From the NCBI RefSeq assembly GCF_003704105.1, contig NZ_QUOQ01000002.1, positions 1 to 64,000 on the forward strand: a DNA stretch of 64,000 nt. The letters run 5' to 3'. Origin of the DNA: Brevundimonas lutea. GTDB taxonomy: Bacteria > Pseudomonadota > Alphaproteobacteria > Caulobacterales > Caulobacteraceae. Shown piece by piece: positions 1 through 64,000 of this stretch. The notes beneath the pieces are model-generated. The model saw only the letters and a list, made by a program, of their open reading frames with translations, searched no databases and had not been told where the DNA came from. Both the position numbers and the translations under genes were made by a program. Numbering within the stretch: the first letter of the stretch is position 1; the number at the start of each line of letters is the position of its first letter.

Positions 1-2
1 CC

Positions 3-239
3 GGCTCGCCGACCCGCATCCTGGTCGTCGGTCACGCCGACACCTCGGGTAACGCCCAGTACAACATCGGCCTGTCCAACCGTCGCGCCCGCACCGTGGC
101 CGACGCGCTGGTCTCGCAAGGTGTGAATGGCGGCGTGATCTCGCTGGAAGGCCGTGGCGAAACCCAGCTGGCCCGTCCGACCGCCGATGGCGTTCGCGAG
201 CCGCTGAACCGTCGCGCCACCATCAACATCAACTTCTGA
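3..239 (+). CDS. OmpA family outer-membrane protein, C-terminal fragment
   Basis: This is the 3' end of a gene that begins left of the window; about 78 codons are visible before the TGA. The residues form the second half of an OmpA C-terminal peptidoglycan-binding domain: GHADTSG, YN..LS.RRA, GRGE, then DGVREPLNRR near the end. In this family the domain clamps diaminopimelate of peptidoglycan and anchors the outer membrane to the wall. The N-terminal part (barrel or lipoprotein) is not visible, so whether this is an OmpA porin or a Pal-like lipoprotein cannot be decided. A strong terminator follows. Confidence 0.9.
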   Translation, partial: GSPTRILVVGHADTSGNAQYNIGLSNRRARTVADALVSQGVNGGVISLEGRGETQLARPTADGVREPLNRRATININF

Positions 240-249
240 TCCGGCTTAA

Positions 250-272
250 GGGAGGGGCTCACCGCCCCTCCC
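250..272 (+). other. GC-rich hairpin just after the OmpA stop
   Basis: An 8-bp perfect inverted repeat (GGGAGGGG / CCCCTCCC, 7-nt loop) begins 10 bases after the stop codon. It has no T-run. It could be an RNA 3'-end stabilising hairpin acting ahead of the true terminator at 312-345. Confidence 0.4.
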
Positions 273-311
273 GACCCCGGTCGGACGTCGATGTCGACGG
301 AACGATCAAGG

Positions 312-345
312 AAAGGCCCGCCAGGCTCAGCCCGGCGGGCCTTTT
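312..345 (+). terminator. Rho-independent terminator of the OmpA-family gene
   Basis: An 11-bp stem (AAAGGCCCGCC at 312-322 with GGCGGGCCTTT at 334-344) closes an 11-nt loop and runs into TTTT. The A-run/T-run symmetry means it could also work for transcripts arriving from the right, but no minus-strand gene ends here. Confidence 0.85.
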
Positions 346-394
346 CGCATCCGGATCGAGAGATTGGGCGTATGCTTACTCGAGGAGCCCGCTC

Positions 395-1078
395 ATGAGC
401 CTGTCGCGTCCGTCCGTTAGAACCCTAGTTCTCGCCAGCCTCGCCACCATCGCCGTGGCCGCCGTCGGTTGCTCGCCCGGAGAAGCCGAGTCGGCGCCCA
501 AAGCCCAGGCGGTCGCTGCGTCGGATATCGCAACCAGTCGGAAAAGCGAGCCGGTGCAGCGCCCGGCGCGGACGGAGGTCGCCGTGTTCGCAGGGGGCTG
601 CTTCTGGTCCGTTGAGAAGGCCTTTGAAGGCGTGCCGGGCGTGGTTTCCGCCGTATCCGGGTTTACCGGAGGCCGGGTGCAGAATCCCACCTACGCGCAG
701 GTCGTGCGAGGCGGCACGGGCCACGTCGAGGCCGTGCAAGTCACTTTCGACCCCTCACGGGTCAGCTATCGCACGCTCGTCGATCGGTTCTGGCGATCGA
801 TCGACCCCACGGACCCGGATGGCCAGTTCTGCGACCAGGGGCCCAGCTACGTCACCGCCGTCTATGTGACGCCGGGCCAGCGCGCGGCGGCGCAGGAATC
901 AAGAAGCGCCGCGGCCGCCGCGCTTGAGGGGCGGATGGTGACGCCGATCCGTCCGGCTCAGCGGTTCTGGCCGGCTGGTCGCGAACATCAGGACTACGCG
1001 CGCCGCAATCCAGCGGCCTATCGCGCCTATGAGGTCGGCTGCCGCCGGGCTCAGCGCCTCGCCCAGGTCTGGGGCTAG
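395..1078 (+). CDS. msrA: Peptide methionine sulfoxide reductase MsrA, probable lipoprotein
   Basis: Reduces methionine-S-sulfoxide in proteins, using a catalytic cysteine. The 227-residue product has the MsrA signature GGCFWSVEKAF with the nucleophile at C69, the SGFTGG motif (about 89-93), GHVEAVQV (109-116), DPTDPDGQ (138-144) and GREHQDY (195-201). C216 is the likely resolving cysteine. Residues 1-26 form a hydrophobic leader ending in AAVGC, a loose lipobox, so the enzyme is probably exported and lipid-anchored, protecting envelope proteins. The ATG at 395 is preceded by CGAGGAG. The gene ends in a 4-bp convergent overlap with the oxidoreductase at 1075. The family assignment is firm; lipoprotein status is inferred. 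Confidence 0.95.
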   Translation: MSLSRPSVRTLVLASLATIAVAAVGCSPGEAESAPKAQAVAASDIATSRKSEPVQRPARTEVAVFAGGCFWSVEKAFEGVPGVVSAVSGFTGGRVQNPTYAQVVRGGTGHVEAVQVTFDPSRVSYRTLVDRFWRSIDPTDPDGQFCDQGPSYVTAVYVTPGQRAAAQESRSAAAAALEGRMVTPIRPAQRFWPAGREHQDYARRNPAAYRAYEVGCRRAQRLAQVWG

Positions 1079-2013
1079 GCGACGCCTCCTAGGCAACGCA
1101 GGGCCACTTCCAGATTGCGCAGGCCGTCCTCGCCGGTGACCGCCGGCGTCTCGCCGGTGCGGATGGCGTGGGCGAAGGCTTCGAGCTCCTTCTTGAGAGG
1201 CTCGTTCGGCCAGCTCATCACCCCGCGGGTGGAATAGCTGCCGTCCGGCTGCTGGCCGAAATATTCGGTGACCTGGCGGGTCATGAGGTCAGCGACGACG
1301 AACTTGTTCTGGGTCGCCACCTGCAGGGTGCGGGTCTTGTAGGGCGTCACCCAGTTGGTGGTGATGTGCGCGATCACCCCGTTTTCCAGGCGGAACTGGA
1401 GCAAAGCCGTGTCCTCGCGGTCGGCCTTTGTCCGGGCCAGTTGGGGCTGGACCTCGGCGATCTCCGAGCCGGTCAGATGGCGGATGATGTCGATGTCGTG
1501 CACCGCCAGGTCGATGACCACCCCGACCTCGCCCATGCGCGGCGGGAAGGGCCCGACGCGGGTGATCTGGATGGAGATGACGTTCTCGTCCGCGATGGCG
1601 CGCTTGACCGCCTCGACCGCCGGATTGAACCGCTCGACCTGACCGACCATCAGCACCCGGTCATGGGCGCGGGCGGCGGCGATCAGGCGTTCGGCGTCGA
1701 CCACGGTGGCGGCGATCGGCTTTTCGACCAGCACATGGGCCCCCGCCTCGATCAGGGCGACGCCCAGATCGGCATGGGTGCGGTTGGGCGTGGCGATGAC
1801 GGCAGCTTCGAGGCCCAGGGCGATGAAGTCCTCGACGGTGGTCGCCGCCTTAGCTTCGAACTGACCAGCGACCGTCCTGGCGGTGTCGGCGTCGGGATCG
1901 AAAACACCGACCAGCTCGACCTCGCGCATCTCGCTGAGCACACGGGCGTGGTTACGCCCCATGACGCCGACGCCCGCGACGCCGACACGGATCGGATTGG
2001 GATGAGGTGACAT
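1075..2013 (-). CDS. Gfo/Idh/MocA oxidoreductase, candidate UDP-GlcNAc 3-dehydrogenase (GnnA/WlbA type)
   Basis: A 312-residue NAD(P)-dependent sugar dehydrogenase. The Rossmann loop GVAGVGVMGRNHA is at residues 11-23, the EKP motif with the catalytic lysine at 97-99, and DLAVHDIDI at 168-176 carries the Asp/His pair that positions the substrate. The VIDLAVHDID form is what I recall from enzymes acting on UDP-N-acetyl sugars (GnnA, WbpB, WlbA). Caulobacterales make lipid A with 2,3-diaminoglucose, which needs a GnnA, so that role is attractive, but the partner aminotransferase GnnB is not in the window. The start ATG has GATGAGGTG upstream. Confidence 0.85.
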   Translation of the reverse strand: MSPHPNPIRVGVAGVGVMGRNHARVLSEMREVELVGVFDPDADTARTVAGQFEAKAATTVEDFIALGLEAAVIATPNRTHADLGVALIEAGAHVLVEKPIAATVVDAERLIAAARAHDRVLMVGQVERFNPAVEAVKRAIADENVISIQITRVGPFPPRMGEVGVVIDLAVHDIDIIRHLTGSEIAEVQPQLARTKADREDTALLQFRLENGVIAHITTNWVTPYKTRTLQVATQNKFVVADLMTRQVTEYFGQQPDGSYSTRGVMSWPNEPLKKELEAFAHAIRTGETPAVTGEDGLRNLEVALRCLGGVA

Positions 2014-2059
2014 CAGGGGGTTCTAGCGTCCCCTGCGGCCGATGCGAAGGCCGGGCTCC

Positions 2060-2899
2060 TCAGCCCAACAGCCGACGCCTCTGGCGCGACAGGGCGAGCG
2101 CCCGTCCGTCGGCGCCCCAGGCGGTAGCCTCGTCCACCGTCCAGCCGTGGCCGAGATCCAGCATGCGGAACTCGAAAAAGGCCCAGCCGTCGGGCGCCGT
2201 CTCGGGCGTCGGGGCGCCCAGCAGGTCGTAGCGCAGGTCGACCGTCGTCATCATCGGCGGGGCGGCGAAGGCGGTCCAGGCGGGCGGATAGAGGGCGTCC
2301 AGCAGATAGCACAGCCCCGCCTCATCCAGCGCGCGACCGCCCTTCATCCGCATCCATACCCGCTCCACCACCTCCCGCCCGGAGTTGCCGCCCAGGATGC
2401 GGGGCGCGCCGTCGAAGCGATAGTCGACGTGCGTCGAGAACCGCGGGGACATTGGACCCGACATCTCGACGCCGGTGTCGATCAGGCCAAGCGGCGGCGT
2501 GACCGTGTGCTGGGCCAGATGAACCGTCTCGACGTCGCCGCCGAAAGTGGCCGTGGCGTGGTGGGTGGCGCGGGTGCGAGGCCCGGTCGTCTGTTCCACA
2601 TCCAGGGCGGCGTAGCTGACCCCGCGTCCGCCCCGCAGCAGGCGGGGCCGGAAGGTCAGGGGCTCGCCGAAACGGGCCGCCGCCAGATACTGGACCGACA
2701 GGGTGCGCAGGGGAGCTTCGATTCCCAGGCCCTGCTGAATGGCGCGAGCGGCCATGGCCGCGAGCAGACCGCCGAAGGGAAAGCCCGCCTCGGGCGGCGC
2801 CGCGATCGGGCCGTTGGAGAAGTCCCCGTCGACCACGCCCGTCAGCCCGGCCTGGGTCTCATCGAAGGTCAGTGCGGCGTCGAGGGGCGTGTCGGTCAT
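2060..2899 (-). CDS. TesB-like acyl-CoA thioesterase (double hot-dog)
   Basis: A 279-residue protein resembling the acyl-CoA thioesterase family with two fused hot-dog folds. The first contains FPFGGLLAAMAARA, where the small residues sit at the start of the hot-dog helix, followed by LRTLSVQYLAAARFGEPL. The second half (about 190-275) has VDLRYDLLG and FFEFRMLDLGHGWTVDEATAW. Such enzymes hydrolyse acyl-CoA to free acid and CoA. The start is placed at 2899 (MTDTPLDAAL), because residues upstream look like translated promoter. It is transcribed divergently from the HxlR regulator at 3083, a plausible local controller. Substrate unknown. Confidence 0.75.
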   Translation of the reverse strand: MTDTPLDAALTFDETQAGLTGVVDGDFSNGPIAAPPEAGFPFGGLLAAMAARAIQQGLGIEAPLRTLSVQYLAAARFGEPLTFRPRLLRGGRGVSYAALDVEQTTGPRTRATHHATATFGGDVETVHLAQHTVTPPLGLIDTGVEMSGPMSPRFSTHVDYRFDGAPRILGGNSGREVVERVWMRMKGGRALDEAGLCYLLDALYPPAWTAFAAPPMMTTVDLRYDLLGAPTPETAPDGWAFFEFRMLDLGHGWTVDEATAWGADGRALALSRQRRRLLG

Positions 2900-3034
2900 G
2901 CGGCGGTCTGTCGGCTGAGGGCGGCAAGGAGGGACGGGCGAAGCGACCTCCGCCCGTCCAGTCAAGGGACCATAGGAAAGACGGGCAAGGGCCGCATGTC
3001 CGTAGTGAAACGAAACTGATATCGCGCGTTCGTT

Positions 3035-3068
3035 TTGGCAACCCACTTGTCAAACCCCTGACGCAGGG
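3035..3068. promoter_or_regulatory. Candidate HxlR operator between the thioesterase and its divergent regulator
   Basis: Two self-palindromic TTGNCAA elements (TTGGCAA at 3035-3041, TTGTCAA at 3047-3053) lie 12 bp apart, about one helical turn. A separate perfect repeat CCCTG-ACG-CAGGG follows at 3056-3068, 14 bp before the regulator start. Read on the minus strand, TTGACA within the second element could be a -35 hexamer for the thioesterase. That HxlR binds here is inferred from position and symmetry only. Confidence 0.4.
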
Positions 3069-3082
3069 TCACTTTCCTCCGC

Positions 3083-3568
3083 ATGGGACGCACCGCCGAC
3101 TATTCGCGCCAGAGCTGTTCGATCGCCGCCACTCTGGAGGTGATCGGAGATCCGTGGACCCTGCTGGTGATCCGCGACGCCTTCAACGGCGTCAGCCGTT
3201 TTGAACAGTGGCAGGAGCGGCTGGGGGTTGCGCGCAACGTTCTGGCCGCGCGGCTGAAGTCCCTGGTCCAGCATGGCGTGCTTGAGGCCCGGCTCTACTC
3301 CGAGCGGCCGCCTCGCAACGAATACGTCCTGACCGCCAAGGGCAAGGATCTGTACGGCGTGCTGATCACCCTGCACGGTTGGGGTGCCAAGCACGTCTAT
3401 GGCGACACGGACGCCGGCGTCGACATGATCCACAAGAATTGCGGCCACTCGCTCCAGCCGAGGATCGCCTGCGGCTGCTGCGGCGAGATCGTGCGACCGC
3501 GCGAGCTGGAGCTGAAGATCGCCGCCGACCGCCCGACCCTTGCGGATATGCAGAAACGCGACGCATAG
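3083..3568 (+). CDS. HxlR-family winged-helix regulator with C-terminal cysteine cluster
   Basis: A 161-residue DNA-binding protein. The HxlR core (residues about 11-100) shows CSIAATLEVIGDPWTLLVIRDAF and FEQWQERLGVARNVLAARLKSLVQHGVL, the winged-helix reading head. C12 is the conserved N-terminal cysteine that senses thiol-reactive compounds in some relatives. The C-terminal tail adds NCGHSLQ and CGCCGEIV (residues about 118-140), a CxxC-type cluster that could bind zinc or act as a redox switch. Divergent from the thioesterase, upstream of a DUF1295 membrane enzyme; either may be a target. Confidence 0.88.
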   Translation: MGRTADYSRQSCSIAATLEVIGDPWTLLVIRDAFNGVSRFEQWQERLGVARNVLAARLKSLVQHGVLEARLYSERPPRNEYVLTAKGKDLYGVLITLHGWGAKHVYGDTDAGVDMIHKNCGHSLQPRIACGCCGEIVRPRELELKIAADRPTLADMQKRDA

Positions 3569-3614
3569 CGGCTTCGCGGCAGCCGTCAGCCGCTTTCGCG
3601 CGTTGAGGGCGGCC

Positions 3615-4418
3615 ATGGGCATAACCGACATCATTCTTCTGCTGGGCCTGAACCTCGCGCTGATCGTCGCGGTGATGGTTGGGCTGTGGGGCGTGTCGCT
3701 CAGGCTCAAGGACGTCAGCTTCGTCGACGCGGTCTGGCCGCTGGGCATGCTGATGCTTGCGCTGGCCACCTGGCCGCGCACCGACGGCGACGAGACGCGA
3801 CGCTTCCTGCTGCTGTGGCTGGTCGGAATCTGGGCCATCCGGCTGGGGGTGCACCTGTTCCGCCGCTGGCGGGTGTACGGCGCCGACGGCCGCTATGTGT
3901 CGCTGGTCGAGCGGCAGGAGGAGAAGAAGGGCTGGAGCTTCGCGAAAACCGCCCTGCTGTTCGTATTTCTGCCGCAGGCGGTGTTGGCCTGGCTCACCAG
4001 CCTGCCGGTGCAGCTGGGTCAGGTCGCGCCCGATCCCGGCGGGGGCTGGATCGGCTGGGCCGGGGCTGGCCTGGCGGTGGTGGGCATCGCCTTCGAGAGC
4101 ATCGGCGACGCCCAGCTGTCGGCCTTCAGGAAGGATCCCGCCAACAAGGGCAAGGTGCTGGACACGGGCCTGTGGCGCTACACCCGTCATCCCAACTATT
4201 TCGGTGACGCCTGCGTCTGGTGGGGGCTCTACGCCATCGCCGCCGAGACCACCCCCGGCCTGTGGTCGATCGCCGGCCCGATCTTCCTGACCTTCACCCT
4301 GACGCGCTGGTCCGGCATCGGCATCACCGAAAAGGCGGTTTCGAAATCCCGCCCGGGCTATGCCGACTATGTCGCCCGCACTTCAGCCTTCATCCCCTGG
4401 CCGCCGAAGAAGGCCTAG
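3615..4418 (+). CDS. DUF1295 / steroid 5-alpha-reductase-like membrane enzyme
   Basis: A 267-residue integral membrane protein with about six hydrophobic segments. The C-terminal block carries LWRYTRHPNYFGD (about 194-206), GLYAIAAE and PGYADYVARTSAFIPWPPKKA, the signature of the DUF1295/isoprenylcysteine-methyltransferase-like superfamily that binds a nucleotide cofactor at the membrane face. The real substrate is unknown; lipid or sterol-like double-bond reduction is the usual guess. The ATG at 3615 is chosen over upstream starts because GAGGG lies 6-7 bases before it and the TM segment begins at once. It overlaps fabI by 4 bp convergently. Confidence 0.85.
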   Translation: MGITDIILLLGLNLALIVAVMVGLWGVSLRLKDVSFVDAVWPLGMLMLALATWPRTDGDETRRFLLLWLVGIWAIRLGVHLFRRWRVYGADGRYVSLVERQEEKKGWSFAKTALLFVFLPQAVLAWLTSLPVQLGQVAPDPGGGWIGWAGAGLAVVGIAFESIGDAQLSAFRKDPANKGKVLDTGLWRYTRHPNYFGDACVWWGLYAIAAETTPGLWSIAGPIFLTFTLTRWSGIGITEKAVSKSRPGYADYVARTSAFIPWPPKKA

Positions 4419-5236
4419 GCCTCCTCGTCCGAGCCCAGGCCCATCATGTGGAAGCCGGCGTCGACGTGGATGACCTCGCCGGTGGTCGACAGGCCCAGGT
4501 CCGAGCATAGCCACAGCGCACAGCCGGCCACGCCCTCCATTGAGGTGTCCTCCTTCATGGCGCTCATCGCCCGGCCCTGGGCGATCATGCCGCGACCGCC
4601 CGAAATGCCGGCCAGAGACAGGGTGCGCATGGCGCCGGCCGAGATGGCGTTGACCCGAATGCCCCTGGGCCCCAGGTCGCGGGCGATGTAGCGCGTCGCG
4701 GCCTCCAGCGCCGCCTTGGCCACGCCCATGGTGTTGTAGTTCGGGATGGCCCGCTCCGAGCCTAGATAGGTCATGGTCACCATCGACCCGCCGTTCGGCA
4801 TCAGGGCGGAGGCGCGCCTGGCCACATCGACGAAGCTGAAGGCCGAGATGTTCATGGCCAGCAGGAAGCTGTCGCGGCTGGTGTTCTCGACGAACGAGCC
4901 TTTCAGCTCGTCCTTGTTGGCGAAGGCGACGGAGTGGACGACGAAGTCGATCGTGCCGAATTCCTTTTCCAGCTCGGCGAAGGCGGCGTCCATCGAGGCG
5001 TCGTCGGTGACGTCGGCCTGGATCAGAAGCTTGGCGCCGACGCTTTCGGCCAGCGGTCGCACGCGCCGCTCCAGCCCCTCGCCCAGATAGGTGAAGGCCA
5101 GCTCCGCGCCCTGGGCCGCCAGCTGCGAGGCGATGCCCCAGGCGATGGAGTTGGAATTGGCCACCCCCATGATCAGGCCCTTCTTGCCCTTCATCAGCTC
5201 GCCCTTGGGCATGGTCCAGGCGGATTCGGCGGCCAT
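4415..5236 (-). CDS. fabI: Enoyl-[acyl-carrier-protein] reductase FabI
   Basis: NADH-dependent last step of each fatty-acid elongation cycle. In the 273-residue product the cofactor loop GVANSNSIAWGIA is at 24-36, and the catalytic set Y157, Y167, K174 (TYLGSERAIPNYNTMGVAK) has the spacing of the FabI triad. ISAGAMRTLSLAGI near 208-221 matches the substrate-flipping loop of FabI. The first 14 residues before MKGKKGLIMG are an N-terminal extension, so translation might also begin there (M15). The single-copy essentiality expected for FabI cannot be checked here. It is a known target of triclosan-type inhibitors. Confidence 0.95.
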   Translation of the reverse strand: MAAESAWTMPKGELMKGKKGLIMGVANSNSIAWGIASQLAAQGAELAFTYLGEGLERRVRPLAESVGAKLLIQADVTDDASMDAAFAELEKEFGTIDFVVHSVAFANKDELKGSFVENTSRDSFLLAMNISAFSFVDVARRASALMPNGGSMVTMTYLGSERAIPNYNTMGVAKAALEAATRYIARDLGPRGIRVNAISAGAMRTLSLAGISGGRGMIAQGRAMSAMKEDTSMEGVAGCALWLCSDLGLSTTGEVIHVDAGFHMMGLGSDEEA

Positions 5237-5363
5237 CGGTGATCCCTCTCGTTGGGCGCTATCGCCGCGCTCGCGAAGCGCGGCCGCTTGAGCGCCGGAC
5301 AGGGCGGAGGGTTAGCAGGGGTGCGCCGGGCGCGGAAGAGTCGCCTCGAGCCTGCCGGCCTAT

Positions 5364-5897
5364 TCAGTCCGCCGGGGTTTCGGCCGAACGCTCGGCCCGC
5401 CGGTCTCCACCATTGCGATTCCGGCCGTCGCGATCGCCTCGATGGCGGCGATGCCGGGCGCCGGTCTTGGCCAGGATCGGAGCGAGGTCAGCGCGCTGCT
5501 CGGGCGGCAACGCTTCGAGCATGTCCAGCGCGCCCTGCTCCAGTCGCGCCCGGCCGCGCATTTCGGCGGCGGTGGAGCGGGCCAGCGCTTCGGTCACGAC
5601 CGCACGGTCAAACTGCGGGCCGGAAGCAAGCTCGACGGCTTCGACGCGCGCCTGCCGGGCTTCGCGGAAGTCGGGCCTGGCGGCCAGGGCGTTCTCGCGC
5701 AACGTCTGGCGCACGGTGTCGCGCTGGGCCTCCGGCAGGCTTTCGACCACCTGCAGCATCGGCACCCGCGTGGGCGGCGGCGCCTCCTCGCGCGCCAGTC
5801 GCGGACCCAGAATGGCGCCCGACGCCAGGGCCCCGACGGCGAACAGGTTCAGCGCCACGGAGACGCCGAGCGCGATCTTGAGCTGGCGCGGGGTCAT
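5364..5897 (-). CDS. Periplasmic heavy-metal-sensor-like protein (CnrX/Spy type)
   Basis: 177 residues: one N-terminal membrane anchor (about 9-31), then a helical periplasmic domain with LPEAQRDTVRQTLREN (54-69) and LPPEQRADLAPIL (about 129-141), the repeated LP..QR pattern of the Metal_resist/Spy/CnrX fold. The tail is basic (RHRRHRGDRDGR) and disordered. It is the third gene of a minus-strand run: ECF sigma factor, anti-sigma-like membrane protein (4-bp ATGA overlap), then this sensor, the logic of CnrH-CnrY-CnrX systems. No Met/His cluster clearly identifies the metal, so the signal is unknown and could be envelope stress. Confidence 0.72.
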   Translation of the reverse strand: MTPRQLKIALGVSVALNLFAVGALASGAILGPRLAREEAPPPTRVPMLQVVESLPEAQRDTVRQTLRENALAARPDFREARQARVEAVELASGPQFDRAVVTEALARSTAAEMRGRARLEQGALDMLEALPPEQRADLAPILAKTGARHRRHRGDRDGRNRNGGDRRAERSAETPAD

Positions 5898-6319
5898 CCC
5901 AGCACCTCCAGATCGTCATAGGCAGGAATGGAGGCCTGATAGAGCACGCTGTCGGCCTGAAGCTGGGCGTGCAGACCCTGGGTCATCTGAACACCGAACA
6001 ACACGCCGGCGGCGCAGGCCGCGGCCCAGCCCGCGCCCGACAACCAGGCCGCCGGCCGCGTGAACAGCGGCTGTCGGGGTCTCAGGCCGGCCGCTTCGGC
6101 CGACGCGATGACGCGCGCGCGCAGGTGAGCCGAGGCCTCGGCGCGCGGCGCGCGGTCCAGCAGGACGTCCAGACCCTGGGCCTCGGTCAGGATGGCGGCG
6201 GCGCGATCCGCGTGCGTCGCACGAAACGCTTCGGCGGACGCGCGCTCGGCCTCGGGCCATCGGCGCGTGTCGCCGCCCCAGGCGTCGGCCAGATCCTGGA
6301 ATCGGATGTCGTCCATCAT
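5894..6319 (-). CDS. Small single-span membrane protein, probable anti-sigma factor
   Basis: 141 residues. The N-terminal 85 are cytoplasmic and helical (IRFQDLADAWGGDTRRWPEAER), followed by one membrane span (about 92-110, WLSGAGWAAACAAGVLFGV) and a short periplasmic tail. No zinc-binding HxxxCxxC is present, so it is not a ZAS anti-sigma. Its place between an ECF sigma gene (13 bp upstream) and a periplasmic sensor (4-bp overlap downstream) suggests it holds the sigma factor at the membrane. That function is inferred from context and topology, not from a recognised domain. Confidence 0.6.
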   Translation of the reverse strand: MMDDIRFQDLADAWGGDTRRWPEAERASAEAFRATHADRAAAILTEAQGLDVLLDRAPRAEASAHLRARVIASAEAAGLRPRQPLFTRPAAWLSGAGWAAACAAGVLFGVQMTQGLHAQLQADSVLYQASIPAYDDLEVLG

Positions 6320-6332
6320 CGTCGCGCCCCCG

Positions 6333-6890
6333 TCATTCCGTCTGTTCCTTCAGATCCGCCAAGGCGGCGCGGAGTGCGCGACGGCCGCGCCCCAGCAGGC
6401 TTTCCAGAGCCTCGACACTGACGTCCATCAGCTGGGCCGCCTCGATGTTTCCCAGGTCCTGATAGTGACAGAGCACGATGGCTTCCTTCTGGCGTTCGGG
6501 CAGCCGTTGCAGGGCCGCCTCGACCCGTTTGCCGATGTCGGCGGCGATCAGCCCGCGATCGGGCGCCGGTCCCGGGTCGATCTGGTCCGGCACGGTCTCG
6601 ACCGCCACCTCGCGGCGCTTCCTCAGCCGGTCGTAGCAGAGATTGAGCCCCACCCGATGCAGCCAGGTGTCGAACTTGGCCTGGCCGGGCGTCCAGCGCG
6701 GGGCCTGTTTCCAGGCCCGCAGCATGGCCTCCTGCGCCACGTCCTCGGCCTCGGCCGGGTCGCCCAGCATGCGCTGGGCGAGGTTCAGCATGCGAGGCAG
6801 CTTGCGCGCCACCAGGGCCTGGATCGCGGCCGAATCTCCGCGCGCCACGCGGCTGACCAGGTCGCCGTCGGGATCGTCGACGCGGCTCAA
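6333..6890 (-). CDS. ECF-type RNA polymerase sigma factor
   Basis: 185 residues. Region 2 spans about 25-95 (MLGDPAEAEDVAQEAMLRAWKQ, FDTWLHRVGLNLCYDRLRKRR) and region 4 about 125-182 (LQRLPERQKEAIVLCHYQDLGNIEAAQLMDV..VEALESLLGRGRRALR). The only start that covers region 2.1 is TTG at 6890, with GGGA 6-9 bases upstream; no in-frame ATG is suitable. It is followed by its putative anti-sigma factor and sensor, and preceded 87 bp upstream by an EF-hand gene on the same strand. Likely binds core polymerase when the membrane partner releases it; target promoters are unknown. Confidence 0.9.
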   Translation of the reverse strand: MSRVDDPDGDLVSRVARGDSAAIQALVARKLPRMLNLAQRMLGDPAEAEDVAQEAMLRAWKQAPRWTPGQAKFDTWLHRVGLNLCYDRLRKRREVAVETVPDQIDPGPAPDRGLIAADIGKRVEAALQRLPERQKEAIVLCHYQDLGNIEAAQLMDVSVEALESLLGRGRRALRAALADLKEQTE

Positions 6891-6977
6891 GCGCGATCCC
6901 GCAAGGCGGGCAGGCGACCACGAGCCAAGGTGACGGGGCGGCCCGGTCGATCGGTCCGTGGCGCCCCGTCATAAGCC

Positions 6978-7514
6978 TTACTCCGCGGCCGGCGCAGGCC
7001 GGGCGGCGCGGTGGGCGCGGCGTTCACCGCGCATCTCGCGTCGCTCTTCGCGGGTGACCACACCATCGCCGTCCTTGTCCATGCGCGTGAAGGCCTGTTC
7101 GGCGCGGGCGCGAGCGTCAGCCACAGTGACGGTGCGCTCGGCGCGGTCAACCCGCTCCATGCGACCGCCGCCGCGACGGCCCATCCGCTGGCCGCGTTCG
7201 GCGTGACCGGCGTCGAACTCGGCGCGGCTGATGGAGCCGTCCGAATTGGCGTCCAGCTTGGCGAAACGGGCGTTCATCCGCTCGCCGCGCCGCGCCTCCA
7301 TGGCCGCGCGCCGCTCGTCGGCGGTGACCGTGCCGTCGGAGTTGGCGTCGAGGCGTTCGACGCGCTCGACCGCGCGGTTGACGAAATCGGCCTGAGCGAC
7401 CGGCTCGGCCCAGCGCTGGGCGCGTTCGGCGGGCTGTTGCTGGGCCATGGCGACGCCGGTGACGGCCCCGAGGGCCAGGACGGCCGCGCCGCCCATCACG
7501 ATGATCTTTTTCAA
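6978..7514 (-). CDS. Secreted EF-hand protein with TTG start
   Basis: 178 residues. A signal peptide (residues 1-24, ending AMA) precedes three EF-hand loops: DANSDGTVTADE (about 56-67), DANSDGSISRAE (about 88-99) and DKDGDGVVTREE (about 144-155). All have Asp/Asn/Ser at the Ca2+-coordinating positions and acidic position 12. The linkers are rich in Arg. It should bind calcium in the periplasm. Translation starts at TTG: GGAGG lies exactly 8 bases upstream and the TTG-AAA-AAG gives a normal signal-peptide N-terminus, while no ATG fits. Upstream is GGAACC-containing palindrome 7580-7592, a possible ECF promoter element. Probably part of the sigma-factor cassette. Confidence 0.85.
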   Translation of the reverse strand: MKKIIVMGGAAVLALGAVTGVAMAQQQPAERAQRWAEPVAQADFVNRAVERVERLDANSDGTVTADERRAAMEARRGERMNARFAKLDANSDGSISRAEFDAGHAERGQRMGRRGGGRMERVDRAERTVTVADARARAEQAFTRMDKDGDGVVTREERREMRGERRAHRAARPAPAAE

Positions 7515-7606
7515 GACGATAACCTCCAGGGCGCGCGAGGCGCCGGTTTCATTCCCTGTCTGGAGGTTTCAACGACGAAGGAACCGGGTTCCGTCGCGAG
7601 AGGGAA

Positions 7607-7630
7607 GGGGAGCGACCGACGCCGCTCCCC
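7607..7630 (-). terminator. Hairpin terminator of the Ala/Lys-rich gene
   Basis: Starting 7 bases past the stop at 7637, GGGGAGCG and CGCTCCCC form an 8-bp stem with an 8-nt loop. Read on the minus strand it is followed by TTCCCTCT, a weak T-tract, so termination may be partial or the hairpin may act as a 3' stabiliser. Confidence 0.5.
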
Positions 7631-7636
7631 AGATCG

Positions 7637-8251
7637 TCACTTCTTGCCGAACAGCACGTCCAGAAGGCCGCCGAAGAAGCCCTTATTCTCCGGCTGAGCG
7701 GTCTGGCTGCTGGGCGGCGTCGAGGCGGCCGGAGCCGCCGCCGCCGGGGCCGGGATCGCCGCTGGCGCAGGCGCGGCGGCCGGAGCGGGGGTAGGCGCGG
7801 CGCTTGGCTTCGGCGCCGAGGCCACCCGGCGCGTCGCAGGCGCCTTGGGTTTGGCGGCCGGTTTGGCAGCCGAGGGTTTCGCCGCGCGCGTCGTCGCCGG
7901 CTTCGCGGCGGCGGGCTTGGTCGTCTTCGGGGCCGGCTTGAGCGCGGCAGACTTGGCGGCCGAGGCCGCGGCCGTGGCGCGCGGTTTGGCGGCGGGTTTT
8001 GCCGCCGTCCCGCCCTTGGCCGCCGAAGCGGCAGTGGAGGGTTTGGCGCGGGTCACGGCCGGCTTGGCGGCTGCGGTTTTGGCCGGCTTCGGGGCGGCGA
8101 CAGTCACAGGCTTGGCCGCCGGTTTCGGCTGGGCGGCGGCCTTCGGCGCCGGCGTCTTCGCGGGCTTCGTGCTCGCGGCGCTCGACTTTGGCGCGGCTTT
8201 CGGCTTGGAAGCGGCCGTGACCGCCTTCGGCTTGGATGGTGCTTTGGCCAT
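7637..8251 (-). CDS. Ala/Lys/Pro-rich histone-H1-like protein
   Basis: 204 residues built almost entirely of Ala, Lys, Pro, Thr and Ser, with repeated AAKPAAKP and KPAKT units, which recalls histone H1-like and AlgP/PhaF-type tails that bind DNA or polyanions. The last 15 residues switch to a hydrophobic motif GFFGGLLDVLFGKK, which might be an amphipathic or membrane-contacting helix. The ATG at 8251 is the natural start; the open frame continues far upstream only because it is antisense to prmA and the transporter. No catalytic motif. Divergent from prmA. A nucleoid-associated or scaffold role is inferred from composition only. Confidence 0.75.
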   Translation of the reverse strand: MAKAPSKPKAVTAASKPKAAPKSSAASTKPAKTPAPKAAAQPKPAAKPVTVAAPKPAKTAAAKPAVTRAKPSTAASAAKGGTAAKPAAKPRATAAASAAKSAALKPAPKTTKPAAAKPATTRAAKPSAAKPAAKPKAPATRRVASAPKPSAAPTPAPAAAPAPAAIPAPAAAAPAASTPPSSQTAQPENKGFFGGLLDVLFGKK

Positions 8252-8326
8252 GATGTCCCCGACCCCTGAAAAAATGAATGGCCCCGCCGGACCGTCTCGA
8301 ATCGCGATGATAGCGGTGATTTGCCT

Positions 8327-9220
8327 GTGACCGAAACCACGGCTGAAACCGTCACCGAAACCGCGCTCCAGATCGTCGCGCACGGACTCCGCGCCGAGGC
8401 CGAGGCCGGCGCGGCCCGCATCGACGCCGATCCGCTGCTGGAAGGCGTCACCTATTCCATTCTGGAAGAGGACGAGGATCGCGGCCTCTGGCGCATCGAC
8501 GCCTTTCCGACCACCGACGAGGAGGCCCGGGGCGTCGAGGCCCGCCTGACCGAGCAGCCGGGGCTGAAGGTCGTGGTCGAGAAGCTGGCCGACGCTGACT
8601 GGCTGGCCATGGCGCTCTCCGGCCTGCCTCCGGTCGAGGCCGGGCGCTTCTTCGTCTACGGCGCGCATGACCAGGGCCGGGCGCCGTCCAACCGCGTGGC
8701 GCTCAAGATCGACGCCGGCGCCGCCTTCGGCACCGGCCATCACGGCACCACGGTCGGCTGTTTGATCGCCTTTGACGAACTGCTCAAGCGCGAGCGGTTC
8801 GAGCGGGTGCTGGACGTCGGGGCCGGCACCGGCGTCCTGGCGATCGCGGCGGCCCGCACCGGCAGCCGCGTGGCCGTCGGCACCGACATCGACGAGCCCT
8901 CGGTCCGCATCGCCAATGAGAACGCTGCGCTGAACCAGGCCAGGGCGCGCTTCGTCCACGCCTCGGGCCTGGACGACCAGAAGATCCGCACCCACGCCCC
9001 CTATGATCTGGTGTTCGCCAACATTCTGGCCCCGCCGCTGGTGGCGCTGGCGCAGGACATCAAGACGGCTCTGCGCCCCGGCGGCGTGGCCATCCTGTCT
9101 GGCCTCTTGCGCAGTCAGGAGCGCCGCGTCACCGCCGCCTACACCTCGCGCGGTTTCAAGGTCGAGCGCCGGATCCACCGGGACGCCTGGAGCGCCCTGG
9201 TGCTCCGGCGCGGCGGCTGA
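8327..9220 (+). CDS. prmA: Ribosomal protein L11 methyltransferase PrmA
   Basis: SAM-dependent N-methylation of ribosomal protein L11. The 297-residue product has the L11-binding N-terminal domain, then [10 protein letters not shown] (about 143-152), the SAM loop [15 protein letters not shown], acidic GTDIDEPSV and the NILAPPL motif that replaces NPPY in this family. No ATG fits; GTG at 8327 has GCGGTGA ending 7 bases upstream, so it is preferred to TTG at 8321. The gene is followed 48 bp downstream by an MFS transporter, and is divergent from the Lys-rich protein. Confidence 0.9.
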
Positions 9221-9268
9221 CGAAAACCCGGCGACAACCCGATGCGGCGGGTCTAGAGACCGCCGGCC

Positions 9269-10510
9269 ATGACCGCCGTCGCGCCCGAGAAACGCAAGGC
9301 CGCCCTCGCCTTCATCTTCGTGGTGGCGGTGATGGACATCCTGTCGATGGGCTTGGTCATTCCGGTCCTGCCGCCCCTGATCGAACAGTTCACGGGCTCC
9401 CCGGGGTCGGCCGGCATCTGGAACGGCGTGCTGGTGGCGCTGTGGGCCGGGATGCAGTTCCTGGCCTCGCCGGTAATCGGCTCGCTGTCGGATCAGTACG
9501 GGCGCCGGCCGGTGATTTTGATCTCCTGCGTCGGCCTGGCGCTGGACTGGGTGCTGATGGCCCTGGCGCCCAATCTCTGGTGGCTGGTGGTCGGGCGGCT
9601 GCTGGGCGGTCTGACGAGTTCCAGCTTCACCACCGTCTATGCCTATATGGCCGACATCACCGCGCCCGAGCACCGAGCCCGCGCCTATGGCCTGATCGGC
9701 GCGGCCTTCGGCGGCGGCTTCGTCATCGGCCCGGCGCTGGGCGGTCTGCTGGGTGAGTTCGGACCTCGCACGCCGTTCTGGGTCGCCGCCGTCCTGTCCG
9801 GCCTGACCGCCCTCTACGGCTGGTTCGTCCTGCCCGAGAGCCTGGCGCCCGAGAAGCGCATGACGTTCAGCTGGGCGCGCGCAAACCCGTTCGGCGCCAT
9901 GAAGCTCTTGGGCCGCCACCGCGAGCTGACTGGCCTGGCGGGCGTGAACTTCCTGCTTTACTTCGCTCACCACGTCTTTTCGGCTGTCTTCGTGCTCTAC
10001 GCCGCCCACCGCTACGGCTGGGGGCCGGGTCTGGTCGGGCTGGTCCTGGCCTTCGCCGGGGTGCTGGACATGATCGTCCAGGGCGTTCTGGTCGGGCCCT
10101 TGGTCAAGCGTTTCGGCGGCCGGGCGATCATGGTCGTCGGGCTGTTCGGCGGAGCTCTGGGCCTGGTCGCCATGGGCCTGGCGCCGCTCGGCTGGATATT
10201 CTTTTTGACCATGCTGCCCAACGCCCTGTGGGGTCTGGCCATGCCGACCCTGCAATCTCTGATGACCCGCCGCGTCGGCGACGACGAGCAGGGCCAGCTG
10301 CAGGGCGCCAACATGAGCGTGGCCTCGATCGCCGGCGTCGCCTCACCGCTGTTCTTCGGCTGGATCTACTCGATCTCGGTGGGGCAGGGCGCGCCCGTGC
10401 CGCATCCGGGCGCGGCCTTCGTCATCGCCGCCGGCGTTCTGCTGCTGGCCGCCGTCATCGGGGCCGTGACGAACCGCCGCGCGGAACGCGAGGAAAGCGC
10501 GACCGTTTGA
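9269..10510 (+). CDS. TCR/Tet-family MFS transporter
   Basis: A 413-residue 12-span permease. The first transmembrane helix holds [16 protein letters not shown], the loop 2-3 motif A is [14 protein letters not shown] (about 71-84), and motif C-like [18 protein letters not shown] follows helix 5, the layout of proton-driven TetA-type exporters. These proteins expel tetracyclines or other amphiphilic drugs, but chromosomal Caulobacterales members need not confer resistance. No adjacent TetR gene is present, so regulation is not visible. The start ATG at 9269 follows a modest RBS. Confidence 0.87.
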
Positions 10511-10587
10511 TCGTCGCCGCCATGATGACGCCCGATTGCCGGGCCGGGATGGCGGCTCCCGTTCTCTCGCACCCGACCCCACGGACG

Positions 10588-11988
10588 ATGAAGACATCCA
10601 GCCTCGCCCTCGCCGCCGCCCTGGCGCTCGCCGCCTGCGGAAACCCCGACGCCACAAACGCCCAGGAGGGGCCGTTCGATCAGGACTTCGGATCGACCGA
10701 TCGTGTCGCCCCAACCGACGCCGGGGCGCTCAAGACCTCCTTCGCTCCGGTGGTCAGGATCGCCGCCCCGGCCGTGGTCAACATCTCGGCCCGCAGCGTC
10801 CAGCGGGTGCGCGACCCGTTCTGGGAATTCTTCGGCGGCGGCGCGCCCCGCGCCCGGGTGGCGGAGTCGATCGGCTCCGGCGTCATCGTGCGTCCCAACG
10901 GCGTGGTGGTGACCAACAGCCATGTCGTCGCCGGGGCCCAGGAAATCCGCGTCACCCTCAACGACCGACGCGAATACCCCGCCACGGTGCTGTTGGCGGA
11001 CGAGCGTTCCGACATCGCCGTGCTGCAGCTCGAAGGCGCTGACGCCCTGCCGACCGTGCGGATCGATGATCAGGAGCAGCTGCTGGTCGGTGATCTGGTT
11101 CTCGCCATCGGCAATCCGTTCGGTGTCGGCCAGACGGTGACAAACGGCATCATCTCGGCCCTGAACCGCACCGACACCGGGATCGCCGACAGCGCCTCCT
11201 TCATCCAGACCGACGCCGCCATCAATCCGGGCAATTCCGGCGGCGCCCTGATCGATCTGGACGGCGACCTGATCGGCATCAACACCGCCATCTTCTCGCG
11301 GTCGGGCGCCTCGGCGGGCGTCGGCTTCGCGGTGCCGGCGCAGACGGTGCGCCAGGTGGTCGACAGCGCGGTGGGCGGCGAAACCCGGGTGATCCGTCCC
11401 TGGCTCGGCGTGGCCGTTCAGGGCGTCACCAACGACATCGCCCAGACCCTCGGCCTGCCCCGGCCGCAAGGGGTTGTGGTGACCGAGGTCTATCGCGGCG
11501 GACCGGCCGACCGCGCCGGCATCGGCGAGGGCGACGTCATCACCGCCGTCAACGGCCAGGAGATCAACGACCAGAGCGGCCTGAACTTTCAGGTCGGCAA
11601 TCGTGATCCCGGCGACACCGTCCAGGTCACGGTCAGAAACGATCGCGGTGCGCGCACCGTCAACGCCCGGGTCGAGCGCCTGCCCGGCGACGCTGACACC
11701 GACGGCGCGGCGGTGATCCAACAGGGCGTGCTCAGCGGGCTTGCGGTGCTGCCGCTCAATCCCGCCCTGGCGGACAGCCTGGGGGCCAGCCCCTTCGCCT
11801 CGGGCGTCATTGTCGGCGGCGTGGCGGGCCAGGGCTATGCGGCGCGCTACGGCTTCCGGCGTGGCGACCTGATCGTCCAGGTCAACGGTCGTCCGGCGAC
11901 CAGCCTCGACGCGATCGAGCGCCTGCCGCGCGGGACGGAGATCGTCATCGAACGCGGCGGACGACGTCAGAGCGCGGTTTTGCGCTGA
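10588..11988 (+). CDS. DegP/HtrA-type serine protease, lipoprotein
   Basis: Periplasmic quality-control protease of 466 residues. The lipobox LAAC (Cys17) shows membrane anchoring. The catalytic triad is H112 (TNSHVVAG), D142 (RSDIAVLQL) and S217 (NPGNSGGAL). Two PDZ domains follow, about 272-360 (PWLGVAVQGV...GGPADRAGIGEGDVITAVNG) and about 385-466 (GVIVGGVAGQGYAARYGFRRGDLIVQVNGRP). The start at ATG 10588 is chosen because it begins the signal peptide. Most DegP proteins are soluble with a cleaved signal; tethering by a lipid anchor would confine this one to a membrane face. Confidence 0.93.
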   Translation: MKTSSLALAAALALAACGNPDATNAQEGPFDQDFGSTDRVAPTDAGALKTSFAPVVRIAAPAVVNISARSVQRVRDPFWEFFGGGAPRARVAESIGSGVIVRPNGVVVTNSHVVAGAQEIRVTLNDRREYPATVLLADERSDIAVLQLEGADALPTVRIDDQEQLLVGDLVLAIGNPFGVGQTVTNGIISALNRTDTGIADSASFIQTDAAINPGNSGGALIDLDGDLIGINTAIFSRSGASAGVGFAVPAQTVRQVVDSAVGGETRVIRPWLGVAVQGVTNDIAQTLGLPRPQGVVVTEVYRGGPADRAGIGEGDVITAVNGQEINDQSGLNFQVGNRDPGDTVQVTVRNDRGARTVNARVERLPGDADTDGAAVIQQGVLSGLAVLPLNPALADSLGASPFASGVIVGGVAGQGYAARYGFRRGDLIVQVNGRPATSLDAIERLPRGTEIVIERGGRRQSAVLR

Positions 11989-11992
11989 TCGT

Positions 11993-12784
11993 CTAGTCCA
12001 GCTTGTTGGACGGCTGGCGGATCAGGTTGTCCGCGCCCTGGCGCATGTCCACGCCCGGCACGTTGGGCAGGTGCCGGCCCGGGCATCCCATGCCCATGTT
12101 CGATCCGGGGCAGTCGCCCGCCCCCATAATTCCGATGCCGCCCGAGAGAGGCGCGCGCCTTGCTTCGTATTGCGCCAGCTCGCGGGCCCCCTGAGCGGCG
12201 AAGCGGGCGTCGCGCTCGGGATCGCCCGTTCCGCGCGCCGCCGGCGCCGCCCTGGCCGCCTCCGCCAGTCGCCGGTCGCAGCCCTCTTGCTCGGCCCGGG
12301 TCAGGGTGCGGGTCGGCGGATGACAGCCGATGCCCGCCGCCCGCATCGACCGGGCGATCCGGTCCGCCTCGGTCTCGGGACGCACCTGCCACAGAGGATC
12401 GACGGCTCGTGCCGGGGATGGCGCGGCGGCGGACGGAAGGGGCGCGGACTGGTCGGGTCGAGGCGTCGGCGCGGCGTCTGACAAGGGCCGCGCGGCGGCG
12501 TAGGCGCCGGATGGCGTCACCACCTGCTGCACGGCTGGTGAGAGCGGCGCGGGACGCGGGGCGGTCTCGCCGTCCAGCAGCGGCCGGGGCTCTATCTCGA
12601 GCAGGATCACTGGTGGCGGGCCGGGAGGAAAGACGATGTCGCGGACCTGTCGTGCCGCCAGATAACCCAGCACCAGCAGGTGCAGCAGCACCGAGCCGAT
12701 CACCACGGCCGCCCAGGTGCGCCGGCGCCGGTCACGTGGCCTCAACGCCCAGGGCGGGCGCATGGCGGCCAGGGCTGTGCTCAT
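11993..12784 (-). CDS. Hypothetical single-span, proline-rich envelope protein
   Basis: 263 residues, no recognised domain. A basic N-terminus (RPRDRRRR) precedes one membrane helix (about 24-44), then a Pro/Ala-rich linker of about 80 residues and a periplasmic region with two cysteine pairs: IGCHPPTRTLTRAEQEGCDRRL (about 152-173) and GDCPGSNMGMGC (about 225-236), which probably form disulfides. The architecture (short cytoplasmic tail, span, proline-rich stalk) is TonB-like, but the TonB C-terminal fold is not evident. Convergent with the DegP gene, 4 bp apart. Confidence 0.6.
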   Translation of the reverse strand: MSTALAAMRPPWALRPRDRRRRTWAAVVIGSVLLHLLVLGYLAARQVRDIVFPPGPPPVILLEIEPRPLLDGETAPRPAPLSPAVQQVVTPSGAYAAARPLSDAAPTPRPDQSAPLPSAAAPSPARAVDPLWQVRPETEADRIARSMRAAGIGCHPPTRTLTRAEQEGCDRRLAEAARAAPAARGTGDPERDARFAAQGARELAQYEARRAPLSGGIGIMGAGDCPGSNMGMGCPGRHLPNVPGVDMRQGADNLIRQPSNKLD

Positions 12785-12873
12785 GACGCCCCCCTCGGCA
12801 AGCCCCCCGACCTGCTTACGGCGACGCTAGGCTGGGCCAGACGCTCGCGCAACGCCGATCATTTTGGCCACAA

Positions 12874-14172
12874 TCACTCCCGTCTCAGCGCCTCGATCGG
12901 GTCCAGCTGCGCGGCGCGCCAGGCGGGGTAGGCGCCGAAGACCACGCCGACGAAGGTGGAGAAGCCGATAGCCAGCGGCGCGGCCCAGGCTGGAATCGCC
13001 GTCGGCCAGTCGCCGAAACGGGCCATCAGCAGCGCTCCGCCGACCCCGACGATCAGGCCCAGCAAGCCACCCAGCAGCGACAGCACCACGCTCTCAAGCG
13101 CGAACTGGGTCAGCACATCGGAGCGGCGGGCGCCGATGGCCATGCGCAGGCCGATCTCGCGCGTCCGCTCGGTCACCGACACCAGCATGATGTTCATGAT
13201 CCCGACCCCACCGACCACCAGCGAGACCCCGGCGACGGCGGCCAGCAGCAGGGTGAAGGTCTGGCTGGACGACGCCGCCGCCTCCTGAATCGAGGTCAGG
13301 TTCTGGATGTTGAAATCATCGTCCTCGCCGGGCTGGATGCGGTGCCGCTGGCGCAGCAGCTCGGCCAGGTCCTGCTCCAGCGGGTACAGGGCGTCCTCGT
13401 CGATGGCCTTCACATAGACCTGATTGACGCTGTTGCCGCGTGCGCCGGGGCCGCGACCGATGACGCGGCTGCGGGCGGCGTCCAGCGGAATGACCACGAT
13501 GTCGTCCTGGTCCTGGAAACCGGACTGCCCCTTGGGAGCCAGCACCCCGACCACGGTGAAGGGGATGGGACCGATGCGCATGCGCTGTCCGACCGGATCG
13601 ACGCCGGGGCCGAACAGTTCATCGACCACCGTCTGGCCTAGCACCGCGACCTTGCGGCCGCTGTCGGCGGCGGCCTGATCGAACATCTGGCCGGACGCGA
13701 TCTCCAGGTCGCGGGCGATCAGGTACTCGGGGGTCACCCCCTCGATACGGCTGGACCAGTTGGCGCCTTCATAGACCAGCTGGGCCCCGCCATTGATGGC
13801 GGGCGAGACCGCGCGCACGCCGTCCAGGGTGCGCATCGCCTCGGCGTCGGCGGTCTCCAGGCTGGCGCCCGAGCCGCCCGCCCCGCGCACGAAGCCGCCG
13901 CCCCCGCCGCGCGGCGCGCCGGGCCGCACCACCAGCATGTTGGTGCCAAGTCCCGAGAGGGCTTCCTCGACCTGTTTCTGGGCGCCCAGACCGACCGAGG
14001 TCATCATGATGACCGCCGCCACCCCGATGACCACGCCCAGCGAGGTCAGGGCCGAGCGCATCGGATGCGCGCCGATGGCCCCGAAGGCGAAGCGGAACAG
14101 CTCCATCGGGTTCATCTGGCCGGCGGTGATGTGCAGGCCGTGCGAAGGCTTCAGGCGGGTCTGCTGGTCCAT
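12874..14172 (-). CDS. MacB-type ABC transporter permease (FtsX domain)
   Basis: 432 residues with the MacB permease plan: transmembrane helix 1 (about 20-42, preceded by FAFGAIGAHPMRSALTSLGVVIG), a large periplasmic MacB_PCD domain (about 65-300), and a C-terminal FtsX block with three helices containing GGVGIMNIMLVSVTERTREIGLRMAIGARRSDVLTQF and LDPIEALRRE. Unlike E. coli MacB the ATPase is a separate polypeptide, encoded 2 bp upstream. With the adaptor it should form a mechanotransmission pump that expels substrates from the periplasm. No outer-membrane channel gene is nearby, so a shared TolC is expected. Confidence 0.9.
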   Translation of the reverse strand: MDQQTRLKPSHGLHITAGQMNPMELFRFAFGAIGAHPMRSALTSLGVVIGVAAVIMMTSVGLGAQKQVEEALSGLGTNMLVVRPGAPRGGGGGFVRGAGGSGASLETADAEAMRTLDGVRAVSPAINGGAQLVYEGANWSSRIEGVTPEYLIARDLEIASGQMFDQAAADSGRKVAVLGQTVVDELFGPGVDPVGQRMRIGPIPFTVVGVLAPKGQSGFQDQDDIVVIPLDAARSRVIGRGPGARGNSVNQVYVKAIDEDALYPLEQDLAELLRQRHRIQPGEDDDFNIQNLTSIQEAAASSSQTFTLLLAAVAGVSLVVGGVGIMNIMLVSVTERTREIGLRMAIGARRSDVLTQFALESVVLSLLGGLLGLIVGVGGALLMARFGDWPTAIPAWAAPLAIGFSTFVGVVFGAYPAWRAAQLDPIEALRRE

Positions 14173-14174
14173 GG

Positions 14175-14849
14175 TCAGCTCCGCTCGTCGGTGACGATGT
14201 GGCCGTCGCGGAACGCCACGCGGCGTTTGGCGCGCTCGGCGACCTCGGTGTCGTGGGTGACGATGCACAGGGTCAGGCCCTGGGCGTTCAGCTCGTCGAA
14301 CAGGGCCAGCACCTCCTGGCCGGTGGAGGTGTCCAGCGCCCCGGTCGGTTCGTCGGCCAGCAGCAGGTCCGGCGCGTTCGACAGGGCCCGGGCGATGGCC
14401 ACCCGCTGCTGCTGACCGCCCGACATCTGGGTCGGTCGATTGTTCAGCCGGTGGCCGAGACCGACGCGCTCCAGCAGCTCCACCGCCCGCTCGCGTCGCT
14501 CGGTCGGCGGGATGCCGGCGTAGATCATCGGCAGTTCGACGTTCTGGGTCGCGGTCAGGCGCGGCAGCAACTGGAAGGACTGGAAGACGAAGCCGATCCG
14601 CCGGTTACGGAAACTGGCCAGCTCGTCGTCGTCGAACTCGGCCACGGGCTCGCCCTCAAAGCGATAGGCGCCGCCGCTGGGGCGATCCAGCCCGCCGACC
14701 ACATTCATCAGCGTCGACTTGCCCGAGCCCGAGGGCCCGACGATGGCGACATGCTCGCCCGGGTCGATGTCCAGCGACACCCCGGCCAGGGCGTTGATGA
14801 CCTCGTCGCCCATCACATAGGTCTTGGTCAGACGGTCAATCTCGATCAT
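14175..14849 (-). CDS. MacB-type ABC transporter ATPase
   Basis: 224-residue ATPase of the LolD/MacB class: Walker A GPSGSGKST, Q-loop FVFQSFQLLPRLT, signature MSGGQQQRVAIARAL, Walker B LLLADEPTGALD and switch His in IVTHDTEVAE. The ATG at 14849 overlaps the adaptor stop by one base (TGATG), so the two are translationally coupled; a TTG one codon upstream is less likely. It powers the permease encoded next. Confidence 0.93.
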   Translation of the reverse strand: MIEIDRLTKTYVMGDEVINALAGVSLDIDPGEHVAIVGPSGSGKSTLMNVVGGLDRPSGGAYRFEGEPVAEFDDDELASFRNRRIGFVFQSFQLLPRLTATQNVELPMIYAGIPPTERRERAVELLERVGLGHRLNNRPTQMSGGQQQRVAIARALSNAPDLLLADEPTGALDTSTGQEVLALFDELNAQGLTLCIVTHDTEVAERAKRRVAFRDGHIVTDERS

Positions 14850-16417
14850 CAACGGCCAAAGCCTCCGCCGCCGCCGCCCATTCGCTGGGCGGCCTGCTGG
14901 GCGCGCTCATCGGTGCGGCGCGGGCCGCCGCCGGTGATGACCTCGTCGCCGGCCTCCAGTTGGCCGCCGACGATCTCGGTATAGCTGCCGTCGGTGGCGC
15001 CGGTGCGGACCGGAACGGCCACGGGCTCGCCGTCGCGCAGCACCCAGACCACACCACGTCCGCCGCCGCCGGCGAAACGCAGGCGCAGGGTCTCCAGCGT
15101 GGTTCGCTGGTCCGCGCGCAACAGTGGCGCGATCTCGTCGAAGGCCGCGTTGAACGCTGTCGCCCGAGCCGGATTGGCGCCGCCACGCCCGCCGCCGCCC
15201 GCGGCCGAGGCGCGCATCGAGGCGCGGGCGGTCTGCTGGGCGCGCTGCAGGATCGGCTCGACCTGGGCGCGCTGGGCGGCGTCAAGGTTCAGTTCCTCGG
15301 TGATCGAGGCGACCATGTTTCCGCGCCCGGCGCCGCCTTGACCGCGCTCGCGCTGAGCTCCGCCCGCCTCGGCGCCCCGGCCTCGCCGCCCGGCCGCCGG
15401 GGCCTCGGCGTCGGCGGGGGTGAAGCGCAGGGCGGAGTTCGGCACGCGCAGCACGCCGCGCCGCTCGGACAGGATGATGTCGGCGTTGGCGGTCATGCCG
15501 GGCAGCAGCTTCTCGCCCGGATTGTCGGCCTCAACCTCGACCGTATAGGCGACCACGCTGGACTCGGCCTGGGGCAGGGCGCGGATGCGGGTAACGGCGC
15601 CGGTGAAGTTGTCGTTCGGAAAGGCGTCGACGGTGAAGCGCACGGCCTGACCGGGCTGAACCTGGCCGATATCGGCCTCGTCGACATTGATCAGCGCCTG
15701 AACCCGGCTGAGGTCCTGCGCCAGGGTGAACAGCACCGCGACGTTCAGACCCGAGGCCACGGTCTGGCCTGGCTCGATCTGGCGATCGATGATGACGCCG
15801 TCGATCGGCGCGACGATGGTGGTACGGCCCAGGGTCGCCTGGTTGGCGCGCAGCGAGGCCTGCTGCTGGGCGACCTGGGCGCGGGCCTGGCGCACGCCGG
15901 CCTGGGCGGTCTTCAGCGACGCGTCGGCCGTGTCCAGCGCCGCCTGGGCGATGATGCCCCGGTCGAACAGGAACTTCTGGCGATCGTACTCGGCCTGCGC
16001 CAGGGCGACATTGGCCTGGGCCGTCGCCACCTGGGCCTGGGCGGCCTCGATCGAGGCCTGGGACTGCTCCACCGCCGAACGCTGGTTCTGGGGATCCAGA
16101 ATGGCCAGCACCTGGCCGCGCCGCACCCGGTCATTATAGTCGACCAGGACGTCGGTCACCTGGCCCGAAATCTGCGAGCCGACCTCCACCGTGACCAGCG
16201 CCTCCAGCGTGCCCGAGGCCGCCACCGAGGAGGTGATCTCGCCGGTCTGGACCGCCTCGGTGCGATAGGGATCGACATCGCCGCCGCCGCGCAGGAAGAA
16301 GAACCAGACCGCGAGCAGCGCCAGCAACAGGGCCAGCCCACCGAGGATCAGCTTGCCGCCCGGCCGGGCGAACCGGCGCTTCCTGGGAGCGCCCGAGGCG
16401 AGAGAGGTCGAGGTCAT
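14849..16417 (-). CDS. MacA-like periplasmic adaptor with an inserted helical domain
   Basis: 522 residues, much longer than typical MacA (about 370). Order: membrane anchor (about 22-42), beta-barrel/lipoyl half (ASGTLEALVTVEVGSQISGQV, 67-87), a coiled-coil hairpin rich in Ala/Gln (about 112-195), lipoyl return (IVAPIDGVIIDRQIEPGQTV, 201-220), barrel domain to about 335. Then an extra block of about 115 residues (337-452), Gly/Arg-rich at both ends around a helical core (LNLDAAQRAQVEPILQRAQQ and LRADQRTTLETLR), precedes the usual C-terminal VWVLRDGEPVAVPVRTG. The core resembles the LTxxQ/Spy chaperone-like pattern. First gene of the transporter operon. Confidence 0.88.
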   Translation of the reverse strand: MTSTSLASGAPRKRRFARPGGKLILGGLALLLALLAVWFFFLRGGGDVDPYRTEAVQTGEITSSVAASGTLEALVTVEVGSQISGQVTDVLVDYNDRVRRGQVLAILDPQNQRSAVEQSQASIEAAQAQVATAQANVALAQAEYDRQKFLFDRGIIAQAALDTADASLKTAQAGVRQARAQVAQQQASLRANQATLGRTTIVAPIDGVIIDRQIEPGQTVASGLNVAVLFTLAQDLSRVQALINVDEADIGQVQPGQAVRFTVDAFPNDNFTGAVTRIRALPQAESSVVAYTVEVEADNPGEKLLPGMTANADIILSERRGVLRVPNSALRFTPADAEAPAAGRRGRGAEAGGAQRERGQGGAGRGNMVASITEELNLDAAQRAQVEPILQRAQQTARASMRASAAGGGGRGGANPARATAFNAAFDEIAPLLRADQRTTLETLRLRFAGGGGRGVVWVLRDGEPVAVPVRTGATDGSYTEIVGGQLEAGDEVITGGGPRRTDERAQQAAQRMGGGGGGFGR

Positions 16418-16501
16418 GCGCGTTTTTCGTTATGGTTGCGGCGGTTTCAAAGATGAACGGCCAAACCATCGGTTTCCGTCGCTGACCCTGGGGTGAATGG
16501 G

Positions 16502-16810
16502 ATGAGGGTGGCTTTGGTGCTGTCGGCATTGGCGATGGGCGGATGCGCGGCGGGAAAAGTCTGTCCCGATGGCGCGATTCCAGGGCCGCGACTCGCGCTG
16601 GTCGATATCGCATGCGGCGTGAACGATGATGGCTCGGTGCGCGACTGTGAAGTCGTGCGTGAGGATCCCTCCGGCTTTGGATTCGGAGGCGCAGCCCTGA
16701 AGGGCGCCGGTCAGGCGACGTTGAGACCGACGGGCAAGAAGCTGACAGAAGACACGCGCATCCGGTTCACGCTTCGATTTCGCTCTACCGAGCCGCCCTG
16801 TCCCGCTTGA
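16502..16810 (+). CDS. Small lipoprotein with TonB C-terminal-like domain
   Basis: 102 residues. Signal peptide and lipobox end at ALAMGGC (Cys15). The mature part, VDIACGVNDDGSVRDCEVVREDPSGFGFGGAALKG, has the conserved pattern of a TonB C-terminal domain (C.V..DG.V.DC.V..E.P.G.GFG.AAL), with two cysteines that probably pair. It lacks the membrane span and proline stalk of a true TonB, so it cannot couple to ExbBD by itself. ATG 16502 is preferred to GTG 16493 because TGGGGTGA lies 5 bases upstream. Divergent from the MacA-like operon. Function unknown. Confidence 0.65.
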   Translation: MRVALVLSALAMGGCAAGKVCPDGAIPGPRLALVDIACGVNDDGSVRDCEVVREDPSGFGFGGAALKGAGQATLRPTGKKLTEDTRIRFTLRFRSTEPPCPA

Positions 16811-16909
16811 CCCAAAGCCCCCTCGCGCGTAGAAGCCGCGCACTTTCGAGGCGTGGGCGGTTCGCCGTTCGCTGATCTCGCGACAATTGAATGGACGGGC
16901 TGTGTCCCG

Positions 16910-16941
16910 CCGGAACGCCCAAAGCGCGCGTTCCGGTTTTT
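16910..16941 (+). terminator. Rho-independent terminator ahead of the str operon
   Basis: CCGGAACGC (16910-16918) pairs with GCGTTCCGG (16928-16936) across a 9-nt loop and is followed at once by TTTTT. It can end transcription from the small lipoprotein gene. If a promoter of the ribosomal operon lies further upstream it would act as an attenuator in the rpsL leader. A further short repeat CCCTC-ACTC-GAGGG is at 16990-17003. Confidence 0.8.
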
Positions 16942-17080
16942 CTGTTTGAGCGACGCGGTTCGGTCTCGAGGACATCCCCGGGCGGTCATCCCTCACTCGA
17001 GGGCTCGCTCAGAAGAAGGCAACCGAGGCGCCCCGGCCGACAGGCACACGCCTCCATTCAGAAGTCGAGACCGAGATTCC

Positions 17081-17455
17081 ATGCCGACGATCAACCAGCT
17101 GATCCGCAAGCCGCGCCGTCCCAAGCCCGTGCGCAACAAGGTGCCGGCCCTGCAGGGCTCGCCCCAGAAGCGCGGCGTCTGCACCCGCGTCTACACCACC
17201 ACCCCCAAGAAGCCGAACTCCGCGCTGCGTAAGGTCGCCAAGGTGCGCCTGGCCAAGTCGGGCTTCGAGGCGGTGTGCTACATCCCCGGCGAAGGCCACA
17301 ATCTTCAGGAGCACTCGGTGGTCCTGATCCGCGGCGGCCGCGTCAAGGACTTGCCCGGCGTTCGCTATCACATCCTGCGCGGCGTGCTGGACACCCAGGG
17401 CGTCAAGGACCGCAAGCAGCGCCGTTCGCACTACGGCGCCAAGCGTCCGAAATAA
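17081..17455 (+). CDS. rpsL: 30S ribosomal protein S12
   Basis: 124 residues, the standard length. The decoding-centre loops [19 protein letters not shown] and [17 protein letters not shown] are intact, with lysines at the positions where streptomycin-resistance substitutions occur (K43 and K88 region), so the allele looks sensitive. First gene of the str operon rpsL-rpsG-fusA-tuf. The ATG at 17081 is the universal MPTINQLI start. It is preceded by about 140 bp of leader with short hairpins. Confidence 0.98.
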
Positions 17456-17494
17456 TCCGCTCTGCGCGCATTCCAGATTTAAGAGGATCTATCC

Positions 17495-17968
17495 ATGTCC
17501 CGTCGTCACCGCGCCCAGAAGCGTGAAGTCCTGCCGGATCCCAAATACGGCGATCTGATCGTCACCAAGTTCATGAACTACGTCATGTACGAAGGTAAGA
17601 AGGCCGTCGCCGAGAACATCGTCTACGGGGCCTTCGAAATCCTGGCCGACAAGAAGAAGGATCAGGAGCCGGTCGCCACCTTCCATACGGCGCTCGACAA
17701 CGTCGCCCCGGCGGTCGAGGTCCGGTCGCGTCGCGTCGGCGGCGCCACCTATCAGGTGCCGGTCGAGGTTCGCCCTGACCGTCGTCGCGCCCTGGCCATC
17801 CGCTGGCTGGTAAACGCCGCGCGCAATCGCGGCGAGAACACCATGACCGAAAAGCTGGCCGCCGAGCTGCTGGACGCCGCCAACAACCGCGGCACCGCCG
17901 TCAAGAAGCGCGAAGACACCCACAAGATGGCCGAGGCCAACCGGGCCTTCTCGCACTACCGCTGGTAA
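17495..17968 (+). CDS. rpsG: 30S ribosomal protein S7
   Basis: 157 residues, typical length. [33 protein letters not shown] and the C-terminal [15 protein letters not shown] are diagnostic of S7, which nucleates assembly of the 30S head and, in enterobacteria, represses its own operon. RBS AGAGGA sits 6-7 bases before the ATG. It is 39 bp downstream of rpsL. A strong hairpin follows in the gap to fusA. Confidence 0.98.
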
Positions 17969-18012
17969 CCGCCTTCAAGGAGCCCAGTTCGGCTCCTATC
18001 TAGTGACTATCC

Positions 18013-18045
18013 GGCGCGGGCGGTTTCAGCTAAATCGCCCGCGCC
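18013..18045 (+). promoter_or_regulatory. 14-bp hairpin in the rpsG-fusA intergenic region
   Basis: GGCGCGGGCG at 18013-18022 pairs with CGCCCGCGCC at 18036-18045; the stem extends through G-U and three A-U pairs to a 5-nt loop (18027-18031). No T-run follows, so it is not a classic terminator. It lies 82 bases before the fusA ATG and might set processing, S7 autoregulation or partial attenuation. Confidence 0.6.
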
Positions 18046-18127
18046 CGCTTATCCGAACATATCCGAGGGCGCCTGCGGCGTCCGCCACAGACCCCTCCCG
18101 GGGGACGCTCCCCAAAGGCCCGACATC

Positions 18128-20206
18128 ATGCCCCGCATCAACAAGATCGAAGACTACCGCAATTTCGGCATCATGGCGCACATCGACGCCGGCAAGACGA
18201 CGACGACGGAGCGGATCCTCTATTACACCGGCAAGTCCCACAAGATCGGCGAAGTCCACGACGGCGCCGCCACCATGGACTGGATGGACCAGGAGCAGGA
18301 GCGCGGCATCACCATCACGTCCGCCGCGACGACCGCTTTCTGGAAAGACAAGCGCCTCAACATCATCGACACCCCCGGCCACGTGGACTTCACCATCGAG
18401 GTCGAGCGGTCGCTGCGCGTGCTCGACGGCGCCGTGACCGTTCTGGACGGCAACGCCGGTGTGGAGCCCCAGACCGAGACCGTCTGGCGCCAGGCCGACA
18501 AATACCGCGTGCCGCGTATCGTCTTCGTCAACAAGATGGACAAGATCGGCGCCGACTTCGACAAGTCGGTCGAGTCGATCCGTGACCGCCTGGGCGCCAA
18601 GGCCGTGCCGATCCAGTTCCCGATCGGCGCCGAGTCCAACCTGACCGGCCTGGTTGATCTGGTCCGCATGAAGGCGGTGATCTGGGACAACGACGCCCTG
18701 GGCGCGAACTTCCGCGACGAGGAAATCCCCGCCGATCTGGTCGACAAGGCCAATGAGGCGCGCCAGTACCTAATCGACAACGCCGTCGAACTCGATGACG
18801 AGGCCATGGAGGCCTATCTCGAGGGCAACGAGCCGTCGGAAGAGACCATCAAGAAGTGCATCCGCAAGGCGGTGCTGACCGGCGCCTTCTATCCGATCCT
18901 GTGCGGCTCGGCCTTCAAGAACAAGGGCGTGCAGACCCTGCTGGACGCCGTGGTCGACTACCTGCCGTCGCCGATCGACATTCCGCCGACCCCCGGCATC
19001 GACTTCAAGACCGAAGAGCCGGTCGTTCGTCGCGCCTCGGACGACGAGCCCCTGTCGGTCCTGGCGTTCAAGATCATGGACGACCCCTTCGTCGGCTCGC
19101 TGACCTTCTGCCGCATCTATTCCGGCAAGATGGAAACCGGCATGAGCCTGCTGAACTCGACTCGCGACAAGAAGGAACGCGTCGGCCGCATGCTGCTGAT
19201 GCACTCCAACAACCGTGAGGACATCAAGGAAGCCTACGCCGGCGACATCGTCGCCCTGGCCGGCCTCAAGGACACCCGTACGGGCGACACCCTGTGCGAC
19301 CCGATCAAGTCGCCGGTGATCCTGGAGAAGATGGAGTTCCCCGCGCCGGTCATCGAGATCGCCGTCGAGCCCAAGACCAAGGCCGACCAAGAGAAGCTGG
19401 GCGTCGCCCTGGCCAAGCTGGCCTCGGAAGATCCGTCCTTCACCGTCTCGACCGACCACGAGTCGGGCCAGACCATCCTCAAGGGGATGGGCGAGCTGCA
19501 CCTCGACATCAAGATCGACATCCTGAAGCGCACCTACAAGGTCGAAGCGACCATCGGCGCGCCGCAGGTGGCCTATCGCGAGTCCATCAGCCGCCGGGCC
19601 GAGATCGACTACACCCACAAGAAGCAGACCGGCGGCACGGGCCAGTTCGCCCGCGTCAAGCTGGTGTTCGAGCCGGGCGAACCGGGCACGGACTTCGTGT
19701 TCGAATCCGCCATCGTCGGCGGCGCGGTGCCCAAGGAATACATCCCGGGCGTCGAGAAGGGCCTGAAGTCGGCCAAGGACAACGGCCTGCTGGCCGGCTT
19801 CCCGGTCATCGACGTCAAGGCGACCCTGGTGGACGGCGCCTACCACGACGTCGACTCCTCGGTGCTGGCGTTCGAGATCGCCGCCCGCGCGGCCTTCAAG
19901 GAACTGCGCGAGAAGGGCGGACCCAAGCTGCTCGAGCCGATCATGGCCGTCGAGGTCGTGACCCCGGAAGAGTATCTGGGTTCGGTCATCGGCGATCTGA
20001 ACGGTCGTCGCGGCATGATCCAGGGTCAGGACATGCGCGGCAACGCCACCGTCGTGAACGCCTTCGTGCCGCTGGCCAACATGTTCGGCTATGTGAACAC
20101 GCTGCGCGGCATGTCGCAGGGCCGCGCCCAGTTCACCATGCAGTACGACCACTATGAGCCGGTGCCGCAACACGTCGCCGACGAAGTGATCAAGAAGTAC
20201 GCCTAA
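18128..20206 (+). CDS. fusA: Elongation factor G
   Basis: 692-residue translocation GTPase. G1 [12 protein letters not shown] (about 17-28), switch I with [13 protein letters not shown]3 DTPGHVDF (about 82-89), G4 NKMDK (about 136-140); domain IV contains the ribosomal decoding-centre loop ([14 protein letters not shown]) and domain [28 protein letters not shown]. All five domains are present. Third gene of the str operon, 159 bp after rpsG. No sign of the spdB/EF-G2 divergence, so this is the housekeeping factor. Confidence 0.98.
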
Positions 20207-20221
20207 CCCAACCCCAGCTTT

Positions 20222-20243
20222 CGGCGGACCGCGAGGTCCGCCG
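20222..20243 (+). promoter_or_regulatory. Hairpin between fusA and tuf
   Basis: CGGCGGACC and GGTCCGCCG form a 9-bp stem with GCGA tetraloop (GNRA), 15 bases after the fusA stop. No T-run. A stable 3' end or processing site is likely, allowing tuf mRNA to accumulate separately. Confidence 0.55.
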
Positions 20244-20269
20244 GGGCCCCTGACAACCCAAGGATAAGC

Positions 20270-20283
20270 CCCCTGTTCAGGGG
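20270..20283 (+). promoter_or_regulatory. Small hairpin immediately upstream of the tuf RBS
   Basis: CCCCT and AGGGG flank a GTTC loop and end two bases before the GGAGAGAAG ribosome-binding segment of tuf. It could expose or shield the RBS, or mark the 5' end of a processed tuf transcript. Confidence 0.4.
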
Positions 20284-20297
20284 ACGGAGAGAAGAGA

Positions 20298-21488
<1,191 letters not shown>

Positions 21489-21512
21489 GGATCGGCTCCA
21501 AAAGCTGATCTT

Positions 21513-21550
21513 GAGCGGCCCCCGGAGCAATCCGGGGGCCGCTTTCGTTT
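21513..21550 (+). terminator. Terminator of the str operon
   Basis: An 11-bp perfect stem, GCGGCCCCCGG at 21515-21525 with CCGGGGGCCGC at 21532-21542, with a 6-nt loop followed by TTTCGTTT. Placed 26 bases past the tuf stop. Confidence 0.88.
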
Positions 21551-21649
21551 GTGCGCTCTGTGTCCAGGCGGGGGCGGCTCCGGCGCCAAGAGGGATCGCT
21601 CCGCACGCCGCCACGTTCCCAAGGCTTCCCTCACCACAGGAGCCATCCC

Positions 21650-22078
21650 ATGGACGTTCTCTACAAGGCCCACGCCACCGCCTCGGGCGGCGGCCGTGAA
21701 GACGGGCGCAGTCGTACCGACGACGGCAAGATCGATGTGAAGCTGTCCACCCCGACCGAGATGGGCGGCAAGGGCGGCGACGGGACCAATCCCGAACAGC
21801 TGTTCGCCACCGGCTACGCCGCCTGCTACCTCGGCGCGCTCCGCCTCGTGTCGGGCAAGGCGGGCTCGCCCGTGGGGCCGGACACCCGGGTCCACTCCAC
21901 CGTCGGTTTCGGCAAGAACGACAAGGGCGAGGGTTTCAATCTCGACATCGAGCTCAAGGTCACCGACCACGGTCTGGATCAGGCGAAGATCGACGAACTG
22001 ATCGAAAAGGCCCACGCCGTCTGCCCCTACTCCAACGCCACGCGCGGCAATGTCGATGTGCGGCTGAGCGCCGCCTGA
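21650..22078 (+). CDS. ohr: Organic hydroperoxide resistance protein Ohr (OsmC family)
   Basis: 142-residue thiol peroxidase that reduces organic and lipid hydroperoxides. The two redox cysteines sit in [10 protein letters not shown] (about residue 61) and [13 protein letters not shown] (about 126); the first is peroxidatic. [21 protein letters not shown] is the Ohr-type signature rather than OsmC. RBS ACAGGAG lies 7-8 bases before ATG 21650. No OhrR (MarR) gene is next to it, unlike many genomes. Confidence 0.92.
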
Positions 22079-22081
22079 GTG

Positions 22082-23275
22082 TCAGTCCAGCGCGGCGGTC
22101 AGGTCATCGGCCAGGTCGCCGCGCCCGGCCACCTCGACCCTATCGAGGCTCAGCCATTCCGCCATTGACCGCAGGGCGCGAGCCAGCCGGCTCGCGGTAT
22201 CCCCATCGGTGTCCGGCTCTCGCCAAGCGGCCTGAACGCGCAGGGTCCGCTTCGCCCGATCGGCTTTCAGATCGACGGCCGCCGTGATGGCCTCGTCCTG
22301 GAGAAACGGCAGCACATAATAGCCGCGTCGGCGCTTTTCGGCGGGTGTGTAGATTTCCAGGCGAACCCGGACGCCGAACAGCCTCTCGGTCCGGTCGCGG
22401 GTCCAGATCAGGTTGTCGAAGGGCGACAGCAGGGCGTCGCCCTCGACGCGGCGCGGGCGGCGGGCTCCGGGGTCGGCGAAGGCCGGCCGGTTCCAGCCAC
22501 GCACCGTCATCGGCGTCAGGTCTCCCGACTGGACCAGCTCCGCGATCCGGGCGCGCGCATCCTCGGACGGCAGGCGGAAATAGTCCCGCAGGTCCGTGGC
22601 GGTGGCCACCCCCATCGCCCGGGCCGCAATGCGGAGGAGCGCGCGCTGGGCCTCGGCGCGATCGGGCGTGGGGGCCGCGGTCACCCCCTCGGGGAGTACC
22701 CGTTCGGTCAGATCATAGACCCGCTCGAAGTTGCGGCGCGTCCGGGTGGTGATCCGGCCGGTCCAGAACAGCCATTCGAGGGCGCGCTTGCCGTCCGACC
22801 ATGACCACCAGCCCGGCTGACCGCGCGGACCCTCGGCGAAGTCGCCGCCGGTGACGGGGCCGCGACTCTCGATCTCGGCCAGGATGTCCTCGATAAACGC
22901 GCTGCGCTCATGGCCAAAGCGCGCCACACCTTTCCATATTCCAGCCCCGGCCGCCGCATCGGCCATGCGCCAGCGCAGAATAGGCTGGAGCTCGACCGGC
23001 ATCAGCGAGGCCTCATGACCCCAGTATTCGAACAGGCTGGGCCGAGGACCCCAGGCTTCCGCCTCGAGCAGGTCGCGCGGGTAGGAGCCCAGGCGCGCCA
23101 GCGGTGGCAGGTAGTGGGTGCGGCTGACGACATTGACGCTGTCCAGCTGGATCACCCCGAGGCGCCGCGCGAGGGCGCGAAACCGTCGACGGTCCACGCG
23201 GCCGGGCGCGGCCTGGCCGAACCCCTGAGCGGCCAGCGCCATACGGCGCGCCAGGCCCGACGATATCGCTTCCAA
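22082..23275 (-). CDS. YcaQ-like winged-helix DNA glycosylase (crosslink repair family)
   Basis: About 397 residues of the HTH_42 / AlkZ-YcaQ family: N-terminal SSGLARRMALAAQGF, RRLGVIQLDSVNVVSRTHYLPPLARLGSY, FEYWGHEASLMPVE, central winged helices, and LSPFDNLIWTRDRTERLFGVRVRLEIYTPAEKRRRGYYVLPFL. Relatives unhook DNA interstrand crosslinks such as nitrogen-mustard adducts; the catalytic QxD/QxQ pocket corresponds to IQLDSV (Q and D seen). Start TTG at 23275 gives the family N-terminus and has GGGAGG upstream, whereas ATG at 23242 would trim the conserved first helix. Confidence 0.85.
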   Translation of the reverse strand: MEAISSGLARRMALAAQGFGQAAPGRVDRRRFRALARRLGVIQLDSVNVVSRTHYLPPLARLGSYPRDLLEAEAWGPRPSLFEYWGHEASLMPVELQPILRWRMADAAAGAGIWKGVARFGHERSAFIEDILAEIESRGPVTGGDFAEGPRGQPGWWSWSDGKRALEWLFWTGRITTRTRRNFERVYDLTERVLPEGVTAAPTPDRAEAQRALLRIAARAMGVATATDLRDYFRLPSEDARARIAELVQSGDLTPMTVRGWNRPAFADPGARRPRRVEGDALLSPFDNLIWTRDRTERLFGVRVRLEIYTPAEKRRRGYYVLPFLQDEAITAAVDLKADRAKRTLRVQAAWREPDTDGDTASRLARALRSMAEWLSLDRVEVAGRGDLADDLTAALD

Positions 23276-23368
23276 CGTCCTGTCGCCTCCCAGATCCGTG
23301 ATCGTGAACCGCCGTCGTCGGCGTCGCCGAGACAACCTATCGCCGTCTTCGTCGTTCAGCACCGGACC

Positions 23369-24286
23369 ATGATTCGATTGCTGCTCGCCCTGACCCTTTT
23401 GCTGGCCGCCGCGGTTCCTGCGTCCGCCCAGACGCCGTATCGATCCGAGGTGATCACCGTCAGCGCGCGCGGGCCCCAGGGGGCGCCCGACATCGTCTTC
23501 GTGCCGGGACTGGCGTCGACCCCCGCGATCTGGTCGCGCGAGGCCAATCGCCTGGACAGTCGCTATCGCGTGCATCTGGTCGCCATCCGGGGTTTTGGCC
23601 CCCTGGCGGCCGGGACCAATGCCGATCGCGCCCTGTCGGGTCCGGCCGCCCAGGAGATCGTGCGCTATGTCCGCGAACAGGGCCTGGATCGCCCCGCGAT
23701 GGTCGGCCACTCCCTGGGCGGTCAGATCGCCCTCAGGACCGCCGCCCTGGCCCCGACTGAGATCGGACGGGTGATGGCGGTGGATTCCTCGCCCTTCTTC
23801 CCCGCTCTGGTGGATGCTCGCACCACGGTGGACGACGTCAGGCCGCTCGCCGAACTGGCGCGCACCGCCCTGCTCTTTCTCGGCGACGCCGCCCTGGACG
23901 CCCAGGGCCGGCAGCTGGGTCAGAACCTTGGCGGGGCGGCCGACGCGGTGTTCGGCACCCTGGGCTGGCAGGGCGGCGATCGACGGGTGCTGGCGCAGGG
24001 GCTTTACGAGGTCATGACCTCCGACCTGCGGAGTTCGCTGCCACGCATCACCGCGCCCGTGACCGTCGTCTATGGCTGGAGCCCGTCCGAGACCTCACCC
24101 CGCGCCCAGGTCGATGGCCTGTTCCGGGCCGGCTATCGCGGCCTGCCGTCGGCGCCGACCTATGAGCGGATCGAGGGGGCCCAGCACATGGTGATGATCG
24201 ACCGCCCCACCGCCTTCGCCGAGGCGATGGACCGTTTTCTGGCTCAGTCCGCGCGGGCCAGCGCCGCCAGCACGGCGGCGCCGTAG
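23369..24286 (+). CDS. Secreted alpha/beta hydrolase
   Basis: 305 residues with a signal peptide (1-21, ASA). The alpha/beta-hydrolase core shows the oxyanion segment VFVPGLASTPAIW, the nucleophile elbow GHSLGG (Ser about 120), VTVVYGWSPSE and late His in EGAQHMVMID. Periplasmic or surface esterase/lipase-like activity is expected; substrate unknown. Its last 43 bp overlap the 3' end of recQ on the other strand, an unusually long convergent overlap. Confidence 0.85.
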   Translation: MIRLLLALTLLLAAAVPASAQTPYRSEVITVSARGPQGAPDIVFVPGLASTPAIWSREANRLDSRYRVHLVAIRGFGPLAAGTNADRALSGPAAQEIVRYVREQGLDRPAMVGHSLGGQIALRTAALAPTEIGRVMAVDSSPFFPALVDARTTVDDVRPLAELARTALLFLGDAALDAQGRQLGQNLGGAADAVFGTLGWQGGDRRVLAQGLYEVMTSDLRSSLPRITAPVTVVYGWSPSETSPRAQVDGLFRAGYRGLPSAPTYERIEGAQHMVMIDRPTAFAEAMDRFLAQSARASAASTAAP

Positions 24287-26118
24287 CGGTCCAGCTTGGC
24301 GGCGCCGACGCCGGGCAGGCGGCCGAGCGCGTCGAGGCCGGAGGGCGCCGCGCGGGCGATCTCGGCCAAGGTGCGGTCGTGGAAGATGACATACGGCGGC
24401 ACATGCTGTTCGGCGGCGCGCTCGCGGCGCCAGGCGCGCAGGGCCTCGAACCGGGCGAAGGCCTCGGGCGTCAGCACCTCCTCGGCGTGGCTGCGATCGC
24501 GCTTCCTGGGATTGCCCGAGCGGGTGTCCGCGCGGGCGACCGGCGCGCGACGCGTCTCGACCCGGCGCTCTCCGCGATAGACGGCGCGGACCGCCGCGGG
24601 ATCGCCAAGCGTGACCAGGGGCCGGCCGTCATTGGGATCCTCGGCCAGCAGCCCCTCGAACAGCAGGTGATCGACCAGATCGCGCCAGGCGGCGGGGGCC
24701 AGGTCCGATCCGATGCCCCAGGTGGACAGCGCCTGCTCCCAAGGCTGGACGTCCTTGGTGCGGCCGGTCAGGTGGTCCACCACCCGGCCCCGCCCGAACC
24801 GCTCGCCCAGGCGATGCACCGCCGCCAGGGCCTTCTGGGCCGGGACGGTGGCGTCGTGGGTCTGGACGGGATCGAGACACAGGTCGCAGACACCGCAGGG
24901 GCCGGCGTCGGTCTCGCCGAAATAGCGCCGCACCGTCTGGGGCCGACAGTGGCCGCCGTCCAGCATGGCGAACAGCTGACGCACCTTGCGCGTCTGGACG
25001 GTCTTGACCTCGTCGGCCATCGGGCGGCCGTTCAGCCGTTTCAGGCTCCAGGCGATGTCGGAGGGGCTGAACAGGGTGACGCCGTCGGCCGGCTCTCCGT
25101 CGCGCCCGGCCCGACCGATCTCCTGCCAGTAGGCCTCCAGCGATCCGGGCGGATCCAGGTGGATCACGAAGCGGACGTCCGGCTTGTCCACCCCCATGCC
25201 GAAGGCGATGGTGGCCACCATCACCGCCCCGTCCTCGCCGAGGAACCGCTCCAGCCGCCGGTCGCGCTCCTGCGGCGCCATGCCGGCATGATAGGCGATG
25301 GCGTTGACGCCGGCCTGGCCGAGCGCGTCGGCCATCCGCTCGCAGCCTTCGCGCGAGCCGCAATAGACCACGCCGGACTTGCCCCGCCGCTCGCGGACCA
25401 GTTCGATGACCCGGGCCTCGCCCTTGGCGCGCGAGGTCTTGCGCTCGGCCGCCAGCTGCAGGTTCGGGCGGGCGAAGCTGTCGACCACCACGACTGCCCC
25501 CTCGAGCCGCAGCGAGGCCAGGATGTCGTCGCGGGTGCGCGGATCGGCGGTGGCGGTGACGGCGATGCGGGGCACGCCGGGAAACAGTTCGACCAGCCGG
25601 CCGAGGCCGCGATAGTCGGGCCGGAAGTCGTGGCCCCACTGAGAGACGCAGTGCGCCTCATCGATGGCGATCAGACTGAGCGGCAGCTCGCGCAGCCGGT
25701 CGATCATATGCGGCTGGGCCAGGCCCTCGGGCGAGACATAGAGCAGGTCCAGCTCGCCGGCCTGGGCCGCGCGCCAGACGGCCGAGCGGTCGTCCATGGA
25801 TATCCCGGAGTCCAGCCGCGCGGCGGCAACGCCCAACTGCTTCAGCGCCTCGACCTGGTCGGTCATCAGGGCGATCAGCGGCGACACCACCAAGCCCAGA
25901 CCGGGGCGCAGCATGGCGGGGATCTGATAGCAGACGCTCTTGCCGCCGCCCGTCGGCAAGACGGCCAGGACGTCGCGCCCGGCCAGGATTTCCTCGACCA
26001 CCTCCGCCTGACGCCCCCGAAAATCCGAATGGCCCCAGGCGCGCTCAAGCAAGGCTCGCGCGGCGTCCAGCCCCGGCGGGGCGCCGGGGTCGAGCGGTCG
26101 GGATGAGTCGGCGGCCAT
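24244..26118 (-). CDS. recQ: ATP-dependent DNA helicase RecQ
   Basis: 624 residues, 3'-5' helicase for recombination and fork repair. Walker A TGGGKS (56-61), DEAH box (153-156), QxxGRxGR motif VI in YWQEIGRAGRDG, RecQ zinc-binding cysteines (C...CGVCDLC, about 390-415), RQC winged helix and a C-terminal HRDC domain (AFARFEALRAWRRERAAEQHVPPYVIFHDRTL, about 540-620). Complete. The 3' end overlaps the hydrolase gene. Confidence 0.96.
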   Translation of the reverse strand: MAADSSRPLDPGAPPGLDAARALLERAWGHSDFRGRQAEVVEEILAGRDVLAVLPTGGGKSVCYQIPAMLRPGLGLVVSPLIALMTDQVEALKQLGVAAARLDSGISMDDRSAVWRAAQAGELDLLYVSPEGLAQPHMIDRLRELPLSLIAIDEAHCVSQWGHDFRPDYRGLGRLVELFPGVPRIAVTATADPRTRDDILASLRLEGAVVVVDSFARPNLQLAAERKTSRAKGEARVIELVRERRGKSGVVYCGSREGCERMADALGQAGVNAIAYHAGMAPQERDRRLERFLGEDGAVMVATIAFGMGVDKPDVRFVIHLDPPGSLEAYWQEIGRAGRDGEPADGVTLFSPSDIAWSLKRLNGRPMADEVKTVQTRKVRQLFAMLDGGHCRPQTVRRYFGETDAGPCGVCDLCLDPVQTHDATVPAQKALAAVHRLGERFGRGRVVDHLTGRTKDVQPWEQALSTWGIGSDLAPAAWRDLVDHLLFEGLLAEDPNDGRPLVTLGDPAAVRAVYRGERRVETRRAPVARADTRSGNPRKRDRSHAEEVLTPEAFARFEALRAWRRERAAEQHVPPYVIFHDRTLAEIARAAPSGLDALGRLPGVGAAKLDRYGAAVLAALARAD

Positions 26119-26162
26119 GCGGCGTGTCTAGCCGCATCCGGTGCATCGCGTCTGCCCCTGTG

Positions 26163-26368
26163 GGTTCATCACAACGGGCACAACGAGCGCACGACGATCA
26201 CAACGAGGCTATAGCTAGTGGGGCCGCCGAGCTCCAACGATCGGCCGTGGGCATTTCCACGGCGGCGAAGCCGCCCTGAATTACCGCCCGCAAGAAGAGC
26301 GCGATCCTGGAAGCGAGACCGCTCTCGTCGTGTCGCTGTGTCTTTCGCTGTGGTCGCTGTGATGAACC
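26163..26368. repeat. 206-bp inverted-repeat element built from CACARCG units
   Basis: The 283-bp gap between recQ and the next gene holds no convincing gene. It is bounded by a perfect 11-bp inverted pair, GGTTCATCACA (26163-26173) and TGTGATGAACC (26358-26368). Inside each end are four CACRRCG units: starts at 26170, 26179, 26190, 26199 on the left, and reverse copies CGYYGTG at 26326, 26334, 26346, 26355 on the right, spaced 8-12 bp. The centre has nested hairpins (GCCGTGG/CCACGGC at 26244-26263 and GGCGGC/GCCGCC at 26261-26275). It looks like a MITE-like or REP-like dispersed element. Confidence 0.6.
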
Positions 26369-26401
26369 AAGCCGGCTAAACAAGCGCCCGCGACGACGAT
26401 C

Positions 26402-26878
26402 CTAGGCCGCCGGGGTCGGGGGCGAGGTGATGACCTCGACATTGTCGTTGAGCAGGTAGCGCAGCTCGGAAAGGGCCGACTGGCGGGCCGCGTCGTCGGC
26501 GGCGCCCTCGACCGCGGCGACCTTCAGCGGCATGTCTTCGGCGATGCCCTTGAGGATGCATTTCAGGTCGCCGTCGACGCCGCGCTCGCGCAGATCGACG
26601 TGACCTTCCATGTCGCGGGCGGCCAGTTCCACGGTCTGAGCCTTGAAGGCGGCGAATTCGCCGGCGTCGGGCGCGGCGGCGGCCTCCATCCAGCCATCGA
26701 CGATGGCGCGCAGGGTCTCGGACCGGCTGACGATATTGGCGAACAGCGGCTCCGTGGCGACAGACGGGGGGGCGGCCGGCGCAGTCGCGGCGGCGGCATG
26801 GCCGGCATGGGCGTCAGCGACGCTGGGATCGGTGACCAGCAGGGCGGCGGCGATCAGGAGTCCGCAGGACATCGGCAT
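26402..26878 (-). CDS. Hypothetical secreted helical protein
   Basis: 158 residues with a signal peptide (about 1-23, VADAHAGH). The mature protein is helical and acidic (ANIVSRSETLRAIVDGWMEAA, ELAARDMEGHVDLRERGVDGDLKCILKGIAEDMPLKVAAVEGA) with one cysteine. The layout suggests a small four-helix bundle, but no family is recognised. A DNA or metal role is not supported. Start ATG 26878 has GAAAGG upstream; a second ATG two codons later is possible. Divergent from pgi by 75 bp. Confidence 0.7.
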   Translation of the reverse strand: MPMSCGLLIAAALLVTDPSVADAHAGHAAAATAPAAPPSVATEPLFANIVSRSETLRAIVDGWMEAAAAPDAGEFAAFKAQTVELAARDMEGHVDLRERGVDGDLKCILKGIAEDMPLKVAAVEGAADDAARQSALSELRYLLNDNVEVITSPPTPAA

Positions 26879-26953
26879 GAACCTTTCGTGTTGCCCCGGT
26901 TTAGACCCGAGCCGTAAACGGGAGCTTTCCCGATCCCGCCCGGAGCAAGTCCC

Positions 26954-28573
26954 ATGCCGCCATCCGCCGAGCTCGACAGCGCCTGGACCGCCCTGGACCA
27001 CGCGGCGGAGGCTGAACGGGAGGCGACGATCCGCGATCACTTCGCCGCCGACGCGGATCGGGTCGGGCGGCTGACGCTGGAGGCGGCCGGGCTGACGCTC
27101 GACCTTTCGAAACAGACGTTCGGCCGCGCGGGGCTGGAGGCGCTGCTGGGGCTGGCGCGGGCGGCGCGGGTCCAGGACCGGCGCGCGGCCCTGTTCGGCG
27201 GCGAGGCGATCAACGCCACCGAGGGCCGGGCGGTGCTGCACCCGGCGCTCAGGGCCGCCGACGGCGCGGATTATGCCGCCCTGGGCGAGCCGGTGTCGCG
27301 CGAGGTCGAACAGACCCGGCGCGCGGTCGCCGACTATGCCGAGGCGGTCCGCGATGGGACGATCACAGGGTCGGACGGCAGGCGGATCCGCGCCCTGGTT
27401 CATATCGGGATCGGCGGCTCGGACCTGGGGCCGCGGCTGGTGTGGGAGGCGCTGAAACCGCTGGAGCCCGCCATCGATCTGCGCTTCGTGGCCAATATCG
27501 ACGACGGCGACATGGCCGAGGCCCTGACCGGGCTGGACCCGGCCGAAACTCTGGTCGTGGTCGTGTCCAAGACCTTCACCACCCAGGAGACCCTGGCCAA
27601 CGCCGAGCGGGCCAAGGCCTGGCTGGAGGCCGGGCTGAAGGGTGGCGACGTCCGTCCTCACCTGGTCGGGGTGACGGCGGCGCCGGAGCGGGCGGAGGCC
27701 TTTGGGTGCGGCCGGACGTTCGGATTCCGCGACTGGGTGGGCGGTCGCTACTCGCTGTGGTCGGCGGTCAGCCTCAGCTGCGTCATCGGTCTGGGCGCCG
27801 AAGTGTTCGACCGGATGCTGGCCGGGGCGGCGGCGATGGACGATCACTTCCGCACGGCGCCTCTCGAGGCCAACGCGCCGGTGATGCTGGCCCTGGCCCA
27901 GGTGTGGAACGTCGATGCGAAGGGACGCCGCGCCCGGACGGTCGCCCCCTATGCCCACCGCCTGCGCCGCCTGCCCGCCTTCCTGCAGCAACTGGAGATG
28001 GAATCGAACGGCAAGCGGGTGCGACGCGACGGCGGGGTGGCGACGCGCGGGACCTGCCCGGTGGTGTTCGGCGAGCCCGGCACCAACGGTCAGCATGCCT
28101 TTTTCCAGCAGATTCACCAGGGGCCGGAGGTCGTTCCGGCCGAATTCGTGGTGGTGCGCAAGGGCGAGGACGGCCGGGATCAGCCGGCGCTTTGGGCCAA
28201 CGCCCTGGCGCAGGCCCAGGCGCTGATGATCGGCAAGTCTGGGGCGGAGGCCCGGGCGGAGCTGATCGCCGCGGGCGCGGAGGATGCCGAGGCTGACCGT
28301 CTGGCCCCGCACAAGACCTTCCCGGGCGACCGGCCGTCGACGACCATCCTGATGGACGCCCTGACGCCAGAAACGCTGGGATCCCTGCTGGCGCTGTACG
28401 AGCACAAGACCTTCGTCGAGGGGGTGATCTGGGACATCAACAGCTTCGACCAGTGGGGCGTCGAACTGGGCAAGGTGCTGGCCAAGGCCATCCTGAAGGA
28501 TGTCGAGGCGGGCGCGCCGTCCGAGGGGCTCGATTCCTCGACCCGGGCCCTTCTGGGGTGGTTGACGCGCTGA
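26954..28573 (+). CDS. pgi: Glucose-6-phosphate isomerase
   Basis: 539-residue isomerase of glucose-6-P and fructose-6-P. Sugar-phosphate site GIGGSDLGPRLV (about 152-163) and SKTFTTQET, catalytic-region ESNGKR and GTNGQHAFFQQIHQG, and the C-terminal signature FVEGVIWDINSFDQWGVELGKVLA. Caulobacterales use the Entner-Doudoroff route, where Pgi mainly recycles fructose-6-P and supplies precursors for glycans. Followed 3 bp downstream by the convergent gloB. Confidence 0.96.
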   Translation: MPPSAELDSAWTALDHAAEAEREATIRDHFAADADRVGRLTLEAAGLTLDLSKQTFGRAGLEALLGLARAARVQDRRAALFGGEAINATEGRAVLHPALRAADGADYAALGEPVSREVEQTRRAVADYAEAVRDGTITGSDGRRIRALVHIGIGGSDLGPRLVWEALKPLEPAIDLRFVANIDDGDMAEALTGLDPAETLVVVVSKTFTTQETLANAERAKAWLEAGLKGGDVRPHLVGVTAAPERAEAFGCGRTFGFRDWVGGRYSLWSAVSLSCVIGLGAEVFDRMLAGAAAMDDHFRTAPLEANAPVMLALAQVWNVDAKGRRARTVAPYAHRLRRLPAFLQQLEMESNGKRVRRDGGVATRGTCPVVFGEPGTNGQHAFFQQIHQGPEVVPAEFVVVRKGEDGRDQPALWANALAQAQALMIGKSGAEARAELIAAGAEDAEADRLAPHKTFPGDRPSTTILMDALTPETLGSLLALYEHKTFVEGVIWDINSFDQWGVELGKVLAKAILKDVEAGAPSEGLDSSTRALLGWLTR

Positions 28574-28576
28574 GCC

Positions 28577-29305
28577 CTAACCCTTGAACCCGTCCTTGGC
28601 CGCGCGGCGGCGGGCGAACTCGGCGGCGTCGGGCGCTGTCAGGAAGGGGTTGAACCGACGCTCGATGGCCAGGGTCGTCGGCACGGTCGGTCGGTCCTCG
28701 CGACGGGCTGAGAAGATCGTTTCGGCGTGGCCGGTCAGGGCCGGGTCGTCGTCCAAAGACAGGGCGAAGCGGGCGTTGGCCACGGCGTACTCGTGGGCGC
28801 ACCACAGCACCGTGTCGTCGGGCCAGGCCTTGAGCCGGGCGAGGCTGTCGAACATCTGCTCCGCCGTCCCCTCGAACAGCCGGCCGCAGCCTAGTGGAAA
28901 CAGGGTGTCTCCGACGAAGGCCTGACCGCCTGCCGCGTCGCGATAGACAATGTGGCCCAGGGTGTGACCGGGCGTGACGGTGACTTCCAGTTGGGTTTCG
29001 CCGACCTCGACGACGTCGCCGTCACCGACGATCCGATCCACCTCACCCACACGAGTGACCTCCTCGGGCGCGACGACCATCGCCCCGAATTCGGCCTTGA
29101 GCGCCGCGTTTCCCTGGGTGTGATCGGGGTGCCAGTGGGTGTTGAGGATCAGGTCCAGCCGGTTCCAGCCGCTGGCCGCGATCTCGGCGCGATAGGGCTC
29201 CACCTCCGGCGTGTCGATGGCGGCGACCACGCCGCTGGTCTGATCGCGGATCAGGATGCCGTAGTTGTCGGAGAGGCAGGGAAACAGGCGCACGTCGAGG
29301 GTCAT
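28577..29305 (-). CDS. gloB: Hydroxyacylglutathione hydrolase (glyoxalase II)
   Basis: 242 residues. The metallo-beta-lactamase metal motif is THWHPDH (56-62, His57, His59, Asp61, His62), later His in GHTLGH (about 115), Asp in FVGDTLFPLGCGRLFEG and HEYAVANARFAL. The C-terminal domain RPTVPTTLAIERRFNPFL matches the glutathione-binding tail of GloB. Hydrolyses S-lactoylglutathione from methylglyoxal. Start ATG 29305 (MTLDVRLFPCLSDNYG) is chosen over an upstream alternative start because the family begins there. Confidence 0.93.
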   Translation of the reverse strand: MTLDVRLFPCLSDNYGILIRDQTSGVVAAIDTPEVEPYRAEIAASGWNRLDLILNTHWHPDHTQGNAALKAEFGAMVVAPEEVTRVGEVDRIVGDGDVVEVGETQLEVTVTPGHTLGHIVYRDAAGGQAFVGDTLFPLGCGRLFEGTAEQMFDSLARLKAWPDDTVLWCAHEYAVANARFALSLDDDPALTGHAETIFSARREDRPTVPTTLAIERRFNPFLTAPDAAEFARRRAAKDGFKG

Positions 29306-29351
29306 GGCCGCAAGTCTAGCAGGGGCGGCGGTCCGGCCCCATAGTGGCGTC

Positions 29352-30137
29352 ATGCGCAGGAGTATCGACGAGGTCCGCGCCTTCTATGGCGAGCCGGCCG
29401 GGCGGCTGGTGCGGCGGCTGGTGGCGCGCCGGCTGGACGACGCCTGGGGCCAGGCCATGGGCTGCGACGTTCTCGGAATCGGCTACGCCACGCCCTGGCT
29501 GGACGCCTTTTCCGGCGCGCGGCGGGTAGTCGCCGCCATGCCGAAGGGCCAGGGGGCGGAGGCCTGGCCCGAGACCGGCCGCAACGCCACGGTGATGGTC
29601 GAGGACGACCGCCTGCCGTTCCGCGCGGGCATGTTCGACCGCGTCCTGATGGTCCACGCGCTGGAGGAGGCCGACGCGCCGGGTCAACTGTTGACCGAGG
29701 CCGTGCGCGCCCTGTCGCCCGCCGGACGCATCATCCTGGTGGCGGCGGCGCGCGGCGGCTTCTGGGGCCGGGCCGAGAACACCCCCTTCGGCCATGGACG
29801 ACCGTTCAGCCGGGGACAGCTGGAGCAGCTGGTGCGCGAGGTCGATTTGGAACCCGTCGCCTGGTCCCAGACCCTCTATGTGCCGCCGTGGCGACCGGCT
29901 TTGGGCATGGCCGACGCGGTGGAGCGGATCGGCCAAATGGTGGCGCCCGGCGCGGCCGGCATCGTGCTGCTGGAGGCCGCGCGCCGCACCTATGCCCGAA
30001 CGCCGCGAGGCCTGGGGGCGCGGGCGGCGCTGGGCGAACTGCTGAAGCCACTGCCGTCGCCTCAACCCGTGCCGGGCGGCGCGCGCGCCCTGCCGTCTTC
30101 CCGGCGCCATCGAACGCGCCTAAGCGCAGACAAATGA
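29352..30137 (+). CDS. Class I SAM-dependent methyltransferase
   Basis: 261 residues. SAM-binding loop is CDVLGIGYATPWL, an atypical form with GIGYA in place of GxGxG, followed by acidic MVEDDRLPFRAGMFDRVLMVHALEEAD and RILVAAARGGFWGR. It belongs to the Methyltransf_11-like group; the substrate is not recognisable. Its stop overlaps the next start (ATGA at 30134-30137), the first link in a four-gene coupled run ending in pyrD. In related genomes a methyltransferase of this kind often lies beside gloB. Confidence 0.8.
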   Translation: MRRSIDEVRAFYGEPAGRLVRRLVARRLDDAWGQAMGCDVLGIGYATPWLDAFSGARRVVAAMPKGQGAEAWPETGRNATVMVEDDRLPFRAGMFDRVLMVHALEEADAPGQLLTEAVRALSPAGRIILVAAARGGFWGRAENTPFGHGRPFSRGQLEQLVREVDLEPVAWSQTLYVPPWRPALGMADAVERIGQMVAPGAAGIVLLEAARRTYARTPRGLGARAALGELLKPLPSPQPVPGGARALPSSRRHRTRLSADK

Positions 30138-30637
30138 ACCGGTTGATCATCATGCGCCATGCCGAGGCGGGTCGCGCGCCGACGGGCCAGGGCGACCGCG
30201 ACCGGCCCCTGACCGAGCGGGGCGTCGCCGACGCCCGCGCCATGGGCCGATGGCTGGCGGGCAAGGGCCTGGCGCCCGACGGGGCCTGCGTCTCGCCCGC
30301 CCGGCGCACGCGACAGACCTGGGATCACGCCTCGGCCAGCTTTGGCGATGCCGACCTGGACTGCGACGAAAACCTTTATGACGCCGGGCCCGACACCCTG
30401 CGCCGAGCGGTCGAGGGCGCCGCCGAGTGGGCCGGCGTGTTCATGCTGGTGGCCCACAATCCGGGCGTCCATGCCCTGGGGCTGGATCTGCTCGCCGAGA
30501 GCGGGGCGGCGCTGGCGGACGTCGATCGGCTGCAGCGCGGCTTTCCGCCCGGCGCGGCCGCCGTCTTCCGGCGCGAGGGCGGTCGCTGGACCTTCGAGGC
30601 GTTCTGGACCCCCGCCGACATCGAGGCCCTGCCATGA
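30134..30637 (+). CDS. Histidine phosphatase, SixA-like
   Basis: 167 residues. The catalytic phospho-histidine motif is RHAEAG (R8, H9), with second arginine CVSPARRTRQTW and second histidine in LVAHNPGVH. This short, one-domain form resembles SixA, which dephosphorylates histidine-phosphotransfer domains. Translationally coupled upstream (ATGA) and downstream (ATGA at 30634). Confidence 0.87.
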   Translation: MNRLIIMRHAEAGRAPTGQGDRDRPLTERGVADARAMGRWLAGKGLAPDGACVSPARRTRQTWDHASASFGDADLDCDENLYDAGPDTLRRAVEGAAEWAGVFMLVAHNPGVHALGLDLLAESGAALADVDRLQRGFPPGAAAVFRREGGRWTFEAFWTPADIEALP

Positions 30638-30984
30638 GTCGTCACCCCAGCTCGGCCTACAAGATCGTGGAGGCCGCCGACTGGGCGGAGGCGCGCGAGG
30701 CCGGCGTATTTGAGGGCTCGACTGTGGATCGGGCCGACGGCTTCATTCATCTCAGCACCCGCGATCAGCTGGAGGAGACGGCGCGACGACACTACGCCGG
30801 CCAGGACGACCTGCGCCTGCTTCTGGTCGACCTGACCGGTCTGGGCGGAGCGGTGGTGTGGGAGCCGTCGCGCGACGGCGCGCTGTTTCCGCACATCTAC
30901 GGCCCCCTGCCGGTCCAAGCGGTGATCCGCGACGACGCCTTCGCGGTCGGCGCCGACGGCCGCATCACCAGCCCCTGGCGGTGA
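30634..30984 (+). CDS. DUF952 family protein
   Basis: 116 residues. Motif pattern YKIVEAADWAEAREAG..GSTVDRADGFIHLSTRDQLEETA and HIYGPLPVQAV is that of DUF952, a small cytoplasmic domain of unknown role, structurally related to ADP-ribosyltransferase-like folds. Overlaps its neighbours by 4 bases and a few bases, so it is co-translated with SixA and probably pyrD. Confidence 0.87.
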   Translation: MSRHPSSAYKIVEAADWAEAREAGVFEGSTVDRADGFIHLSTRDQLEETARRHYAGQDDLRLLLVDLTGLGGAVVWEPSRDGALFPHIYGPLPVQAVIRDDAFAVGADGRITSPWR

Positions 30985-30986
30985 GC

Positions 30987-32018
30987 ATGGGCCTGAACGA
31001 CCTCGCCGCCGCCAGCCTTCGCAGGCTCGACGCCGAAACGGCGCACCGTCTGGCCGTGCGGGCGCTGGAGCTGGGTCTTGGGTCCGGCGACACCCGCGCT
31101 GATCCGCCGATCCTGAAAACGCACCTGGCGGGTCTGGATCTGCCCAACCCGGTCGGGCTGGCGGCCGGGTTCGACAAGGACGGGCGGGCGTTGAAGGGGT
31201 TGCCGCGGGCCGGGTTCGGCTTCGTGGAGTGCGGGTCGGTCACGCCCCGGCCGCAGCCCGGCAATCCGCGCCCACGCCTGTTCCGGCTGAAGCCCGACCG
31301 AGGCGTGATCAACCGCATGGGCTTCAACAACGAGGGCCTGGACGCCTTCGCCGATCGATTGCGTCGTCGCTCCGGCGGCCTGGTCGTCGGCGCCAATCTG
31401 GGGGCGAACAAGGACAGTGAGGACCGCACCGCCGACTATGTGACGGGCCTGCGCCGGGTCCGCGACCTGGCCGATTATGTCACCGTCAACATCTCGTCGC
31501 CCAACACGCCGGGCCTGCGCGCCCTGCAGGACCGGGGGGCGCTGGACGATCTGCTGGGTCGGGTCGCGGAGGCTCGGGGAGGGCGGCCCGTGTTTCTCAA
31601 GATCGCGCCGGACCTGTCGGCGGCTGAGATCGGCGAGATCGTCGAGGCGGCGCTGGCGCACCGGATCGACGCCCTGATCGTGTCCAACACCACGCTGGAG
31701 CGCCCGGACAGCCTGACCGCCCCTGCCAAGGGTGAGAGCGGCGGCCTGTCCGGCCGGCCGATGGCGGAGATCGCCCGCCGCGCGCTCCAGGCCGCCGCCG
31801 AGGCCGCAGAGAGCCGCCTGCCCCTGATCGCGGCGGGCGGGATCGACAGCGGCGCCGAGGCCTATCATCGCATCCGGCTGGGCGCCGCAGCGGTGCAGAT
31901 CTATTCCGCCCTAGTGTTTGAGGGGCCTAGCCTTTTGGCGCGCCTCAAGCGGGACCTCGCCGAACGGCTGCGCGCCGACGGCTTCGCCAGCGTCGTGGAG
32001 GCCGTGGGCGCGCGTTGA
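30987..32018 (+). CDS. pyrD: Dihydroorotate dehydrogenase (quinone), class 2
   Basis: 343 residues. FMN-binding and substrate motifs are LAAGFDKDGRALKGL, GSVTPRPQPGNPRPRLFRL, NRMGFNNEGLDAF and NISSPNTPGLRALQ with the class-2 catalytic serine, then IAAGGIDSGAEAYHRIRLGAAAVQIYSALVFEG. Membrane-associated step of pyrimidine synthesis that passes electrons to quinone. ATG 30987 chosen; GTG 30981, overlapping the DUF952 stop, would add two residues. Confidence 0.95.
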   Translation: MGLNDLAAASLRRLDAETAHRLAVRALELGLGSGDTRADPPILKTHLAGLDLPNPVGLAAGFDKDGRALKGLPRAGFGFVECGSVTPRPQPGNPRPRLFRLKPDRGVINRMGFNNEGLDAFADRLRRRSGGLVVGANLGANKDSEDRTADYVTGLRRVRDLADYVTVNISSPNTPGLRALQDRGALDDLLGRVAEARGGRPVFLKIAPDLSAAEIGEIVEAALAHRIDALIVSNTTLERPDSLTAPAKGESGGLSGRPMAEIARRALQAAAEAAESRLPLIAAGGIDSGAEAYHRIRLGAAAVQIYSALVFEGPSLLARLKRDLAERLRADGFASVVEAVGAR

Positions 32019-32110
32019 CTCCACGTTAGGCCATGCGCGTCATCATGACGGCCTGGAGCCGCCGGGCCAGTTCGAGCCCCTGAGCGAGCGGCCCATGTGA
32101 TGGCGGGGCG

Positions 32111-34018
32111 ATGACGGCGATCGACGTTGCGGAAATGACCGGCTGGACGCGCGCGCTGCAACAGCGCCAGCGCGGCTGGATGCAACGCGCCACCGTCTCG
32201 ACCGCCGCCGCCATCATCTTCTCCCCGGTGCTTGGTTTCGAGCAGACGCTGCCCTGGCTGATCGCTTTCGTGATCGCCCAGGGACTGGAGCATCTGGCCC
32301 TGTCGGCGGCGGCCAAGGGGCGGGAGGTCACGCCCGGCCGCATGGCGGTGGGCATGGCGGCGCTGTTCCTTTCCGGCGCGAGCTTCGGCGCCTTGTCGAT
32401 CCCCCTGTGGCTGACCGGCGGGGTTATGGGCGGGCTGTGCGCCACCGCGCTGCTGTGCGGCGGCGCTCTGTATTCGACCCTGCATTCGGTCGGCTCGATG
32501 CGGGCCCTGCTGGCGACCGCCGGTCCTCAGTATCTCTACCTGTGCCTCGGGGCCTGGTTCATGACCCGATTGGGCGCGCCTGCTCCGTTCGTGGTCGCCA
32601 CTCTGATCTGCGGCGTCACCTTCAGCATCTACTGTCTGTGGACCTGGCGGACGATGAATGATGTCTATCGCTCCGAGACGGCCGCGCAGATGGATAGCCA
32701 GCAGCGACGGGAAGAGGCCGAGCGTCGCATGGGCGCCCAGTCCGCCTTTCTCGCCGCCGTGGGGCATGACCTGCGCACCCCGATCAGCGCCATCCTGACC
32801 GGGGCGGCCGAATTGGAGCGTGACGCCGGGGGATCAACCGACGGGCGCGCGCGCGCCAAGGCGCAGCTGATCACCGAAGCCGGCCTGATGATGAAGGCCA
32901 TGCTGGACGATTTGCTGGATCAGGCGAAACTGGACGCGGGTCGGATGACCGTCGAACGCGAGCCGATGGAGCTGCGTCGCCTGCTGAGCCAGACCGCGCG
33001 CTTCTGGCGTCCCGCCGTCGCGGGTAAGGGTCTTCGGCTGCGCATTGATGCGGGCCGCGAGGCGCCGGCGTGGATCGTCGGCGACGCCATGCGGCTGCGC
33101 CAGATACTCAACAATCTGATCTCCAACGCCCTGAAGTTCACCGATCGCGGCCATCTCGGTATCCGGGTGCGGTCCTGGGCCGAGGACGACGGGCGCCTGG
33201 CCCTGCTGATCGATATCGAGGATTCCGGTCCGGGCATGACCGACGAGCAGTTGAGCCGGTTGTTCACCGCCTTCGACCAGACCGATCAGTCGGTCGCGGT
33301 GCGCCACGGCGGCACCGGCCTGGGTCTTTCGATCAGCCGCGATCTCGCGGCCCTGATGGGCGGCCGTTTGACCGCGCGCAGCGCGCCGGGCCGAGGCGCC
33401 GTCTTCACTCTCTCGCTGACGGTGGAGAAGGCCGAGCCCGTCGCCCGCCCGGTCGACCCCTTCGCCGGGGTGGATCAGCGCGCCGCCGTGGTTAGAGCGC
33501 TGAACCCCATCCGGCCCCCGCTCGCTCCTGCCCCCGAGACGCTCCCTGTTGCGGCCGGTAACGCTCACCCCGAGGTCGAGGAGACGGCCGTCGAAGAAGC
33601 CGAGCCGGAGGAGCGCGCCCTGCGCGTGCTGATCGTCGACGACCACGAGATCAATCGTCGCGCCATCCAGCTGATCCTCGCCCCCTTCGGAGCCGAGTCG
33701 GTTCAGGCCGCCGACGGCATGGCGGCTCTGGCCGCGGCCGAGGCCGAGCCGTTCGATGTGATCTTCATGGACGTGCGCATGCCGGAATTGGACGGGCGCG
33801 AGACCACTCGCCGTCTGCGGGCGGGAACCAGCGTCAACCGCGACACGCCCGTGATCGCCGTCACCGCCGACAGCGCCGCCGAAGATGTGGCCGCTTGCCA
33901 GGCGGCTGGCATGGAACTGTTCGTGTCCAAGCCGCTGACGCCCGGCAGTCTGCTGGGCGCCCTGACCCAGGCGTTGTCCGCCCGCGAAGAGGTTCAGGCC
34001 GAGACCGAAGCCGCCTGA
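32111..34018 (+). CDS. Hybrid sensor histidine kinase with receiver domain
   Basis: 635 residues. An N-terminal membrane region with about six helices (28-178) is followed by a short coiled linker, the DHp domain with phospho-acceptor H219 (AAVGHDLRTPISAI), and an HATPase domain (N-box about 330-343 LRQILNNLISNALKF, G1 DSGPGMT, G2 GGTGLGLSI). A Pro/Glu-rich linker of about 60 residues leads to a receiver domain (504-622; D510-D511, D554, T587, K607). No separate output regulator is adjacent, so signal may go through an Hpt protein. The signal is unknown; no periplasmic sensor domain exists, so sensing is by the membrane segment. Confidence 0.9.
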   Translation: MTAIDVAEMTGWTRALQQRQRGWMQRATVSTAAAIIFSPVLGFEQTLPWLIAFVIAQGLEHLALSAAAKGREVTPGRMAVGMAALFLSGASFGALSIPLWLTGGVMGGLCATALLCGGALYSTLHSVGSMRALLATAGPQYLYLCLGAWFMTRLGAPAPFVVATLICGVTFSIYCLWTWRTMNDVYRSETAAQMDSQQRREEAERRMGAQSAFLAAVGHDLRTPISAILTGAAELERDAGGSTDGRARAKAQLITEAGLMMKAMLDDLLDQAKLDAGRMTVEREPMELRRLLSQTARFWRPAVAGKGLRLRIDAGREAPAWIVGDAMRLRQILNNLISNALKFTDRGHLGIRVRSWAEDDGRLALLIDIEDSGPGMTDEQLSRLFTAFDQTDQSVAVRHGGTGLGLSISRDLAALMGGRLTARSAPGRGAVFTLSLTVEKAEPVARPVDPFAGVDQRAAVVRALNPIRPPLAPAPETLPVAAGNAHPEVEETAVEEAEPEERALRVLIVDDHEINRRAIQLILAPFGAESVQAADGMAALAAAEAEPFDVIFMDVRMPELDGRETTRRLRAGTSVNRDTPVIAVTADSAAEDVAACQAAGMELFVSKPLTPGSLLGALTQALSAREEVQAETEAA

Positions 34019-34473
34019 CTGACCACTGCGGCCAGCCTGCGGTCCAGCGCCGCCTCATCCTTCAGCTGGCACTCCCAGAGCACCAGCGTTCGCCAGTCCG
34101 AGTTCTCGAGCGCGTCGAGCGCTGTCCGGTCGCGTTGACGATTGCGCGCGATTTTGGCGCGCCAGTAATCAGCGTTGGTCTTGGGCTCGCGCCCTCCACG
34201 CGGACAGTCGTGGCCATGCCAGAAACAACCGTGGACAAAGATCGCCAGCCGGCGGCCAGGCATGACCACGTCCGGGCGTCCGGGCAGGCCCCAGCCGCCC
34301 AGTCGATAGCCGACGCCGAGCGCTCTGAGGCGTTTGCGGACCTTCAGTTCCGGTCCGGTGTCGCGGGCCCGGACGCGGCGCATCACCGCGCTGCGTTTCT
34401 CCGGGCCGTAGACATCGGTGATGGGGTCAGAGCTGCTCGACCAGATAGTCGCCGGACGAGACGCGGAATTCAC
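33994..34473 (-). CDS. vsr: Very-short-patch repair endonuclease Vsr
   Basis: 159 residues. TDVYGPEKRSAVMRRVRARDTGPELKVRKRLRALGVGYR, GRPDVVMPGRRLAIFVHGCFWHGHDCPRG and WRTLVLWECQLK are the Vsr signature; the Asp of GRPD and two histidines of HGCFWHGH bind Mg and the T:G-mismatched strand. The only start covering the conserved N-terminus is GTG 34473, which lies 47 bp inside the 3' end of the peroxiredoxin gene; the 3' end overlaps the histidine kinase gene by 25 bp. No cytosine methyltransferase is adjacent. Confidence 0.85.
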   Translation of the reverse strand: MNSASRPATIWSSSSDPITDVYGPEKRSAVMRRVRARDTGPELKVRKRLRALGVGYRLGGWGLPGRPDVVMPGRRLAIFVHGCFWHGHDCPRGGREPKTNADYWRAKIARNRQRDRTALDALENSDWRTLVLWECQLKDEAALDRRLAAVVSQAASVSA

Positions 34474-34912
34474 CGCCCTGTTCGACGTTCAGCTGTTTCA
34501 CCACGCCGTCCTCGACCAGCATGGAGTAGCGCTGGGACCGTTCGCCCATGCCGAAGCCGGAGGCGTCGAGACTCAGCCCGAGCTTCCGCGTGAACTCGCC
34601 ATTGCCGTCCGCCAGCATCACGATCTCGCCGTCCTTGACGTTGGAGGCCTCGCCCCAGGCGCCCATGACGAAGGCGTCATTGACGGATACGCAGGCGATC
34701 TGATCCACGCCCTTGGCCTTCAAAGCCTCGGCCTGATCCTGAAAGCTGGGCAGGTGGCGGGCGGAGCAGGTGGGGGTGAAGGCCCCCGGCACGGCGAACA
34801 GGGCCACGGTCTTGCCGCCGAACAGCTCGCCGGTCGAGACCGGCTTGGGACCGTCGGCGGTCGGGGTGGTCAGGGTGGCGTCGGGGATGCGGTCGCCGAT
34901 CTGGATGGTCAT
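34427..34912 (-). CDS. Peroxiredoxin of the Prx5 / AhpE-like type
   Basis: 161 residues. The peroxidatic Cys49 lies in VPGAFTPTCSARHLP, and FAVPGAFTPTCS plus QRYSMLVEDGVVKQLNVE are typical of the PrxV (redoxin) family that uses glutaredoxin or thioredoxin. VNDAFVMGAWGEA is another Prx5 hallmark. ATG 34912 start is clear. The 3' end overlaps the start region of vsr, so the two may share a transcript. Confidence 0.93.
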   Translation of the reverse strand: MTIQIGDRIPDATLTTPTADGPKPVSTGELFGGKTVALFAVPGAFTPTCSARHLPSFQDQAEALKAKGVDQIACVSVNDAFVMGAWGEASNVKDGEIVMLADGNGEFTRKLGLSLDASGFGMGERSQRYSMLVEDGVVKQLNVEQGGEFRVSSGDYLVEQL

Positions 34913-35062
34913 GGAGAGGGTCCGGCCGTGAGGGATGAGGCCCGCGACATAGGCGCGCGCCCGGCCTACGCCAAGGCGCCAGGCACTCTCTCAGAGCGCG
35001 TTCGATCATTGCGCCCGGCCGCCTTTGGCCGGAGGATAGGCGGGAAAGGACGATCACGCCCT

Positions 35063-35647
35063 ATGGCCACCGACGCCCCGACCCGTTTCGACTCCCTCGC
35101 CGGCCGCCTGCTGGTGGCCATGCCGGGCATCGGCGATCCGCGCTTCGAGCACGCGGTGATCCTGGTCTGCGCGCATCAACGCGACCACGCCATGGGGCTG
35201 CGCCTGGATCGCCCGGCCCCGGGCGTTGATCTGGCGGGCGTGCTGTCCAAGCTGAATGTGGAGGGAGCCGAAAACGCGCCGATCCAGACGGTTCTCGCGG
35301 GAGGTCCGGTCGACAAGGAACGCGGCTTCGTGCTGCACACCAGCGACTGGAGCGTGGCCGACGCCAGCCTGATGATCGGCGACGACCTGGCCATCACCGC
35401 CACCAAGGAGGCTTTGGCGGCCATGACCGATCCCGACATCGCCCCGCAGCGGGCCATCCTGGTGCTGGGCTACGCCGGCTGGGGCGAGGGCCAGCTCGAG
35501 GAAGAGCTGACCGACAATGTCTGGCTCACCGCCGAGCCCAGCCTCGACGTGCTGTTCGACCAGGATCATCGCTCAAAATGGCGGCGCGCCCTGGCCGGGC
35601 TTGGCGTCGACGCCGCCATGCTGTCCGCCCACGCGGGCCGGGCTTAA
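35063..35647 (+). CDS. YqgE/AlgH family protein
   Basis: 194 residues of the UPF0301 family: LAGRLLVAMPGIGDPRFEHAVILVCAHQRDHAMGLRLDRPA near the start, GGPVDKERGFVLHTSDW (about 90-106) and LGYAGWGEGQLEEELTDNVWL (about 143-163). A cytoplasmic protein of unknown biochemistry, often placed near redox or antioxidant genes; here the peroxiredoxin is divergent from it. It ends in a 4-bp convergent overlap with phoB. Confidence 0.93.
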   Translation: MATDAPTRFDSLAGRLLVAMPGIGDPRFEHAVILVCAHQRDHAMGLRLDRPAPGVDLAGVLSKLNVEGAENAPIQTVLAGGPVDKERGFVLHTSDWSVADASLMIGDDLAITATKEALAAMTDPDIAPQRAILVLGYAGWGEGQLEEELTDNVWLTAEPSLDVLFDQDHRSKWRRALAGLGVDAAMLSAHAGRA

Positions 35648-36336
35648 CGCTCGAGGTCGAGGGCGTAGCCGGCAGAGCGGACCGTCCGGATCGGGTCGCC
35701 CAGCGCGCCGGGAATGTCGAGCGCTTTCCTCAGCCGTCCGACGTGCACATCGACGGTTCGCGCCTCGACATAGACGTCCGAACCCCACACGGCGTCCAGA
35801 AGCTGCTCGCGGCTGAACACCCGGCCGGGGTGCTGCATGAAGTAATCCAGCAGACGGTACTCGGTCGGTCCCAGGTGCACATCCTTTTCGCCGCGCTTCA
35901 CCCGGTGCGACACCCGGTCGATCAGGATGTCGCCGTGGCCGACACGATCGTCGGCAAGGCCCGGACGGATGCGGCGCAGCACCGCGCGGATGCGGGCCAT
36001 CAGCTCGATCATCGAGAACGGCTTGGTCAGATAGTCGTCGGCGCCCGTGTCCAGGCCGCGGATGCGGTCCGTCTCCTCGCCGCGCGCCGTCAGCATGATG
36101 ATCGGCAGATTGCGCGTTTGGGGCTGGGCGCGGAGACGGCGGCAGACCTCAATCCCCGACACCCCCGGCATCATCCAGTCCAGCAGCACCAGGTCCGGCA
36201 GCTGCTCGTCGATCTGGAGCAAGCCCTCGTCCCCATCCTGGGCGACGACGACCCGGTAGCCTTCCTTCTCAAGGTTGTAGCGGACCAGTTCGCCGAGCGC
36301 GTCCTCGTCCTCCATCAGCAGGATGTAGGGGGTCAT
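35644..36336 (-). CDS. phoB: Phosphate regulon response regulator PhoB
   Basis: 230 residues: receiver (D53 acceptor, D10/E11, T83, K105) and OmpR-type winged helix (about 130-228, GPTEYRLLDYFMQHPGRVFSREQLLDAVWG and RTVDVHVGRLRKALD). It is the last gene of pstC-pstA-pstB-phoU-phoB. The sensor kinase PhoR is not in the window. It should bind the PHO boxes found at 40790-40807 and 54685-54702. The start ATG overlaps the phoU stop by 4 bp. Confidence 0.95.
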   Translation of the reverse strand: MTPYILLMEDEDALGELVRYNLEKEGYRVVVAQDGDEGLLQIDEQLPDLVLLDWMMPGVSGIEVCRRLRAQPQTRNLPIIMLTARGEETDRIRGLDTGADDYLTKPFSMIELMARIRAVLRRIRPGLADDRVGHGDILIDRVSHRVKRGEKDVHLGPTEYRLLDYFMQHPGRVFSREQLLDAVWGSDVYVEARTVDVHVGRLRKALDIPGALGDPIRTVRSAGYALDLER

Positions 36337-37070
36337 CCCCGGTCTCCAATTTCAGTGGCGGTGTAGGGATCGCCGATGTCCTCGGCGGTGGCGTTGGACT
36401 TGGGCCGATCACCGGCGATCTCCTCGCCCGTGATCTCGTAGTGGATGGTTTCGGCCAGGTTGGTGGCGTGGTCGCCGATCCGCTCCAGGTTCTTGGCCAT
36501 GAACAACAGGTGGGTCGAGGCCCCGATCGTGCGCGGATCGCCCATCATGTAGGTCAGGAGTTCGCGGAACAGGGCGTTGTAGTGCTCGTCGATGTCGTCG
36601 TCGTGCTTCCACACGGCGATGGCGCCCTCGACCTCGGAGGTCGTATAGGCGTCCAGCACCTCCTTCAGCCGGGTCGAGACCAACTGGCCCATCCGCACGA
36701 TGGAGCGGGTCAGGGGCGTCATCGGCTCGCCGTCGATCAGCGCCAGGCCGCGCTTGGCGATGTTCTTGGCGAGGTCGCCGGCGCGTTCCAGATCGACCGC
36801 GATCTTCATCGCCGCCAAGGCCTTCCTGAGGTCCGACGCCATGGGCTGGCGCAGGGCGATCAGGCGAATGGCCTTGCGTTCGATCTCATGCTGCAGGGCG
36901 TCGAGCTTCTCGTCGCGCTCGATCACGGACTTGGCCAGGGCTACGTCGCGCCGGGCGATGGAGTCGATGGCGTCCGACACCTGGGCCTCGGTCATGCCGC
37001 CCATGCGGACGACCTCGGCGGTCAGCTGGTCCAGTTCGTCGCCGTAGGCCTTGACGGTGTGCTGGTTCAT
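36333..37070 (-). CDS. phoU: Phosphate transport regulator PhoU
   Basis: 245 residues, two PhoU three-helix domains with metal-binding motifs (VDLERAGDLAKNIAKR and MAKNLERIGDHATNLAE, ExxxD pattern repeated). It represses PhoR kinase in phosphate-rich cells and gates PstSCAB. Follows pstB by 10 bp and overlaps phoB. Confidence 0.95.
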   Translation of the reverse strand: MNQHTVKAYGDELDQLTAEVVRMGGMTEAQVSDAIDSIARRDVALAKSVIERDEKLDALQHEIERKAIRLIALRQPMASDLRKALAAMKIAVDLERAGDLAKNIAKRGLALIDGEPMTPLTRSIVRMGQLVSTRLKEVLDAYTTSEVEGAIAVWKHDDDIDEHYNALFRELLTYMMGDPRTIGASTHLLFMAKNLERIGDHATNLAETIHYEITGEEIAGDRPKSNATAEDIGDPYTATEIGDRG

Positions 37071-37080
37071 GATTGGGTCC

Positions 37081-37971
37081 TCAGCCGAAGCGGCCGGTGA
37101 TGTAGTCGAGCGTGCGACGCTCGCGCGGGTTCTGGAAGATGTCCTCGGTCGGCCCGACCTCGATCAGCTGGCCCAGGTGGAAGAAGGCGGTGCGCTGGCT
37201 GACGCGGGCCGCCTGGGCCATCGAGTGGGTGACGATGACGATGCAGTACTCTTCGCGCAGCTCGTCGATCAGCTCCTCGATGCGCGCGGTGGCGATGGGA
37301 TCCAGCGCCGAGCAGGGCTCGTCCATCAGGATCACCTCGGGTTCGACCGCGATGGCGCGGGCGATGACCAGCCGCTGCTGCTGCCCGCCCGACAGGCCGG
37401 TGCCGGGACTTTCCAGCCGGTCGGCGACTTCCTTCCACAGGCCGGCGCGCTTCAGACTGTGTTCGACCCGGTCCGCCAGCTCGGTCTTGTTCGCCGTCAG
37501 CCCGTGGATCTTGGGCCCGTAGGCGACATTCTCGAAGATCGACTTGGGGAAGGGGTTTGGCTTCTGGAACACCATGCCTACCCGGGCGCGCAACAGCACC
37601 GGGTCGATCGAGCGGTCGGTGATGTCCTGGCCGTCGATGGTGATCTTGCCCACGACCCGGGCCGACGGGATGGTGTCGTTCATCCGGTTGATGCAACGCA
37701 GGAACGTCGACTTGCCGCAGCCCGACGGGCCGATGAAGGCGGTCACGGCCTTGTCGGCGATGTCCAGCGACACGTCGAACAGGGCCTGCTTCTGGCCGTA
37801 GAAGACCGAGACATCCTCGGCCTTGATCTTGATGGGCCCGGTCAGTCCCGGATGCACCACCGTCGGGACGGGCGCCTCGGCGTGTCCTGGGTTGCGATCG
37901 GTGTCCAATGCGCTGACATCGCCTTGGCGAGGCTCGCGGGACGGGGCGACGAGGTCGGGGTTCATTGTCAT
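37081..37971 (-). CDS. pstB: Phosphate ABC transporter ATPase PstB
   Basis: 296 residues with an unusual N-terminal extension of about 45 Pro/Asp-rich residues before [13 protein letters not shown]. Walker [14 protein letters not shown]-loop [22 protein letters not shown], signature [14 protein letters not shown], Walker [14 protein letters not shown], switch His in IVTHSMAQA. Powers high-affinity phosphate import. Separated by 4 bp from pstA. Confidence 0.96.
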
Positions 37972-37975
37972 GCGA

Positions 37976-39277
37976 TCACCAGCGGCGTTCGAAGCGCCGC
38001 CGAAGGACGATGGCGACGAGGTTCATCACGATCATGAAGGCGAGCAGCACCAGGATGGCGGCGGCGGTGCGCTCGTGGAAGGCGCGCTCGGAGGCGTTCT
38101 CCCAGATGTAGACCAGCACGGGCAGGGCGCCGGACGGCGAGGTCAGGCCCTCGGGGATACCCGGGGTGAAGCTGACCATGCCGATCAGCAGCAGCGGCGC
38201 CGTCTCGCCCAGGGCGTGAGCCATGGCCAGGATGGCGCCGGTCATGACGCCGGGCATGGCCAGGGGCAGGACGTGGTGGAACACCGACTGGGTCCGGCTG
38301 GCGCCCATGGCCAGGGCCGCCTCGCGGATAGAGGGCGGCACTGCCTTAAGCGCCGAGCGGGTGGCGATGATGATGGTCGGCAGCGACATCAGGGCCAGCA
38401 CCAGGCCGCCGACCAGCGGGCTGGCGCGCGGCAGGTGCATCCAGTTGATGAACACCGCCAGACCCAGCAGGCCGTAGACGATCGAGGGCACGGCCGCGAG
38501 ATTGTTGATGTTGACCTCGATGAAGGCGGTGATCCGGTTCTTCCGGGCGAATTCCTCCAGATAGACCGCCGCGCCGACGCCGATGGGGATGGCCAGCAGC
38601 CCCGTGACCAGCAGCATCAGGGCCGAGCCGATCACCGCGCCCAACACGCCAGCCAGCTCCGGCTGGGTCGAGTCGCCGCGCGTGAAGAAGTCCGAATTGA
38701 AGCCCGAGGTGACGGCGCCGGACTGCTCCATCCGGTCCAGCCAGGCCAGCTGCTCGTCGCTTAGCCGGCGTTGGGCTTGGGGCGTGTCGCGGCTGATGTC
38801 GTCCTTGAAATAGAGGTCGGCGTCGTCACCGATGGGGGCGGTGAACTCGATCGTCTGGCCGATCAGGGACGGATCCTCGATGACCCGCTCGCGCAGGCCG
38901 AAACCGGCGTCGGGCGAGAACAGGGCCCGCATGGCGGTCGATCGGGTTCCGCGCTCGTCGTCGGCGACCCCAAGCTCGGCCAGCTGTTGCGAGGCGATCA
39001 GCTGATCGTAGTTGGCGCCGCCGGGATTGGAGGCGTCGATGACGGCCGGATCGAGATAGACCTCGGCGGTGACCGCGTGGGTGTAGAAGGCGGAATAGCC
39101 CTGTTTGACGATCGACCCCAGCAGCACCGCCAGGAACAGCACGGCGATACCGATGGCGATCAGGCCATAGGCGCGGAACCGCTTCTCGCGGGCGTAGCGC
39201 GCCTTGAGCCGCTTCTGGATGGCGGCGGTCGCGGGCCGCGCCGGGGCGACCGCCGGGGGGAGGGCGGCGTCAGTCAT
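37976..39277 (-). CDS. pstA: Phosphate ABC transporter permease PstA
   Basis: 433 residues against about 296 in E. coli. The extra length is an N-terminal membrane helix (about 37-57) and a soluble, presumably periplasmic, region (60-205) as seen in DUF3333-type PstA proteins, followed by five or six transmembrane helices and the ABC-contact motif [44 protein letters not shown] is the PstA signature. Overlaps the pstC stop by 8 bp. Confidence 0.95.
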
Positions 39278-40700
39278 ACTGTTCCCGGTAGCGCTGGACG
39301 ATCTGCTGGGCGATGATGTTCAGCCCCAGGGTGACGATGAACAGGGTCAGGCCCAGGCCGAAGGCCGCCAGGGTCTTGGGGCTGTTGAACTCCTGATCCC
39401 CTGTCAGCAGGGTGACGATCTGGACGGTGACGGTGGTGACGGTGTCCAGCGGGTTCAGGGTCATCCGCGCCGCCAGGCCCGCCGCCATGGTCACGATCAT
39501 GGTCTCGCCGATGGCCCTGGACACCGCCAGCAGGAAGGCGCCAGCGATGCCCGGCAGGGCGGCGGGCAGCAGAACCCGCTTGACCGTCTCGGACTTGGTC
39601 GCCCCCATCGCGTACGAGCCGTCGCGCAGGCTCTGGGGCACGGCGTTGATGATGTCGTCCGACAGGGACGAGACGAAGGGGATCAGCATGATGCCCATCA
39701 CGCCGCCCGCCACCAGGGCCATCTGGTTCTGGACCAGCATCAGATACTGACCCAGAGAATCCAGCGGCCCGCCCGCCAGCTGGGCGCCGACGCCGTTGAA
39801 GAACCCGCGCAGAGCGGGGCCGACCGTCAGGGCGGCGAAGAAGCCGTAGACCACGGTCGGCACCCCGGCGAGAATCTCCAGCACCGGCTTGATGATCGCG
39901 CGCTGACGCGGCCCGGCGTATTCCGACAGATAGATCGCCGAGAACAGGCCAATCGGTCCCGCCACCAGCATGGCGATCATCATGATCAGGAAGGTGCCGA
40001 CGAACAGGGGCGCGGCGCCGAAGCCGCCGGTCTGGCCCACCTGATCGGCGCGGATGGCGATCTGAGGGCTCCACTGGGTTCCGAACAGGAATTCCAGCGG
40101 CGAGACCGACTGGAAGAAGCGCAGCGATTCGAACAGCAGCGAGGCGATGATGCCCAGGGTTGTCAGGATGGCGATGGCCGAGCAGACGAACAGGAAGGCG
40201 GCGATCCATCCCTCGACCCGATTGCGGGCGCGGAACTGCGGCGCCACCCGTCGCAGCGCCAGGCCCAGGCCGATCAGCCCGGCCAGCACGGCGGCCACGG
40301 CGCCGCCCAATGTCATCAGGCCGCCGATGCGCGCCGCGCGTTGGGCCTCGGACTGGAGCAGCTCGGCTTGGGGTCCGGCCCAGATCTGTTGGGGCGTCCC
40401 GCCGTCGGCGACGGTCAGGACGTCGTACCAGAAGGCCCCTTGGCGCATCGGGTCCAGCGCCCGGATGGCCTCCGGCGCATCGGCCAGCAGCAGCTGATAC
40501 TGGATGCCGGTCGAGAACACCGCCATCAGGATCAGCACCACCAGCGCCGGGATGGCCGCCCACAACAGGACGTAGGCGCCATGATAGCCCAGCGATGAAT
40601 GCGCCCGCGTCCCCGCCGCCCGCCGACGCGCCAGTCGACGGCCGGCCCAGTAGGCGGCGGCCGAGAAGCCGATCAGCAGGATCAGGACCAGAAGGATCAT
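39270..40700 (-). CDS. pstC: Phosphate ABC transporter permease PstC
   Basis: 476 residues against about 319 in E. coli. An N-terminal extension of about 190 residues with three or more helices (7-25, 43-63, 125-148) precedes the classic permease core with SLSDDIINAVPQSLRDGSYAMGATKSETVKRVLLPAALPGIAGAFLLAVSRAIGETMIVTMAAG. First gene of the operon, with a PHO box 90 bp upstream. No pstS is present, so the binding protein is encoded elsewhere. Confidence 0.95.
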   Translation of the reverse strand: MILLVLILLIGFSAAAYWAGRRLARRRAAGTRAHSSLGYHGAYVLLWAAIPALVVLILMAVFSTGIQYQLLLADAPEAIRALDPMRQGAFWYDVLTVADGGTPQQIWAGPQAELLQSEAQRAARIGGLMTLGGAVAAVLAGLIGLGLALRRVAPQFRARNRVEGWIAAFLFVCSAIAILTTLGIIASLLFESLRFFQSVSPLEFLFGTQWSPQIAIRADQVGQTGGFGAAPLFVGTFLIMMIAMLVAGPIGLFSAIYLSEYAGPRQRAIIKPVLEILAGVPTVVYGFFAALTVGPALRGFFNGVGAQLAGGPLDSLGQYLMLVQNQMALVAGGVMGIMLIPFVSSLSDDIINAVPQSLRDGSYAMGATKSETVKRVLLPAALPGIAGAFLLAVSRAIGETMIVTMAAGLAARMTLNPLDTVTTVTVQIVTLLTGDQEFNSPKTLAAFGLGLTLFIVTLGLNIIAQQIVQRYREQYD

Positions 40701-40773
40701 CGATCACCGTGGCGCAGCCGTCGCGCGGACGGCTCTGAAGAGAGCGGGCGGACCATGCCGCCGTTCGCCCGCG

Positions 40774-40807
40774 CCTTTACGACGAAGCGATGACAGTTTG
40801 GCGACAC
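40774..40807 (-). promoter_or_regulatory. PHO box and promoter of the pst-pho operon
   Basis: On the minus strand, GTGTCGC-CAAA-CTGTCAT (40807 to 40790) gives two 7-bp PhoB half-sites with a 4-bp spacer, i.e. an 11-bp period. Ten bases downstream TAAAGG (40779-40774) is a candidate -10 element, so the second half-site would replace the -35. It is 74-90 bp upstream of pstC. PhoB autoregulation is expected. Site class is known; binding here is inferred. Confidence 0.75.
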
Positions 40808-40836
40808 CGCACGGGTCCGCGCGGATCGCCTCATGG

Positions 40837-41568
<732 letters not shown>

Positions 41569-41619
41569 GGGATGCTCATGGCAGTTGGAACGGCGTCGGG
41601 GGCGGCTTATCCTAAAGCC

Positions 41620-42171
41620 ATGGCCCTGTCCCCCGGTTCGCCCCCGAATGTCCGACTGCGTTCGGCCACCCCGGCCGACGTGGCCACGCTCGAGCGGTGG
41701 GATCGCCAGCCGCACGTCATCGCCTGCTCCAGCGACCGGCCGGACCTGGAGGTCGCCTTCGACGGCATCGACTGGCGCGAGGAGCTGGCCGATGACGCGA
41801 GCGGCATCACCACCTTCATCGCCGAGGCCGACGGACGCCCGGTCGGGGTGCTCCAGGTCTGCGATCCCCACACCGAGCCGTCCCACTACTGGGGCGAGAT
41901 CGAGCCGGGTCTGCGCGCCATCGACATCTGGATCGGAGAGCCGAACGCCCTGAACGGCGGCATCGGCACGGCGATGATGACCCAGGCGCTGAACGCCGCT
42001 TTCGCCGACAAGACGGTGGACGGCGTGGTCATCGATCCGCTGACCTCCAACACCGCTGCCCATCGCTTCTATCAACGGCTCGGCTTCCGGCCCGAGGGCC
42101 GGCGCGTGTTCAACGACGAAGACGACTGTCTGGTCCACCGGCTGACCCGTGGCCAGTGGGAGGCGCGATGA
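41620..42171 (+). CDS. GNAT acetyltransferase resembling AAC(6')-Ib-type aminoglycoside acetyltransferases
   Basis: 183 residues. [52 protein letters not shown] (acetyl-CoA loop) and [27 protein letters not shown] share the order and spacing of AAC(6')-Ib and related siderophore or aminoglycoside acetyltransferases. Resistance is not implied without a test. Inserted between rph and hrcA, and coupled to hrcA by an ATGA overlap. Confidence 0.8.
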
Positions 42172-43238
42172 GCTTTCCGCCGCCACCCTACGCCGGCCTG
42201 ACCGGACTGGACGCCCGCGCCCGCGACATCTTCCGGCGCATCGTCGAGACCTATCTGGAAACCGGAGAGCCGGTCGGGTCGCGCACCCTGGCGCGGGCGG
42301 GCATCTCGCTGTCGCCCGCCTCGATCCGAAACACCATGCAGGACCTGACCCTGGCGGGGCTCTTGATGGCGCCGCACACCTCCGCCGGGCGGGCGCCGAC
42401 CCATGCGGGTCTGCGCCTGTTCGTCGACGGCCTCTTGGAGATCGGCGACGTCACCGAGGGCGAGAAGCGCGAGATCGACGCCCGGCTGATCGGTCGCGGC
42501 GGCATGCGGTTCGAGGACGCGCTGGACGAGGCCACCAACCTGTTGTCCGGCTTGGCCGGCGGGGCGGGGGTGGTGTCGACTCCGGTGCGCGACGCCGGGG
42601 TCAAGCACGTCGAGTTCGTGCACCTGTCGCCCGACCAGGCGCTGGCCGTGCTGGTCGCCGACGACGGCACGGTGGAGAACCGTCTGATGCCTCTGGCCCC
42701 CGGAGTGACGCCCTCGACCCTGCAGGAGGCGTCCAATTTCCTGAACAGTCGGCTGAAGGGCCGGCCCCTGGCCGAGGCCCGGCTGGAGATGCGGGTCGAG
42801 CTGGACGCCGCGCGCTCGGAACTGGACGCCACCGCCGCGCGGCTGGTCGAGGACGGCCTGGCGGCCTGGTCCGGCGGGCCGGAGCGGGAACGGGCGCTGA
42901 TCGTGCGCGGACGCGCCAACCTGCTTCAGGACCGCGACGCCCTGGCCGATCTGGAGCGGGTGCGGGTGCTGTTCGATGATCTCGAGCAGAAGGAGCAGCT
43001 GATCGGCCTCTTGGACGGGGTCGATTCCGCCGAGGGGGTGAAAATCTTCATAGGCGCCGAGACGCGCCTTTTCTCGCTTTCGGGTTCCGCCGTGATCGCG
43101 GCGCCCTATATGAGCGGGCGACAACAACGGGTTCTGGGCGCCATCGGCGTGATCGGACCCGCCCGACTGAATTACGCCCGTGTCATCCCGTTGGTGGACT
43201 ATACCGCCCGGGTGCTGGGCCGCATGCTGGATCGATGA
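42168..43238 (+). CDS. hrcA: Heat-inducible transcription repressor HrcA
   Basis: 356 residues. The N-terminal winged helix is [47 protein letters not shown] and the C-terminal effector domain has [16 protein letters not shown] and the stretch [24 protein letters not shown]. It should bind CIRCE elements near groESL or dnaKJ, which lie outside the window. ATG 42168 with GGGAGG upstream is preferred to GTG 42156. No CIRCE (TTAGCACTC-N9-GAGTGCTAA) seen upstream of it. Confidence 0.95.
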
Positions 43239-43241
43239 GAC

Positions 43242-43898
43242 GTGACCGACCCCAAGGCTCCTGACCACGACATGACCGACCGACAGCTGGCCGAGGACAT
43301 CGCCCGCGCCGAGGCCGACGGCGCCGCATGGAGCGCCGATCATGATGAAGGCGAGGCGTCGGACGACGTCGCCGCCGCCATCGAACGCGTCGCCGCCGAG
43401 CGCGACGAGTGGAAGGACCGGGCGCTGCGCGCCGTCGCCGAGGCCGATAACACCAGGCGACGCGCCGAGCGCGAGATGAACGACGCCCGCGCCTACGCCA
43501 TCCAGCGCTTTTCGCGCGACCTCTTGGGCGTGGCCGACAATCTGCAGCGTGCGCTGCAGGCCGCGCCAAAAGACGCCGACACCCAGGCCGCGGGGCTGAT
43601 CTCCGGACTGGAACTGACCGAAAAGTCTCTGCTCCAGGCCTTCGAAGCCAATGGGCTGAAGCGTGTGGCGCCCGAGGCCGGCGAGGCCTTCGACCCTAAT
43701 CTGCACCAGGCCATGATGGAACAGCCGCACCCGTCGGTGCCCGGCGGCGCGGTGATCCAGACGCTTCAGACCGGCTATGAGCTGTTCGGCCGTGTCGTGC
43801 GCCCCGCCATGGTGGTGGTCGCCGCCAAGGGCTCGGGCGGGCAGGGCGGCTATGACGCGCCCGGTTCGACGGGCGAGAGCCTGGACCAGAAGGCCTGA
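43242..43898 (+). CDS. grpE: Nucleotide exchange factor GrpE
   Basis: 218 residues: acidic N-terminus, a long coiled coil (about 45-110, ERDEWKDRALRAVAEADNTRRRAEREMNDARAYA), then LLGVADNLQRAL and the beta-wing GEAFDPNLHQAMMEQPHPSVPGGAVIQTLQTGYELFGRVVRPAMVVVA. ADP-release factor of DnaK. GTG start 43242, four bases after hrcA; a later ATG (43272) has no RBS. The hrcA-grpE pairing is the normal alphaproteobacterial order. Confidence 0.95.
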   Translation: MTDPKAPDHDMTDRQLAEDIARAEADGAAWSADHDEGEASDDVAAAIERVAAERDEWKDRALRAVAEADNTRRRAEREMNDARAYAIQRFSRDLLGVADNLQRALQAAPKDADTQAAGLISGLELTEKSLLQAFEANGLKRVAPEAGEAFDPNLHQAMMEQPHPSVPGGAVIQTLQTGYELFGRVVRPAMVVVAAKGSGGQGGYDAPGSTGESLDQKA

Positions 43899-43957
43899 GC
43901 CCGGCTTGACCGCAAGGCCGTCCCGGCCAAGGCTGACGTGCTGACTGGAGACGCCCC

Positions 43958-44689
43958 ATGCCGACCGACACACCATCCCCGCCCGGCCGCGCGGCGCGCC
44001 TGGCAGTGCTGATCGACGCCGAGAACGCCTCGGCGCGCATCGCCGAGGCCCTGTTCACAGAGATCGCCACCCTCGGCGAGGCCTCGGCGCGGCGCATCTA
44101 TGGCGACTTCGCCAGCCCGCAGATGCGGGGCTGGACCGATGTGCTGGCGCGCTTCGCCATCCAGCCCCAGCAGAACTTTCAGAACACCAAGGGCAAGAAC
44201 GCCGGCGACATCGCCCTGGTGATCGACGCCATGGACCTGCTGCATTCCGGGCGGTTCGACGGCTTCTGCCTGGTGTCGTCGGATAGTGACTTCACCCGCT
44301 TGGCCTCACGCATCCGCGAGGAGGGCGTCGATGTCTATGGCTTCGGCGAGCAGAAGACGCCCGAGAGTTTCCGCCAGGCCTGCACCCGCTTCATCTACAC
44401 CGAGAACCTGCGCTCGGCGGCGGACCCCGCGCCGGCGCCGGGCGCCGCCTCGGCCAAGCGCAAGCCCTCGGACGCGGCCCGCCTGATCGAGACGGTGATG
44501 GCTGACATGGACGAGGACGCCGACGGCTGGGTCGCGGTCGGCGGCATCGGCAGCCGCCTGCGCAACGCCTATCCCGACTTCGACCAGCGCAGCTATGGCC
44601 ACGCCAAGCTATCCGATCTGATCCGCGCCTCGGGCCGGTTCGAGGTTCAATCCACCGGCGGTCAGCTCAGGGTCAGGCTGCGCCCCTGA
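43958..44689 (+). CDS. NYN-domain RNase-like protein with C-terminal LOTUS domain (LabA-like)
   Basis: 243 residues. The NYN/PIN catalytic set is LAVLIDAENAS (Asp20), GDIALVIDAMDLL (about 89-100) and VSSDSDFTRLA (about 109-119), with a fourth acidic residue. It is followed by a linker and an OST-HTH/LOTUS-type helical domain (about 170-240; GWVAVGGIGSRLRNAYPDFDQRSYGHAKLSDLIR). Such proteins bind and cut RNA; the bacterial targets are unknown. Good RBS (GGAG). Confidence 0.88.
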   Translation: MPTDTPSPPGRAARLAVLIDAENASARIAEALFTEIATLGEASARRIYGDFASPQMRGWTDVLARFAIQPQQNFQNTKGKNAGDIALVIDAMDLLHSGRFDGFCLVSSDSDFTRLASRIREEGVDVYGFGEQKTPESFRQACTRFIYTENLRSAADPAPAPGAASAKRKPSDAARLIETVMADMDEDADGWVAVGGIGSRLRNAYPDFDQRSYGHAKLSDLIRASGRFEVQSTGGQLRVRLRP

Positions 44690-44702
44690 CGACGGATGGT
44701 CG

Positions 44703-45866
44703 TTACAGCGTCCGCGCGATCAAGAGCTTCATGATCTCGTTGGTGCCGCCGTAGATGCGCTGGACGCGGGCGTCCTTGTACAGCTGGGCGATCGGATATT
44801 CGGTCATGTAGCCATAGCCGCCGTGCAGCTGCAGCATCTCGTCGATGGTCTCGCCCTGGATGTCGGTGACCCAGTATTTGGCCATCGAGGCCGTTGCGGC
44901 GTCGAGTTTCCCCTGCAGATGCAGGCCGATGCAGTGGTCGACGAAGACCTTGGCCACCGTCAGCTTGGTCTTGACCTCGGCCAGTTTGAACTGGGTGTTC
45001 TGGAAGTCGATGACCCGTTTCCCGAAGGCCTTGCGCTCCTTCACATAGGCCAGGGTGTGCTCAAGGCCCCGCTCGGCCGCCGCCACGCCCTGGACGGCGA
45101 TGTTCAGCCGTTCCTGCGGCAGTTGCTGCATCAGCTGGATGAAGCCCTGACCTTCGGCGCCGCCGATGATGTTGTCGGCGGGCACCTTCACATCGTTGAA
45201 GAACAGCTCGGAGGTGTCGTTGGCCTCCATGCCGATCTTGTGCAGGTTCCGGCCACGCTCGAAGCCTTCCGCCCCGTCGGTCTCGACCACGATTAGGCTT
45301 GTGCCCTTGGCGCCCTCGGCGGGGTCGGTCTTGGCCACCACGATGAGGAAATTGGCCAGCTGGCCGTTGGTGATGAAGGTCTTGGAGCCGTTGACGACAT
45401 AGCCTTTGCCGTCCTTCTTCGCCGTGGTCTTGACGCCTTGCAGGTCCGACCCCGCGCCCGGCTCGGTCATGGCGATGGCCCCGACCAGCTCGCCCGAGAC
45501 CAGACCCGGCAGCCAGCGCGCCTTCTGCGCCTCGGTGCCGTAGTGCCAGATGTAGGGGGCGACGATGGCGTTGTGCAGCGAGATGCCGAAGTGGTCCGCG
45601 CCCTTCCAGCCCAACTGGCGCATCAGCACCACCTCGTGGCGATAGTCCCCACCCATGCCGCCGTCCTCTTCCGGCATGGACAGGCCCAGCAGACCGTCCC
45701 GGCCGGCCTGGCTCCACAGCTCGCGCGGCACCGACGAGGCGGCGATCCACTCGGCCACCTTCTCCGGCGGCGCATGCTCGTCGATCCAGCGCGCCACGCT
45801 GTCTGAGAAGAGGGTGATCTCCTCTTCGCGCATGAAGTCGGGATCGGGGGATTGGAGGACGTTCAC
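44703..45866 (-). CDS. Acyl-CoA dehydrogenase, long-chain type
   Basis: 387 residues. N-terminal EEEITLFSDSVARWIDEHAPPEK, middle ITNGQLANFLIVVAKTDP and AMTEPGAGSDLQGVKTT (FAD/substrate loop), C-terminal LQLHGGYGYMTEYPIAQLYKDARVQRIYGGTNEIMKLLIAR. The YGGTNEIM form replaces the YEGT glutamate of medium-chain enzymes, as in long-chain (ACADL-like) enzymes whose base is on another helix. GTG start at 45866 is supported by GAGG ten bases upstream. Second gene of the pair, 3 bp after its partner. Confidence 0.93.
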   Translation of the reverse strand: MNVLQSPDPDFMREEEITLFSDSVARWIDEHAPPEKVAEWIAASSVPRELWSQAGRDGLLGLSMPEEDGGMGGDYRHEVVLMRQLGWKGADHFGISLHNAIVAPYIWHYGTEAQKARWLPGLVSGELVGAIAMTEPGAGSDLQGVKTTAKKDGKGYVVNGSKTFITNGQLANFLIVVAKTDPAEGAKGTSLIVVETDGAEGFERGRNLHKIGMEANDTSELFFNDVKVPADNIIGGAEGQGFIQLMQQLPQERLNIAVQGVAAAERGLEHTLAYVKERKAFGKRVIDFQNTQFKLAEVKTKLTVAKVFVDHCIGLHLQGKLDAATASMAKYWVTDIQGETIDEMLQLHGGYGYMTEYPIAQLYKDARVQRIYGGTNEIMKLLIARTL

Positions 45867-45868
45867 GT

Positions 45869-47650
45869 TCAGAACGCCTCCGCCGGCATCTGCATCAGCA
45901 CTTCGGCGCCGGACTGCAGCTTCTTCAGGTGGGCGCGGGCGTCGGGCAGGATGCGCTCGACGAAATAGCGGCCGGTCATCAGCTTGTTGGCGTGGAACGG
46001 ATCGTCCGAGCCTGCCTCGATCGCCGCCTGGGACGCCACCGCCATCTGGGCCCAGACATAGGCCAGGGCGGTCAGGCCGAAGATGTGCAGATAATCGGTC
46101 GAGGCGGCCCCGGCGTTGTCCGGGTTCTGCATGCCGTTCTGCATCAGCCACATCGAGGCCTCCTGCAGCGTGCCTTTGGACTTGGTCAGGCCCTCGATGA
46201 AGGGCTGGGTTGCTTCATTGCCGCCGTTCTCCCCCACGAAGGCGTCGATGTCGGCGAACCAGCTCATGATCGCGCGGCCGCCGTTGGCCGGCAGTTTGCG
46301 CCCCACCAGGTCCAGCGCCTGGATGCCGTTGGTGCCCTCATAGATCGGGGTGATGCGCGCATCGCGCAGATACTGGGACGCCGGGAAGTGCTCGGTATAG
46401 CCGGAGCCGCCGTGCACCTGCAGCGCCAGCGAGGCGGCGTGCAGCCCCTTGTCGGTCAGATAGGCCTTCACCACCGGGGTGATCAGGCCCATGTAATCCT
46501 TGGCCTTCTGGGCCGTGGCCTCGTCTGTCGAACGTTGCAGGTCGGCCTGGAGCGCGGTCCACAGAATGAAGGCGCGGCCGCCCTCGACGAAGGCCTTGGC
46601 CTCCAGCAGCATGCGCCGCACGTCGGGATGGACCAGAATCGGATCGGCCGGCCCGTCCGGGTTCTTGGTCCCGGTCAGGGCCCGGCCTTGCAGGCGGTCA
46701 TGAGCAAACTCCACGGCGGCCTGATAGGCGGCGTCGCCGATGGCCAAACCCTGTAGCCCGGTGCCCAGGCGGGCCTCGTTCATGACCACGAACATGTTGT
46801 TCATGCCCCGGCCTTCTTCGCCCAGCAGCCAGCCCTTGGCGTTCTCATAGGCCATGACGCAGGTGGCGTTGCCGTGGATGCCCATCTTGTGCTCGAGCCC
46901 CGCGCACGACACGCCGTTCCGCTCGCCCAGGGAGGCGTCGTCATTGACCAGGAACTTGGGCACGACGAACAGGCTCAGGCCCTTGATGCCGGGAACCGCC
47001 CCCTCCACCCGCGCCAGCACGGTGTGGATGATGTTGTCGGCGAAGTCGTGCTCGCCGGCCGAGATCCAGATCTTCTGACCGGTGATCGCATAGCTGCCGT
47101 CGCCGTTGGGGACGGCTTTGGTGCGGACCATACCCAGGTCGGTGCCGCACTGGGGCTCGGTCAGGTTCATGGTGCCGGTCCATTCGCCCGACGCCATTTT
47201 CGGCAGATACTTGTTTTTGATCTCGTCCGAGCCCGCGGCCTCGATGCCGTGGAAGGCGCCGGCGGTCAGGCCGGGGTACATCGAAAACGCCGCCGAGGCC
47301 GCCGCCGTGAACTGGCCCACCGCCATGGCGATCATGGCCGGCAGACCCTGGCCGCCGTATTTCGGATCGAAGGCCAGGCTGGTCCAGCCGGCCTCGACCA
47401 TCTGCTGATAGGCCTCCTTCCAGCCGGGTGGGGTTGTGACCACGTCGCCCTCGATCTTGCAGCCGACCTGATCGCCGACCCGGTTGATCGGGGCGATGAC
47501 TTCTTCCGCGAACTTGCCGCCCTCCTCCAGCACCTGATCGATCAGGTCGCGCGACAGGTCCGCCCCTTCCAGATGGTTGGCGTAGCGGTCGACCTTCAGC
47601 ACGTCGTTCAGGATGAAGCTGAGGTCGCGGACGGGCGCCTTGTAGGCCAT
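45869..47650 (-). CDS. Acyl-CoA dehydrogenase of the FadE/DmdC type
   Basis: 593 residues, with a long N-terminal segment and a C-terminal helical extension absent from small acyl-CoA dehydrogenases. MNLTEPQCGTDLGMVRTKA, IWISAGEHDF, LQVHGGSGYTEHFPASQYLRDARITPIYEGTNGIQALDLVGRK with the YEGT catalytic glutamate. Resembles the DmdC-like, FadE-like dehydrogenases. With the downstream partner it would supply two chain-length or branched substrate ranges. Follows the MerR regulator by 3 bp. Confidence 0.92.
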   Translation of the reverse strand: MAYKAPVRDLSFILNDVLKVDRYANHLEGADLSRDLIDQVLEEGGKFAEEVIAPINRVGDQVGCKIEGDVVTTPPGWKEAYQQMVEAGWTSLAFDPKYGGQGLPAMIAMAVGQFTAAASAAFSMYPGLTAGAFHGIEAAGSDEIKNKYLPKMASGEWTGTMNLTEPQCGTDLGMVRTKAVPNGDGSYAITGQKIWISAGEHDFADNIIHTVLARVEGAVPGIKGLSLFVVPKFLVNDDASLGERNGVSCAGLEHKMGIHGNATCVMAYENAKGWLLGEEGRGMNNMFVVMNEARLGTGLQGLAIGDAAYQAAVEFAHDRLQGRALTGTKNPDGPADPILVHPDVRRMLLEAKAFVEGGRAFILWTALQADLQRSTDEATAQKAKDYMGLITPVVKAYLTDKGLHAASLALQVHGGSGYTEHFPASQYLRDARITPIYEGTNGIQALDLVGRKLPANGGRAIMSWFADIDAFVGENGGNEATQPFIEGLTKSKGTLQEASMWLMQNGMQNPDNAGAASTDYLHIFGLTALAYVWAQMAVASQAAIEAGSDDPFHANKLMTGRYFVERILPDARAHLKKLQSGAEVLMQMPAEAF

Positions 47651-47653
47651 GGA

Positions 47654-48145
47654 TCAGGCTCTCGCTTTGAAGGGATGCGGGTCGGGATTGAGGTGGGCCT
47701 TGAGCACGCTGGCATAGGCCTCGGCGCCCGGCAGCAGGTCGGGGCGGTGTTCCAGAAGCTTGGACTCCATCCAGGCGCAGGCCTCCTCGGCCGTCTGGAT
47801 GGCGCCGTCGATATCGTCGCGCTGCTGCTTCAGGGTCTCGATCTGGGCCCGGTGGCGGCGCAGGGCGATGGCCATCTGATGGACGTTGTGGTCCTTGCGG
47901 TCATAGAGATCCATCATCTCGCGGATCTCCTGCAGGCTGAAGCCGATGCGCCGGCCCCGCAGGATCAGCTTCAGCCGCGCCCGGTCGCGGGCGTCATAGA
48001 CCCGGGTCTGGCCCTTGCGCGCAGGGGTCAGCAGGCCCTTGTCCTCATAGAAGCGCAGCGCCCGCGCGGTCGCCGAAAATTCGCGGCACAGCTGGCGGAT
48101 GGAATAGGTGCGGTGCTCGTCGGCGATGGCCATGCCGCGAGTCAT
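47654..48145 (-). CDS. MerR-family regulator (LiuR-like) of acyl-CoA dehydrogenases
   Basis: 163 residues. The helix-turn-helix YSIRQLCREFSATARALRFYEDKGLLTPARKGQTRVYDARDRARLKLILRGRRIGFSLQEI at 14-75 is a MerR DNA reader, followed by a dimer coiled coil and a short acyl-CoA-binding-size tail without metal cysteines. LiuR-type regulators control branched-chain amino-acid and fatty-acid degradation genes. The two acyl-CoA dehydrogenases follow in the same direction. A palindrome covers its own start (48149-48164). Confidence 0.85.
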   Translation of the reverse strand: MTRGMAIADEHRTYSIRQLCREFSATARALRFYEDKGLLTPARKGQTRVYDARDRARLKLILRGRRIGFSLQEIREMMDLYDRKDHNVHQMAIALRRHRAQIETLKQQRDDIDGAIQTAEEACAWMESKLLEHRPDLLPGAEAYASVLKAHLNPDPHPFKARA

Positions 48146-48148
48146 AAC

Positions 48149-48164
48149 TTGACGTGAACGTAAA
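48149..48164. promoter_or_regulatory. Palindromic MerR/LiuR-type operator at the regulator start
   Basis: TTGACGTGAACGTAAA has near-perfect dyad symmetry (half-sites TTGACGT and ACGTAAA; consensus TTKACGT around GA). It lies 3 bases before the MerR ATG and about 55 bases before the divergent oxidoreductase start. I recall a very similar 16-bp palindrome as the LiuR consensus. Autoregulation of the regulator and the acyl-CoA dehydrogenases is inferred. Confidence 0.6.
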
Positions 48165-48219
48165 GGGAAGCCGTTTGCCCCGAGGCGAACCGGCAGAGAG
48201 CCTGGGAGTTAGCGAAGTC

Positions 48220-49256
48220 ATGCCCCTGAACGTCGCCCTGATCGGCTTCGGCTATGCCGGCCGCACCTTTCACGCCCCGCTGATCCACGCGGTCGAGGGG
48301 CTGACCCTGCACACAGTAGTGACGTCACGGCCGGACGAGGCGGGGGAACTGGCGGCGGGCGCGCGGCTGGTCGCTACGCCCGAGGAGGCATTCGCCGATC
48401 CGGCCGTCGATCTGGTGGTCATCGCCGCGCCCAACGATCGGCACGCGCCTCTGGCGATACAGGCGCTGGAAGCCGGCAAGGCTGTGGTGGTCGACAAGCC
48501 GTTCGCCCTCGATCTGGCCGCGGCCCGCGGAGTGGTCGAAGTGGCGGACCGGACAGGCCGCCTGCTCAGCGTCTTTCACAACCGTCGCTGGGACGCGGAC
48601 TTCCTGACGCTCCAGGCGCTGATCGCCGAGGGCCACCTGGGCCGCGTCGCCCGGTTCGAGAGCCGTTTCGACCGCTATCGACCCGAAGTGCGCGACCGCT
48701 GGCGCGAGGCCGATGTGCCGGGTGCGGGCGTGTGGATGGATCTCGGCCCGCACCTGATCGATCAGGCGCTGAGACTGTTCGGTCCGCCCCGCTCCGTCTT
48801 CGCCCGCATCGGCGCCGATCGGGATGGGGCGAAAGCCGACGACGCCTTTCTGGCTGTGCTCGACTACGACCGCCTGACCGTCACCCTCGGCGCCGACATG
48901 CTGAGCCCAGCCGGGACGCCGCGCCTGATCGTCCAGGGAACCGGAGGCGGTTGGATCAAGCACGGCCTAGATGCGCAGGAGGACGCCATGAAGGCGGGCG
49001 TCCGGCCGGGAGACGCCTTTGAAGGCCGCGCCTGGGGGGCCGATCCCCGCCCCGGCTGCCTGACCGACGCTGGGGGGACCGAGAGCCAGACGACCGGCGT
49101 CGGCGGCGACTACCGCGCCTATTACGCCGGCGTGCGCGACGCCCTGCTGGGGAGCGGCCCGAACCCGGTCCCGTCCGCAGAGGCCCTGGCTGTCATGGCC
49201 GTGATCGACGCCGGTCGCGAGAGCGCCCGAACGGGCTGCGCGGTCGCGCCCGTGAT

Positions 49257-49260
<4 letters not shown>
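48220..49260 (+). CDS. Gfo/Idh/MocA oxidoreductase (YhhX-like)
   Basis: 346 residues. NAD-binding GFGYAGRTFHAPLI (9-22), VVDKPFALDLAAARG with the catalytic lysine (about 93), HNRRWDADFLTLQALIAEGHLG and WMDLGPHLIDQALRLFG with the substrate-binding Asp/His. Sugar or inositol-like dehydrogenase; substrate not deducible. ATG 48220 has GGGAG upstream. Divergent from the MerR gene, so its transcription may also feel the operator. Confidence 0.87.
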
Positions 49261-50122
<862 letters not shown>

Positions 50123-50123
<1 letters not shown>

Positions 50124-51124
50124 CAGGCGGGCTCCTGCTGGGAGATGCAGTGGAACGAGCCGCCGCCGGTGAGGATGGCGGTGGAGGGCAGGGGGATGAT
50201 CTGGCGGTCGGGGAACACCGTCGCCAAGGCCTCGCAGGCGAGGCGGCCGGCAGTCTCGTCGCCATAGGTGGGCACGATCACCGCGCCGTTGGCGATCAGG
50301 AAGTTCATGTGGCTGGCCGGGACCGGTCGCTCGTCCTCGTCGCCGACGAAGCCGGGCGAGGGCACGCGCAGCACGCGGATCGGCCGCCCCTCGGCGTCGG
50401 TCATGGCGGCGAGGGTTCGCGCCGTCTCGTCATAGACATCGGCGTTCGGATCGTTGCGGCCGAACGCGATCGGACAGGCGACGACGCCCGGCGCGACGAA
50501 GCGGGCCAGGTTGTCGACATGGCCGTCGGTGTGGTCGTTCAAGAGGCCGTCGCCCAGCCACAGCACCGTTCTCGCGCCTAGGGCCTCGGCCAGGGCGGCC
50601 TCGGCCTTGTTGGCGGTCCAACCGGGGTTGCGGTTGGGATTGAGCAGGCACTGACGGGTGGTCAGGATGGTCCCGGCCCCGTCGTGGTCCAGCGCCCCGC
50701 CCTCCAGAATGAAGTCGTGGCGCAGTAGCTCGTCGCCGGCGTGGTCGGCGATCTGGCCGGCGACCTCGTCGTCGTGCGGCAGGTCGTATTTTCCGCCCCA
50801 GCCGTTGAACCGGAAGCCATGAGCGCGGCCGCCGGCGTCGAAGATCGGGCCGGTGTCCCTCAGCCAGATGTCGCCGAACCGCCCGGCGACCACCTCGACC
50901 CCCTCGACACCGGCGAAGCGGACGCGGGCGTCGGCCAAGGCGTCGTCATGGCCGACCAGCAGACGCACCTGCTCCCGACCCGGCCCGGCCAGGGCGCGGA
51001 CCAGGGCCTCGACCTCGCCCTGAGCAGCCGCGAGGTCGTCCTCCCACAGCTCGACATGGCTGGGCCAGCCGACCCACATGGCGCGGTGCGGCGACCATTC
51101 GGCGGGGATCAAACGGTCGGTCAT
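50123..51124 (-). CDS. aguA: Agmatine deiminase AguA
   Basis: 333 residues of the PAD-like amidinotransferase fold. WVGWPSHVELWEDDL, GDIWLRDTGPI, GWGGKYDLPHDDEV, GDGLLNDHTDGHVDNLARFV and the catalytic GGGSFHC (Cys326) close to the C-terminus match agmatine deiminase. Converts agmatine to N-carbamoylputrescine, upstream of AguB. Gives a putrescine route independent of ornithine decarboxylase. Confidence 0.95.
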
Positions 51125-51213
51125 GCGGCGGGCCTCTCGGAAACACGGTGGCGCCAGATAGGCACGGGTGCGCCCGGGATCAACGCTCGTGAGCTCGGCC
51201 CGACCAAAGTGAA

Positions 51214-51241
51214 AGGGGCGGACCGTCGCCGGTCCGCCCCT
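51214..51241 (-). terminator. Terminator of the TonB-receptor gene
   Basis: AGGGGCGGACC (51214-51224) pairs with GGTCCGCCCCT (51231-51241), an 11-bp stem with a 6-nt loop. Read on the minus strand it is followed by TTCACTTT, a weak T-tract. Starts 28 bases past the receptor stop. Confidence 0.7.
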
Positions 51242-51269
51242 CCCGTTTCGTCAGCTTCCGATCCGAGGA

Positions 51270-54200
51270 TCAGAACTTGTAGCGGACACCGATCTTGGCC
51301 TGCCACACCGAATTGGTGGCGAAGGTCGCCGGGTTACGCTCGCTGAAGGTGCTGTAGAGGTACTGGTTGCCCACGATCGAGGCGCCGACATTGCCCGAGA
51401 AGTACGGGAAGCCGACCTGCTGGATCGTGCCCCACTCGTCGTTCAGCAGGTTGCCGAAGTTCTCGATCACGCCGTAGGCCTCGAGCTTGGCGCCGCCGGG
51501 GAAGAAGGCCGGCAGCTCTTGCGAGATGCTCAGGTCCACCGTGGTGACGTAAGGCGAGTTGAAGGCGTTCCGAGGCGAGATCTGACCGGCGTAGTTGATC
51601 AGACCCGTGCGCTGCAGGAAGTCATTGAAGTCGGCCAGGTTGAAGGCCGAGCCGAAGGTCACCAGCGGGTCGCTGGTGGCCGTGACCATGCCGCTCGAAT
51701 CCACCTGCGGCACATAGAGCAGCTGGCGGTTCGTGGAGATCGATTCGCCGAAGAAGTTGGAGGCGTAGGTGTAGCTGAACGGCAGACCCGAGCGACGCTG
51801 GGCATAGATGCCGAAGCGCGTGCGATAGTCGCCGAAGAAGGCCTTGGAGTAGTTCAGGCTCAGCTTCAGGGCATGCTCGATCTCGTAGTTCGAGGTCGCC
51901 AGGGTCGGGTTGTTCGGATCGAACAGACCGATGTTGCCGAAGTTGGAGCTGGCGGTCGACGACGTGGCCGGCGAACGATCCAGCGTGTCCAGCCACGTGT
52001 AGCTGAAGTTGAAGCCGAAGCCTTCCAGCCAGCCGTCGTACCAGTCCTTGCCCAGCGAGACGGCGAACTGATCGGTCTCACCGCCTTCGAAGTTGGTCAG
52101 CATGAGGACCTGCTGACCGCTGCGGACCGGGTTGCGCCCGAAGATCGGACGACCGTCGGGCGCCGTGCCGGTGATGGTCTCGTTCATCGACAGGTCGATC
52201 CAGCCCACCTCGTTCTCGAGCTCGGTGTGGACGTACTCGGCCGTCGCGTTCCAGCCGTCGCCCATGCCCCAGCGGGTCAGGTCGAAGAACTTGTTCACGC
52301 CCAGCGAGGCCTTCCACACGGTCGGGGTGACGAAGGCCGGATCGATCAGGTTGATGTTGCCGGTGCCCAGGTTCGCCGAGGCCGTGACGTTGTCCTTCAG
52401 CTGCTGGTTCGGATCGAAGCCGTCGACATTCTCGAGGATCGAGTTATCCGCGCACTCACCGAAGTTGCGGGCGAAGTTCGATTGATAGTCGTTGACCGTA
52501 CCGGGAACATTGACCTTGCACTGGAACGAGCCAGTGAGGTTGCCGGGGTTCGAGTAGCTGTTCGAAATCCAGACGTTCGGCGAGCCACCCTGGAACCGGC
52601 CGATGCCGCCGTAAACGGTCAGGCTTGGATCCGGACGCCAGTTGAAACCGAAGCGCGGCTGGACCACCGCGATACCGTCCAGGTTCTTGGTGTTCTCGAA
52701 GCCGAAGCGATCGAAGAAGCCCTGGTTGTACTGGGGTTCGTCGTCCGAGGTGTACCAGTCATACCGGACGCCCATGGTCAGGGTCAGCTCCGGCGTGGCC
52801 TGCCATTCATCCTGCAGATACAGGCTGTTCTGCGCGTACTTGAAGGCTGCGGCGCCGTCGTTCTTGTCGTTCGAGGCGGCGTTGGTGTAGCCGACCGAAG
52901 ACGCGCGTCGCGCCCGATAGTCGTCGAGCGAGGCGAACTCGTACTCGCCGTTCGCGACCTGGACGAACAGGTTGAAGATGTCCTGCTCCTCGCGCTCGTA
53001 GCCGCCAGTGAAGCGGTGGCCGAAGCCCGGGGTCCAGTTGCCGACCGCGCGGAAGGTCGTGGTGTCGATGGTCAGTTCATTGGCGTGACGCGACCGTTCC
53101 GGGCCAAGCCGGATGGACCGGCGCGGGCCAGTCTGCGTACCGAACGGGCTGTCGAGATAGACTTGGAAGGCGGCGAAGTCGCTGCCGGCCAAGGGGCTGG
53201 AGACGTTCTCGACTTCCTTGGTGGCAAACGACAGTTCGGTCGAGAAGGTGTCGGTCCAGTCCGAGAAAATCTGACCCTTGATCGACTTCAGATTGGTCAC
53301 ATAGCTGTAGGCTTGCGACAGCAGGCCGACCGACGGGTAGGTGCCCGAGGTCGAGGTGCCGTTCAGGCGCAGGTCGCCGCCCTCGGTCTGCTGATACGAC
53401 AGCACCGCGCGATGACGGTCGTTGATGTTCCAGTCCAGCTTGCCGAACCACTTTTCGTCCTCGACCGTGAGGTTCGAGGCGGCCCAGTCCAGCGGGTCGT
53501 AGCCGTAGACGTCCTGGGTGATCTGACGAACCAGGTCGATGTCGGCCTGGGTGATGCCATCAACCTCGTTCGGCACGCCCGAGCCTTCGGGCCCGAGCAG
53601 GTTCGGCTGGGTGGATTCGAAGAACTCGTAGTTCAGCAGGAAGAACAGGCGGTCACGCAGGATCGGACCCGACAGGGTGGCGCCCCACGTGGTCTCTTCG
53701 AACTCGCCGCTGATGGCCGGCGGGTTCATGCGCTCGCCGGTGACGAAGTCCTCGTAGCTGAAGGTATTGCCCAGCAGGCCGTCGTTGGTGGTTTCGTAGA
53801 AGGCCTCGCCTTCAAACTCGTTTCCGCCCGACTTGGTGACCGAGTTGATCACGCCGCCGGTGAAGCTGCCGTACTGGACGCCATACGGGGCGACATCGAC
53901 CGACACCGCTTCCAGCACGCCGATGGAGATCGGGGTGCCGACGGTGGGATAGCCGTTGCCGTTCAGGCCGAAGTCGTCGCCCTGACGCACGCCGTCGATC
54001 AGGAAGGCGTTGTAGCGGGTGTTCTGGCCGCCGATGGACAGCGCGTTGTTGTTGGTCGGGTCGACCGTGGCGAACGGCGAGGTGCGGACGAAGTCCTTGA
54101 TGTCGCGGCTGATCGACGGAAGCGTCTCAAGGTCGTTCAGACCGAAGGTCGAACGCGGGGCGGTCTTGCGGGCGCCCGGACGGACGCCGGTGACCACAAT

Positions 54201-54575
54201 CTCTTCCAGCTCGGTCGCGCCGGCGTCGGCGCCGCCGCTCAGCAGCAGGTCCAGGTTGGCCGGAACGCCGATGCCGATCGAAGGCAGGATGGCCGATTCC
54301 GGCTCGATGCCCGCCGCCGAAACCGTGACTTCGTAGGGGCCGCCGACGCGCAGGTTGCGCGCGTCGTACAGACCGCTTTCGTCGGTCAGGGTGGTGGTCG
54401 AGGTGCCCGACGGTGCGTGGGTGATGGTCACGGTCGCGCCCGAGACGGGCATGCCGCTCGCATCGACGATCTGGCCGCGGATGCCCCCGGTTGTTTCCTG
54501 GGCGAAGACGGCCGTCGAGGCGGCCAGCGCGATCACGGCCGCCGAAGCGCCGTAGGCGAACCTGCTTTTCAGCAT
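51270..54575 (-). CDS. Oar-like TonB-dependent receptor with carboxypeptidase-regulatory N-domain
   Basis: 1101 residues. A signal peptide (1-26, STAVFAQ) leads to an Ig-like CarboxypepD_reg domain (about 30-105; GGIRGQIVDASGMPVSGATVTITH, GLYDARNLRVGGPYEVTVSAAGIE), then the plug (about 120-230; EEIVVTGVRPGARKTAPRSTF, NTRYNAFLIDGVRQGDDFG) and a 22-strand barrel ending in a terminal Phe (KIGVRYKF). Oar-type receptors import large or unknown substrates. Start at ATG 54575, since residues before are promoter-derived. A PHO box lies 110 bp upstream, hinting at phosphate or phospho-ester uptake. Confidence 0.9.
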   Translation of the reverse strand: MLKSRFAYGASAAVIALAASTAVFAQETTGGIRGQIVDASGMPVSGATVTITHAPSGTSTTTLTDESGLYDARNLRVGGPYEVTVSAAGIEPESAILPSIGIGVPANLDLLLSGGADAGATELEEIVVTGVRPGARKTAPRSTFGLNDLETLPSISRDIKDFVRTSPFATVDPTNNNALSIGGQNTRYNAFLIDGVRQGDDFGLNGNGYPTVGTPISIGVLEAVSVDVAPYGVQYGSFTGGVINSVTKSGGNEFEGEAFYETTNDGLLGNTFSYEDFVTGERMNPPAISGEFEETTWGATLSGPILRDRLFFLLNYEFFESTQPNLLGPEGSGVPNEVDGITQADIDLVRQITQDVYGYDPLDWAASNLTVEDEKWFGKLDWNINDRHRAVLSYQQTEGGDLRLNGTSTSGTYPSVGLLSQAYSYVTNLKSIKGQIFSDWTDTFSTELSFATKEVENVSSPLAGSDFAAFQVYLDSPFGTQTGPRRSIRLGPERSRHANELTIDTTTFRAVGNWTPGFGHRFTGGYEREEQDIFNLFVQVANGEYEFASLDDYRARRASSVGYTNAASNDKNDGAAAFKYAQNSLYLQDEWQATPELTLTMGVRYDWYTSDDEPQYNQGFFDRFGFENTKNLDGIAVVQPRFGFNWRPDPSLTVYGGIGRFQGGSPNVWISNSYSNPGNLTGSFQCKVNVPGTVNDYQSNFARNFGECADNSILENVDGFDPNQQLKDNVTASANLGTGNINLIDPAFVTPTVWKASLGVNKFFDLTRWGMGDGWNATAEYVHTELENEVGWIDLSMNETITGTAPDGRPIFGRNPVRSGQQVLMLTNFEGGETDQFAVSLGKDWYDGWLEGFGFNFSYTWLDTLDRSPATSSTASSNFGNIGLFDPNNPTLATSNYEIEHALKLSLNYSKAFFGDYRTRFGIYAQRRSGLPFSYTYASNFFGESISTNRQLLYVPQVDSSGMVTATSDPLVTFGSAFNLADFNDFLQRTGLINYAGQISPRNAFNSPYVTTVDLSISQELPAFFPGGAKLEAYGVIENFGNLLNDEWGTIQQVGFPYFSGNVGASIVGNQYLYSTFSERNPATFATNSVWQAKIGVRYKF

Positions 54576-54657
54576 TTCTAGAATGTCCCCTCTGCGCGCG
54601 CACGGCCGCCCCAGAGTGGGACGCATCTACGTGGACGCCAGCTAACGAGTGGGCACT

Positions 54658-54713
54658 CCTTTAAGCGCGACTCGCCTCCGATGGGCGACAGATTCGTGAC
54701 AGAGATATGACTT
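54658..54713 (-). promoter_or_regulatory. PHO box upstream of the Oar-like receptor
   Basis: On the minus strand CTGTCAC-GAAT-CTGTCGC (54702 to 54685) matches the PhoB box: two 7-bp half-sites spaced 4 bp. A third weaker half-site AAGTCAT (54713-54707) precedes it in the same 11-bp register. Downstream, TAAAGG (54663-54658) is a candidate -10, placed 21 bases away instead of 10 at pstC, a one-turn difference. About 110 bp upstream of the receptor ATG. Confidence 0.7.
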
Positions 54714-54764
54714 CCCGGGAGTCGTTGCTGCGTTGCAACACCGGCGTTGCCCGAGCATGGGGTC

Positions 54765-55223
54765 TCAGGCCGGCGCGACCATCTGCATCGCCAGCCATTC
54801 CGCGACCAGAGCCGGCTTCGGTTCGCCTTCGATTTCCACGGTCAGGGTGTGCTTCAGCAGCCACCGCCCCGCGCCCTTGTCCTCAGCCGACATCAGGACG
54901 AAGCGGCCGCGAACGCGCGCGCCGGAGGGAACGGGCGTCAGGAAGCGGACCCGGTCCAGGCCGTAGTTGAGGCCCATCATGACCCCATCCAGCGGGCGCA
55001 CGGCGTCATAGCTCATGGCCGAGGCCAGGCTGAGGGTCAGGAACCCGTGCGCCACGGTCCCACCGAGCGGTGTCTGGGCCGCCAGCTTCGGATCGGTGTG
55101 GATGAACTGCCGATCCTCGGTGACCTCGGCGAAGGCGTCGATCCGCGCCTGGTCCAGGGTGAACCAGCGGCTGACCCCGACCTCCTGGCCGATGAGAGCG
55201 GGCAGTTCGGCGACGGTGGGCAT
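54765..55223 (-). CDS. MaoC-like (R)-enoyl-CoA hydratase
   Basis: 152 residues with a hot-dog fold. ARIDAFAEVTEDRQFIHTDPKLAAQTPLGGTVAHGFLTLSLASAMS contains the hydratase-2 Asp/His pair (D of EDRQFIH, H of FIHTDP). Hydrates trans-2-enoyl-CoA to the (R)-3-hydroxy form for PHA or lipid use. Start ATG 55223. Followed upstream on the strand by the hydrolase gene, 11 bp apart. Confidence 0.9.
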   Translation of the reverse strand: MPTVAELPALIGQEVGVSRWFTLDQARIDAFAEVTEDRQFIHTDPKLAAQTPLGGTVAHGFLTLSLASAMSYDAVRPLDGVMMGLNYGLDRVRFLTPVPSGARVRGRFVLMSAEDKGAGRWLLKHTLTVEIEGEPKPALVAEWLAMQMVAPA

Positions 55224-55234
55224 GGACGAAACTC

Positions 55235-55978
55235 CTAGAGGGCACGCAGACGATCGACGGCGGCGATCAGGCGATCGAGGTCTTGAGGCCGGGAAAGGCG
55301 GTGGTCGCCATCCTCGATCAACTCCAGGGTGACGTCGGCGCCCTCGATCAGATCGACCGTACGCAGCGCATGACGCCACGGCACGCTGTCGTCCAGCCGG
55401 CCCTGGAGAATATGGATCGCTCCGGCGGCGCGGATGGGCGCGTCGAGGATGAGGCGATCGCGCGCCTCCTCGAACATCCGGCGGGTCAGGACATAGTCGC
55501 CCAAGCCCTTCTCCGAGATCATCGCCTCGCCGTCCCGCAGGATGGCCTGGCGCGTGTGGTCCTCCAGCGAGGGCCACATCAGCCGCTCGGTGAAGTCGGC
55601 CGCCGGGGCGATCAGCACGGTGGCGGCGATCCGCTCCGGCCTCATGGTCTGCAACAGAAGGGCCAGCCATCCTCCCAGAGACGAGCCGACCGGCAGCACC
55701 GGCCCCTCGATGGCGTCGATCATGGCGGCCGCGTCCTCGGCCCAGCGACCAATGGTGGCCTGGCGCCAGTCGCCCGAGGAGGCGCCATGGGCGAAGTGGT
55801 CGAACCGGACATAGGCCCAGCCGCGCTCGGCCGCCGCCTGGTCCAGCGCCAAGGCCTTGGTCCCCTCCATGTCGGATCGAAATCCCCCGATCCACAAAAC
55901 GGTGGGGCCTGTTCCCTCCCGCCGATGATAGGCCAGGGTTTCGCCGTCGGGCCGGCGGAGGCGTTGGAGTTCGGTCAT
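55235..55978 (-). CDS. Alpha/beta hydrolase
   Basis: 247 residues. VLWIGGFRSDMEGTKALALDQAAAERGWAYVRFDHFAHGASSG with the oxyanion region, nucleophile elbow VGSSLGGWLAL (Ser about 99), Asp in LQGRLDDSVPW (about 195) and His in EDGDHRLSRPQDL (about 225). The cluster resembles mitochondrial ABHD10-like thioesterases. Cytosolic; substrate unknown. Divergent from the 56080 operon; the GACAAG palindromes lie between them. Confidence 0.87.
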   Translation of the reverse strand: MTELQRLRRPDGETLAYHRREGTGPTVLWIGGFRSDMEGTKALALDQAAAERGWAYVRFDHFAHGASSGDWRQATIGRWAEDAAAMIDAIEGPVLPVGSSLGGWLALLLQTMRPERIAATVLIAPAADFTERLMWPSLEDHTRQAILRDGEAMISEKGLGDYVLTRRMFEEARDRLILDAPIRAAGAIHILQGRLDDSVPWRHALRTVDLIEGADVTLELIEDGDHRLSRPQDLDRLIAAVDRLRAL

Positions 55979-56020
55979 GGGCTCTGGCTATCGAACCAGT
56001 CTTTCCGCCACAAGCGAGTT

Positions 56021-56072
56021 GACAAGCCTGCTTGTCCCTGTGACAACTATCCTTGTCATTTAGACAAGGATA
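56021..56072. promoter_or_regulatory. Two GACAAG palindromes upstream of the XRE operon
   Basis: GACAAG-CCTG-CTTGTC (56021-56036) and a 10-bp perfect inverted repeat, TATCCTTGTC at 56048-56057 with GACAAGGATA at 56063-56072 (5-nt spacer), both use the half-site GACAAG. The second palindrome contains AAGGA (56066-56070), the likely Shine-Dalgarno 9 bases before the GTG start at 56080, so the RNA could fold to hide it. TTGACA at 56019 may be a -35 hexamer. The XRE protein encoded downstream (56960) is the obvious ligand. Confidence 0.6.
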
Positions 56073-56079
56073 AGCGTCA

Positions 56080-56517
56080 GTGAGTGATCCCAAACCCTAT
56101 CGAGCGCCCGGCTTCCGATCATTCCTGGCGGTGATGGGCCTCAGCCTCTTGTTGGGCCTGATCATGGGCCTTGGTTCGATCTTCCTTCAGGACACCGCGC
56201 TGGGCGATGCGGGCGCCGCGCTGGTCATGGCCAGCGTCGGCATGGTCGGGATCATCGCCATCGTGCTTCTGTGGTGGCGTCGCGTCGATGAAGCCGCCCG
56301 TGAGGCGCACAAGTGGGCCTGGTGGTGGGGCGGCAGTCCCGGCATGGCCGTGGGCGGTATCGGCGTCATGGCGCTGATCAACGGCGATTGGGCTGACGCC
56401 TGGCTGGCCGGGTTCGAACCTGACGCCCTGGTCGCTCTCGGCGTCGGCTTCGTCCTGATCGTGCAGATCCTCGGCTACACCCTGGCCTGGCTCTGGTGGT
56501 GGGCGGTGCGTCGATGA
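56080..56517 (+). CDS. Small membrane protein of unknown function, first gene of XRE operon
   Basis: 145 residues with four hydrophobic spans (about 14-36, 46-64, 86-100, 117-142), rich in Trp near the ends (WAWWWGG, WLWWWAVRR). No family recognised by name. GTG start with AAGGA 9 bases upstream. The stop overlaps the next start (ATGA), and the third gene is an XRE regulator, as in operons where a small HTH protein controls membrane proteins in stationary phase. Confidence 0.75.
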   Translation: MSDPKPYRAPGFRSFLAVMGLSLLLGLIMGLGSIFLQDTALGDAGAALVMASVGMVGIIAIVLLWWRRVDEAAREAHKWAWWWGGSPGMAVGGIGVMALINGDWADAWLAGFEPDALVALGVGFVLIVQILGYTLAWLWWWAVRR

Positions 56518-56963
56518 AAGCAGCCGACAAAATCCGCACCGAGGATCGTCCGACCCTCGGCTGGGGCGTGTTCGCCCTCAAGATGGCGATCGGCCTGGGG
56601 TGGATGGCGGCCATCGGGCCGGCCGCGCTGCTCGCCGAGAACGACAGCCTGATGATCCGGCTGATCGGCGCGGCCCTGATCGGTGTGCCGCCGTTTCTGT
56701 GGATGGCTTATCTGGCGCGTCAGGCCCGGGTCGATGAGCTGGAGGCGCGATTGGCCCTCTCGATGCTGGCCCAGGGATGCTGGTGGGCGCTGGCCTATGG
56801 CGCGATGATGTATGGCTTCTACGTCGCCGTGCTGCGCGAGCCCGCGCCCGGCTTCTTTCTGGCCTTGCTGCCCGCGGGCGCCTTCTTCTTTGGGGAGGTC
56901 ATGGCTCAGGTGGCGCGCTGGAGCCTATCGCGCGCTTCCGGACCGCGAGACCCCCGACCGTGA
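56514..56963 (+). CDS. Membrane protein of unknown function, second gene of XRE operon
   Basis: 149 residues with four spans (about 22-40, 50-66, 83-103, 112-130). Polar loops MIRLIGAALIG and LARQARVDELEARLALSML. No signature. Start ATG 56514 overlaps the preceding stop; the stop overlaps the XRE start (GTGA). The two membrane proteins may form one complex; they are not homologous in an obvious way but have the same topology. Confidence 0.75.
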   Translation: MKAADKIRTEDRPTLGWGVFALKMAIGLGWMAAIGPAALLAENDSLMIRLIGAALIGVPPFLWMAYLARQARVDELEARLALSMLAQGCWWALAYGAMMYGFYVAVLREPAPGFFLALLPAGAFFFGEVMAQVARWSLSRASGPRDPRP

Positions 56964-57151
56964 ACAATCGACTGAAAGTGCTGCGCGCCGAGCGCGACTG
57001 GAGCCAGGCGCACTTGGCCGAGCAGCTCGGCGTCTCGCGCCAGACCATAAATGCGCTGGAGACCGGTCGCTATGACCCGTCCCTGCCGCTCGCCTTCAAG
57101 ATCGCCAAACTGTTCGCCCTGCCGATCGAAGCCATCTTCATCTCGGACTGA
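56960..57151 (+). CDS. Small XRE/Cro-type regulator
   Basis: 63 residues, all helix-turn-helix: MNNRLKVLRAERDWSQAHLAEQLGVSRQTINALETGRYDPSLPLAFKIAKLFALPIEAIF, identical in layout to the short Cro/YozG-type regulators. SRQTINALE is the recognition helix. Starts at GTG 56960, overlapping the previous stop by GTGA. It should bind the GACAAG palindromes 0.9 kb upstream, making a self-regulated operon. Easily missed because of its size and non-ATG start. Confidence 0.88.
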   Translation: MNNRLKVLRAERDWSQAHLAEQLGVSRQTINALETGRYDPSLPLAFKIAKLFALPIEAIFISD

Positions 57152-57162
57152 CGGAGCCCGCC

Positions 57163-57834
57163 ATGATGACCACGTCCCGTGACGACCCCAAGGCCCGGCC
57201 CATCGCCAGATTCCTGACCAGCCTTCTGCTGTGCGCCGGCGCGGGCGGGGTGGTGGGGGCGGCCTTCGCCATCTTCGGGCCGGAGCTGCCAGCGATCGAC
57301 CGGCTGCTGGACGGGGACCGGATGGCCTGGCCCGACGCCGTGGCTCTGTTCACCGCCGTCATGCTGACGGTCGGGGGCTTGGCCATGGCGGCGGCCACGC
57401 TGAACAAGCGATGGCTGGGCATGTCCCTGGGCTACCGCGATCCCGTGCGACCTCGCGAAGTGACCGAGATGCGCCTGCAGTGTATGGTCATTGCGCTGAG
57501 CGGCGTGCTGCTGGCGGCTCCGCTGGTGGCCGAGACCAACGGCTTCGGCGGGCCGGGGGCCTTCATCGCCATCGCCCTGGGCTTCGCGATCCATTCGGCG
57601 TTGAACTGGCGAATCTATCGCACTTCCGACGAGCTGACCCGCGCCATGGTGCGCGAGACCGGGGCGATGATGTTCTTCTTCGGCGGCGCGCCGCTGTTTC
57701 TCTACGCCGGCGCAGAGCGCATGGGCCTGGTCCCCACCCTGTCGGCCTGGACGCTCTATAGCCTAGTCATGGCCGCCTATCTGGTCGTGGTCCTCATCGT
57801 CGCCGCCCGGCGCGGCGCCCTCACGCCTGACTGA
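57163..57834 (+). CDS. Membrane protein of unknown function, fourth gene of XRE operon
   Basis: 223 residues with about six spans (17-40, 60-79, 108-126, 128-146, 163-180, 190-215). No known signature. Follows the XRE gene by 11 bp, so it is likely in the same transcript. Repeated Trp/Arg-rich loops resemble the two smaller membrane proteins upstream. Confidence 0.75.
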   Translation: MMTTSRDDPKARPIARFLTSLLLCAGAGGVVGAAFAIFGPELPAIDRLLDGDRMAWPDAVALFTAVMLTVGGLAMAAATLNKRWLGMSLGYRDPVRPREVTEMRLQCMVIALSGVLLAAPLVAETNGFGGPGAFIAIALGFAIHSALNWRIYRTSDELTRAMVRETGAMMFFFGGAPLFLYAGAERMGLVPTLSAWTLYSLVMAAYLVVVLIVAARRGALTPD

Positions 57835-57878
57835 CCGACCGTCGCTTTCTCTACCAACCTGTTTTTCCGGAGTTTTCC

Positions 57879-58838
57879 ATGACTTTCTCACATCCCCTCA
57901 AGTCCGTCGCCGCCCGCGCCGCTCGCCTGGCCGTCGGAACCGCGCTGGGATCCGCTCTCGCCCTGTCCTGGGCCACGGCGCCGGTCGCGGCCCAAGAGGC
58001 GCCGGCCGTCGCCGCGCCGGCTACGGCGACCACCGCCGATCCCGCCCTGTGGGTCGTGCGCGACGCCGACTCCACCATCTATCTGTTCGGCACGGTTCAC
58101 CTGCTGCGCCCCGAGGTCGACTGGCGCTCGGACAAGGTGGACGCCGCCCTGGCGGCCTCGGACGAGCTGTGGCTGGAGATCGCCGACGTCGATGACCAGG
58201 CCGCCGCCATGCCGTTGATTCAGCGCTATGGTCTGGCCCCCGCGGATCAGCCGCTGTCTTCGACCCTGACCGAGGAAGACCGCGCCAAGCTGGACGCCGC
58301 CGCCGGAGCCATCGGCGCCTCCGCCGCCGCCATGGAGCCGTTCCGCCCCTGGCTGGCCGCGCTGCAGGTCAGCGTCGCCGCCATCGTGCGCGCCGGCTAC
58401 GATCCGGAATCCGGCGTCGACCCCAAGATCAAGGCCGCCGCCGTCGCCGCCGGCAAGCCGGTCAAGGGACTGGAGACGATGGAGCAGCAGTTCGGCTTCT
58501 TCGCCAATCTGCCGCTCGAGACCCAGGTCGAGTTCCTGCGTCAGGCGCTGGACGGTTACGAAGACGCACCCACCGAACTGGACCAGATGGTCGACGCCTG
58601 GGTGCGCGGCGACATCGACGCCATCGACCAGATCATCGTCGAGGACATGAAGGTCGAGTGGGGCGACGTCTATGAGGTGCTGCTGGTCGACCGCAACGCC
58701 GACTGGACCGGCCAGATCCAGGAGATGTTGGAAGGCTCAGGCACGGCCTTTATCGCCGTGGGCGCAGCCCACCTGGCCGGCGACGACAGCGTCCAGGCCA
58801 TGCTTCAGCAGCAGGGCGTGACCGTCGAGCGGCAATAA
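57879..58838 (+). CDS. TraB/GumN family protein
   Basis: 319 residues with a signal peptide (about 1-39, PVAAQ). The fold shows the two GxxH motifs of the TIKI/TraB/GumN superfamily: STIYLFGTVHLLRPEVDW (about 66-83) and GTAFIAVGAAHLAGDDSV (near the C-terminus), with conserved Glu in LWLEIAD. These are putative metal-dependent proteases or hydrolases of the envelope. Single-gene unit just upstream of a tRNA-Gly. RBS CCGGAG. Confidence 0.9.
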   Translation: MTFSHPLKSVAARAARLAVGTALGSALALSWATAPVAAQEAPAVAAPATATTADPALWVVRDADSTIYLFGTVHLLRPEVDWRSDKVDAALAASDELWLEIADVDDQAAAMPLIQRYGLAPADQPLSSTLTEEDRAKLDAAAGAIGASAAAMEPFRPWLAALQVSVAAIVRAGYDPESGVDPKIKAAAVAAGKPVKGLETMEQQFGFFANLPLETQVEFLRQALDGYEDAPTELDQMVDAWVRGDIDAIDQIIVEDMKVEWGDVYEVLLVDRNADWTGQIQEMLEGSGTAFIAVGAAHLAGDDSVQAMLQQQGVTVERQ

Positions 58839-58911
58839 GTGTCGTGGAGGGGGAGGCTCGCGCCGATGCGGGCTTCCCTTCCATGTCGCTCACGGCGATA
58901 ACGGCGCCGAT

Positions 58912-58986
58912 GCGGCCGTAGTTCAGAGGTAGAACGTCAGCTTCCCAAGCTGAATGTCGCGGGTTCGATTCCCGCCGGCCGCTCCA
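58912..58986 (+). tRNA. tRNA-Gly (anticodon CCC)
   Basis: Cloverleaf: acceptor GCGGCCG (58912-58918) with CGGCCGC (58976-58982); anticodon stem TCAGC/GCTGA around loop TTCCCAA, anticodon CCC at 58944-58946; T arm GCGGG-TTCGATT-CCCGC; encoded CCA at 58984-58986. The CCC isoacceptor reads GGG codons. The downstream gene is on the minus strand and starts 2.3 kb away, so no integrase is associated. Confidence 0.97.
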
Positions 58987-58990
58987 GCCT

Positions 58991-61321
58991 TTAACGTGGC
59001 TGGGTGGGCCACCATCGCCGCCACCAGGACGTGGCGGCTGGCTCGGGGGGAGGTCGCCAGGCCGTCACGACATCTTCCGCGAAGTCGATCAGACGCATGG
59101 CCCCATCCCGGTGGAGCAAGGCGGGATTGGACTCAAAATAAGCACGTCGGCTCTCGGCGAGAGACTGTCGCAGCGCGGCGTCCGCGATCAGCTGATTGAC
59201 CATTTCGACCGCTTGGTCGGCCGATATGGCGTTGAGCGCATAGGGCGTCTCGTTGAACCGCGGATCAATGTCGGCTTCTAGGTAAGGGCAGCGAACCACC
59301 GCGCGATCGGACATGGCTGCTTCCAGGCCCATGTTGCTGGTCCGGGTCAACAGAAGGTCGGCTCCGGCGATGACCTCGGCAGGCGTGCCCTCCGTGTTCA
59401 CGCGCAGCCGGCCGGTCACGCTGGTGGATGCGAGATCGTGATAGCGCCTGATGCTATCGGCCGGCTCTCTCGGATGAGGCTTTATGGTGATGGTCACCGC
59501 CTGAGGCAGCGATGCGTCCAGCCCGGCGATGATGTCCACCAGCGCGGTGACCTGAAGGTCGCTGCCGGGCTGGGTTGCGACCGCTATCCGGCGGACAGCC
59601 TCGCCAGACCCGCAGTCCGGCGCGTTGAGCGCGCTACCGCTTTGCGCCGCCAGATAGCCGACCGGAACGAACCGCTCGGGCGGCGTGCGCCAGAATCGGG
59701 CGCAGAACTCGACCTGCTGGGTATCGACCACCGCAAAATGGGTCGCCCCGGAGCTCAGTTGACGGACGGAATTGGCGACCGTGTAGAGAAAGGTGTCGAT
59801 CGACGGCACGCCACGTTCGCGAAGCGCGGCGAAAATCGAGGAATACATGCCCGACCGCCCTGGGGCCGCGACGCAGTACGGCAGGCGATGGCTGTCAGCC
59901 AGCCTGTTCACCAGGTCGATGCCGAAGCCAAAGGCGATGAGCGGACCGATGACGCCCCGGTGACTGGCGATGGCCAATGGGAGCAGGCGGCCGATGGCGT
60001 CGTCGGCCGATCGATGGGCCGCCATCAGCGATCCGATCACCCGAGACTTGGCCACGGCCTGAGCGATACGGTCCGGCGCGACGTCCTCGAAATAGGCGAC
60101 TGCGGCGGTGTGGGGCCCGCCTCCATGGCGCTTGGGGAACTGCGACAGGAACGTCTCCGAAGCCGGGTTGCGCGCCCTTAGCAAGAGGATGACCGGACGT
60201 CTGGACAGGGTTGCGTCCAGCACCGCATCCAATGCGCGCTCGTAATCGGGATTCCCGATCGCCCAGAGAATCAGGGCGGGCGCGGGCTCCCGCTGGGTGT
60301 TCAGGAGGCGCGCGCGCGCCGTCATCGCCGCGCGTGACCGGCGGATAGAGTCGAGGGTGCGCTGGATCTGCGCCGCAGCGGGCCAGAACGGCAGATCGAA
60401 CCGTCGGGGCGCAGCCTGGTGTCGGAACCCGATGAAACATGGCTTGTAATCAGCCAAGGCCAGGCCGGCGAGAGCCCGAAACCGTTCGCTGGCCCCCAGC
60501 ACGACGACCGCGTCAAAGGTTTCCAGCGCCAGCTTCTCTCGGGCCCGGTAAAAGGTCCAGTATTCCGCCCGCAGCACATCGACGGCGTGCAAGGCCACGG
60601 CGTCCACGGAGTGCCGTCTCGCGCCCTCTCCGACGATCCCGTCCATGAGCCTACGCGCGCCGGTGAACAGTTCGCCGTGAAAACGGGACGCAGCGGCGGT
60701 GTACCAGTAGGCGGCGGTCAGGCTCTCGATCTGGCGCACGCGCGGATCGGCTCCGGCCGTGACGCGGCCGCCGGCCGAGATCACGGTCAGTTCGGTCTCC
60801 CCGGGAATGCTGCTCAGGCTGTCGACGGTCCGCGATGACGGCTCGGCCAGCACCAGAACGCGGCCTCGGAGATCCGTTGCGTCGTTTACATTCGAACGTT
60901 TGCCTACGCCATCGGCCAGCAAGGGCGTCAGCCGGTCGATCAGCCACACGGCGCATGCGTCGGCGACGGTCGCGCCAATTACGCCCGGCCTGGAAAGGAA
61001 TGCCCCGAAAAGTCGCACGGCCTCGCCGAAATCCTGCGCGGACATGGCGGCCACCGCGCGCACGAAGTCGATTTCCGGGTTCTGTCCCTCTGGACCTTCG
61101 CCGGTCAGGTCGACCGCCTGGGTCTGAAGCACAAAGCGTCGGATCAGGGCGCGATTGCAGCCGCGTTGGACGAGATGCGGCGCCAGGATGGCTGCGTTTC
61201 GTGGCGTCGCGCGTACGCCGCCGCGTGCGAAACGGCTGAACAGCACCGCTCCAGCGCGATATCGCAGATCGGGCCGCCGCGCGATGCGTTCGAGGCGCGC
61301 CGCAGCGAACGCCGGGGTCAT
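58991..61321 (-). CDS. Large glycan/capsule-type transferase-like protein
   Basis: 776 residues. The C-terminal 300 resemble CDP-glycerol glycerophosphotransferase/capsule polysaccharide synthesis GT-B folds: TIKPHPREPADSIRRYHDL (KPHP motif), then NTEGTPAEVIAGADLLLTRTSNMGLEAAMSDRAVVRCPY (the TSNMGLEA sugar-phosphate loop). The first 400 have Rossmann-like segments (TDLRGRVLVLAEPS, ETFDAVVVLGASERF). Likely builds a surface glycan. It overlaps its upstream gene by ATGA. Confidence 0.65.
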   Translation of the reverse strand: MTPAFAAARLERIARRPDLRYRAGAVLFSRFARGGVRATPRNAAILAPHLVQRGCNRALIRRFVLQTQAVDLTGEGPEGQNPEIDFVRAVAAMSAQDFGEAVRLFGAFLSRPGVIGATVADACAVWLIDRLTPLLADGVGKRSNVNDATDLRGRVLVLAEPSSRTVDSLSSIPGETELTVISAGGRVTAGADPRVRQIESLTAAYWYTAAASRFHGELFTGARRLMDGIVGEGARRHSVDAVALHAVDVLRAEYWTFYRAREKLALETFDAVVVLGASERFRALAGLALADYKPCFIGFRHQAAPRRFDLPFWPAAAQIQRTLDSIRRSRAAMTARARLLNTQREPAPALILWAIGNPDYERALDAVLDATLSRRPVILLLRARNPASETFLSQFPKRHGGGPHTAAVAYFEDVAPDRIAQAVAKSRVIGSLMAAHRSADDAIGRLLPLAIASHRGVIGPLIAFGFGIDLVNRLADSHRLPYCVAAPGRSGMYSSIFAALRERGVPSIDTFLYTVANSVRQLSSGATHFAVVDTQQVEFCARFWRTPPERFVPVGYLAAQSGSALNAPDCGSGEAVRRIAVATQPGSDLQVTALVDIIAGLDASLPQAVTITIKPHPREPADSIRRYHDLASTSVTGRLRVNTEGTPAEVIAGADLLLTRTSNMGLEAAMSDRAVVRCPYLEADIDPRFNETPYALNAISADQAVEMVNQLIADAALRQSLAESRRAYFESNPALLHRDGAMRLIDFAEDVVTAWRPPPEPAATSWWRRWWPTQPR

Positions 61322-61791
61322 GACGCCGCCGAGGAACGCGCGGCCAGCGACTTGACGAACCGATTGTACTGAACCTGCAATCCCATGGCTTCGATCGCGC
61401 CAGCGGGCGCTAGCGCCAGCTGGGGCGCATCCAGCCAAGCGACATCGGCGACCGTCTTGAGCCATGTGAAGCTCGCCTCGATCGCGGCGGCGACCACGGT
61501 CTGATCCCAGGTCTCTCTCCACGCCAGATTCTCGATGACGCCAAGACGTCGAACCGCGATGTGGGGGGCCAACAGCGTGACCGAAGCGTCCGCCACCGCC
61601 AGCAGCTCTTCATCGACTACGGCGTGGACCGCGCGCAGCCGAGGATGGGCCTTGGCGGCCTGGTCGGCCCAGGCGCTTCCATCAACGGGCAGAGACAGCG
61701 GATTGACCCGAGATGGCTGGTAGCTGCCTTCGATCAGGCGGCCAGCGGCCGACCAGTATGCCGAACCCTTCTCCAGCCGAACGATCCGCAC
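61318..61791 (-). CDS. Putative GNAT-like protein coupled to the glycan transferase
   Basis: 157 residues from GTG 61791, supported by GGAGG 7 bases upstream. The pattern AHPRLRAVHAVVDEELLAVADASVTLLAPHIAVRRLGVIENLAWRETWDQTVVAAAIEAS ... APAGAIEAMGLQVQYNRFVKSLA recalls a degenerate GNAT with E.lGf ... y.rfvK at the end. No clear acetyl-CoA P-loop (Q/RxxGxG/A), so catalytic activity is uncertain. Co-translated with the 776-residue protein. Confidence 0.5.
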   Translation of the reverse strand: MRIVRLEKGSAYWSAAGRLIEGSYQPSRVNPLSLPVDGSAWADQAAKAHPRLRAVHAVVDEELLAVADASVTLLAPHIAVRRLGVIENLAWRETWDQTVVAAAIEASFTWLKTVADVAWLDAPQLALAPAGAIEAMGLQVQYNRFVKSLAARSSAAS

Positions 61792-61882
61792 GCAATGGCC
61801 TCCGTGACGATGCGACCCGCCTGCTCGCTCGGGTTGCTCCCGGTCCGGGGTCAGTATAGCCAAAGCCGCGAAAGGTGAAGCG

Positions 61883-62362
61883 ATGCGCCTGATCGATCCC
61901 GACGACTCCTGGACCGGCTGGAGCGCCCTGGCGCGCCTCTTCGACGTGCAGTACGCGGAGTTCCTGGCTCAGGGGTATGCGCTGCCGATCCGATCGGACG
62001 CCGGGCTCCACTGGGCCGAGGAGATGCGTCGGCTGGATCGTTCGACGCGCTTTTTTCGCGTCGCCCTGGACGAGCGCGAAAAGATCGTCGGCTTTGCGGA
62101 AGCCTCGGTGGCCCGTGCGCCGGCGTGGAAGGGTGGCGACATGATCGGGCGTCTGCGCCACATCTGGGTCGCGCCTGAGAAGCGGAGAGGCGAGGTCGGC
62201 GCCAAGCTTATGGCGGCGTCGATGGACTGGCTGAACCAGCACGCTGCAGTGATTTCACACGAGGTTATCGCCTCGAATGCGGCGGCGAACCGGTTCTGGG
62301 AACGCCAGGAGATGACCCTTCAGAACAGGATCTACGAGCGCGTGTTCGTCGGCGCGTCATGA
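61883..62362 (+). CDS. GNAT-family acetyltransferase
   Basis: 159 residues. RHIWVAPEKRRGEVGAKLMAASMDWLNQH carries the acetyl-CoA loop (R..G..L), and HEVIASNAAANRFWERQEMTLQNRIYERVF the C-terminal dimer part. Likely acetylates an amino sugar or protein. RBS AAAGGTGAAG. Divergent from the minus-strand pair by 91 bp; ATGA overlap with the adenylating enzyme at 62359. Confidence 0.85.
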   Translation: MRLIDPDDSWTGWSALARLFDVQYAEFLAQGYALPIRSDAGLHWAEEMRRLDRSTRFFRVALDEREKIVGFAEASVARAPAWKGGDMIGRLRHIWVAPEKRRGEVGAKLMAASMDWLNQHAAVISHEVIASNAAANRFWERQEMTLQNRIYERVFVGAS

Positions 62363-63855
62363 CCTCGGGCCCGGTGGATCTCGGCGCGAGGCTGTTCAGC
62401 GCCGCCCGACGGTATGGAGAACGGATCGCCGTACGATCCGGTCCAGTCGACCTGACGTACGACGAGCTGCTTGGCCGTGCTGGAGGGGTGGCGTCGAACC
62501 TCCGCGGCGCAGAAGGCGATTACGTCGGCGTTCTGACCCAGCGCGGCGTCGATGGATACATCGCCATCCACGGCACTGTGCTGGCGGGCAAGGCCTGGGC
62601 GCCGCTCAATCCCGCGCTGCCGGACGATCGGCTCGCGGCCATAATCGAGGCGGCGGGGCTGACGACTGTTGTCTGCGACGACGCCTGCTCGGCCATCGCC
62701 GATCGACTGGCCGATCGCGCGACGCGACTGACGGTCGTGCGTGTCGACGGGGGGCGTTCCGATCCTGTTTCGCCGCCCCGCAGATCAGCGTCCGACCCAG
62801 CCTATCTGTTGTTCACCTCAGGCAGCACGGGCGCGCCAAAGGGGGTGTCGGTCTCTCACGGCAACCTCGCCGCCTATCTGGACGACACGGTCGCGACCTA
62901 CGCCTTCCGTCCCGACGATGTTCACTCCCAGACCTTCGAGTTCAGCTTCGACCTGAGCGTTCACGACATGATGTGCGCCTGGTCCACGGGCGGCGCGCTC
63001 GCGCACATGCCGGCAACGGGCGCCTTCGCCGCTGGGCGGTTCATCGTTGGGTCCGGGATCACCTGCTGGTTCAGCGTTCCCTCGCTCGCCATTCTGATGC
63101 AGCGCACGAAGGCCCTGACCCCGGGCGCGTTTCCAAACCTGCGCACTTCGCTGTTCTGCGGCGAGGCGTTGCCGGCTTCGGTGGCTGCGGCCTGGCATGA
63201 AGCGGCCCCGAAATCGCGCGTCGACAACCTCTACGGCCCGACCGAGGCGACCATCGCCATCTCCCGCCACACGGTTGACGGCAGCAAGGCGGACGATGGG
63301 ATCGTGCCGATCGGCAGGGCCTTCTCGGGTCAGACCTTGGCTCTGATCGATGCTGAGGCCCGGCTGATCGAAGGCGAGGGCCAGGGAGAACTGGTGCTGG
63401 GCGGCAGCCAACTGACGGGCCGGTATTTTCAAAACCCCGAGGAAACCGAGCGCCGATATTTCGAAGCCGAGGGATCGCAGCGGTATCGGACGGGTGACCT
63501 GGCCCGTCGGGATGGAAACGGCGTTTTCCACTTCCTCGGCCGCATGGATTCCCAGATCAAGTTCAACGGCTTCCGCATCGAACTCGGTGATATCGAGCAT
63601 GCGGGGCGACGCGTTAGCGGCTCGGACGAACTGGTCGCTATTGCGCGCAGAGACGCAGACGGCGTCGTCACTGGTCTGGCGTTGGTCATCGCCGGCCCGC
63701 AGAAATCGGCTGCTGAGATTCGGGAGGGATTGGCGGCGCTTCTGCCGCGCTACATGGTGCCGGCGACGGTGAAACTGGTTGACGTCATCCCCAAGAATCT
63801 CAATGGGAAGTTCGATCGCGCGGCCGCGTCCGCCCTGCTCGAGAGCGAACGGTGA
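62359..63855 (+). CDS. Stand-alone amino-acid adenylation enzyme (DltA-like)
   Basis: 498 residues of the ANL superfamily. A3 LLFTSGSTGAPKGV (150-163), A4 SFDLSVHDM with Asp198 at the amino-acid-anchoring position, A5 NLYGPTEATI (290-299), A7 YRTGDLARRDGNG, A8 GRMDSQIKFNGFRIELGDIE, A10 NGKFDR with the catalytic Lys. Asp198 implies an amino-acid substrate, as in DltA or NRPS domains. No condensation or carrier domain attached. Sits with GNAT and a deacetylase-like gene, suggesting amino-acid decoration of a glycan. Confidence 0.9.
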   Translation: MTSGPVDLGARLFSAARRYGERIAVRSGPVDLTYDELLGRAGGVASNLRGAEGDYVGVLTQRGVDGYIAIHGTVLAGKAWAPLNPALPDDRLAAIIEAAGLTTVVCDDACSAIADRLADRATRLTVVRVDGGRSDPVSPPRRSASDPAYLLFTSGSTGAPKGVSVSHGNLAAYLDDTVATYAFRPDDVHSQTFEFSFDLSVHDMMCAWSTGGALAHMPATGAFAAGRFIVGSGITCWFSVPSLAILMQRTKALTPGAFPNLRTSLFCGEALPASVAAAWHEAAPKSRVDNLYGPTEATIAISRHTVDGSKADDGIVPIGRAFSGQTLALIDAEARLIEGEGQGELVLGGSQLTGRYFQNPEETERRYFEAEGSQRYRTGDLARRDGNGVFHFLGRMDSQIKFNGFRIELGDIEHAGRRVSGSDELVAIARRDADGVVTGLALVIAGPQKSAAEIREGLAALLPRYMVPATVKLVDVIPKNLNGKFDRAAASALLESER

Positions 63856-63862
63856 GGTTCCG

Positions 63863-64000
63863 GTGACAACCCCCAGTCCGATGTTGCACCACTTCACCGG
63901 AGAAGCGCATCCCTATATTCAGGGAGCGCTTACCGCCGATGATTTGCGCCGTTTTCTGGATCGGCTCGGCGCCTTCCGCATCCTGACAGCTCACGCCTAT
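63863..64000 (+). CDS. Probable polysaccharide deacetylase, 5' end only
   Basis: 46 residues visible from GTG 63863 (GAGG 5-6 bases upstream; ATG 63881 is a fallback). The start MTTPSPMLHHFTGEAHPYIQGALTADDLRRFLDRLGAFRILTA matches the N-terminus of NodB-like deacetylases (HHF.. G.HPY..G.L..~F...LD.LG). It runs off the right edge. Function is an inference from this short segment. Confidence 0.45.
   Translation, partial: MTTPSPMLHHFTGEAHPYIQGALTADDLRRFLDRLGAFRILTAHAY

Follow-up and report, generated by a model that had tools for sequence, protein, structure and literature searches.

Oar-like TonB receptors combine a CarboxypepD_reg domain with a Plug domain and a barrel. To our knowledge, neither control by phosphate nor an aguAB neighbour forms part of that definition. 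In plant Bacteroidetes, a low-phosphate study reportedly dealt with receptors of the SusCD-like kind. The part of that study drawn on here links TonB-type uptake to the use of organic phosphorus (PMC8115612). For Caulobacter, the PhoB regulon is described in the passages cited here as including 'various TonB-dependent receptors' (PMC11208175), and the receptor gene cc0171, which adjoins elpS and gsp genes, is reported in the cited section of another study to be constitutive (PMC2996285).

Here we describe a locus of Brevundimonas lutea at which a PHO box precedes the gene of a TonB-dependent receptor, and follow it through related genomes. The window, that is, the whole stretch of DNA analysed, comprises 64,000 nucleotides (contig NZ_QUOQ01000002.1, positions 1 to 64,000), and positions are those of the window unless another contig is named. 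On comparative sequence evidence we consider it highly probable that the segment 54685-54713 is the PhoB-activated promoter of an exchangeable receptor slot, the occupant of which would import a scarce, probably phosphorus-bearing compound.

Results

A PHO box and promoter ahead of the receptor gene

On the minus strand, positions 54713-54685 read AAGTCAT-ATCT-CTGTCAC-GAAT-CTGTCGC, and the sequence itself, pattern scans and matrix scans all mark a PHO box of three half-sites in an 11-bp register: AAGTCAT (54713-54707), CTGTCAC (54702-54696) and CTGTCGC (54691-54685). The initial annotation had reported CTGTCAC-GAAT-CTGTCGC with a third, weaker half-site in the same register, all of which is present; the weaker AAGTCAT is the upstream-most of the three and stands in register with the other two. 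Against a CTGTCAY-like pattern, the half-sites show 2, 0 and 0 mismatches, giving at least the two half-sites by which a PhoB promoter is recognised. On the same strand, a -10-like TTAAAG (54664-54659) lies 20 bp past the last half-site, and a Shine-Dalgarno-like AGGGGAC can be read at 54591-54585. Because of the latter, the receptor start at 54575 is preferred over the earlier ATG at 54626 in the open reading frame listing. The MaoC-like gene upstream of the receptor is likewise on the minus strand and ends at 54765. A plus-strand open reading frame of 163 aa (54747-55238) is antisense to this gene and was not counted as a gene.

The plain consensus alone is little proof of such a site, since the window holds 10 double-box matches when 3 mismatches are permitted, compared with a mean of 11.4 in shuffles. 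Across the 2.98-Mb genome, double boxes with at most 2 mismatches number 34, against 20 for a reversed-pattern control, and those with 1 mismatch are confined to 4 sites, the receptor site among them. At 1 mismatch, a relaxed triple pattern has two matches genome-wide, at pstC and at the receptor promoter, and the sole genome site with 2 mismatches to it lies ahead of a gspC-like gene.

The box at pstC (40779..40807, minus strand) was found by consensus, triple-pattern and matrix scans. At its locus a domain scan recognised pstC, pstA and phoU, with an ABC ATPase at the place of pstB and a response regulator at that of phoB. A PHO matrix was built from pstC promoters of Brevundimonas (29 of 30, that of the window among them) and contains no receptor promoter. 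Run over the window, it ranked pstC first (28.9) and the receptor site second (18.3) among 127,944 positions, the next score being 8.2. A score below that of pstC is expected of a matrix derived from pstC promoters. The proposition that the receptor has a better box than pstC held for the double consensus (1 versus 2 mismatches), came out even on the relaxed triple pattern and failed on the pstC-derived matrix. The decisive evidence for the predicted box, itself comparative, is its kept position across the order.

Further PHO-like boxes occur elsewhere in the same genome. The gspC-like type II secretion gene (PF11356) is preceded by the site with 2 mismatches to the triple pattern, at C1:255508-255536; a box there is what one would predict if PhoB governs type II secretion in this genome as it does in Caulobacter. 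A 2-mismatch box at C3:442926-442943 lies 50 bp upstream of a gene for a 558-aa protein with a signal peptide (recognised by eye) and a Type I phosphodiesterase domain (PF01663). Another 2-mismatch box (C1:423190-423207) is found near the start of a second receptor-like protein, the carboxypeptidase-regulatory-like N-terminus of which was named by eye.

Conservation of the box in relatives

The receptor was located in 61 related genomes, and the 30-260 bp upstream of it were scanned. At up to 2 mismatches, 35 of 36 Brevundimonas genomes have a PHO box in the corresponding position, a count from which G013 was left out as its contig begins within the receptor, without upstream DNA. In other families of the order, the box is found in 16 of 24 genomes at up to 2 mismatches and in 22 of 24 at up to 3. 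Random pieces of the window gave 1 match in 3973 at up to 2 mismatches and 44 in 3973 at up to 3; the antisense control gave 0 of 62 at up to 2 and 6 of 62 at 3. The sole Brevundimonas genome without the box, G028, counts as boxless because its receptor is without its N-terminus: the slot receptor lacks the first ~150 residues and the PHO promoter is missing. A related N-terminal piece with 55% identity is present elsewhere in that genome, at C1:1092042.

In all 35 Brevundimonas triple-box promoters a loose -10-like pattern is placed exactly at +20, a fixed distance from box to -10 being one mark of a PhoB promoter, and 34 of the 35 are distinct in the 30 bp past the box. The claim of the initial annotation that an Oar-like TonB receptor is under PhoB control is thereby strongly supported by comparative sequence, from which we infer PhoB binding and induction at this promoter.

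In other genera within the family the picture at the slot is different: only 4 of 30 loci have a box at up to 2 mismatches, and 11 of 30 at up to 3. PhoB control at the slot appears to be weak or lost in these genera, and is not universal, given how often the box is degraded there. In one such genus, three loci (L132, L133 and L109) have different receptor types behind very similar promoters, that of L132 and L133 being CCGTAGCAAAACCGTCACCAACG, then GCGCTATAGGGG. The promoter common to the three may be a decayed PHO box or the site of another regulator. In some of the promoter comparisons receptor starts were set by a signal-peptide rule, which gave no callable start in the Brevundimonas loci L154 and L061.

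The receptor, its neighbours and the transcription unit

The gene behind the box (51270..54575, minus strand) encodes an Oar-like TonB-dependent receptor of 1101 aa with a signal peptide, identified by eye, followed by CarboxypepD_reg, Plug and an OMP_b-brl_4 barrel. Matches to Plug (25.0 bits; cut-off 23.9) and to the barrel families PF25183 (137.9 bits) and PF00593 (30.0 bits) identify it as a TonB-dependent receptor, and the N-terminal CarboxypepD_reg domain before the plug (PF13620, 62.8 bits, residues 49-112 of the longer open reading frame) as an Oar-like one.

Next come, on the same strand, an agmatine deiminase-like aguA (PAD_porph; 50123..51124) and the N-carbamoylputrescine amidase gene aguB (49257..50123). 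AguB reaches 462 bits on TIGR03381, above the equivalog cut-off of 410.25; AguA scores 362.4 bits on PF04371 and 245.8 on TIGR03380, below the equivalog cut-off of 381.8. Among the neighbours scanned on either side of the receptor, no phosphatase, phytase or other phosphorus gene was recognised. By our own reading of the genome searches, receptor and aguA adjoin in 36 of 37 Brevundimonas genomes (in the 37th, G018, they are on different contigs, with the receptor at a contig end) and lie within 5 kb of each other in 14 of 17 aguA-bearing genomes of other families. Of 149 genomes of the family, drawn from a larger group, 145 have AguA, and DNA upstream of aguA was taken from 40 and then 18 of the set. 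In G013, the aguA match (C113:2211-3196) is in two pieces, one of which has two in-frame TGA codons.

A terminator-like hairpin (51206..51240, minus strand), with an 11-bp perfect stem, a GCGA loop and the tail TTTCACTTT, is situated 29 nt past the receptor stop, and the fold of the 91-nt region that contains it has a z of -5.2. With G-U pairs permitted, 61 of 63 loci (32 of 33 in Brevundimonas) have a hairpin of this kind behind the receptor, compared with 0 of 63 shuffled gaps. A strict rule, allowing Watson-Crick stems only, then at least 5 T of 9, finds it in 22 of 63 gaps, and a generic terminator scan did not list the hairpin of the window. Since almost every relative examined has a terminator-like hairpin at this point, as the window does, the receptor is probably transcribed alone; read-through into aguA may still occur. 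A PHO box of its own, at up to 3 mismatches, is lacking from aguA in 39 of 40 loci. The one exception, in G079, has a PHO-like box with 1 mismatch 99 bp upstream of aguA, on a contig that ends before any receptor. With the hairpin, and a boxed aguA in 1 of 40 loci only, we would sooner call aguAB a conserved neighbour of the PHO unit than a proven member of it. An operon of receptor, aguA and aguB, as the kept gene order suggests, is weakened by the hairpin and the boxless aguA, and also by Oar-type receptors in seven genomes where aguA has no match at 1e-40; among these, G059 has a perfect PHO box.

One slot, two receptor types

Examination of 73 loci that have aguA and DNA before it revealed that the slot ahead of aguA-aguB holds either an Oar-like receptor of ~1100 aa or a conventional TonB receptor of ~820 aa, in which no CarboxypepD_reg domain was found. 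Both types together occur in none of the 73, and a receptor was not recognised before aguA in 6, none of them Brevundimonas. In Brevundimonas, all 33 slots contain a receptor, 17 of them Oar-like and 16 of the 820 type. At the level of genomes, types were called from at most ~15 first-look candidates in each of the 61 genomes (Oar match at 1e-30, 820-type match at 1e-60), giving 35 with an Oar-like receptor and 28 with the 820 type; 59 have exactly one, none has neither and two (G033 and G034) have both, with the proviso that second copies could escape so limited a scoring. The two types are thus nearly exclusive of each other (Fisher 3e-15, a value that ignores kinship). In phmmer searches of solved structures, the best match for one 820-type receptor was CntO (6i96).

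Both receptor types carry the same PHO promoter in Brevundimonas, whereas no box was found at the off-slot receptor copies of G033 and G034, the best having 4 mismatches. The box therefore goes with the place. The initial annotation had tied phosphate control to the Oar-like receptor family, whereas the box belongs to the locus: in 16 of the 33 Brevundimonas slots it is the other family that sits behind this promoter. By this comparison, what is kept is the locus and not the Oar-like receptor.

What the slot may import

In a narrower form of our explanation, what the receptor takes up would be organic phosphate, be it phytate, phospholipid head groups or phosphate complexes, with hydrolysis following in the periplasm; we find this reading tenable though a little doubtful. 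It draws on the PhoB control indicated by box conservation and matrix rank, and on the PHO-like boxes that the same genome has at the gspC-like gene and at the phosphodiesterase/phosphatase-like gene, which make a scheme of mobilisation followed by import plausible. Moreover, the uptake of alternative phosphate donors is proposed for Caulobacter receptors in the cited part of PMC11208175. Less favourably, phmmer finds no relative of the window receptor among solved structures at E up to 1, an AlphaFold model from a five-row alignment has a mean pLDDT of 27, and the receptor has no recognised phosphorus gene beside it. Phosphorus in the ligand is plausible.

Alternatively, the slot could import agmatine or a guanidino compound for the AguA-AguB pathway, with phosphate control being secondary. 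The kept proximity of receptor and aguA within Brevundimonas and in other families speaks for such a role, as does the lack of any recognised arginine decarboxylase of the families PF02784, PF01276 and PF01862 in the B. lutea genome, so that agmatine would come from outside or from an unsearched enzyme. Searches with PF01276 and PF01862 returned zero proteins; PF02784 matched two, each 420-430 aa long; judged by eye, one is LysA-like and the other an ornithine decarboxylase, the latter with only 27 bits on the arginine decarboxylase model speA. Nevertheless, we judge this role unlikely, for the hairpin separates receptor from aguA in nearly every locus, aguA almost always lacks a PHO box, and Oar-type receptors are found without an aguA match, in G059 behind a perfect box.

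Receptor exchange at the slot

To count changes of type, a quick tree of AguA+AguB was made from 33 Brevundimonas loci and 7 loci of other genera, with 12 of its 37 inner branches open; G018 was left out, having no aguA on its receptor contig. Receptor type changes at least 7 times within the 33 Brevundimonas, and the starred branches alone require 6 changes over all 40 rows of the tree. Shuffled labels need 13.7 changes on average, indicating that the types are clustered rather than random.

We aligned eight pairs of loci that differ in receptor type, using blastn with an E cut-off of 1e-5. None of the eight has a homologous piece over the receptor; in every pair, homology returns around the receptor stop codon and continues into aguA. 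Upstream homology is present in seven pairs and spans the PHO promoter in six. In five of these it passes through the promoter and ends 49-78 bp before the receptor start (one partner's start is not callable), and in one it extends into the signal peptide (+41); in the pair L138/L166, the piece ends at -190. The eighth pair, which includes the window, has downstream homology only because the partner contig begins there. Divergence is also seen within types. Among 14 same-type pairs with AguAB identities of 0.90-0.95, the median receptor identity is 0.62 (0.50-0.94), and two pairs have receptors at 0.50 with AguAB at 0.93 and 0.95. Exchange is not constant, however, since the seven closest pairs (AguAB at least 0.95) have receptors alike at 0.94-0.97.

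The same alternation at one locus would be predicted if the two types were ancestral tandem neighbours, one of which was lost in each lineage without any exchange. We regard this history as distinctly improbable: the two types never share a locus among the 73, at least 7 such deletions would be required, homology in the eight pairs resumes near the receptor stop and ends upstream mostly 49-78 bp before the start, and receptors of one type frequently diverge much more than AguAB does. These observations are better explained by replacement of the coding sequence between promoter and terminator than by loss from a tandem pair.

Oar of Myxococcus xanthus works in the export of the protease PopC, and the Oar-like receptor might similarly serve protein export, with type II secretion under the same control. 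Its domain layout and the PHO-like box at the gspC-like gene agree with such a function, but a conventional receptor with no CarboxypepD_reg domain found takes the same slot in almost half of the Brevundimonas loci, and we think export very unlikely. OmpR-family regulators bind direct repeats, and the repeat could be read by a member of the OmpR/PhoB family other than PhoB, an idea to which we give hardly any credence. The example considered, ChvI, controls the TonB receptor ChvT in Caulobacter, but its motif, reported in the cited part of PMC9731502 as TTGC-N3-GCAA and itself only predicted, differs from the receptor box, on which ground ChvI is ruled out, and the matrix that picks out the receptor site comes from pstC promoters.

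Discussion

We propose that, on phosphate starvation, PhoB~P would occupy the three tandem half-sites and recruit RNA polymerase to the -10 element twenty bases downstream, leading to production of one outer-membrane TonB-dependent receptor from a gene that is probably transcribed singly. The locus would thus act as a receptor slot, bounded by the PHO promoter and, at its far end, by the terminator and aguA-aguB; within these bounds the coding sequence of the receptor appears to have been swapped as a cassette many times, both within and between two families. Working alongside Pst, each occupant would most likely give the starved cell energised uptake of some scarce compound, probably one that bears phosphorus. 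The weak points of this PhoB-controlled slot are the weak first half-site in the window, a count of type changes that is a minimum and an antisense control that is not empty at 3 mismatches.

More broadly, and as a possibility rather than a probability, the slot of Caulobacterales may keep its PhoB promoter and terminator while the receptor that they enclose is exchanged as a cassette for distant alleles or for a different receptor family. The occupants would be interchangeable for the same phosphate-starvation need, and turnover would be driven by phages or bacteriocins exploiting the exposed receptor, or by shifting phosphorus ligands. If such a cassette slot exists, regulation is inherited with the place and not with the protein. 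The ligands of TonB receptors are usually assigned by family resemblance; the substitution of two families under one starvation promoter suggests that locus and regulation may predict function better than receptor sequence. The slot offers a natural set of swapped receptors for asking what phosphate-starved cells import across the outer membrane, a question that stands equally for the PhoB-induced receptors of Caulobacter, and whether phage or bacteriocin attack drives receptor turnover.

In the open-licence literature on PhoB in Caulobacter and Brevundimonas, TonB receptors, agmatine deiminase and receptor exchange, we found no report of the slot locus, nor any paper on Oar with phosphate limitation. 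Compared with known Oar-like receptors, the window receptor has the same domain order and size, and the sequence search found no solved relative of it. The SusCD-like receptors of plant Bacteroidetes belong to a different phylum, and no SusD partner was seen beside the window receptor. The cc0171/elpS system of Caulobacter resembles the present locus in that a TonB receptor is discussed together with phosphate starvation and type II secretion, but cc0171 is described in the cited section as constitutive beside elpS and gsp genes (PMC2996285), whereas the window receptor has a PHO box and aguA-aguB as neighbour. The nearest parallel is the PhoB regulon of Caulobacter crescentus, in which PhoB-activated TonB receptors accompany Pst and type II secretion; in the part of that work cited here, these receptors are entries in a list of induced genes (PMC11208175). 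Beyond Brevundimonas, the box at the slot is often weak or absent in the genera sampled from this family. PhoB-controlled receptors were thus already known; what appears to be new is a single locus at which one receptor family replaces another behind a constant PHO promoter.
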